A DNA stretch of 26,945 bases. Source: a virus. Location: positions 1-26,945 of IMG/VR virus record IMGVR_UViG_3300036785_000433; one strand, given 5' to 3'. How positions within the stretch are numbered: the stretch's first letter is position 1; each line of letters begins with the position of its first letter. Positions 1-26,945 of this stretch are shown here, piece after piece. The notes under the pieces were generated by a model. It was given only the letters and a program-made list of their open reading frames with translations. It ran no database searches and was not told where the DNA came from. The position numbers and the translations under genes were made by a program.

Positions 1-464
1 AGACCGGTCGTATCGATCGTCAGCCGCGCCAACGGCGGTGCGGGGAAATCCTGAAAAATTCGATACAAGCCGGTGGGGTTGATGCCCGCACGCCAAGTGC
101 TGATATTGGTGTTGACGTATCTTGTCTCGCAGGGCAAGCCTTGGTCGACCTGGATCGTCAGCAGGTTCGAGCCGCCGGGGTTGTACAAGGTGCCGCCGGT
201 CAGCGGCAGATAAGGCCCGCTGATGCCCAAAAAGAGCTGCTGCAATGCCTTGAGCAGCTGCCCGTTGTCGGTCTTATTCAGGGCGATCCCGGCATGGGCG
301 ACGACCGCGATGATCTCCTCTTGCAGCATGTTCGCCCACCAGGCGTCGACGATCGTCGCTTGCAGTCCCTGAGTCTCGTCGCCATTGGTGAAAAATCCCG
401 GTGTACCCACCGCTGGGATGACCGGCAGCGCCGCGACGACACTGGTGTTGTCAATGCGGAACAT
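1..464 (-). CDS. Tail fibre protein, N-terminal part (runs off the left edge)
   Basis: From ATG 464 the minus strand is open to the edge of the window, giving about 154 residues. The sequence MFRIDNTSVVAALPVIPAV, then GTPGFFTNGD, 'VDAWWANMLQEEIIAVVAHAG', 'NKTDNGQLLKALQQLF' and YLPLTGGTL is the well-known N-terminus of fibres that attach to a Mu/P2-type baseplate: the (Y/F)RID start, GFF, (D)-W-x-N-x-(V/L)-QEE and Q-L-x-x-A-I/L-Q. A GTG in the same frame at 479 could extend it by five residues (MGTPRMFRID), which would fit many relatives. The rest, including the receptor-binding tip, lies beyond position 1. It overlaps the end of the small gene upstream. Confidence 0.88.
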   Translation of the reverse strand, partial: MFRIDNTSVVAALPVIPAVGTPGFFTNGDETQGLQATIVDAWWANMLQEEIIAVVAHAGIALNKTDNGQLLKALQQLFLGISGPYLPLTGGTLYNPGGSNLLTIQVDQGLPCETRYVNTNISTWRAGINPTGLYRIFQDFPAPPLARLTIDTTG

Positions 465-636
465 GCGCGGCGTTCCCACTATTGGCCGTTTGCAGGTCTT
501 GCGCCATGCCCTGATCGCGAATCTTGATGATCAGCGGTGCGACGATCCGATAGGCACCCTCGCTGAGCACGGCAAGAAGCTGGTTCCACTCGGCCGCGGT
601 CATGCGAACGGTCAATTCATCAGTCGGTTGCAGCAT
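451..636 (-). CDS. Small conserved-looking phage protein next to the tail fibre gene
   Basis: This is a 61-residue protein. 'MTAAEWNQLLAVLSEGAYRIVAPLI' (split at about 12-36) and 'IKIRDQ' look like a real helical domain of the type often placed between baseplate and fibre genes ('L-x-x-x-EWN-x-(I/V)-L-x-x-L-x-x-x-P-Y-x-x-(V)-x-x-(L)-I-x-x-I-x-x-Q'). The function is unknown. A GGAGGG Shine-Dalgarno lies before the ATG in a 12-nt spacer. A competing ATG at 640 opens only six codons. The C-terminal 20 residues overlap the start of the tail fibre gene in another frame. Confidence 0.75.
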   Translation of the reverse strand: MLQPTDELTVRMTAAEWNQLLAVLSEGAYRIVAPLIIKIRDQGMAQDLQTANSGNAAHVPH

Positions 637-648
637 TCATCCCTCCAG

Positions 649-1245
649 TTAGCTATAGCCAAATTGCAGGACCGTATGGGCCGGCTTGATTGCCTCCATG
701 ACGCATTCGAGGAGCTGGTTGCCCCACTCGCGCAGCCGTTCGCTGGTCGTCGATAGCCCGGTCTGGAAATAAATGATGGTGTTGGCGCTGGCGTTGATCC
801 GCCAGGTGTACGCCCAATCTTCGCCATAGAGCGGCTGACCGGTGCGGTTGATGCCGGCGCGGAACGGCGCAAACTCGGTGATCGTAATCGTGAAACCAAG
901 CGCCTTGGCGACCGCGATATAATAGTTTTTGCTCTGACCGCCGCGTGCGGAGAACTTCGCGCAGACCGCCGCGACCCGCTGCTGGAGTGTCGGCAAGGGG
1001 CCGGTGCATGGGTCGGGCAGACCGAGCGAGGCCTCCCATTCGGGCAACAACTCTAGGGTGCTGCAGGGGAATATCTCGGCGATCAGGTCGTTGAGCCGCG
1101 ACTGCAGCCGCGACCAGGTCGGCATGAGTACCTCGATGTCGGCGTCCTCGACCATGCCGAGACCGCGATGCCACACCCGGCCGCGCGGCAAGAGGCGCTG
1201 AAATTGCAGCGCGTACTCTTGGGCGGAATAGATTAGGAGCGGCAT
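649..1245 (-). CDS. Baseplate protein Mu gp48-like (YmfQ / DUF2313)
   Basis: This is a 198-residue protein. 'YALQFQRLLPRGRVWHR' (about 11-27) is the family's '(L)-x-x-LLP-x-G-x-(A/V)-W' signature. It is followed by 'LMPTWSRLQSRLNDLIAEIFP' (split at about 40-60), 'TLELLPEWEASLGLPDPC' and 'LQQRVAAVCAKFSARGGQS', then YYIAVAKALGFTITITEF. The C-terminus has a WRINASA and 'LECVMEAIKPAHTVLQF' block, matching 'C-x-(L)-x-x-x-KPAHT'. It caps the wedge and attaches the tail fibres. It follows baseplate J after 2 nt, as in Mu. Confidence 0.94.
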   Translation of the reverse strand: MPLLIYSAQEYALQFQRLLPRGRVWHRGLGMVEDADIEVLMPTWSRLQSRLNDLIAEIFPCSTLELLPEWEASLGLPDPCTGPLPTLQQRVAAVCAKFSARGGQSKNYYIAVAKALGFTITITEFAPFRAGINRTGQPLYGEDWAYTWRINASANTIIYFQTGLSTTSERLREWGNQLLECVMEAIKPAHTVLQFGYS

Positions 1246-1247
1246 AT

Positions 1248-2369
1248 TTAAGTGGCCGGCGCCGTCAGTTGCCCCATGACCGGTAGAGCGCCGGCCGGCA
1301 GATCGACGTCGGCGTTCGGCACGGTCATGTTAAAATGATTGATCCCCGGCGTGGCGAGAATCGCCTCATACAGGTCCGAGGGATAGAGCACGCCGCCGGG
1401 CTCGCCAATCGCCAGAAACATGTCCCCGAGCGCCGCGATGATCGCGGTCTGAATGTCCACCGTGTTGGGATCGAGCTCCTGCAGCGTGACATTGACCGGA
1501 TAGGGCACCGGGGCCACGACATAGACCATCGCGGTGACCGGCTGCCGCGGGTAGATGTAATCGGCGACATCGCCCTGGTCGCCGGTTGCAACGCTGCTGG
1601 CGGGACGCACCTCGTTCTGCGAGACGCCGTCGCTGCCCTGCGGAAAACCGCCATGCTCCGATTCGGCCTCGTCGAGCATCGGATAGACCGTTACTGTGCC
1701 GGCCCCCGTGCCGAGCGCCCAGGCGCGGGTTACGCCGGGCACCTCGAGCGCCCACAGGACATAGTCGCTCGCCGCCCCGCCCTGCGGTGGCGCGCGGTAT
1801 TTGGCGAGCATGCGCGAGCGCAGCTCGTCGGTCGTCTCCGCATCGGCGCCACCGGTCGTGACGCCGACCGTCAGACCGCCCGAGTTGATGCCGCCGACCG
1901 GTTGCGCGATCGAGATCGGCGTGCCAGCGTCGCAATTGGTGTAGGCACCGGAAACCGTCGCGGTCATCGGCACGGTGACGTTGCTGTTGGCGTCCACCGT
2001 CCCGTCCGCGGTCGTCACGTAGGGCGTGCCGTCCTGGCGGGTCAGCGGCGTGCCGCTCGGCAGCACGATGCCGGGTGTGCCGGCGGTGAATGCGGCCGAG
2101 CCCGAGGCCGCGGTCGCGGCTTTCGGGTAGACGCCGATCAGCGCCGCCCACGCATAGAGGAATTCGTCCGTGGCGGTGAAGGGAACGCCCATGCGGGCGA
2201 TCCAGTCGGCGTAGCCATAGACGCTGTACGCCAGACCGGCCATGCACCAGGCGAGCACGCGCAGCACGGCGTTGCGCAACAGCCCGGTGAGGCCCGGTAC
2301 GCCCGAGGTCGTGATGTCTTGAATTGCGGTGTTGCGCAGCGCGGTTAGTGACGGGCGGGCAAACGGCAT
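1248..2369 (-). CDS. Baseplate J-like protein (Mu gp47)
   Basis: This is a 373-residue baseplate wedge protein. It starts MPFARPSLTALRNTAIQDI, the usual 'F-x-R-P-x-(L)-x-x-(L)-x-x-x-x-x-x-D' opening of Mu gp47 / Baseplate_J proteins. It continues with AWCMAGLAYSVYGYADWIAR, 'GIVLPSGTPLTRQDGTPYVTT' (split at about 99-119), 'GADAETTDELRSRMLAKYRAPP', 'GGAASDYVLWALEVPGVTRAW' and 'VTVYPMLDEAESEHG'. The C-terminal part 'PVTAMVYVVAPVPYPVNVTL' followed by 'GEPGGVLYPSDLYEAILATPG' is the typical last domain. It starts at the ATG at the end of the 96-bp repeat. The next gene starts 2 nt after its stop. Confidence 0.95.
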   Translation of the reverse strand: MPFARPSLTALRNTAIQDITTSGVPGLTGLLRNAVLRVLAWCMAGLAYSVYGYADWIARMGVPFTATDEFLYAWAALIGVYPKAATAASGSAAFTAGTPGIVLPSGTPLTRQDGTPYVTTADGTVDANSNVTVPMTATVSGAYTNCDAGTPISIAQPVGGINSGGLTVGVTTGGADAETTDELRSRMLAKYRAPPQGGAASDYVLWALEVPGVTRAWALGTGAGTVTVYPMLDEAESEHGGFPQGSDGVSQNEVRPASSVATGDQGDVADYIYPRQPVTAMVYVVAPVPYPVNVTLQELDPNTVDIQTAIIAALGDMFLAIGEPGGVLYPSDLYEAILATPGINHFNMTVPNADVDLPAGALPVMGQLTAPAT

Positions 2370-2465
2370 CCTACTTCGCCCTTCCGCCTTCGTAGCCGAC
2401 TTCGGCGGAGTAGGCTCGGGCTACGAAGGATTGATCCACGAAGCTTTAGCGTAGCAGGGCGGCAT
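2370..2465 (-). repeat. REP-like hairpin repeat, copy 3, long variant (before baseplate J gene)
   Basis: This 96-bp spacer between the gp46-like stop and the gp47-like start is a longer member of the same repeat family. Read on the minus strand it has CCTTCGTAGCC and GGCTACGAAGG as a perfect 11-bp inverted repeat, with an inner CCGCCGAAGTCGGC region, and it ends GGGCGAAGTAGG before the ATG, as the other two copies do. The extra length is an inner segment of roughly 40 bp absent from copies 1 and 2. GGAAGGG near the end can act as the ribosome site. Confidence 0.82.
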
Positions 2466-3176
2466 TCAGGGCAGCTGCGGGAACGGATTGCTGAATCGCA
2501 CCGGCGAGGGAACGACGGCGAGCCCGATCCAGGCCCAGCCGAACATGAATCGGGTCTGCGAGCCGTCCGGTTTGATGATCGCGACCGCGATCCCGAGCAT
2601 CGTCGGGGTGAGCCACATCGTGTTGCAAAAAATGGTTTTCGCGACACCATCCTCGATCAGCCAGTTCAGCGCATCGAGCGCATAACGGCGTGCATTGCCC
2701 AGCGTTGCGCGCGTCTTTTTGGCGCGATCGAGCTGCCACAGGTTCGAGCCCAGCGGCTCGGCGTTGTACGGGTCGGCCCACCAGCCGCGGCGATCGGTCG
2801 TGCCGTCCGTCGGCGTGAAATCGGGGGTTGCGAGGACATCCGAGAACAGCGAGACCAAACAGGCGGTTTCGAGATCCTGTCCGGTCTCGATGTCGCCCTG
2901 CGCCAGGCCCCAATCGCCGAGCGCGTTGGTGTTGTCCCACAGGATGCGGATGTCGCCACCATTGCCGCCTTGCGGCAGCGGATTGGCGGGCATGTCCCAG
3001 ACCGACGCGCCGCCATCCCAGACCGACGCACCGCCATCCCAGATCGATGCAGCACTGCTATCCCAAACCGATACACCACCGCCATTCCAGACCGATGCAC
3101 CGCGATCCCAAGTGCTCGGCGTGGTAGGGACCGATCCCGCGGGCGCGTCGAGCGGCGGTTCGAGCCACCCGGTCAT
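2466..3176 (-). CDS. Baseplate protein, Mu gp46-like, with N-terminal S-x-W-D repeats
   Basis: This is a 236-residue protein. The C-terminal two-thirds match Mu gp46: 'DIRILWDN', 'DLETACLVSLFSDVLATPDF', 'DRRGWWADPYNAEPLGSNLW', then 'NARRYALDALNWLIEDGVAK'. These fit the pattern 'DLxTAVLISLFTDRRA...DRRGWWGD...GSRLWLL...A-x-x-(Y)-A-x-(E/D)-AL-x-WL-(I/L)-(D/E)-(D)-G-V-A'. Unlike Mu, the N-terminus (about residues 21-63) has six heptads of the form S-x-W-D-x-G-A: STWDRGA, SVWNGGG, SVWDSSA, SIWDGGA, SVWDGGA, SVWDMPA. These are close in sequence to repeats in the tail terminator-like protein. The start overlaps the spike gene stop (ATGA). The stop is followed by the 96-bp repeat spacer. Confidence 0.9.
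   Translation of the reverse strand: MTGWLEPPLDAPAGSVPTTPSTWDRGASVWNGGGVSVWDSSAASIWDGGASVWDGGASVWDMPANPLPQGGNGGDIRILWDNTNALGDWGLAQGDIETGQDLETACLVSLFSDVLATPDFTPTDGTTDRRGWWADPYNAEPLGSNLWQLDRAKKTRATLGNARRYALDALNWLIEDGVAKTIFCNTMWLTPTMLGIAVAIIKPDGSQTRFMFGWAWIGLAVVPSPVRFSNPFPQLP
2988..3116 (-). repeat. S-x-W-D heptad repeat array in the gp46-like protein
   Basis: Six units of about 21 bp encode S-x-W-D-x-G-A type heptads. On the plus strand they appear as 'atcccagaccgacgcaccgcc' and close variants, with two units nearly identical, so some recent duplication is likely. The same motif, though with different codons, ends the tail terminator-like gene (17444-17578). Confidence 0.88.
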
Positions 3177-4723
3177 GGCGGCGGCCCTCCAGCCGCGAAC
3201 CCCTCAAGCGCTGCGACGCGGGCCTGCAGCGCTTCAAAGTCGGCGAGCAGGGGATAGGTCATCTGCACACCGTTGACGAATGGCGCAGCCTGCAAGTTGA
3301 TTGTTCCCGGCCCGCAATCGCCGCCGCTAGACGGGGCACCGATGACGAGCCCTTGCGCGATCGTCAGCCGCAGCGTCAGCTGGGTTCCGCCGATTGCGGT
3401 GGTGTTTAAGAGAATGGCGGTGCCTTGTTGGGTATCGGAGAAGGTCTCCAAGGCCTGCACGTTCATTGTTGCGCGGTTGCCGGTCGAATACCCGGTCCCC
3501 GGCGGGGGTGTGCCATAGCCGCGGAAAGCGATTCCACCGAGCGCATCCCCCGACACCGTCGAGGCAAGCGCCGTACCCAGGCCGCCGCGCGCCGAGCGCA
3601 GCGTGATGTTGGAGCTCGACGTGGTTGTGCCGGAAAAGCCGTCGATCTGCATCCGCGCGATTGCGCCATCGGACCCGGCGAGCTGTAGAGCCGTCCCGGC
3701 CAACGGTGCCGGCGGCGCCACCGTGTTGAGGTTGACGGTCAGAGCACCGCTCAGCGTGCCGCCGGCCAGCGGCAATGCAGCGGTGGTCAGCGACAAGGTG
3801 GCGGGAGTGCCGGCGGTCAGGGTCAACCCGGAGCCGACATTCCAATTTGGTCCTTGCGGCCCCTGTGCTCCGGTGGCGCCCTGCGGTCCCTGTGGGCCGG
3901 TCGTGCCTTGAGGCCCGGTTAGCCCTTGCGGCCCGATCAGCGAGGTTCCCGGTGTCGGCCATGCCGTTGTTTTCGGGCCGAACATGCTGTAGGGCCCGGT
4001 ATCGATATAAAAATCGCCGCTGTTGCCGATGGTGCCGGCAGGCGATCCGCTACCGTGCAGGACGGAGTTGCCGGCGGCGCCGGTCGCGCCCTGCGGCCCG
4101 GCTGGCCCGGCTGGCCCGGCTGGCCCTGGCGGCCCAGCGCCGCCACTGCCGCCGCCGATCGGGTTGCCATTTTGAAAAAATCCGCCCGAGGCGTCGATCT
4201 TGCCGTGCGCCTTGACATCCTGGTTGATAGTAAGATCCTGGCTGACGGTGGTGTTTGGCGTCGTTAAATTGATTTGGTCGCTGCCGTTGATGGTCGCGTT
4301 TTTCGTCGAGACGTTAAAAGCGTCCGTCGCTTTCGTGGTCGCGGTTTTGGTCGAGATTGCGACATTCTGCTGCCGCTGCATCGAGATCGTGTCGCCCTCG
4401 TCAGTGTAGAGCGAGATCTCGCCGGGCTTCTGGTTCTTGAGCCGGCTCTTTTGTTGGCCGGTCGCGATGACGACTGGGTTTGATCGGTCGCCCATCACGA
4501 AAAGCGCGGTCGCATCGGTGCCGACCGGCGCATGCGAGGCCAGCCCGTAAATCTGCATGACGCCGACCGAATCGAGGATCTCGGGGGTGTTTTGGACGCG
4601 AAGCTGCACCTTGTGGATGACGTCGGTGTCGTCGGTCGCCAGGATCTTGGTCGGCGCGACCATCATCCGTATGCGGCGATAGAGCCGGTCGATCTGTGTC
4701 TGCAGTGCCCACCCGTCGCTCAT
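3173..4723 (-). CDS. Baseplate spike (Mu gp45/gpV-like) fused to collagen-like and fibre domains
   Basis: This is a 516-residue protein. Residues 1-190 are a gp45-type baseplate assembly and spike domain: IDRLYRRIRMMVAPTKI, then VQLRVQNTPEILDSVGVMQIYGLAS and GLASHAPVGTDATALFVMGDRS, followed by a beta-helical stalk (EISLYTDEGDTISMQR, VSTKNATINGSDQINLTTPN). The Mu protein ends near there, but here the chain continues. Two collagen-like G-x-y tracts follow (about 196-218 and 264-292), around a 'GDFYIDTGPYSMFGPK' hinge. A beta-rich fibre region with a 'LPLAGGTLSGALTVN' motif (about 317-331) comes next. It ends in a short coiled coil ('LLADFEALQARVAALEG'). Collagen-like tracts trimerise, which suits a spike that is itself a trimer. 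The overlaps are ATGA on both sides. Confidence 0.92.
   Translation of the reverse strand: MSDGWALQTQIDRLYRRIRMMVAPTKILATDDTDVIHKVQLRVQNTPEILDSVGVMQIYGLASHAPVGTDATALFVMGDRSNPVVIATGQQKSRLKNQKPGEISLYTDEGDTISMQRQQNVAISTKTATTKATDAFNVSTKNATINGSDQINLTTPNTTVSQDLTINQDVKAHGKIDASGGFFQNGNPIGGGSGGAGPPGPAGPAGPAGPQGATGAAGNSVLHGSGSPAGTIGNSGDFYIDTGPYSMFGPKTTAWPTPGTSLIGPQGLTGPQGTTGPQGPQGATGAQGPQGPNWNVGSGLTLTAGTPATLSLTTAALPLAGGTLSGALTVNLNTVAPPAPLAGTALQLAGSDGAIARMQIDGFSGTTTSSSNITLRSARGGLGTALASTVSGDALGGIAFRGYGTPPPGTGYSTGNRATMNVQALETFSDTQQGTAILLNTTAIGGTQLTLRLTIAQGLVIGAPSSGGDCGPGTINLQAAPFVNGVQMTYPLLADFEALQARVAALEGFAAGGPPP
4088..4138 (-). repeat. Short collagen-like coding repeats (Gly-Pro-Ala-rich)
   Basis: The plus-strand run of 'ggcccggct' units encodes GPP, GPA, GPA, GPA and GPQ triplets. 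A second, less regular tract lies at about 3848-3932 (GPQ, GLT, GPQ, GTT...). Nine-base periodicity makes this segment prone to length changes by slippage. Confidence 0.85.
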
Positions 4724-5916
4724 GGTCCGGTCGGCTCGGTCGGCTTGGTGGCGTTGAACTTTTCGACGTCCGACGTCTGGACTTGCTGCGGCTGCAGATC
4801 ACCCATCGGCTCAGGCGAAAAGGCTTCCTGGCCCATCAGCACGAGATGTGCGTGTTGGCCCGACTCGTCGCGGGTGAATGTCACCTGACCAATGACCCAT
4901 GTTTTCCCGAGCTTGAGCGCGGGTAGATCGACCGGCGCCAACGTATTGATGTCCCACAGAGTACGAGCGGAGTCGCGCCATGAATCACAGGTGACGTTGA
5001 CCGCGTAGCTGCGCGCCCGGCGGCGGTTGGCTTCCCACTCCACCCGCCGATCCACGATTGGCTGGCCGAGAAAAAACTGCTCGCTGATAATGATCCGCAT
5101 GCGAAAGCGCGGCACTCCCGTGTCGGTGACGACGATGCCTTTATCCAACGGTGCCACGCCCTGCTCTGTATCAAAAGCCTGCGTCGACACCAGATAGCCG
5201 TGATAGATCGAATAGCGCTGGTCCATCGTGAAACTGACGGCAGCCTGCTCGACGTTGATACCCTGGCTGAAGCCCGAGGCCATGCTCTTGGTGCCGACCT
5301 GTGAGAGTTGCACCGAACCATCGGGCAGGTCGTAGGCGATCAGCTGCGAATAGCGGGTAATCCGGTCGATGATCTCCCACACTGTTTCGCCGGGGTTGAT
5401 CATAAAAAACGGGATTTTTATGCCGTCGCCGACATTCGACGAGACCGTCACGCCGTAGGGTTCGGCCAATTGCTTGGCAACCGATAGGGTCGTGCCACCC
5501 GCTATTTTGAAAGTCGGGTTGTCCTTCGAGCCGACAAAGGCGGCGCAGTCGACAAGATCCTGGCTCTTCGAGCGACCCTCGATCCGCACCGTATGTTGAT
5601 AGGGGCCGATCGCGGCGGTGTAGCGGTCGACGTATCCGGTGATGACGACATCGCCGCCGATTTTGACCTGGCACGGGTCACCGGGCTTGATCGCGATCTC
5701 GCCGCTCGTCGGATAGTGCTCGGTCACCTCGAGGTCGAACGACGCGGGCACCGTTTCCATACCGCGGCTGATCGAGACCCGCTGCCAGCCCAGCCACTCC
5801 TGGTTGCCGATGGTCAGGCTCAGCACATCGCCGGTATCGAGGCTGCCGGAGCTTCGCGGCGCTTGGGCCGTGACGGAGACGTCGGGCAGGTCGATGGTAT
5901 CGAGTGGCGAGCTCAT
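4720..5916 (-). CDS. Baseplate hub protein (Mu gp44/gpP-like)
   Basis: This 398-residue hub protein joins the tail tube to the baseplate spike. The family signs in order are DVLSLTIGNQEWLGWQRVSI and SFDLEVTE near the start, 'GDPCQVKIGGDVVITGYVDR' (about 83-102), 'RIEGRSKSQDLVDCAA' with its 'GRS-x-(S/T)-x-DL-(V/I)-D-(C)-A' signature, 'YGVTVSSNVGDGIKIPFFMINPGETVWEII' (split at about 149-178) and LIAYDLPDGSVQLSQVG. The second half is the gp44-type repeat of beta domains. The start at 5916 overlaps the preceding stop by ATGA; a longer open frame to 6681 is a shadow. The C-terminal 40 residues are Gln/Pro-rich and likely flexible. Confidence 0.93.
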   Translation of the reverse strand: MSSPLDTIDLPDVSVTAQAPRSSGSLDTGDVLSLTIGNQEWLGWQRVSISRGMETVPASFDLEVTEHYPTSGEIAIKPGDPCQVKIGGDVVITGYVDRYTAAIGPYQHTVRIEGRSKSQDLVDCAAFVGSKDNPTFKIAGGTTLSVAKQLAEPYGVTVSSNVGDGIKIPFFMINPGETVWEIIDRITRYSQLIAYDLPDGSVQLSQVGTKSMASGFSQGINVEQAAVSFTMDQRYSIYHGYLVSTQAFDTEQGVAPLDKGIVVTDTGVPRFRMRIIISEQFFLGQPIVDRRVEWEANRRRARSYAVNVTCDSWRDSARTLWDINTLAPVDLPALKLGKTWVIGQVTFTRDESGQHAHLVLMGQEAFSPEPMGDLQPQQVQTSDVEKFNATKPTEPTGP

Positions 5917-6491
5917 CGCGACAGCGCAGGAAAGCTGAGCGGCAGGAACAGCGGATGAGGGGCGCCGGACGAGGCCACCAGGTCGGGCTCGCGCGTCGTG
6001 TCCTGGTAGAGGGTCCACGCCTCGGCGAGCGAGGGCATCGAGACCAGCGTCGTCACCTCGATCAGCACCGGCAGATTGGCGCCGCGCACCGCGAGGTCGA
6101 GCGCCACGGCGGCGCGCAGATCGCGCAGAGCCTGGTAGCTGGCATCGCGCCCGGCATCGCCGCAACGCGTCGCCTCGTCGTCGAGCACGCCGCAGACCAG
6201 GAGCCGGATCGACTGCGCGTCCTGGTAGCTGATCGGGCGGTAGAGCGCGGAGGCCTGGGCAAGCGCTGCGCAGGCCGCACAGCGCACGTTGCTCGTCAGA
6301 GCATCTTGGATACGTTGGGCGGTGACCCATAGCGGTCCCGAGCCCGGCAGAGGCTGCGGGAACCATTCGGTGAGCGGGAGCAGCAAGCGGATCGCATCGG
6401 CCGGGTCGTTGGTCGCGGCGAGCAGCGCTTGGGCGACCGCGGTCGCCGCATCGCTGAATTCGGTCGAGCGCGCAAAACGCAGCTCGCTCAT
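5913..6491 (-). CDS. Separate C-terminal part of the DNA circularisation (gpN-like) protein
   Basis: This is a 192-residue protein. 'NVRCAACAALAQASALYRPISYQDA' (split at about 67-91), 'SYQALRDLRAAVALDLAVRG', 'ANLPVLIEVTTL' and 'SMPSLAEAWTLYQDTTREPDLV', closing with HPLFLPLSF, match the C-terminal region of Mu gpN/gp43-type proteins. There the pattern ends '(D)-L-x-x-R-x-x-x-L-P-x-x-x-x-x...LA-x-x-LY-D-x-x-R-x-x-E-(L/I)-x-x-x-N...HP-x-F-(M/V)-P'. The upstream ORF has the N-terminal domain, so the family protein appears split into two coupled genes (ATGA overlap). The stop overlaps the gp44-like start (ATGA). The split looks functional rather than decayed, because both parts are intact and well spaced. 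Confidence 0.75.
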   Translation of the reverse strand: MSELRFARSTEFSDAATAVAQALLAATNDPADAIRLLLPLTEWFPQPLPGSGPLWVTAQRIQDALTSNVRCAACAALAQASALYRPISYQDAQSIRLLVCGVLDDEATRCGDAGRDASYQALRDLRAAVALDLAVRGANLPVLIEVTTLVSMPSLAEAWTLYQDTTREPDLVASSGAPHPLFLPLSFPALSR

Positions 6492-7312
6492 GCCAGGGCG
6501 CTCGTCGCGGCGGCGAGCTGAGCGACCGCATCGAGCACACCCTGGCGCGAGGTGATGCTGTCGGCGAGCACCGATTGCACGGTTGCCGACGGTGGCTGCA
6601 GGACGCTCCGGTTGCCGGTCGAATAACGCCCGTAATAGCCCTGCAGCCCGGCGACGGCGTTGAGCGCCCGAGTCGGATCATCGACGGCGAGGCTCACCAG
6701 ATTGCCGAACCCGGAGATCGATTGACCGGCCATGCGCGGTATGAAGGGCGCGGCGCTGAGCGTGCCCGAGAGATCCGCGGCCGAGGCCTGACCCAGCGCG
6801 CCCGCCATCGTGTCGACATTGGCGCCGGTCGCCAGCGCGGTCGTCGGGAACAGGATATCGCCGCTGACCACGAAGCTGAACGCGAGCTCGACGACACGGC
6901 CCCGCTCGCGGCGGTCGGTGGTCGTGAAATCGATCAGCACGCATTGCACGCTGCCCAGCGTCGGGTGCACCAGCGTGCCCTCGCCGGCCTGCTCGCAGGC
7001 TTGGATCATCGCGTCGCGCTGCTGATAGACGTCGTCGCCGACCTGGAACGCTTGAAACAAGAAGCGCCGCGGCAGGCGGCCGAGATCCTCGACCGATACG
7101 GTATCGCGATAGGGATACTCGTGGATCGCGGTGCGCCGGCCGGCTTTGTTCTCGGCGGCGTCCATGACAAAGCCGACACCGCGCCACGAGCCCGGCTGCA
7201 GCTGCTGATACCAGGTCGAGCCGAGCCACGAGGCGCCGCTCTGATCGGTCGCCAGACTGGTGCCGGCGGTCTGCGTCAGCGGGCCGATGCCGGCGGGGAT
7301 CAGGTCGGCCAT
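6488..7312 (-). CDS. DNA circularisation protein, N-terminal part (Mu gpN-like)
   Basis: This 274-residue protein carries the DNA circularisation N-terminal domain: 'SWRGVGFVMDAAENKAGRR' (about 42-60), then 'IHEYPYRDTVSVEDLGRLPR', FQVGDDVYQQRDAMIQACE and 'GTLVHPTLGSVQCVLIDF'. These are core features of Mu gpN / gp43-type tail-tip proteins, which form the distal tail ring that binds the hub. The second half is Ala-rich and less conserved. The usual C-terminal domain of this family is not in this ORF but is found in the next one, which overlaps by ATGA. The start ATG follows the tape measure TAA without a gap and has no clear Shine-Dalgarno, so coupling is likely. Confidence 0.88.
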   Translation of the reverse strand: MADLIPAGIGPLTQTAGTSLATDQSGASWLGSTWYQQLQPGSWRGVGFVMDAAENKAGRRTAIHEYPYRDTVSVEDLGRLPRRFLFQAFQVGDDVYQQRDAMIQACEQAGEGTLVHPTLGSVQCVLIDFTTTDRRERGRVVELAFSFVVSGDILFPTTALATGANVDTMAGALGQASAADLSGTLSAAPFIPRMAGQSISGFGNLVSLAVDDPTRALNAVAGLQGYYGRYSTGNRSVLQPPSATVQSVLADSITSRQGVLDAVAQLAAATSALA

Positions 7313-9757
7313 TTAGGCGGCGGCGAGCTGCTGCTGCTCGATCCGCGGCGGTGCCACGTTGACGTCGCCCGCACCCTTGGCGGCGACCGTCACACCCGGC
7401 GGCGGGTTGCGGTGCGTCACGGTGACGTCGACGGAGCCGGAGACCGGCGGGCCGCCGGTGACTTGCATCGGCGCACCTTCCGCCTTTGGATTGAGGGCAG
7501 CGACGTCCTTGCGCAGCTCGCCAATCTCAAAATGCATCGGGTCTTTGCGCCCCTCAAAGGTGCCACCCCATTTCAGCCCCCATTTGGACGCCAGATCGCC
7601 GACATCGGCCGGCAGATCTGTGCTCGTGCTGCCGAGCGGATTGGTTTCTGGGTTGAGATCGATTGCGGTGCCCCACGCGTGCGCTGACCAGCCGGTGCCG
7701 CCACGGATCTTTCGCGGGTTGTAGCCGCCGCCGGACTGCAAGCCGGGATATTCTTTGTAAACATCGTTGATAAAGCCCTGGAACTGGTCAGCCGCGTCTT
7801 TGTTGACTTGCCACTTGGCGCCATTTGGCGCGGTGACCGTTGTCAGATTTTTGCCGGCTTCCTCGGGCGTACCGAAGGCGCCGGTGCGCGCGGCAAAATT
7901 AGCCTGCAGCGAGGCTTGGCTGGGCACATTCTGATTAGCTGGTGTGGGAACATTCTGATCAGGCAGGGTCTTGATGATCGAATTTAACGTGTCGGCGTAA
8001 CCTTTATCGGGGGTATAGCCGCCGGCAACCAGACCGGCGACCTGCTCTTCCGGTGTCTTGCCGGCTCGTGCTTGCGGATATCGTTTGTTGATCAGGTCGC
8101 CATACGCCTGGAATGACTCCTCCATCGAGCCATAGCTGCGCAGATTACCGGCTCCGCCGATGCCGAAATAGTTTTGACCGGGCGCATGGGCACCCCAGCC
8201 ACTCTCGGTTGCCGCCTGCGCCAGGACAACACGCGGATCGAGTCCAGTCTGGGCGGCGACTTGCTGCGCGAGCGGCCATGCTTTTTTGAGGAACTCGGCC
8301 TTATCACCGCTGAACGTCGTTGGACCAGCTCCTGGCGCTATTCTGCCAACGCCGCCATAGAACGGCGTCGCCTCGCCCGAGGGCCGCGGCGGACCGGCCG
8401 GGCCACTCGGCGCTGCGGGCGGGGGATTGGTCGGGCGTCCCGCCCGCCAGTCTTCGAGATTCTTTCCCACTACACCAGGCAGGCTCTTGAGCGTCTCCCA
8501 GCTCTCTTTAGCGGCGTTGATCAGGTCGGGCCAATGCCGCCATGTCTCCTCGATCAGGAGCAACACACCGACGACCGCGCCGAGCGTGCCCAAGAGCCCC
8601 ACGCCGGTGATCCCGGCGCCGGCGCTGATTGCTCCGACGCTGCCGAGCGCGGTGATGACCTGAGCGATCGAGGTCGCGATGCCGACCGCCCATTTGACGG
8701 CGAACAGGGCGGCAATGCCCTCGGCGACGTCCTTGACCGTGTCGAGATGAGTAGTCAGCCAAACGAGAGCGTCTCCGACGTCCTTTATCCCGCCCTCGAC
8801 CTTGTCCCAATCGATACCCTTGATCCAATCCGCAAAGCCAGTGATCAGGCGATTGATCGCGGCGGTGATCTGCGGCTCATGGGTCCGCACGAATTCGGCC
8901 AGCTGGTTGATAAACGGCGTCAGCGCCGTTGCCAGCGTCGTGCCGATCTGCTGCTGAAGATGATCGAAGGAGGTTTCCAGGGCGCCTATAGCTTGCTTGT
9001 AGCGCTGCTGCGCGGCGATCTGGTCGGCGGTCAATTCTGTATATTTCGCCGCTTCGGCGTTGAGCCGCTTATAGGTGTCGGCGAGGCTCTCGCCCGGCTG
9101 TTTGGCGAGCCTGAGAGTCTCGGTCAGGTCAAACAGCGCTTTGCCGCCGAGCCCGACTGCAGCCTTCATCCGGTCGAACGAACCCGGAATGTTGTCGAGT
9201 GCTTGGAGCACCTGGGGCAGCACATCAGCGGTTACACGCAATTTGCCGGTCAGAGGATCGATCACATCGATGCCGAACTTCTTAAACCATGCGTATGTCT
9301 GCGCGTTGCCGGTGGCCGCGTCCCCTAGGGACTGGGTCAATTCCTTGAGTGACTCGGTCATGTTGTCGACTGAGCCCCCGGCGAGCCTAGCCAGATCCTG
9401 GAGCTGCTGCAGCGTTTGCGGGGTGGTGCCGATCTCGTCGGCAGTGCGCTGCAGTGTCAGGCCGAATTGCCCCCAGGTCTCGACCAGCTTGGCGATTCCG
9501 GCGATCGATGCCGCACTCGTCAGAGCCCCAAGCACGGGCACGATGCGGATCATCGAGCTGAATGCGTCGAGCGCAGTGCGGGCGATATTCTTGAACCCGT
9601 CGGCGATCTTGCCGAGCCCGGAGAGATCGACGAATTTCTGGACCGCGCGCGCCTGGCGCTCCATCGGTGCGCGCATTTGCTCGATGCGTTTGTTGATCGC
9701 CTCGATCTGCTTGGTCGCCTGGTCGACGACGGAGAAGGTTACACTGTAGCCCGCCAT
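7313..9757 (-). CDS. Tape measure protein with GH73 glucosaminidase and M15 peptidase domains
   Basis: This is an 814-residue tape measure protein, which sets tail length and may enter the cell envelope at ejection. Residues 1-340 are helical with coiled-coil and amphipathic parts. About 344-403 are strongly hydrophobic, Gly/Ala/Val-rich segments suited to membrane insertion. A Pro-rich linker (about 441-465) leads to two wall-cutting domains. The first (about 486-600) is GH73-like: VVLAQAATESGWGAHAPGQN has the likely catalytic Glu518, followed by NYFGIGG. The second (about 640-745) is an M15/VanY-type peptidase: SAHAWGTAIDLN gives zinc ligands H693 and D700, and DPMHFE gives H742. A short beta-type tail follows. 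The start is the ATG after the chaperone's long-form stop; the stop directly precedes the next start. Carrying two hydrolases is notable for a Mu-type tail. Confidence 0.94.
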   Translation of the reverse strand: MAGYSVTFSVVDQATKQIEAINKRIEQMRAPMERQARAVQKFVDLSGLGKIADGFKNIARTALDAFSSMIRIVPVLGALTSAASIAGIAKLVETWGQFGLTLQRTADEIGTTPQTLQQLQDLARLAGGSVDNMTESLKELTQSLGDAATGNAQTYAWFKKFGIDVIDPLTGKLRVTADVLPQVLQALDNIPGSFDRMKAAVGLGGKALFDLTETLRLAKQPGESLADTYKRLNAEAAKYTELTADQIAAQQRYKQAIGALETSFDHLQQQIGTTLATALTPFINQLAEFVRTHEPQITAAINRLITGFADWIKGIDWDKVEGGIKDVGDALVWLTTHLDTVKDVAEGIAALFAVKWAVGIATSIAQVITALGSVGAISAGAGITGVGLLGTLGAVVGVLLLIEETWRHWPDLINAAKESWETLKSLPGVVGKNLEDWRAGRPTNPPPAAPSGPAGPPRPSGEATPFYGGVGRIAPGAGPTTFSGDKAEFLKKAWPLAQQVAAQTGLDPRVVLAQAATESGWGAHAPGQNYFGIGGAGNLRSYGSMEESFQAYGDLINKRYPQARAGKTPEEQVAGLVAGGYTPDKGYADTLNSIIKTLPDQNVPTPANQNVPSQASLQANFAARTGAFGTPEEAGKNLTTVTAPNGAKWQVNKDAADQFQGFINDVYKEYPGLQSGGGYNPRKIRGGTGWSAHAWGTAIDLNPETNPLGSTSTDLPADVGDLASKWGLKWGGTFEGRKDPMHFEIGELRKDVAALNPKAEGAPMQVTGGPPVSGSVDVTVTHRNPPPGVTVAAKGAGDVNVAPPRIEQQQLAAA

Positions 9758-10227
9758 TTATTCCTCAGCCGCGCTCCGCTCGCGGGCAATGATCCGATTG
9801 GCCTGATCCAGCCACCAGACGAGTTGCGTGCCAGTAAGCGACCATGCGTCGTGCGGCGACCAATGCCAGAACCGCGCCAGGTCGGCGATCAGGTCTCGCC
9901 AGTTCGCGGGCCACCGCTGATAAAGGCCGATAAAAAATCGGCGGCCTCGCGGACTTGGCCGATCCGCATGCGGTCGACAACTTGGCGCGGCAGGCCCGAG
10001 CATTGACTCACCAGTGAGGCCTGATATTTACGTAAAGTATGCACATTGACCGAGCCGGCAAGCTCGCTTTCGGCGCGCTCGACCTGGTGGTGGGTCGGTT
10101 CTTCGAGGTGCAGGCTCTCATACGTGTTGTTGTTCCACTCGATCGGCGGGTCTATGACCATGTCGAGCGTGCGCGGCGCGTCGTCGTCGCTGCGTCTCTG
10201 CCCGTTGGTCACCGCGGTGTTGAGCAT
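9758..10227 (-). CDS. Tail assembly chaperone, frameshifted long form (GT)
   Basis: Frame zero reads GAT TTT TTA; slipping back one base continues as TTT TTT ATC GGC CTT. This joins the gp41-like region to a 3' extension. It reads IGLYQRWPANWRDLIADLAR, then FWHWSPHDAWSLTGTQLVWWLDQANRI, typical of the T part of chaperones ('L-x-W-x-x-x-(E/D)-x-x-x-L-x-x-x-x-L-x-x-W-L-x-x-A'). The extension has no good start of its own: the first M of its open frame lies inside the upstream gene and the ORF makes sense only as a fusion. It ends directly at the tape measure start, as expected. The product should be about 156 residues. Confidence 0.85.
9889..10227 (-). CDS. Tail assembly chaperone, short form (Mu gp41-like, G)
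   Basis: This 112-residue protein carries 'LDMVIDPPIEWNNNTYESLHLEEPTHHQVERAE' (split here at about residues 22-54), the usual 'I-x-L-x-x-P-(I/V)-x-x-x-G-x-x-(Y/V)-x-x-(L)-x-L-x-x-P' form of Mu gp41-type tail assembly chaperones. Then come VNVHTLRKYQASLVSQCSGLP and 'VDRMRIGQVREAADFLSAF'. It should bind the tape measure and help the tube form around it. It starts in a TAATG overlap with the tube stop. Near the end it contains the slippery heptamer TTTTTTA (minus strand, 9937-9931), where ribosomes can shift back one base into the frame covering 9758-9936. The short form then ends with ISGGPRTGET. Confidence 0.9.
   Translation of the reverse strand: MLNTAVTNGQRRSDDDAPRTLDMVIDPPIEWNNNTYESLHLEEPTHHQVERAESELAGSVNVHTLRKYQASLVSQCSGLPRQVVDRMRIGQVREAADFLSAFISGGPRTGET
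9931..9937 (-). promoter_or_regulatory. Programmed -1 frameshift site TTTTTTA
   Basis: The heptamer T TTT TTA in frame zero has the X XXY YYZ form, the same as the HIV-1 slippery sequence. It lies inside a perfect 6-bp inverted repeat (GCCGAT and ATCGGC around five T residues), and a small GGCC/GGCC stem can form just downstream. The position, about 15 codons before the zero-frame stop and in front of a conserved extension, matches the known G/GT arrangement in tailed phages. Confidence 0.82.
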
Positions 10228-10598
10228 TACGCTGTGGACTCCCCGACCGTCTGCCCGTCGAAGCGGACCTGAAAGGTGCCCTCGGCGGCGCGCACCTCGA
10301 GCGCCGACGTATTCCACATGTTCGCCCCGCCGACAACTTTTCCGTTTGCCAGAGTGACGAGCACCTCGACGCAGCGCATGTCGTTGAAATCAGAAACCGA
10401 GATGGCGCCGCTGTCGCGCAACGTAGCCTCGATATGGCCCTGGAGCGGCACCTCGCTGAAACCGTGCACGCTATCGAGCCCGACGAGCGTCTCGCGCTTC
10501 CACCGCGCCGGCGACCAGGTAACGTCACTGACCACCATGTAGGCGGTGCCGTCGATTGTCAGACCGGTGATACCGGCTAGTCTTTCACAGGCGGGCAT
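10227..10598 (-). CDS. Tail tube protein (Mu gpM-like)
   Basis: This is a 123-residue tail tube subunit. ITGLTIDGTAYMVVSDVTWS, then SVHGFSEVPLQGHIEATLRD and ISVSDFNDMRCVEVLVTLANG, with a final 'LEVRAAEGTFQVRFDG', follow the Phage_tube_2 (Mu gp40/M) pattern of a small beta-barrel. The protein stacks in rings inside the sheath and forms the DNA channel. The ATG has AGGTGA upstream in an 8-nt spacer after the sheath stop. The stop TAA overlaps the chaperone start (TAATG). Confidence 0.92.
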   Translation of the reverse strand: MPACERLAGITGLTIDGTAYMVVSDVTWSPARWKRETLVGLDSVHGFSEVPLQGHIEATLRDSGAISVSDFNDMRCVEVLVTLANGKVVGGANMWNTSALEVRAAEGTFQVRFDGQTVGESTA

Positions 10599-10606
10599 AG
10601 GTCACC

Positions 10607-12088
10607 TCACGATTTGCGGAATTGCAGCAGGATGGCGATCTGGCGCAGCTGTTGGACCAGGTCGACCGGAGCGAGCACTTTGACGAGCCCCTGACCGGCA
10701 TTCTCGACGACGATGTTCTGCGCGAAGATCGTGCTGTTCTGCACATAGCCCGCCGCCTCGAGCGCTCGATATTCGCTGATCGTCGAGGCCTTGATCATTA
10801 GCGCGTTGACGCAATTCGAGCCGGCCAGTATCTGCGTCTGATCGCTGACCAGCTTCTTGCGGGCGTATCGGGTCAAGAGATAGTTCGCCAGATCGCGCGC
10901 CACGAACATCAAGCCGTACATCGTCTCGACATCGAGATAACTGTCGTCGTTGGCGCCTGCGGCATTCTTTTGATAGGTCGTCGCCATCCGCTCGATCGTG
11001 ACCGTACCGTCGTCGCCGACGCGGTAGGTCGACATGCCGTCGTAGAGCAGCGTGTTGCGCTCGCCCAAGGTCCAGCGCGACGGGATCGGCGGCGCCTTGA
11101 GCTGGGTGCCGATATACTGCAATGGCAGACCGGGATCGACGCGCAATGAGGCGGCACAATAGGCGCCGATCTGCGAGGCCCAGACCCAGGGCGGATCGGG
11201 CGAATCGTTGTAGGCGATGATCGACATGTGCTGATCGTTGAGCCCTTGGCCGAACGCCGTGCACACGCCGAGCGTGCCTTCGAACGCGCTGAAGGCGCCG
11301 CCGTAGAGCATTTCGCTCCAATTCCATCGACCCGTTGCATCCGACAGAAAGTTCTTCATCGCTGTCAAATTCGCGGTGTCGGTGTACGGGGTGACGATGA
11401 AGTCAAAAGTCTGATCGGAGAGATTGGCGAGCCCCGTGGTGATGTCGGGATTGGCGGTGCCGCCGGCCATCGGCGTGATTGTCACGGTGACGCCGGGCGG
11501 CAGGCTTTCGCCGCCGGGCAGGCCCAGATAATTCATCCGCAGATCGATGCTGTTACCGGAGGCACCCTTGTTGATCGCCGTCAGGTCGAGTTCGGCGGGG
11601 GTCGTGCTGTTGACGATCGATGTGACGGCGAGATCGGGATTGGCGACGATTGCCGTGTGCATATTGGTCGCCATCATCGCGGCGGTGTCGGCGGCATAGA
11701 CCGCCGCCTGCACACGGATGCCGCCGATATAGAGGTTGAGCGTCCCGGCGGCGGTTGCCGGTCCGACGAAAAGGACTTTGCCGGTCGCCACGATCGCTGC
11801 AACATTGTCGGCGTAGGGCAATAACCACAGATCGCCGAAGTTGTCGCCGTAGAGGTAATTCTGTGCCATCTGCGCCAGCATCGAGCCGCGCCCGCAGGCC
11901 GTCTGGATCTGGGTGAGCGACTGGACCTCGAACGGCTGCAACGGCGTTGCGGCACCGGCCGTCGCAATCTGCCCGAGCACCAGCGAGCGCTGAAACGTCG
12001 TCGCGGTGTTCGCCTGGCTCGGGTCCATCTCGACATAGACGCCGGGAACCCGGTTGCTGTCGGGGTAATAGGTAAAGTTGATCGCCAT
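10607..12088 (-). CDS. Tail sheath protein (Mu gpL-like)
   Basis: This 493-residue protein is close to the length of Mu gpL. It starts MAINFTYYPDSNRVPGVYVE, the family's 'F-x-x-(I/Y)-P-x-x-x-R-x-PGxYxE' opening. Next come SLVLGQIATAGAATP, DNFGDLWLLPYAD and an Ig-like insertion (about 95-205). The core follows with FDFIVTPYTD, RWNWSEMLYGGAFSAFEGTLG and NDSPDPPWVWASQIGAYCAA. The C-terminal linker part is YLLTRYARKKLVSDQTQIL and VLAPVDLVQQLRQIAILLQF. It polymerises around the inner tube and contracts to drive it through the host envelope. It lies directly before the tube gene, as in all contractile tails of this type. Confidence 0.95.
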   Translation of the reverse strand: MAINFTYYPDSNRVPGVYVEMDPSQANTATTFQRSLVLGQIATAGAATPLQPFEVQSLTQIQTACGRGSMLAQMAQNYLYGDNFGDLWLLPYADNVAAIVATGKVLFVGPATAAGTLNLYIGGIRVQAAVYAADTAAMMATNMHTAIVANPDLAVTSIVNSTTPAELDLTAINKGASGNSIDLRMNYLGLPGGESLPPGVTVTITPMAGGTANPDITTGLANLSDQTFDFIVTPYTDTANLTAMKNFLSDATGRWNWSEMLYGGAFSAFEGTLGVCTAFGQGLNDQHMSIIAYNDSPDPPWVWASQIGAYCAASLRVDPGLPLQYIGTQLKAPPIPSRWTLGERNTLLYDGMSTYRVGDDGTVTIERMATTYQKNAAGANDDSYLDVETMYGLMFVARDLANYLLTRYARKKLVSDQTQILAGSNCVNALMIKASTISEYRALEAAGYVQNSTIFAQNIVVENAGQGLVKVLAPVDLVQQLRQIAILLQFRKS

Positions 12089-12273
12089 CAGGCGGCACTC
12101 CCCTCGGGCCGGCGCCGCTGCGGCGCCTCGGCGGTGACGACCTCGACGTCGCCATCACGGATGCGGCGGCGCCAATATTGGTTGTCCGGCACCTCGCGGC
12201 CCTCGGCTGGCAGCAGCTCGTAGGGTGGTGTCGGGTGGCGCACGGCGCGACCCGCGGCGGGCTTCACTTTCAT
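12088..12273 (-). CDS. DUF2635 / Mu gp38-like small tail protein
   Basis: This is a 61-residue basic protein. MKVKPAAGRAVRHP, then ELLPAEGREVPDNQYWRRR and LRDGDV-like IRDGDVEVV, matches the DUF2635 pattern 'KPAxGRxVRxP...LPxxGxxVPxxxxWxRRxxDGDV'. Proteins of this family lie just before the sheath gene in Mu and relatives, as here. Their role in tail assembly is not established. Translation starts after a near-perfect AGGAGG, and the stop overlaps the sheath start (TGATG). Confidence 0.9.
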   Translation of the reverse strand: MKVKPAAGRAVRHPTPPYELLPAEGREVPDNQYWRRRIRDGDVEVVTAEAPQRRRPEGSAA

Positions 12274-12278
12274 CCGTT

Positions 12279-12284
12279 CCTCCT
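12279..12284 (-). promoter_or_regulatory. Strong Shine-Dalgarno for the tail module
   Basis: The minus strand reads AAAGGAGGAACGG directly before ATG 12273. AGGAGG (12284-12279) lies 5 nt from the start. It is the best ribosome site in the window and stands at the boundary between the accessory cassette and the Mu-like tail genes, so it may reset translation after the cassette. Confidence 0.75.
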
Positions 12285-12289
12285 TTTAA

Positions 12290-12460
12290 CTACTGATGCG
12301 CTCGGTCATCGTTGGCCGCCGACAACAGCTCGATCAGCCAGTCGTACCACGGCCGAGATTGCGAATAGTCGAGCCGCTGCGACCAATACAAGCAGGCGGC
12401 AATGGCTATCTCGATCATGCACGCGTAGTAAATCTCATTCATCGCGACCCATTTCTCCAT
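12290..12460 (-). CDS. 56-residue single-pass membrane-type small protein
   Basis: A 56-codon frame begins at ATG 12460, overlapping the previous stop as TGATG, and ends at TAG 12292-12290. The peptide starts MEKWVAMNEIYY. It has a hydrophobic stretch at about residues 11-26 (YYACMIEIAIAACLYW) and then a polar tail with aromatic residues (RPWYDWLIELL) and a charged end. The hydrophobic run could be one membrane helix, though it contains a Glu. It is coupled to the propeller-like gene before it and followed by a very strong ribosome site for the DUF2635 gene. It could be a small membrane partner of the exported cassette or a lysis-related protein; the sequence does not decide. Confidence 0.6.
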   Translation of the reverse strand: MEKWVAMNEIYYACMIEIAIAACLYWSQRLDYSQSRPWYDWLIELLSAANDDRAHQ

Positions 12461-13752
12461 CACGAGATCGTCACCGGCACCATGGTCAGCGTATAAGACC
12501 CAGTACTGTGAGGAGCCTGGTCATTGTAGTCGCCACAGCAGGTAATCATCGCCGTTGCTCCACCGTCCACCTGTAATGATTTCGGCATGATGTTAGGATT
12601 GTAAAGTCCGCGCCCCCCCGTTCCCACCGGGGCATTCCACACTTTCGACGCGCCCGCTAACAGGGTCCACGGCCCCCACAGTTTGGTCGACTGCCATATA
12701 TCCCACTGCGTCGTCGAAGAGTCCTCGACCAGATTATTTACAATCGCCGGATACCACCACTGGATGTGTATATAGCATCCGAACTTCGGGAGATACTGCA
12801 CGCCGTTGCTGCTGACCTGGAGCGAGTTCCCGCTGGGACTTGGGTTGATCAGCGGCTGCGCGCTCGCCCACCCGGCAGACCCCGATGGTGTCCAGGCAGC
12901 AGGCTGCGAACCGTCGCCACCCTGATAATAGCTCCAGTCTGCGGCATTGAGATTGGGCAGATTAGCAATCGACACCCGGCCCAAAAACAACTTGCTACCG
13001 TTGTTCCAGAAGCCATCGTTCGAGACCGCATAGACAAATTGGTCATTGCCATCGACAGGGGTGACCGTACCGGGATAAGGAGAGTCCTTGCCGTATTGCA
13101 CGAACCAGCAGGTGTTGTTGACGTTCCCGGCAAACATCGGCGCGGCATAAGGCTGCGCCGTGGAGGGCGGCTGCGGCGTCCAGGCCCCAGTCGCGCCTGC
13201 AACAGTAGCTTTGATGATCTGCATGTTCGCCGACGACTGCTTGCACGCAATCCCCGTGCCGCCAGGGGTGCCGTACTTCTGCCGGGCCGCCGTGCCATAG
13301 AGCACGCCATTGACCGAGATCAGCCCCATCGCCTTATAGGCTACATTGCTGCCGTCCGAGCCAGATTGGGAGGCCGTGCCCCAAGCCTGCATCTTGTTGA
13401 CGCTGCTGCCGGTAAACGTTGTGGTATAGTCCGACAGCAAGCTGACTTCGAGGTTCGACGAAGGTGCGGCGTCCTGCCACCCGAACGAGTCGTCGTTAAC
13501 CGCATAGATCTTATCGTCACTGGCCCAGGTGTTGGCCCACACGTCCGAGCTGATGTAGTTAGTCGAATATCCGCCTGGTCTAGTGTTGGACTTAGACACA
13601 GTGCCGTAGTTCACCGTGGTGAAATAGCCGGGCAGCACCGGAGATGCCATGCCTCCACCAAGTCTCGACACCCGGCCGAGCGACGGCGTTGCCACGAGCA
13701 ACCCCCCGGCTCCGCCGAGCGCCACCCGTCTAGTCAGGCTCCTGCGTTCCAT
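12460..13752 (-). CDS. Tat-signal beta-propeller-like protein (DUF4185-like)
   Basis: This is a 430-residue protein that begins MERRSLTRRVALGGAGGLLV, with a twin-arginine-type signal: T-R-R-V-A-L followed by a weakly hydrophobic run. The mature part has repeated blade-like sections with Trp, Asp and Gly, including DDKIYAVNDDSFGW, NDQFVYAVSNDGFWNNG, LFLGRVSIANLPNLNAADW, WDIWQSTKLWGPWTLL and the end GLYNPNIMPKSLQVDGG with MITCCGDY. This layout resembles DUF4185-type, glycoside hydrolase-like five-bladed propellers. No activity can be assigned. Five cysteines are present. The start has no strong Shine-Dalgarno and lies 10 nt after the previous stop; the open frame extends further upstream, but the Tat-like N-terminus supports 13752. 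Its stop overlaps the next ORF (TGATG). A polysaccharide-binding or cleaving role at the cell surface is the best guess. Confidence 0.75.
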   Translation of the reverse strand: MERRSLTRRVALGGAGGLLVATPSLGRVSRLGGGMASPVLPGYFTTVNYGTVSKSNTRPGGYSTNYISSDVWANTWASDDKIYAVNDDSFGWQDAAPSSNLEVSLLSDYTTTFTGSSVNKMQAWGTASQSGSDGSNVAYKAMGLISVNGVLYGTAARQKYGTPGGTGIACKQSSANMQIIKATVAGATGAWTPQPPSTAQPYAAPMFAGNVNNTCWFVQYGKDSPYPGTVTPVDGNDQFVYAVSNDGFWNNGSKLFLGRVSIANLPNLNAADWSYYQGGDGSQPAAWTPSGSAGWASAQPLINPSPSGNSLQVSSNGVQYLPKFGCYIHIQWWYPAIVNNLVEDSSTTQWDIWQSTKLWGPWTLLAGASKVWNAPVGTGGRGLYNPNIMPKSLQVDGGATAMITCCGDYNDQAPHSTGSYTLTMVPVTIS

Positions 13753-13762
13753 GATGAATACA

Positions 13763-14869
13763 TCATTTATAGGTGGCGATCGCTGTAATAGGGGTCTGGT
13801 TGGCGTTTGCGGTCCAAGTCGGGTTGGCCAGCGCCGCCGTGGTCTGGATCTGATACGCAAAAGATCCGCCGTAGCTCGTCGACGAACTAACATAAGGCAC
13901 GGTGTCGGTTATGATGAAAGGCGCGGTGATGCTGTTGATCGTGCCGGCATTTGATGCAAACTGCGTAACGGCGACAACCAACTGGTTCGCCGACCCCGGC
14001 GTCGCCGTGGCATTGGGCCAGGTCGTCGCACCTGGCGCCAGAATTGGGGTTGTATTGGTTTGATCCAGTCCAGGCGTAGCGCTTCCGCCACTGAATGCAG
14101 CGACAAAGAGCGCACAATAATTACCAGTGAACGTGAAGGTATGCGATGCCCCAACGGTCGGACTGTAAACATGGTATACAAGGATCTTGTAACCGCCCCC
14201 GCTGGGATCGTAGGAAATATCCTGTGTCCAGGTAGGATTGCCGGCGCCGCCATTGACGCTGTCGGAGAGAATGTTGGTGCCGGTCGATGTAGCGTAATTC
14301 GCCACGTAGACGACGATCAGCTTGGCCCCGACCGTGCTTATCGCGGTGCTCGGGCCGCACGCAGCTGTCCCGGTCCCGTGGACTGCCGTGTGTGCGTTCG
14401 GAACCAAGACAAAAGGCCCGGCAGCGGCGGTGCTGGTCAATACGACAACCTGGGTGAATGGCGAGCCGGTGGCACCGGCTTGAGTCGCAATCAGATGCAC
14501 GCAATAGGTGCCCGGCGCCAGGTTCGCTACTGCGGTCTGCAGATTACCGCTGACAATCTGGAAGTTCGATGCCAGGACAGAAACAGCCCCTGAAAAACAA
14601 CTATCTCCAGACACGGCATTTGATAGGGTTGTCGTCCCGGTAAACGCCGGAGCTGCCGGGCTCATCGTCACGGCGACCGCGGCAATCGTCGTCGCCGCCG
14701 CCGCGGTGCTGCTAAAGGACGCACTCGACGGAGCAACCGACGCGATGCTTTGCCCGCCCCCGGCAGGCTGCTTCCCCACACCGACCGGCAGAAACTGCGC
14801 GCGAAGCGACAAACCGAAGACAATCGCCCCGATCAGCACCGCATAGCACAGGAAATGACGGAACTTCAT
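13763..14869 (-). CDS. Exported Ig-like, beta-rich protein with signal or anchor
   Basis: This is a 368-residue protein. Residues 1-24 (MKFRHFL then a hydrophobic run to SLRAQ) look like a signal peptide or a signal anchor; the cleavage site is not as clear as in the neighbours. Residues about 60-146 resemble an Ig or cadherin-like repeat: FTGTTTLSNAVSGDSCFSGA, then LAPGTYCVHLIATQAG and SPFTQVVVLT. The rest (about 160-368) is a beta-sandwich type domain with 'KLIVVYVANYAT', 'WTQDISYDPSGGGYKILVYH' and 'HTFTFTGNYCALFVAAFSGG', the layout of phage-borne adhesin-like domains. There are four cysteines in the predicted mature part. The start overlaps the preceding stop by one base (TGATG). A binding role at a cell surface is likely but not shown. 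A longer frame to 15523 is a shadow through the upstream gene. Confidence 0.75.
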   Translation of the reverse strand: MKFRHFLCYAVLIGAIVFGLSLRAQFLPVGVGKQPAGGGQSIASVAPSSASFSSTAAAATTIAAVAVTMSPAAPAFTGTTTLSNAVSGDSCFSGAVSVLASNFQIVSGNLQTAVANLAPGTYCVHLIATQAGATGSPFTQVVVLTSTAAAGPFVLVPNAHTAVHGTGTAACGPSTAISTVGAKLIVVYVANYATSTGTNILSDSVNGGAGNPTWTQDISYDPSGGGYKILVYHVYSPTVGASHTFTFTGNYCALFVAAFSGGSATPGLDQTNTTPILAPGATTWPNATATPGSANQLVVAVTQFASNAGTINSITAPFIITDTVPYVSSSTSYGGSFAYQIQTTAALANPTWTANANQTPITAIATYK

Positions 14870-15408
14870 CAGCCGCAATCCCCGCCCACATCGACCACCC
14901 CCGCAGCGCCGCTGGTCTCCTGCCGTATCCAGATGATCGAATACTGCGCCCTGGTCCGTACCGTGGTGCAGGCCGAATGGACAGTGCCGGTGCCGGCGGC
15001 AATGGTCGCCAGCCCGGCGCCGACCGCGACCACCGCGACGTTGCATCCCACCGGCCAGCTGCTCAGGATCGACAGCGTGCCCGCCGATGCGCTGTTGTAC
15101 CCGATCGTCCCGCCGCACATCGCCGTCGCCGTCGGGTCGAGATTGCCAGTCGCCGTAACCGCTGCCGGGGATGGCGGAAATACGTTGGCGTTGAACGTGT
15201 TTGTGCCGGTCCAGGTGTTGGTTCCGCCGGTCCCGCCGGTCGGAGCGACCCCGCCATCCTGAACGCCAAGCCCATCGCTGGTCGCAGTGACCATATGCCC
15301 CGAGACAAATGGCGGCGATAGCATATAGGGCGCCCTGGTGTCGGCGGCATAGGCGATGACCGCAGCCAACGCGGACACGCAGACGGCGCCGAGTAGGAAC
15401 TGTTTCAT
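14869..15408 (-). CDS. Exported protein of unknown function with Sec signal peptide
   Basis: This is a 179-residue protein. The start at 15408 has GAGG 7 nt upstream and gives MKQFLLGAVCVSALAAVIAY followed by an A-x-A site at residues 19-21, a clear signal peptide. The mature part starts DTRAPYMLSPPFVSGHMV, then has GTGGTNTWTGTNTFNANVF, a Thr/Asn-Gly pattern often seen in phage fibre linkers, and then a compact domain with four cysteines (AMCGG, VGCNV, SACTT, GDCG). The mix of a fibre-like linker and a secretion signal is odd. The domain near the end, with TLSILSSWPVGCNVAVV and ARAQ-like strands, resembles small beta domains at fibre tips but I cannot name it. The stop overlaps the next start (TGATG). 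Confidence 0.72.
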   Translation of the reverse strand: MKQFLLGAVCVSALAAVIAYAADTRAPYMLSPPFVSGHMVTATSDGLGVQDGGVAPTGGTGGTNTWTGTNTFNANVFPPSPAAVTATGNLDPTATAMCGGTIGYNSASAGTLSILSSWPVGCNVAVVAVGAGLATIAAGTGTVHSACTTVRTRAQYSIIWIRQETSGAAGVVDVGGDCG

Positions 15409-15416
15409 TCGGAACC

Positions 15417-15620
15417 TCAATGGCAAGCGATGATGATGCCGTTAGTGACCGCGCCAGCGATGACGATTCCGCTAGTGGTGGCAGCTCCGGCGATGATGTT
15501 TCCCTGCGGGCATGTCGGACCAACCGCAGCGCCGGTCGGCATCAGCAGGATGAACGCGTCAGCCGACATCGACACCAGCAGCACCCCCATCAAAAGAGCT
15601 AGCGAAACGAGACGTTGCAT
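15417..15620 (-). CDS. Short exported peptide with Sec signal
   Basis: This is a 67-residue protein. Residues 1-22 (MQR, a run of Leu/Val/Met, then SADA) form a strong signal peptide with an A-x-A site at A20-D21-A22. The mature part is only about 45 residues, Gly/Ala/Ile-rich with a repeated 'I(I/V)AGA' pattern, and has two cysteines (PTCPQ and the final ACH). The start overlaps the end of the previous gene by 22 nt and is preceded by AGGG. The longer open frame starting at 15671 lies within the upstream gene. No family is recognised. Its place between two other signal-bearing proteins suggests they work as a set. Confidence 0.65.
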   Translation of the reverse strand: MQRLVSLALLMGVLLVSMSADAFILLMPTGAAVGPTCPQGNIIAGAATTSGIVIAGAVTNGIIIACH

Positions 15621-16627
15621 CGCCCTTGCCCTGTTGTGCCAGGAGACGGCGTGACCTTGGCCCCGATCCAATAATTAGCCGGTACCGCGACAGCTGTCGT
15701 CAGCAAATTCAGGCTCTCGATCCCCGCCGTCGCCGTCAGCAAGAAGGGATTCCCCATCAGCGTCCCAGCGTTGATCGGCCCGCTTGCCGTCTGCTGATAG
15801 AATTGCATCGAGCCGGCACTCCCCGCGATATCATTCTCACACGAGATAGCGTAGACAATACTGACCGACAGAGTGCGCATAACACCAAAACCATTACCCG
15901 CCACGCTTAGGTCCATACCCGGCAGCCACGCAAACGATTGAACTCGCACCGGACCCATCGGGACGGTCAGCGCGTTGGCTCCGGCGGTGACGACAAGGGA
16001 TTGCATGTCGGCCGGGAACGTCACCGCGGCATTGGCCGCACCGCCGCCGACCTGCCCCGCGTTGATCGCGTCGCCCGAGCCCGCAGCGGGCGTCAACGTC
16101 GCCTGCACCCCCACCGTAGCGAGGTTTATGCCACCCTGATTAGGCAGCGTGTTCACCGCGGGGAACGTCAAATTGCATCCCGCGGCGATGCACACAAATG
16201 TTTGTCCGTATGTCCACTCGCCACCGGTCACCGGGTGACTGCCGGAAACGACCGTGATCCCGCCGGCGACCCCGCCGAGCACAAACCCGGTGCCGGCCGT
16301 GTTGACCTGCAGACACTGGTATCCGGTCAGCTCGTTGCCACCCAGCGCGACAAGTCCGCTGGGCACCTGGCGCTGAACTGGCAAGGCGGGCAGCTTCCCG
16401 TCCACAGACACCGTGGCAGGGCCGGTGTTCGGTGTGGTGAAATTGGCGCAAACGATGTCCATCGCGGTGTTGTTGAACCCGCCGCCGGTCGTGATGGTCT
16501 GCGCGTTCGCGGTGCCGCCGACGGCGGTCGCCATGAACAGATGAGGCCGGCCGGCGACCGCCTGGGCTTGGGCAAGATCGGGCGCGATTAAAGACAGCGC
16601 CAGAGCGATAGCAAATACGAGTTTCAT
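15599..16627 (-). CDS. Exported protein of unknown function with Sec signal peptide
   Basis: This is a 342-residue protein whose first 21-23 residues form a textbook Sec signal: basic MK, a hydrophobic run (LVFAIALALSLIA) and a cleavage site near AQA. The mature part is Gly/Ala/Thr/Val-rich and beta-type. It contains six cysteines (VCAN, QCLQ, VCIA, GCNL, SCEN, RCNV), an even number that suits disulfide bonds in the periplasm or outside the cell. I do not recognise a family. The start at 16627 overlaps the preceding stop as ATGA, so it is part of the late operon although it looks exported. An in-frame start at 16642 is inside the upstream gene and would spoil the signal. Possible roles include a surface protein made during infection, a lysogenic conversion factor, or a tail adhesin that passes through the periplasm. 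These are inferences. Confidence 0.75.
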   Translation of the reverse strand: MKLVFAIALALSLIAPDLAQAQAVAGRPHLFMATAVGGTANAQTITTGGGFNNTAMDIVCANFTTPNTGPATVSVDGKLPALPVQRQVPSGLVALGGNELTGYQCLQVNTAGTGFVLGGVAGGITVVSGSHPVTGGEWTYGQTFVCIAAGCNLTFPAVNTLPNQGGINLATVGVQATLTPAAGSGDAINAGQVGGGAANAAVTFPADMQSLVVTAGANALTVPMGPVRVQSFAWLPGMDLSVAGNGFGVMRTLSVSIVYAISCENDIAGSAGSMQFYQQTASGPINAGTLMGNPFLLTATAGIESLNLLTTAVAVPANYWIGAKVTPSPGTTGQGRCNVSFR

Positions 16628-17439
16628 GGCACAGTGTACCACTGAGTAGCAGCTACCGATTCGAAGTAAGCGGTCGTGTTGACGGGAACGGTAATATACG
16701 TGCCGACCGCTTGCGCATTGATTGCCGCCGTCGCCGCCGGATAAACATTAAGTGAGTTGGCTCCACTGTTGCGGACCTTACAAATCTGGCCGACCGTTGC
16801 GGGGGCCGGGAGCGCACAGCCGTTACCCACAGCCGCAACCGTGGTGACCTCGTTGAAATTGCTGGGAAGCGGCGCCCAAGGCGCCGTTGCTGTGGCAGTT
16901 ATGTTGCGGGTTACGGTATCTGCGCCGGCGCCGCCTGGGGTACCGTTTGCCGCCGCGGTGACCCGGCCGGTCCCGTCGACGGTGATATTTGCGTTCTGCC
17001 AGGCGCCGGCAACACCCGCGATCGGCGTAAGCGCAGGGGCGGCATCGCTGCGCATGTAGGTAGTGAGCGTGCCATTGATTGCAGTGGCACCGATCGTGTT
17101 GGTCGGGTTGGCCCCCGTTGCACCACCTGGCGCGGTACCGTTGCCCGCGGCGGTGATGCGGCCGGTTCCGTCGACGGTTATGTTCGCGTTCTGCCAAGCC
17201 CCCGCTACACCGGCGATCGGAGCCAAAGCGGGGGCCGCATCGCTGCGCATGTAGGTCGTCAAGGTGCCGGGGTGCGCCGTGCCGTCGATCGTCTGGGTCG
17301 GGCTCCCTGGTGTGCCGCCACCCGGCGGCGTTGCCTGCAGCTGGCTGATCTCGTTGGCGGCGATCTGGAAATTGTTGCGCACCGAAGCCGTCGTCGGGCT
17401 ACCCGTTATTGGAATAGTCGGATCAATTGCGGAAGGCAT
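16624..17439 (-). CDS. Fibre-like virion protein with 65-residue tandem repeat
   Basis: This is a 271-residue Ala/Thr/Gly-rich protein. Its start MPSAIDPTIPITGSPTTASV and the helix RNNFQIAANEISQLQA resemble the N-terminus of many Rhizobiales phage tail proteins. A 65-residue unit occurs once in full and once in part, with the block TLTTYMRSDAAPAL then PIAGVAGAWQNANITVDGTG repeated almost exactly; nucleotide spacing is 195 bp. The C-terminus (about 188-271) is a beta-rich domain with 'ATVGQICKVRNSGANSLNVY' and 'VNTTAYFESVAATQWYTVP', a pattern common in phage proteins that form trimeric beta structures. I chose ATG 17439 rather than 17487 because it follows the upstream stop by 1 nt and matches the homologous N-terminus. 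It probably takes part in an adsorption or decoration structure. The stop overlaps the next start (ATGA). Confidence 0.75.
   Translation of the reverse strand: MPSAIDPTIPITGSPTTASVRNNFQIAANEISQLQATPPGGGTPGSPTQTIDGTAHPGTLTTYMRSDAAPALAPIAGVAGAWQNANITVDGTGRITAAGNGTAPGGATGANPTNTIGATAINGTLTTYMRSDAAPALTPIAGVAGAWQNANITVDGTGRVTAAANGTPGGAGADTVTRNITATATAPWAPLPSNFNEVTTVAAVGNGCALPAPATVGQICKVRNSGANSLNVYPAATAAINAQAVGTYITVPVNTTAYFESVAATQWYTVP
16955..17306 (-). repeat. Two tandem 195-bp coding repeats
   Basis: The block containing 'gcatcgctgcgcatgtaggt' occurs at 17042 and again at 17237 on the plus strand, giving a period of 195 bp (65 codons). Much of each unit is also shared, including the 'gcgttctgccaagc/gcgttctgccaggc' region. 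The second copy in translation order is shortened at its C-terminal end. Confidence 0.85.
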
Positions 17440-17440
17440 T

Positions 17441-18142
17441 TCAGAGGGTATCCCACAGCGATTGAGCGTTGTCCCAGAGCGAGGCACCGGAGTCCCAAGT
17501 GCTTCCCGCTACAGCGACCCCTTGATCCCAGGTCGACAAACCGGCGTCCCAGAGCGATTGGCCGCCATCCCAAATGCTACCTTCTTGGGTGTGGATCTTG
17601 ATGATCGCCGCCGGCACGTCGACCAGCATGTCCTGCGGCGGCACCTTCCAGATGTCGACCTCGATCGATTCGAGCGGAACGGATGGCGGCTGCCACCCGT
17701 CGGTGTCATCGAGCACCGTGTTGAGCGCGAATTCGAACTGGTAGAAGAGCCGGGCGCGATCGAGATCGAGCGGGCGGGCGCCGCTGAACCAATAGCCCTG
17801 CTGGTTGACAGTGAGGCACATGGCCGGCGGCCAGTTGAGCAGCGCATGGTTTAGCGCCACCTGGATGTCCTCGGTGCTCATAGCCGGCGCCTGGCCGCGG
17901 CGGTCGCCTGTCGCGTCGAGCTCGACGACAACGCCGATCGTTTTGCGTACGAACTGGTAGAGCCCGACCATGTTGTGGTTGCCGTCCGATTCCTGGTCGA
18001 GCAGGATCACATAGGCGGCGGGCAGCGGCATGTTGGCGTTATAGTTCTGCAATCCCTGGGTGAACTGGGCGGCGCCGGCAACCCGGCCGCCAAACGGCGG
18101 GCAATAGGCGCGCAGTTGTTGGATCGTGGCGTCGATGATCAG
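17441..18142 (-). CDS. Tail terminator-like protein with C-terminal S-x-W-D heptad repeats
   Basis: The reading frame gives 233 residues if it begins at the CTG at 18142, which overlaps the gp10-like stop as CTGA. The first in-frame conventional start is a TTG at 18052. That later start would remove 'IIDATIQQLRAYCPPFGGRV', which looks like the real N-terminus of this family, so CTG is preferred. The body has LPLPAAYVILLDQESDG, a YQFVRKTIGVVVELDA strand and a DRARLFYQFEFALNTVL segment, as in terminator-type proteins that cap the tail tube and join it to the head. After the normal domain there are six heptads (residues about 189-233), each of the form S-x-W-D-x-G-x, such as SIWDGGQ and SLWDAGL. 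Similar repeats open the gp46-like protein 14 kb away. The function of the repeats is unknown. The next gene starts 1 nt after the stop. Confidence 0.82.
   Translation of the reverse strand: MIIDATIQQLRAYCPPFGGRVAGAAQFTQGLQNYNANMPLPAAYVILLDQESDGNHNMVGLYQFVRKTIGVVVELDATGDRRGQAPAMSTEDIQVALNHALLNWPPAMCLTVNQQGYWFSGARPLDLDRARLFYQFEFALNTVLDDTDGWQPPSVPLESIEVDIWKVPPQDMLVDVPAAIIKIHTQEGSIWDGGQSLWDAGLSTWDQGVAVAGSTWDSGASLWDNAQSLWDTL
17444..17578 (-). repeat. S-x-W-D heptad repeat array in the tail terminator-like protein
   Basis: Six repeats of about 21 bp encode SIWDGGQ, SLWDAGL, STWDQGV, STWDSGA, SLWDNAQ and SLWDTL, with a 4-residue insert (AVAG) in the middle. On the plus strand this shows as recurring 'tcccag' or 'tcccaa' blocks. 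Codons vary between units, so selection is on the protein pattern rather than recent DNA duplication. Confidence 0.85.
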
Positions 18143-18681
18143 GACTTGGTTTCTTTCCAGGTCAGGCCGTCATCAAACGCCTTGTTCACCCGGCGTTGCA
18201 GATTAGCCGCTTCCTGTTGCATGACGCGGTCGAGGTGCGGGCGCGGCTGTAGCACGCGCGAGGCGAAGACGCTGCGCGCCCGGTGCCGGCGCGCGAGCAC
18301 CCGTTGACGGGCGCCTCCCCCAGGGTTCCCGCCACCCCGCGCGCCGGCTTCGAGGAACAGAGCGTAAAACGCGCGCTCGCGCACGGCGAAACCGTTGCCC
18401 TCCGGGTAGACGTAGGTACGCAGCGACGAGCGCAGCGTGCCGGAGATGCGCACCGGCGGTTCGCCCGGCGCCGAGGCGCGATAGGTGCCAGGCCGGTAGT
18501 TGCCGCGATAGGCCGAGCCGCCGCCGCCGCGATAGGTACGCCCGCCGCCGGTGCTGCGGTTGATCAGGCGTCCGGTCTTTGTCTTGATGTCGTTGCCGGC
18601 GCTGCGCATCAGCGCGCGCAATTCTTTCTTGTCGAGCGCCACCTCGCCCCAGCTGGTGATGCTCAGCTTGAGCTGGCTCAC
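18139..18681 (-). CDS. Neck / tail-completion protein, HK97 gp10 family
   Basis: This is a 180-residue protein of the HK97 gp10-like group. Key signs are the early helix 'LDKKELRALMRSAGNDIKTK' (about 16-35), the 'SAPGEPPVRISGTLRSSL' segment, the familiar 'G-x-P-P-x-x-x-T-G-x-L-x-x-S' motif, and 'FYALFLEAGARGGGNPGGGARQR' in the region where family members have 'Y-A-x-x-x-E-x-G-T'. A Gly/Arg/Tyr-rich loop at about 43-68 is expanded. It is expected to sit at the head-tail junction and help tail joining. The start is GTG directly after the adaptor's TAA. The stop TGA overlaps the putative CTG start of the tail terminator gene. Confidence 0.85.
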   Translation of the reverse strand: MSQLKLSITSWGEVALDKKELRALMRSAGNDIKTKTGRLINRSTGGGRTYRGGGGSAYRGNYRPGTYRASAPGEPPVRISGTLRSSLRTYVYPEGNGFAVRERAFYALFLEAGARGGGNPGGGARQRVLARRHRARSVFASRVLQPRPHLDRVMQQEAANLQRRVNKAFDDGLTWKETKS

Positions 18682-19143
18682 TTAATGAACCAGCGCTGTG
18701 GCGCCATTCTCAGCAAAAAGGCTCTCGCGTTCTGCATCGCTGTCGCCTTGGGTGGTGTGGGATCTTTCGAGCTCGACCTCGAATTCGGCGAAGCGTTTGC
18801 GGCCTCCGACTTCCTTGAGGCGTCGGACGCGGAAGATTTCGGTTCGGAATGTGCCATCGGTCGGCCTCAGCGTGGTACGCATGATGACGTGGGTATTCTC
18901 GACATAGTCGAGCCAGCGGGTGCGGATGAGATGCGAGATCGGGATATCGATCGCCGCGGAATTGTAGAACGTCGAGGGATAGGTCGGCTGGACGTCGGCC
19001 TGCACCGTGGCGATCAGCACGAGGTTCTCGGCGATGCCGCTGTTCGGGCCAGGCGCCTGGTCGCGGCGGTAGAGCATGACGCGCCAGCGCAGCGCACCGA
19101 TCCCGTTCGAGGTGCCGATCTGGCCGGTCGGGTTATCGGCCAC
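18682..19143 (-). CDS. Head-tail adaptor protein
   Basis: This is a 153-residue protein in the usual place for the SPP1 gp16 / HK97 gp7-like adaptor or stopper that closes the portal channel. The family shape is visible: an early 'LRWRVMLYRRDQAPGPNSGI' segment (about 18-37), 'ATVQADVQP' with its strand pattern, then 'IRTRWLDYVENTHVIMR', and 'FRVRRLKEVGGRKRFAEFEVE' near the end, corresponding to the '(Y/F)-x-(I/V)-x-x-(I/V)-x-x-x-x-x-x-(R/K)' closing strands. The start codon is GTG, with AGAGG just upstream, and it overlaps the end of a small ORF. The stop TAA is immediately followed by the GTG of the next gene. Confidence in a head-tail joining role is good; the exact ring identity is less certain. 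Confidence 0.8.
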   Translation of the reverse strand: MADNPTGQIGTSNGIGALRWRVMLYRRDQAPGPNSGIAENLVLIATVQADVQPTYPSTFYNSAAIDIPISHLIRTRWLDYVENTHVIMRTTLRPTDGTFRTEIFRVRRLKEVGGRKRFAEFEVELERSHTTQGDSDAERESLFAENGATALVH

Positions 19144-19219
19144 AAATCCTCTGGGAAACCCCAGGACGCGCGAGGAGCGCGCCGGGCATCAGAGTAGGGG
19201 TCACCTCGGAGAAGCGCAT
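19133..19219 (-). CDS. Possible 28-residue leader ORF, coupled on both sides
   Basis: A 28-codon frame starts with an ATG that overlaps the SciP-like stop (TGATG). It ends at a TAA that overlaps the GTG start region of the head-tail adaptor. The peptide is Pro/Leu/Arg-rich with no recognisable domain. It may be a genuine mini-protein, or it may simply keep ribosomes moving so that the weak GTG start of the next gene is reached. The evidence is only position and the two overlaps, so confidence is low. Confidence 0.35.
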   Translation of the reverse strand: MRFSEVTPTLMPGALLARPGVSQRICGR

Positions 19220-19437
19220 CAGGCGGCGCCCTCGCGCGATTTGCGGCGCTTGCCGGAGTCCTTGAGGCCTTTGAACTGGCCGCCGGCGTAGCGGCGCTGC
19301 CATTCGTCGAGTTCGTCGTCGGAGAGTGCGTAAGCCTCGAGCGCGGCGGCGCGGGTAATGCGGCCGGCGGCGATATCATCGAGGATCTGGGCCTTGCGGC
19401 GTGGGGTCCAGCGATAGGGGGACACCAGCGCGATCAT
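19219..19437 (-). CDS. SciP/DUF1153-like small helix-turn-helix protein
   Basis: This is a 72-residue basic protein. Its core, RWTPRRKAQILDDIAAG then RITRAAALEAYALSDDELDEWQRRY, follows the DUF1153 pattern of SciP: 'W-x-x-RRKA-x-x-x-x-x-I-x-x-G-x-(I/L)-x-x-x-x-A-x-E-x-Y-x-L-S-x-(D/E)-E-x-x-x-WQ'. SciP is the Caulobacter inhibitor of the cell-cycle regulator CtrA. The helix-turn-helix covers about residues 10-60 and is followed by GLK and a Lys/Arg-rich tail. The start at 19437 overlaps the connector stop (ATGA). A longer open frame up to 19917 lies inside the connector gene and is a shadow. Its stop overlaps a short downstream ORF (TGATG). A structural head role is not obvious; DNA binding is the natural inference. 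Whether it acts on CtrA or on phage promoters cannot be read from the sequence. Confidence 0.8.
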   Translation of the reverse strand: MIALVSPYRWTPRRKAQILDDIAAGRITRAAALEAYALSDDELDEWQRRYAGGQFKGLKDSGKRRKSREGAA

Positions 19438-20063
19438 CCGGCAAACTGCCACAACCGGTAGGGCGTCATGACCGACCACGCGGTCGCCGGGAGCGCGCTG
19501 TCGATATCGCCGCGGCCCTCGTAGAGCGCGGCCGTGACCATCAGGATGCCGTGGACGATCGGCCCCGGCACCTGGGCGGGCGTGTCTCCGTAGCCGGCGG
19601 TGTAGGTCATCTGCATCGAATAGGCCGGGATCATCGGCACCAGCGGCGCCTTGAGCATGATCTGCCCCGGCTCGACCTCGAGGTTGAGCACGTAATCCTC
19701 GGGGTCCGCGGCGACGAGCTCGCCGGTTTGGCCCCAGAGGACAGAGCTGACCGCCTGGCAGGGCGCGCGCGGGATCGCGATCGGCTTCCTGATGACCGGC
19801 GGCCAGTTGAGCGGGAACACGATCAGCGATTGCGGCACCAACGGCGATGCGGTCGGCGGCGGCGAATTGGTGATCGTATAGACCAGCGTTTGGGTGATGC
19901 AGGCCCGGTTGAGCCACGCCTCGACCAGCGCGCGCGCGGTCGTCGCGTACATGGTGAGCAGATCATCGTCATAGTCGGAATCGACCCGGCAATGCCGGCG
20001 GACAATATCGAGGACGACCGGCTCGACCGCCGGCGGTGTCACGACGCGCAGCGAGGCGAACAT
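19434..20063 (-). CDS. Head-tail connector protein (gp6-like)
   Basis: This 209-residue protein resembles the gp6/YqbG-type connectors that form a ring under the portal and start the neck. The N-terminal helices (PPAVEPVVLDIVRRHCRVDSDYDDDLL, split here at residues 10-36) carry the family's 'DxxKxHLRV-D-DDxLL' pattern. Then come TARALVEAWLNRACITQTL and a beta-rich part ending in MQMTYTAGYGDTPAQVPGPI, with PxxIxxGILMVTAALYEGRGD near the C-terminus. The order and length fit the family. Translation starts at the ATG built into the end of the upstream hairpin repeat. The stop overlaps the SciP-like start as ATGA. Position after the capsid and before the adaptor and neck genes agrees with the call. 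Confidence 0.88.
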   Translation of the reverse strand: MFASLRVVTPPAVEPVVLDIVRRHCRVDSDYDDDLLTMYATTARALVEAWLNRACITQTLVYTITNSPPPTASPLVPQSLIVFPLNWPPVIRKPIAIPRAPCQAVSSVLWGQTGELVAADPEDYVLNLEVEPGQIMLKAPLVPMIPAYSMQMTYTAGYGDTPAQVPGPIVHGILMVTAALYEGRGDIDSALPATAWSVMTPYRLWQFAG

Positions 20064-20126
20064 CCTACTTCGCTCCTGGCGGAGCTACGAAGGACGAGTC
20101 CTGCGAAACCTTGGTGAAGCAGGACA
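20064..20126 (-). repeat. REP-like hairpin repeat, copy 2 (before the connector gene)
   Basis: This 63-bp spacer is a second copy of the family at 20394-20453. The half next to the downstream ATG (TCCTTCGTAGCTCCGCC, then AGGAGCGAAGTAGG) is almost identical to copy 1. The other hairpin arm has diverged, with 3 mismatches in 11 positions, so the stem is imperfect. It again supplies AGGAG to the downstream start at 20063. Confidence 0.8.
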
Positions 20127-20393
20127 TCAGAGGAAATCGATGTCGCCTTCGTCACCCTGGCGCAACGGCGCTTCACCCGGCGGGCGTATCGTCCATTCGG
20201 CATTCTCCGGCGGCGTCGCATCGTCCGGCGCGATATTGACGGGCTCGGCGATGCCGCGCTCGACCAACCGCTGCGCCATGCGATTGGGAAAGGTGGCGAC
20301 ATCGCCGCGGAAATAAACGTTCCACCTGGTGACGAACCGGACCGCAAGGCGCGGCCCGGCGTTGGTGGCGAAGGATTGGCGCCGGGTGTTCAT
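20127..20393 (-). CDS. Small phage head-module protein of unknown function
   Basis: This is an 88-residue protein. The part around WNVYFRGDVATFPNRMAQRL (about 24-43), followed by VERGIAEP, follows a pattern common in small proteins next to capsid genes: 'Y-x-x-GD-x-A-x-F' then 'A-x-x-L-x-x-x-G-x-A'. Their role is not well defined; head-tail joining or head completion is possible. The C-terminal half is Pro- and acid-rich and probably disordered. It lies between the capsid gene and the gp6-like connector, and both sides carry a copy of the same hairpin repeat. Its start codon is the ATG at the repeat's end, preceded by AGGAG within the repeat. There is no signal peptide or membrane segment. 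Confidence 0.8.
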   Translation of the reverse strand: MNTRRQSFATNAGPRLAVRFVTRWNVYFRGDVATFPNRMAQRLVERGIAEPVNIAPDDATPPENAEWTIRPPGEAPLRQGDEGDIDFL

Positions 20394-20453
20394 CCTACTT
20401 CGCTCCTGCGGAGCTACGAAGGATGAGTCCTTCGTAGCCTTGGCGTAGAAGGG
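20394..20453 (-). repeat. REP-like hairpin repeat, copy 1 (between capsid gene and next gene)
   Basis: This 60-bp spacer is entirely one repeat. Read on the minus strand it starts right after the capsid TGA and contains a perfect 11-bp inverted repeat, GCTACGAAGGA and TCCTTCGTAGC, separated by 4 nt. It then runs into CTCCGCAGGAG and GCGAAGTAGG directly before the next ATG. The AGGAG within it is the likely Shine-Dalgarno of the downstream gene, 9 nt from the start. The last part is nearly identical to copy 2 (20064-20126) and the final bases match copy 3 (2370-2465). The hairpin could protect upstream mRNA ends or separate capsid expression from that of downstream genes. Confidence 0.85.
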
Positions 20454-22310
20454 TCATCGGGCGGATCGGCTGCTACCGCTACCAGACGATCCGCCGCTGG
20501 CCGGTGGGGGCGGGGGAACCGGCGGCGGATCGCTGGCTTCCTCGGTCGGGATCGGACCAGCAGGCGTCAATGGATAGGGACCGCCACCGGGATTGGTCGT
20601 CAGAGTGCCGGCGAAGGCGCTCGAGAGCACGGTGGCCGGGTTGTAAATCGTCGGCGCGGCATCGTGCGTCGTGGCGCTGGCCGGCCAGGCCGCCGGGGCC
20701 TGCGCCCAGTGCGGGTTGAGCGGTTGCGTCGACCACGGCGCGCCGGGCACACCGGGGAGACCCGCAAATGCCCAATCACTGGTGGTGGCGACGGCGAGCG
20801 ACTGCAGATGCCGCATATTGAAATCGTGCTCGGTGATCACCCGGAACAGCGATTGGTCGCGCTGGAACGTCGAGACCACCTTGCCATCGGTCCCGTAGTA
20901 GGCGGCGACGTCCGAGGCGTCGACCATGATATTGAGAGTGTCTCCAATCACCGCGTCGGCCATGTCGACAAGATAAATCTCCGAGCCATTGCCGCCTCCC
21001 AGATTGGTCGGGATCTGCTGGCTGGTGAAGAACGGGAACCCGTCGAGCGTGCCGGCGGCGATTTCGTCGCGGTAGTAGAACCCGCCGACGCTGTCGCGCC
21101 GGGTCCGGATGTATTCGAGGATGATCGGCGCCATGAACCAGGTGGGCCGGATCATCCGCGACATGCCGTTGACCAACAGCAATTTCATCGAGGCCAGCGC
21201 GGTGACGACCGCGTTGAGATCGGCGCCGGCCGGTGGTGTGGCGCCGAGCGCCGGCACAACTATCAGGTTCGCCGCCAACACGAGCGAACGCCAGCCGACC
21301 GGACCCTTGTTGGTCCCGTCGCTGCGGATGAATTGAATATCCTCCTTGCGCGCGATGCCTTGGAGCAGGTCGTCGCGGATGATCGCCTCGACACCGATCG
21401 GCGCGCGGCGGATCAGGTCGTTCGAGACCGGCACCATCGCGGTGAGCTTTTTGGCGATCAGGTTCAGGTCGTCGAACAGCTGCTCGGTGATGCTGATGTC
21501 GTCGAGCTCGCCCTGATACATCGCTGTCGACCCGGCGGCGAGTCGCGGAATCGTTAAATTCCCCATCGGCATTTGCACGGTCATTGGGCCGGCTTCACGC
21601 ACCACGACCACGGCGCGCAGCAGCTCGATCAGTTCCGCCATAAAGTCCTGGGGGATCAGCGCGCCGCCCTCGGCGACCACCGAATAGTTGAGGGCGCGGG
21701 TCACGACATCGTCGTGAAAGCGGTTGTCGACGAATTCGAGCGCCTTGTCGCGGCCATACCATTTTTGGTGCACCAGGCCGATCATGAAGCGCGCGACACG
21801 TAAGCCCTTGCCAGGAGCAGGGCGGTTCTTGGGTTGCGCCAGGACACGCATTCCGCCGCGGGTGGCGAGTCCGTTCACCGCCACCACACCCTTGCCGCGG
21901 ATGCGGAGACGGCGCGCCCGTTTCTCCTCGTCGTCATCGTCTTCTTCGTCATTGTCGTCATCGCCATTGTCGTCGCCCTCGGCGCGCTCTTCGTCTTCGT
22001 CCGGCGCGGCCGCCGCGATGGCCCGCTCGCAACGGCCGATGCGATCTTCCAGTTCCTGCAATTCGGCCATGATCTGGTCGAATTTGTTTTTGCCGTCTTC
22101 GTCCAAGCCTTCGTCACCGTCGTCCTGCTTCATCAACTCGTCCAGCTCGGCGCGCTTGCCGGCCCGCTTGCGCTGCAGTTCGTGTAGTTTGTCCCTGTAC
22201 TGTGCCATGCGCTTCTCCTGTGGCTTGGCGGACCTGTCGCGATATTGCGAGTAGCAGACGGCGGCGCGCTGCTCGTCGTCGTCGTATTCCTGCATGGCCT
22301 CGTCGCTCAT
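20454..22310 (-). CDS. Major capsid protein with N-terminal scaffold-like domain
   Basis: This HK97-fold capsid protein is 618 residues as read from ATG 22310. Residues about 35-105 form a charged coiled coil. An acidic stretch (about 104-129) and a basic cluster (131-139) follow, resembling the delta/scaffold domain removed by the protease. The capsid core begins near GGALIPQDFMAELIELL (about 215) and continues through PRLAAGSTAMYQGE, ITEQLFDDLNLIAKKL, AMVPVSNDLIRR and GIARKEDIQFIRSDG, the usual Phage_capsid order. After the normal family end (HDFNMRHLQSLAV) there is a roughly 110-residue Pro/Ala/Ser/Gly-rich extension, which is unusual. The start is uncertain. ATG 22310 has no Shine-Dalgarno. 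An internal ATG at 22208 has a near-perfect one (AGGAG, 6 nt spacing) and would give 584 residues. The same frame is open upstream of 22310 and holds a conserved phage motif, so translation may also enter from the protease gene. Confidence 0.93.
   Translation of the reverse strand: MSDEAMQEYDDDEQRAAVCYSQYRDRSAKPQEKRMAQYRDKLHELQRKRAGKRAELDELMKQDDGDEGLDEDGKNKFDQIMAELQELEDRIGRCERAIAAAAPDEDEERAEGDDNGDDDNDEEDDDDEEKRARRLRIRGKGVVAVNGLATRGGMRVLAQPKNRPAPGKGLRVARFMIGLVHQKWYGRDKALEFVDNRFHDDVVTRALNYSVVAEGGALIPQDFMAELIELLRAVVVVREAGPMTVQMPMGNLTIPRLAAGSTAMYQGELDDISITEQLFDDLNLIAKKLTAMVPVSNDLIRRAPIGVEAIIRDDLLQGIARKEDIQFIRSDGTNKGPVGWRSLVLAANLIVVPALGATPPAGADLNAVVTALASMKLLLVNGMSRMIRPTWFMAPIILEYIRTRRDSVGGFYYRDEIAAGTLDGFPFFTSQQIPTNLGGGNGSEIYLVDMADAVIGDTLNIMVDASDVAAYYGTDGKVVSTFQRDQSLFRVITEHDFNMRHLQSLAVATTSDWAFAGLPGVPGAPWSTQPLNPHWAQAPAAWPASATTHDAAPTIYNPATVLSSAFAGTLTTNPGGGPYPLTPAGPIPTEEASDPPPVPPPPPASGGSSGSGSSRSAR
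22209..22219 (-). promoter_or_regulatory. Internal Shine-Dalgarno favouring a second capsid start at 22208
   Basis: On the minus strand the bases AGGAG (22219-22215) sit 6 nt before an in-frame ATG at 22208-22206 inside the capsid reading frame. This is far stronger than anything before ATG 22310. It suggests that the coiled-coil scaffold plus capsid is made from its own start, whether or not a longer form also exists. Confidence 0.6.
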
Positions 22311-22368
22311 GCAGCGAGCGATAAAATCGTCCTCGCTCTCACCCGGTGTGCGGGGTCGGCAGCGGCAA

Positions 22369-23073
22369 TCAGAACACCCCCAGCATGGCCGCCCGTGCGC
22401 GTCGCTTGCGGCGTGCGCGGTCGTAATTGATCAGCTGCACCGGGGCCGGTGAGATTACCGGGGCGACATCCTGGCTGCCGCCGCCGGGCTGGATCGGGAT
22501 GGCGCCGTCGATCAGCGTCTCGGGGTTGCTCGGCACGGTGCAGAGCGACAGCTCGACGAGCTCCTGCTCGTGGAAATCGATGCCGGGAAACCAGCTGTCG
22601 GCGCCACGCGACGGGTCGCTGGTCAAATCCCATGAGAGCGGGCGGAAACCGACCGAGGTCGCGGCGAGATAGCCGTCTGCGGTGAGGCGATAGACGACGT
22701 CGGCGAGCTCGCTGGCCGCACCATAGCCGCCGGGCAGGAACCGCACCGCGGCTGAAAGCCGGCTGTCGTCGCGTCCGATGTCGACCACCTTGCCGATCGG
22801 CAATTCGTCGGCCTGGTGGGACCACAGCACGACCGGGTTGCGCAGATAGTGCTCGAGCTGCCAGCCGCCTACGCTGATGGTATCCTGGTCGCGGTCGACG
22901 GCACCGGTCGAGATCGTGAAGCGCAGTGTCCGCTCGTCGAGCTTTTGCATCGGTTCGCCTGTGGCGAGCTTGCGGACCCCCGCATCGACCCGAGCTTCCT
23001 TGTCGCGCACCCAGACACCATTCGAGCGGTTGAAGTGAAACGCCTTGAATTGCTCTGCGCTGATGAATCTCAT
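22369..23073 (-). CDS. Prohead serine protease, HK97 family (U35)
   Basis: This is a 234-residue maturation protease that cleaves the scaffold-like region from the capsid protein inside the prohead. The catalytic His lies in VVLWSHQADELPIG (H86), the Ser in AATSVGFRPL (S140), and a conserved acidic stretch EQELVELSLCTVPSNPE (about 169-185) follows, all in the usual order and spacing. The early DRDQDTISVGGW segment is also typical. It overlaps the portal stop by ATGA. The C-terminus is very basic (RARRKRRARAA) and ends in MLGVF at a run of five G residues. Just after that run, the plus-one frame carries on into a conserved motif and then the capsid gene, so a frameshifted protease-capsid fusion is possible; see findings. 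Confidence 0.94.
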   Translation of the reverse strand: MRFISAEQFKAFHFNRSNGVWVRDKEARVDAGVRKLATGEPMQKLDERTLRFTISTGAVDRDQDTISVGGWQLEHYLRNPVVLWSHQADELPIGKVVDIGRDDSRLSAAVRFLPGGYGAASELADVVYRLTADGYLAATSVGFRPLSWDLTSDPSRGADSWFPGIDFHEQELVELSLCTVPSNPETLIDGAIPIQPGGGSQDVAPVISPAPVQLINYDRARRKRRARAAMLGVF

Positions 23074-24446
23074 GCGCCGCCCTCTCCCTCGCCTTCACCT
23101 TCGCTGATCGACGGCGGCTTGGGCACGCTGGCGCCAGTGTCCGCGGTGCTGCCGGTGTTGAGCTGAACCCGGTATTCGTCGCCATTGGGGATCGGGTTGA
23201 GATTTTCGAGCGCGCGGACCTCGTTGGCGTTCAGAAAGCCGTTGGTCAGCCCGATCGCATAACTCTGGTATCGCCGGATCGTGTCGCCGCGCAGCAGACC
23301 AGTAAAATCGAAGTGCGTCGCGTAGCGCTCGCGCTCATCGTCGAACAGCAGCTGATCATCCATCAGCCCCTCGAGCTGATCGGTGCACGGGCCTAGCGCA
23401 TCGTCGACATAGGCCTGTTGCTGTTGCTCGATGTTATTGAAGGTGGCGCGCCCGTATTCGGCCAGCTTGTGCGGCGGAACGCGAAAAATGCGGCAGATAT
23501 CAAGGACTTGGAATTGCCGAGTCTGGAGGAATTGCGAGTCCTCATTGGTCAGCGCAATTTTATCGAACGTCATGCCCTCCTCGAGGATCGCGATCTTGTG
23601 CGCGTTCTGGACTCCTGCATGGGTATCGCGCCAGGATTCGGCAAGATTGGTCGCGGCTTCGCTGCCCAACCGTCCGGGGTGTTTGAGCACGCCCGCCACC
23701 TGCCCGCCCTGGCGGAACAGCACGGCACCATGCTGCTGTGCTGCCAGCGACAAACCGACGACATCCTGAGCGCAAGCGATCGGCGACAGGCCGAGATAGC
23801 CGTCGACCGACATATTGCGCATGTGGATCATGTCCTCGGGCGGAACCCACACGCCGATGCCGATCTGGCGCGCATTGACCAGATACCAGGGAATGCCGTC
23901 GACGGCGCTGAGCTTGACGGTGACGCGGTCGGGGGTGACTGGGATCAGCTCGACGGGCGCGCCAGTCATATCGCGATTGATGACGATGTACGAGTTGCCC
24001 CGCAATGCGAACGCGGTCAGCGCGTAGGACCAGAACTGGTGCGCCGACATCCATCGGTTCGGCCGGCGGAACAGCCTGTTCAGCGGGTGCATGGTGTCGA
24101 TCACCCAGCCACCATCGGCGGTGCGGCGCCGCACCTGCACCGGCAGGCCGGCGATGTCCTCGCTGAGGCACTTCACGCACCCGTAGACCGCAGCCGATTG
24201 CAGCGCGGTGAACGGGGTAACGGGAACGCCGGTGTTGCTGGCGTAGCCCCCCAGCGCGGCGTAGAGCAGCGGTTGCGGGAAGGCCAAAGAGTTCAGCGAG
24301 CCGACGATGTCGCCCGGCTGCTTTTGTTCGGGCGCGCTCATCGAGGCGACGAGTGCCGGCTCGACCCGCGGCGGCGGGCGCGTCCGATCTAGACCGGCGA
24401 GGCGGCGAAGTTGTCCGGATGAGGTCAGCCGGGACCAGAAACTCAT
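23070..24446 (-). CDS. Phage portal protein, HK97 type
   Basis: This is a 458-residue portal, the dodecameric ring at one capsid vertex through which DNA enters and leaves. Family features appear in order: AVYGCVKCLSEDIAGLPVQV near residue 90, HPLNRLFRRPN, a TAFALRGNSYIVI strand, IHMRNMSVDGYLGLSPIA, then LQTRQFQVLDICRIFRVPP and TFNNIEQQQQAYV in the stem and wing region. These are classic HK97-type (Phage_portal, COG4695) landmarks. The start was set at MSFWSRL because it gives an ATGA overlap with the terminase stop and matches the usual short N-terminus. A longer open frame reaching 24617 lies inside the terminase gene and is unlikely to be used. The C-terminus ends in an Ser/Glu/Gly-rich tail after the conserved ANEVRALENLNPIPNGDEY segment. 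The stop overlaps the protease start (ATGA). Confidence 0.96.
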   Translation of the reverse strand: MSFWSRLTSSGQLRRLAGLDRTRPPPRVEPALVASMSAPEQKQPGDIVGSLNSLAFPQPLLYAALGGYASNTGVPVTPFTALQSAAVYGCVKCLSEDIAGLPVQVRRRTADGGWVIDTMHPLNRLFRRPNRWMSAHQFWSYALTAFALRGNSYIVINRDMTGAPVELIPVTPDRVTVKLSAVDGIPWYLVNARQIGIGVWVPPEDMIHMRNMSVDGYLGLSPIACAQDVVGLSLAAQQHGAVLFRQGGQVAGVLKHPGRLGSEAATNLAESWRDTHAGVQNAHKIAILEEGMTFDKIALTNEDSQFLQTRQFQVLDICRIFRVPPHKLAEYGRATFNNIEQQQQAYVDDALGPCTDQLEGLMDDQLLFDDERERYATHFDFTGLLRGDTIRRYQSYAIGLTNGFLNANEVRALENLNPIPNGDEYRVQLNTGSTADTGASVPKPPSISEGEGEGEGGA

Positions 24447-26110
24447 CCCAGTGTGATCAAGCCCCTGGTGGCGTAGACCGATGGCCCCGGCTCGGTCATG
24501 CAGCGCGCAATCGCCATGATCAGCGCGGTTGCGGCATCGATCTTGTTCTCCGGCCGCGGCTTGCGCGGATAGACGTTGCTGCGCGCATCGTAATGGCCGA
24601 CCACATTGCCGATGCACCAGGCGAGCACGCCGTTGCCGTCATGGGCGATCCGGCCCGAGCGCATCGCCGCGTCGAGCTCCTTTGTGGGCTCGCTGAAATT
24701 GGCGGTTGTCGCGCGGAATTCGACGCACGGGACGCGTTCCTCGGTCAGCCGCTGCGCCATCTGCGTCGAGCCCCACGGGTCATAGGCCACACTCTCGACC
24801 CGGAAGCGCTTGCACCAGTCGCGGATGTCCGCCTCGATCGTCGAATAGTCGGTCTCGTCGCCGTGCGTCACGACCAGATCGCCATCCGCGGCCCAGCCGG
24901 GATAGGACGGGTTGCGCGCCTCGAGCACGGCGCCTTCGTTGATGTAGCAGCGGACAAACGCGGTGTAGTGCAGCGCACCGTCACCGTATTCGGGGAACAC
25001 GATCGCGAGTGCCGCGAGATCGGTCTTGCTCGCCAGATCGAGTGCCACATGGCAACGGCGGCCGGTGAAATCATCCAAGCGGCGCTCAGGGCGTGCGCAG
25101 CTCAACCATGCGCGCGTCGAGAACAGCGCCTCGTCGGCGCCGATCCATATATTCAGGTGCCGCGTCCGGGCGGCGGCTTCCTGTGCCGGGTTGTTGCGCG
25201 CCTGGCGCATGATCGCGCGGATGGCGTCCGGCTGCACCGAGCGGCCCCAGCCGGGATTGGCCTTTATCCAGGTCTCCTCGGCCCACGGGTCGTCGGTGTC
25301 GTCGATCGAGTAGATGGCCGCGAAAAACCGATCATCGCTCTGACTTTTCGACAGAACCCGCAGGCCATAATCCCAGAGCTGCTTGCCGATGCCGGCGGTG
25401 TTGCCGGTGGCGGTCGAGATGCTGAGGAGAAACGGTTGCCACCTCTTGCCCATGGCGGTAATGAGCGCATCATAGACCTCGCTGGTGCGGTGCGAGCCGA
25501 TCTCGTCGCACACCGCGCATTGCACGTTGAGCCCGTCGAGCGCTTTCGCGTCGGAGCTGATCGGCACGAAGTTCGAGGCGCTTTCCGTCTGAAAGATGCT
25601 GTTGGTCAGCACGCCGACACCCCACTCGGTGCGCATTTGCGGCGAGCGGCGGACCATGTGCTGCGCGGTGTCGAACAGGATGCGGGCCTGGTCGCGGGTG
25701 ACCGCCGCGGCATAGCCCTCGGCCCCGCCTTCGCCTTCGCCAAACGTCATGTAAAGGGCGAGCGGCGCGCTGATCGTCGTCTTGCCGTTGCCCTTGGGCA
25801 CAAACACCGCAGCCTGGCGGAAGCGGCGCGTTGTCGTGCCCGGCTCGACAAAGCCGAAGATGTTGGCAAAGACCAGCTTTTGCCAGTCCATCAGCTCGAT
25901 CGGGCGGCCGGCGTCCGGTCCTTTGATGTTGGTCATCATGCTGGCGAACAGCATCGCGCGGTTGGCCAACTCCTCGCGGAATTCCCAAACACCCGCCGCG
26001 AGGTCGCCGAGAAACCGCTCGGCCACGAGGCGCGCGTGAAAACTGCTCGGAATATCACCAGCGGCCAGCCTCTTGGCATAGCCGAGGGCGTCGCCGACAA
26101 AACTCGTCAT
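24443..26110 (-). CDS. Phage terminase large subunit (ATPase and nuclease)
   Basis: This 555-residue protein is the motor of DNA packaging. It cuts concatemeric DNA and uses ATP to pump it through the portal into the prohead. The ATPase part has a Walker A-like P-loop, PKGNGKTT, at about residues 105-112. A Walker B VQCAVCDE follows at about 196-203, with the acidic pair D202/E203, and then a coupling motif STATGN at about 232-237. The nuclease half has an HVALDLASKTD segment (D358), AYDPWG (D444) and a late NKIDAATAL (D525), fitting the three acidic metal ligands of the RNase H-like terminase nuclease. The length is typical of Terminase_1-type enzymes. The start overlaps the upstream stop (ATGA) and its own stop overlaps the portal start (ATGA). 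A long open frame on the opposite strand (24353-26278) is a GC-rich shadow of this gene. Confidence 0.97.
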   Translation of the reverse strand: MTSFVGDALGYAKRLAAGDIPSSFHARLVAERFLGDLAAGVWEFREELANRAMLFASMMTNIKGPDAGRPIELMDWQKLVFANIFGFVEPGTTTRRFRQAAVFVPKGNGKTTISAPLALYMTFGEGEGGAEGYAAAVTRDQARILFDTAQHMVRRSPQMRTEWGVGVLTNSIFQTESASNFVPISSDAKALDGLNVQCAVCDEIGSHRTSEVYDALITAMGKRWQPFLLSISTATGNTAGIGKQLWDYGLRVLSKSQSDDRFFAAIYSIDDTDDPWAEETWIKANPGWGRSVQPDAIRAIMRQARNNPAQEAAARTRHLNIWIGADEALFSTRAWLSCARPERRLDDFTGRRCHVALDLASKTDLAALAIVFPEYGDGALHYTAFVRCYINEGAVLEARNPSYPGWAADGDLVVTHGDETDYSTIEADIRDWCKRFRVESVAYDPWGSTQMAQRLTEERVPCVEFRATTANFSEPTKELDAAMRSGRIAHDGNGVLAWCIGNVVGHYDARSNVYPRKPRPENKIDAATALIMAIARCMTEPGPSVYATRGLITLG

Positions 26111-26412
26111 TCGATGAGCGTGACCGGCGTGTTGCTGCCCGAGGCGATCAGGTGGATCTCGTTGCCGGGCACAAACTGGTCAGTCCAGCGAAACCCGCTT
26201 GCACCGGAACCTGGCCCGGTTGCCGAGATCGCTTCGAGCGTCAACTGGCCCGCCGTGGGTGCGGCCACTGCTGGCTGATCAAACGCCACATAGACCATGT
26301 TGGTGGTCGATTGATTGTAAATGCCCAGATTGCGTCGCGGTCGGGCTTGACTCGCGATCATGTCCGTTGTTCCGACCGTCAGACCAGTAATCAGCGCAAC
26401 TTCGTCAGCCAT
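26107..26412 (-). CDS. Small hypothetical phage protein between the terminase subunits
   Basis: This is a 101-residue protein that I do not recognise by function. It looks beta-rich, with alternating hydrophobic residues, many Thr/Ser/Gly residues and a GPGSGASGF loop, and it has no membrane segment or signal. A short segment of the type 'LGIYNQSTTNMVYVAF' resembles small beta-sandwich proteins often found among phage head genes, so a head-decoration or virion-associated role is possible but is only inference. The ATG is preceded by a good Shine-Dalgarno (GGCAAGGAG in the end of the small terminase gene). The stop overlaps the large terminase start as ATGA, so the two are likely translationally coupled. 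Its position between the terminase subunits is the strongest evidence that it belongs to the packaging and head module. Confidence 0.8.
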   Translation of the reverse strand: MADEVALITGLTVGTTDMIASQARPRRNLGIYNQSTTNMVYVAFDQPAVAAPTAGQLTLEAISATGPGSGASGFRWTDQFVPGNEIHLIASGSNTPVTLIE

Positions 26413-26415
26413 CGG

Positions 26416-26892
26416 TTACTCCTTGCCACCGGGCAGCAATCGCAATCGCGCCCACGGGTTCGCTTCGTCGGCTTCGTCCTTTGGTTGTGGCTCGACATGC
26501 AATCGCGGTCGCGCAGCGGGCGAGAAACCAAGCTCACCTGCTAAGCGCACCAAGATCACAGTAGTTCGATCAACAATGCGATGTGCTGGTGAAGTCAACC
26601 ACAGAACAGCGTTCTCTTCTGCTTCAAGCAATTGCATTGCTTCGTTCTTGCGATCAAGTGTCTCGACCCATGAACGAAGCATCTCGCGATCGATCATATG
26701 CAGCACGCCTTTGGGTGCGTGTGCGATAGCATAGCGCCACGCTGTCTCTTGCGTCGGCGTCAGATCAGTTGGTGGCTCGCGCAATTCACCCTCGACAACC
26801 GGCTCGCTTGCGCGGTCGCGACCATGCTTGCCGGTATGGTAGGTACCCTGCAGCCTATGCAGAGCCGTTGGCTTTGGGCGGCGTCCAGCCAT
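26416..26892 (-). CDS. Phage terminase small subunit, P27 family
   Basis: This 158-residue protein is the DNA-recognition subunit of the packaging motor. It binds phage DNA and hands it to the large terminase. The N-terminus reads GRRPKPTALHRLQGTYH, matching the 'G-x-KPT-x-L-x-x-LQG' opening of P27-type (Terminase_4) small subunits. The C-terminal part has the family's LGFSPAARPRL segment near residues 121-131, and the middle is helical with conserved Trp and Arg positions. It is the first gene visible in the late operon and is followed after 3 nt by a small gene, then by the large subunit. Its last codons contain GGCAAGGAG, which serves as the Shine-Dalgarno for the next gene. By eye the base composition is less GC-rich than the neighbouring large terminase gene, so it may have a separate history. 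The start is the first ATG of the family motif, although the Shine-Dalgarno before it is weak. The operon promoter is not visible in the 53 bases to the right. Confidence 0.92.
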   Translation of the reverse strand: MAGRRPKPTALHRLQGTYHTGKHGRDRASEPVVEGELREPPTDLTPTQETAWRYAIAHAPKGVLHMIDREMLRSWVETLDRKNEAMQLLEAEENAVLWLTSPAHRIVDRTTVILVRLAGELGFSPAARPRLHVEPQPKDEADEANPWARLRLLPGGKE

Positions 26893-26945
26893 CGCTCAAG
26901 CATGGCATAGGGGGGTCAAAGCTTTTTATCATCAAGGCTGTAGAT

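What the first reader, a model, noticed from the sequence alone, without database searches (positions are those of the whole stretch)
12290..17439. A cassette of late-operon genes whose products carry Sec, anchor or Tat signals
Between the neck/terminator genes and the Mu-like tail lie five consecutive genes (15599-16627, 15417-15620, 14869-15408, 13763-14869, 12460-13752) with N-terminal export signals, and a 56-residue membrane-type protein. Four of the mature parts have even cysteine numbers (6, 2, 4, 4), as expected for disulfide-bonded exported proteins; the fifth has five. Domains look adhesive (Ig-like, beta-propeller). Yet the genes overlap by ATGA/TGATG with the structural genes, so they should be made late, not in the lysogen only. 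Phage virion proteins are normally assembled in the cytoplasm, so exported late products suggest a surface-modifying, superinfection-blocking or adhesion-related system. It is also possible that hydrophobic N-termini are used in some other way in the virion.
Basis: partly seen in the sequence, partly recalled or inferred. Interest (0 to 1): 0.75.

Follow-up and report, generated by a model that had tools for sequence, protein, structure and literature searches.

The report
Phage fibre-like proteins with export signals
In the middle of its virion-building genes this soil phage carries a swappable set of five fibre-like and sugar-cutting proteins tagged for export out of the cytoplasm, a design that recurs in unrelated phages including four long-sequenced Burkholderia phages, and nobody has yet shown why a phage exports proteins that look like parts of its own tail fibres.

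Summary
Five consecutive genes (12460-16627, minus strand) carry N-terminal Sec (four) or Tat-like (one) leaders; mature cysteines are 6, 2, 4, 4, 5. The cassette fills a junction (tail terminator to DUF2635/sheath) that is about 9 bp in 55 relatives. It occurs in seven other metagenomic contigs on unrelated phage backbones. Related signal-bearing fibre-type genes occur in further soil phages, Burkholderiaceae proviruses, and the virulent phages Bcep781/43/1/NY3, three of whose records say 'possible tail fiber; possible signal peptide domain'. Exported proteins have threefold more cysteine than controls and even counts in 30 of 34 independent cases (leaderless fibres 14 of 35), fitting disulfide bonding. 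Leaders differ while mature starts stay conserved. The cassette follows a leaderless fibre (R) whose upstream gene ends in Trp-Asp repeats, a pairing general in such phages. E5 resembles GH183/DUF4185 arabinanases, with the catalytic-type Asp pair. Most likely these are receptor-binding/depolymerase modules matured in the periplasm and released, or attached to virions, at lysis. Export is well supported; virion attachment is inferred. A lysogen-only moron and superinfection exclusion are less likely. The Rhizobiales host is unsupported. Not categorically new parts, but an unexplained, testable phenomenon.

The parts
17441..18052 (-). Tail terminator/neck protein; its C-terminal ~45 residues are Trp-Asp repeats (SIWDGGQSLWDAGLSTWDQG...SLWDTL), proposed docking tail for the next fibre gene
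   Evidence: Pfam Phage_tail_terminator 3.7e-10, phrog_209; WD repeats precede R-type genes in 43 of 61 loci (>=3 WD) versus 3 of 440 other upstream genes
16624..17439 (-). R271: leaderless fibre-like protein, conserved N-terminal domain (MPSAIDPTIPITGSPTTASVRNNFQIAANEI), internal repeats, conserved C-terminal domain
   Evidence: Same N-domain at the tail-fibre position after the last baseplate gene in an Azospirillum provirus; 79 viral loci
15599..16627 (-). E1: Sec-leader protein, 342 aa, 6 invariant mature cysteines; mature start QAVAGRPHLF
   Evidence: Leader rule and site AQA|Q; 71-77% identical in 7 contigs
15417..15620 (-). E2: Sec-leader micro-protein, 67 aa, mature FILLMPTG..., 2 Cys
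   Evidence: Leader and post-leader motif invariant in 8 contigs, rest variable; first 90 nt 89-97% identical across backbones
14869..15408 (-). E3: Sec leader plus short conserved segment plus one interchangeable C-terminal domain of virion type; 4 mature Cys
   Evidence: phrog_18179 virion structural protein 4.1e-05; domain swapped in relatives
13763..14869 (-). E4: Sec-leader protein, 368 aa, 4 mature Cys, interchangeable C-terminal domains
12460..13752 (-). E5: Tat-like leader plus beta-propeller domain resembling GH183/DUF4185 endo-arabinanases; Asp70 and Asp88 invariant
   Evidence: Foldseek PDB 8an0 (AraH2) E 1.2e-4 and viral GMA6 lysin E 1.9e-5 from a low-confidence model; Asp-x17-Asp shared with GMA6
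12290..12463 (-). S57: small membrane-type protein at the cassette's end (GTG 12463 or ATG 12460/12442)
   Evidence: Hydrophobic stretch; 88% identical homologue in L006/L012; a different 40-aa membrane-type ORF sits here in L005
12088..12273 (-). DUF2635 gene: right boundary of the insertion, normally next to the tail terminator
   Evidence: PF10948 5.7e-19; terminator-to-DUF2635/sheath distance -11 to 205 bp (median about 9) in 55 relatives versus 4.9 kb in L011 and 5.2 kb here

Best explanation
The block is a horizontally exchanged receptor-binding/glycan-acting module inserted between the head-completion and tail genes. R271 is a cytoplasmically made virion fibre, docked through the Trp-Asp-repeat tail of the preceding neck protein. 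E1-E5 are its exported partners: made late, sent through Sec (E1-E4) or Tat (E5), cleaved by signal peptidase, and disulfide-bonded in the periplasm. They meet the virions when the cell lyses. The conserved mature N-termini then most likely attach them to the virion fibre system while the variable C-terminal domains bind or cut host surface polysaccharide (E5 as a GH183-like enzyme). Shown: genes, leaders, co-transfer, modularity, cysteine signature. Inferred: actual export, disulfides, post-lysis attachment, enzyme activity.
For: (1) Four or five leader-bearing genes in a row against 1.6% of genes and no run above one in related structural regions. (2) Leaders of different sequence or type on homologous mature parts: E5 has Tat-like leaders in the window/L010/L012, Sec in L005 and L159, none in L163; E3/E4 leaders swap against domains. 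(3) Mature cysteine 1.9 per 100 aa versus 0.6; even counts in 30 of 34 independent exported proteins versus 14 of 35 leaderless fibres and 101 of 221 controls, Fisher p 4e-5 and 2e-6. (4) Same cassette on unrelated backbones, always after R. (5) Annotated tail fibres with the same architecture in Bcep781/43/1/NY3 and about a dozen Burkholderiaceae provirus loci, several in the slot after the last baseplate gene, with the fibre N-terminal domain QFxPGQxLTAAQLN directly at the cleavage site. (6) Glycan-active folds in the exported set: E5 GH183-like, GH43-like and CBM4_9 weak hits, PF12708 exported tailspike in L013.
Against: No virion or secretome proteomics; no SignalP/TatP run. Tailed phages are thought to assemble in the cytoplasm, so fibres in the periplasm would have to join after lysis, in dilution. 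The 7-7-1 virion-detected tail fibre has no leader. E5 lacks a clean AXA site and has odd Cys. Structure models are of low confidence (pLDDT 38.6 and 46.7). Many loci come from one group of metagenomes, so contigs are not all independent.
Confidence: 0.45

Rival explanations
1. Free secreted lectins and depolymerases: E1-E5 are exported late and act in the envelope or medium on exopolysaccharide, helping progeny spread or keeping virions from sticking to debris, without ever joining the virion.
For: Same export evidence; enzyme-like E5 and GH43-like/PF12708 members; WceF is a Tat-exported tailspike-fold EPS depolymerase of a bacterium (PMC7949094).
Against: Does not explain classic fibre-docking domains right at the mature N-terminus, the tail-fibre gene position in Bcep781 and Burkholderiaceae proviruses, or the invariable linkage to R.
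Confidence: 0.3
2. Surface display for superinfection exclusion or receptor masking (Lom/Cor-like), in the dying cell or the lysogen.
For: Lambda lom is an exported gene lying between tail-tip and tail-fibre genes (PMC12309495); one cassette-bearing record carries an integrase.
Against: No promoter or terminator above chance inside the cassette; Bcep781-type phages are virulent; no outer-membrane barrel or lipobox; mosaic N-conserved/C-variable evolution is of receptor-binding type.
Confidence: 0.12
3. The hydrophobic N-termini are not export signals but assembly or anchoring devices used in the cytoplasm or virion.
For: All well-studied tailed-phage fibres assemble in the cytoplasm (general knowledge); some leaders (E3, E4 types) lack a perfect AXA site.
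Against: Charged n-region, hydrophobic core and AxA|Q site kept while sequence drifts; exchange of Tat-like and Sec leaders on one protein; cysteine pairing.
Confidence: 0.1

Closest known systems
Bcep781/Bcep43/Bcep1/BcepNY3 tail fibre (Bcep781 gp49 and relatives; Naesvirus)
   Same: Late tail-operon fibre gene with a Sec-type leader, conserved mature N-domain, divergent C-terminal part, even mature Cys (14; 4); records of Bcep781, Bcep43 and Bcep1 already say 'possible tail fiber; possible signal peptide domain'
   Different: One gene, not five; different docking domain (QFxPGQxLTAAQLN); after the baseplate genes, not at the terminator/sheath junction; no R/WD pair seen there
Lambda Lom / phi80-HK022 Cor type exported genes in the tail region
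   Same: Exported product encoded among late tail genes
   Different: Single outer-membrane or lipoprotein genes with lysogen functions; here fibre-type domains, multi-gene, co-transferred with a fibre
GH183 (DUF4185) endo-D-arabinanases, e.g. AraH2 (8an0) and the Gordonia phage GMA6 lysin domain
   Same: E5 fold match and Asp-x17-Asp catalytic-type pair (PMC10115798)
   Different: No PF13810 hit at E up to 10; hhalign of E5 with GMA6 only E 0.018; E5 stands alone with an export leader; substrate unknown
Pantoea stewartii WceF
   Same: Tailspike-fold glycanase exported by Tat (PMC7949094)
   Different: A bacterial EPS-operon gene, not a phage late gene

Membership tests
Phage tail fibre / tailspike (virion receptor-binding protein) | Conserved virion-attachment N-terminus with variable C-terminal domains | tested here: met
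   E2-E4 leader plus short segment conserved, C-terminal domains swapped; R271 N-domain shared by 79 loci. That the conserved segment attaches to the virion is inferred
Phage tail fibre / tailspike (virion receptor-binding protein) | Domain homology to virion fibre proteins | tested here: inconclusive
   Only E3 (phrog_18179, 4e-5; L013 copy 1.6e-5) and the L013 spike (tailspike PHROGs); E1, E2, E4, E5 no hit
Phage tail fibre / tailspike (virion receptor-binding protein) | Present in purified virions | not testable with these tools
   No proteomics for these phages
Sec signal-peptide proteins (E1-E4) | Charged n-region, hydrophobic core, SPase I site | tested here: met
   Rule-based predictor, 1.6% background; E4 site weak (LRA)
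Tat signal-peptide proteins (E5) | Twin-arginine motif before a moderately hydrophobic core, cleavage site | tested here: inconclusive
   RRSLTRRVAL/RRSITRRAAL kept in window, L010, L012; consensus only partly matched, no clean AXA site
GH183/DUF4185 (E5) | Five-bladed beta-propeller fold | tested here: inconclusive
   Top PDB and viral fold hits are GH183 members, but model pLDDT is 38.6
GH183/DUF4185 (E5) | Catalytic Asp pair 17-18 residues apart | tested here: met
   Asp70/Asp88 invariant in five E5 homologues; GMA6 ATDLG...FGDTW has the same spacing (spacing of the catalytic pair from PMC10115798)
GH183/DUF4185 (E5) | Pfam profile match | tested here: not met
   No PF13810 match at E up to 10; so 'works like', not filed as a member
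Lysogenic-conversion moron (Lom/Cor type) | Own promoter and terminator | tested here: not met
   2 promoter-like sites (1.8 expected), 3 terminator-like (4.9 expected) in 11900-18200; genes overlap the structural operon

The most novel reading that the evidence does not exclude
A class of tailed phages completes its virions outside the cytoplasm: receptor-binding fibres and depolymerases are exported, cleaved and disulfide-bonded in the periplasm, and attached to finished particles only at lysis, through short mature N-terminal motifs. The cassette spreads between unrelated phages as a unit.
Probability: 0.35. Interest if true: 0.92.

Novelty: new variant of a known kind. Interest (0 to 1): 0.68.

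Why it matters
Tailed-phage virion assembly is taught as a purely cytoplasmic process. A recurrent, horizontally mobile set of fibre-type proteins with working export signals and paired cysteines would mean either a periplasmic branch of virion assembly or a phage secretome that prepares the surroundings for the next infection. It would also explain a 'possible signal peptide' note that has sat on Bcep781-group tail-fibre records, and those phages are cultured, so the question can be tested directly by proteomics. It adds candidate exported polysaccharide-degrading enzymes as well.

Tried and rejected
E1, E3, E5, L136 and L094 proteins against 50,697 phage records by tblastn: no match. E1 profile in genome contigs: none. 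E5 profile in 385 genomes of the class of an Azospirillum strain: none, but without a positive control. PDB sequence searches for E1/E5: nothing useful. The AlphaFold model of E1 was poor (pLDDT 46.7) and not searched. Start-codon misassignment considered and rejected: E1 begins inside the stop of R (CCATGAAAC) with the next Met far downstream, and E3/E4 are similarly coupled. 'Exported genes because these are bacterial genes misbinned as phage' rejected: flanks are terminase to baseplate. 7-7-1 checked as a possible proof that leader-bearing fibres occur in virions: its virion-detected fibre has no leader, so it neither proves nor refutes. Milano's disulfide network (PMC10811340) concerns tail-sheath contraction, not exported fibres; nothing about export was found in it. 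Rhizobiales host not supported.
Full report
WHAT IS THERE. The window is a 26,945-base IMG/VR fragment. All late genes run on the minus strand: lambda-type terminase and portal, capsid, connectors, tail terminator, then a Mu/SfV-type contractile tail. In 55 related proviruses and phages the tail terminator is followed by DUF2635/sheath at -11 to 205 bp (median about 9); in the window and in its close backbone relative L011 the distance is about 5 kb. The inserted block is R271, E1, E2, E3, E4, E5, S57.

ARE THE LEADERS REAL. SignalP was not available. A simple rule (net positive n-region, uncharged hydrophobic core, cleavage site) separates E1-E4 from all complete backbone proteins of the window. 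Over 1138 genes of structural regions in 60 related loci the rule fires on 1.6% and never on two neighbours. Stronger is the comparative evidence. E2 keeps SADAFILLMPT in eight contigs while the hydrophobic core varies in sequence and length. E5 homologues carry a twin-arginine leader in the window, L010 and L012, an unrelated Sec-type leader in L005 and L159, and no leader in L163. E4 domains shared by L008 and L014 sit behind two different leaders.

CYSTEINES. Mature exported proteins have 1.94 Cys per 100 residues against 0.62 in backbone genes. After removal of similar copies, and with the predicted cleavage site adjusted by eye for one protein (L159_a), 22 of 26 exported proteins of the soil phages have an even number. 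All 8 complete, distinct leader-bearing fibres of Burkholderiaceae loci and Bcep phages do too. Together 30 of 34, against 14 of 35 leaderless R/fibre genes and 101 of 221 non-leader genes; Fisher p = 4e-5 and 2e-6; against the 62% even rate among controls with two or more Cys the binomial p is 6e-4. This fits proteins that form disulfides outside the cytoplasm. Within E5 the Sec-exported forms have 8 and 6 Cys, the Tat-like forms 5 and 1, the leaderless form 3.

MOBILITY AND MODULARITY. The cassette is found in seven other contigs from four metagenomes. L011 shares the window's backbone at 87-98% for most structural genes, yet E1 is 75% identical and E5 35%. L012 (70 kb, different sheath), L013 and L010 have unrelated structural genes around it. 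E1 is conserved whole; E2-E4 keep leader plus a short segment and exchange the rest; E5 is exchanged for other carbohydrate-active-looking proteins (GH43-like weak hit in L008, CBM4_9 weak hit in L014). The E2 leader DNA is 89-97% identical between unrelated phages.

LINK TO FIBRES. R271 has no leader. Its N-terminal domain was found in 79 viral loci. In 43 of 61 of these the preceding gene carries at least three Trp-Asp motifs, against 3 of 440 other upstream genes. In an Azospirillum provirus the same Trp-Asp tail ends the last baseplate gene and the R domain begins the following fibre gene. So the tail plus R domain look like a docking pair, and in the window this puts a fibre on the neck protein (inference).

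WIDER OCCURRENCE. Leader-bearing genes directly after R also occur in L094, L136, L153 and L159, outside the cassette family. E1-slot proteins of these phages and the window start, after the predicted cut, with QAVAGRP, QSAAMRP, QTAMRP and QTALRP. L013 has an exported protein with a tailspike PF12708 domain. Two controls turned out to be Sec leaders fused to a standard tail-fibre N-domain in Trinickia and Caballeronia proviruses. A search of 300 genomes of that family gave 13 genomes with relatives; most of their genes carry different leaders followed by the conserved AxA|QFxPGQxLTAAQLN, and several lie right after the last baseplate gene. No explanation was found in the papers searched, though most subscription papers are not held.

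E5. The AlphaFold model is weak (pLDDT 38.6), but its best solved match is the mycobacterial endo-D-arabinofuranase AraH2 (8an0, E 1.2e-4) and its best viral match the Gordonia phage GMA6 lysin (E 1.9e-5), whose DUF4185 domain is an experimentally tested endo-D-arabinanase. Asp70 and Asp88 are invariant and spaced as the catalytic pair of that family; the GMA6 segment TDLGAMIEAPNGKLVAVFGD lines up without gaps by eye with SDVWANTWASDDKIYAVNDD (the automatic alignment placed it differently). hhalign aligned a later stretch collinearly at E 0.018. Pfam's own DUF4185 profile does not match, so E5 is described as GH183-like, not filed as a member.

MECHANISM. Shown by sequence: late coupling, leaders, cysteine signature, modular exchange, linkage to a fibre-docking pair. 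Inferred: export through Sec/Tat, cleavage, disulfide formation, release at lysis, and attachment to virions through the mature N-termini, with C-terminal domains binding or cutting host surface sugars. The rival that they act as free secreted factors is nearly as good; both are separated by one proteomics experiment on a cultured Bcep781-type phage. Superinfection exclusion or a lysogen moron lacks support, though one carrier has an integrase.

VERDICT. The finding is real and wider than its window. Individual kinds of part are known; the exported, multi-gene, co-mobile fibre module is a new variant, and if virions are completed after lysis it would be a new assembly route.

Noticed in passing
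window 2466-3176 (-): The baseplate gp45-like protein also begins with Trp-Asp repeats (STWDRGASVWNGGGVSVWDSS), directly downstream of the 516-aa fibre gene 3173-4723: possibly a second fibre-docking site.
   Followed up: partly
79 loci (e.g. L083, L094, L136, L137): General pairing of a Trp-Asp-repeat C-terminus with an R-type N-domain in the next gene (43 of 61 loci), in several virion backbones; looks like an undescribed fibre-docking pair.
   Followed up: partly
L005:12233-12781: A gene that looks HNH-endonuclease-like sits between DUF2635 and the sheath gene in the window's closest backbone relative; this junction region seems prone to insertions (phiKM1, L015:10025-11287, has a transposase next to its terminator).
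   Followed up: no
window 7313-9757 (-): The tape-measure protein's C-terminal half matches endolysin PHROGs (phrog_3513, 1e-18; phrog_1768): a peptidoglycan-hydrolase part fused to the tape measure.
   Followed up: no
L013:6015-7826: Pectate-lyase-type tailspike domain (PF12708, 3e-8) with its own Sec leader, right after a gene containing a Trp-Asp repeat, upstream of the cassette in an unrelated phage.
   Followed up: partly
L153:5852-9075: Four consecutive leader-bearing genes (272, 286, 246, 263 aa) after an R-type gene in a phage unrelated to the cassette family.
   Followed up: partly
L005:11972-12094 versus window 12290-12463: Different small membrane-type ORFs occupy the slot after E5 in the two close backbones.
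   Followed up: no
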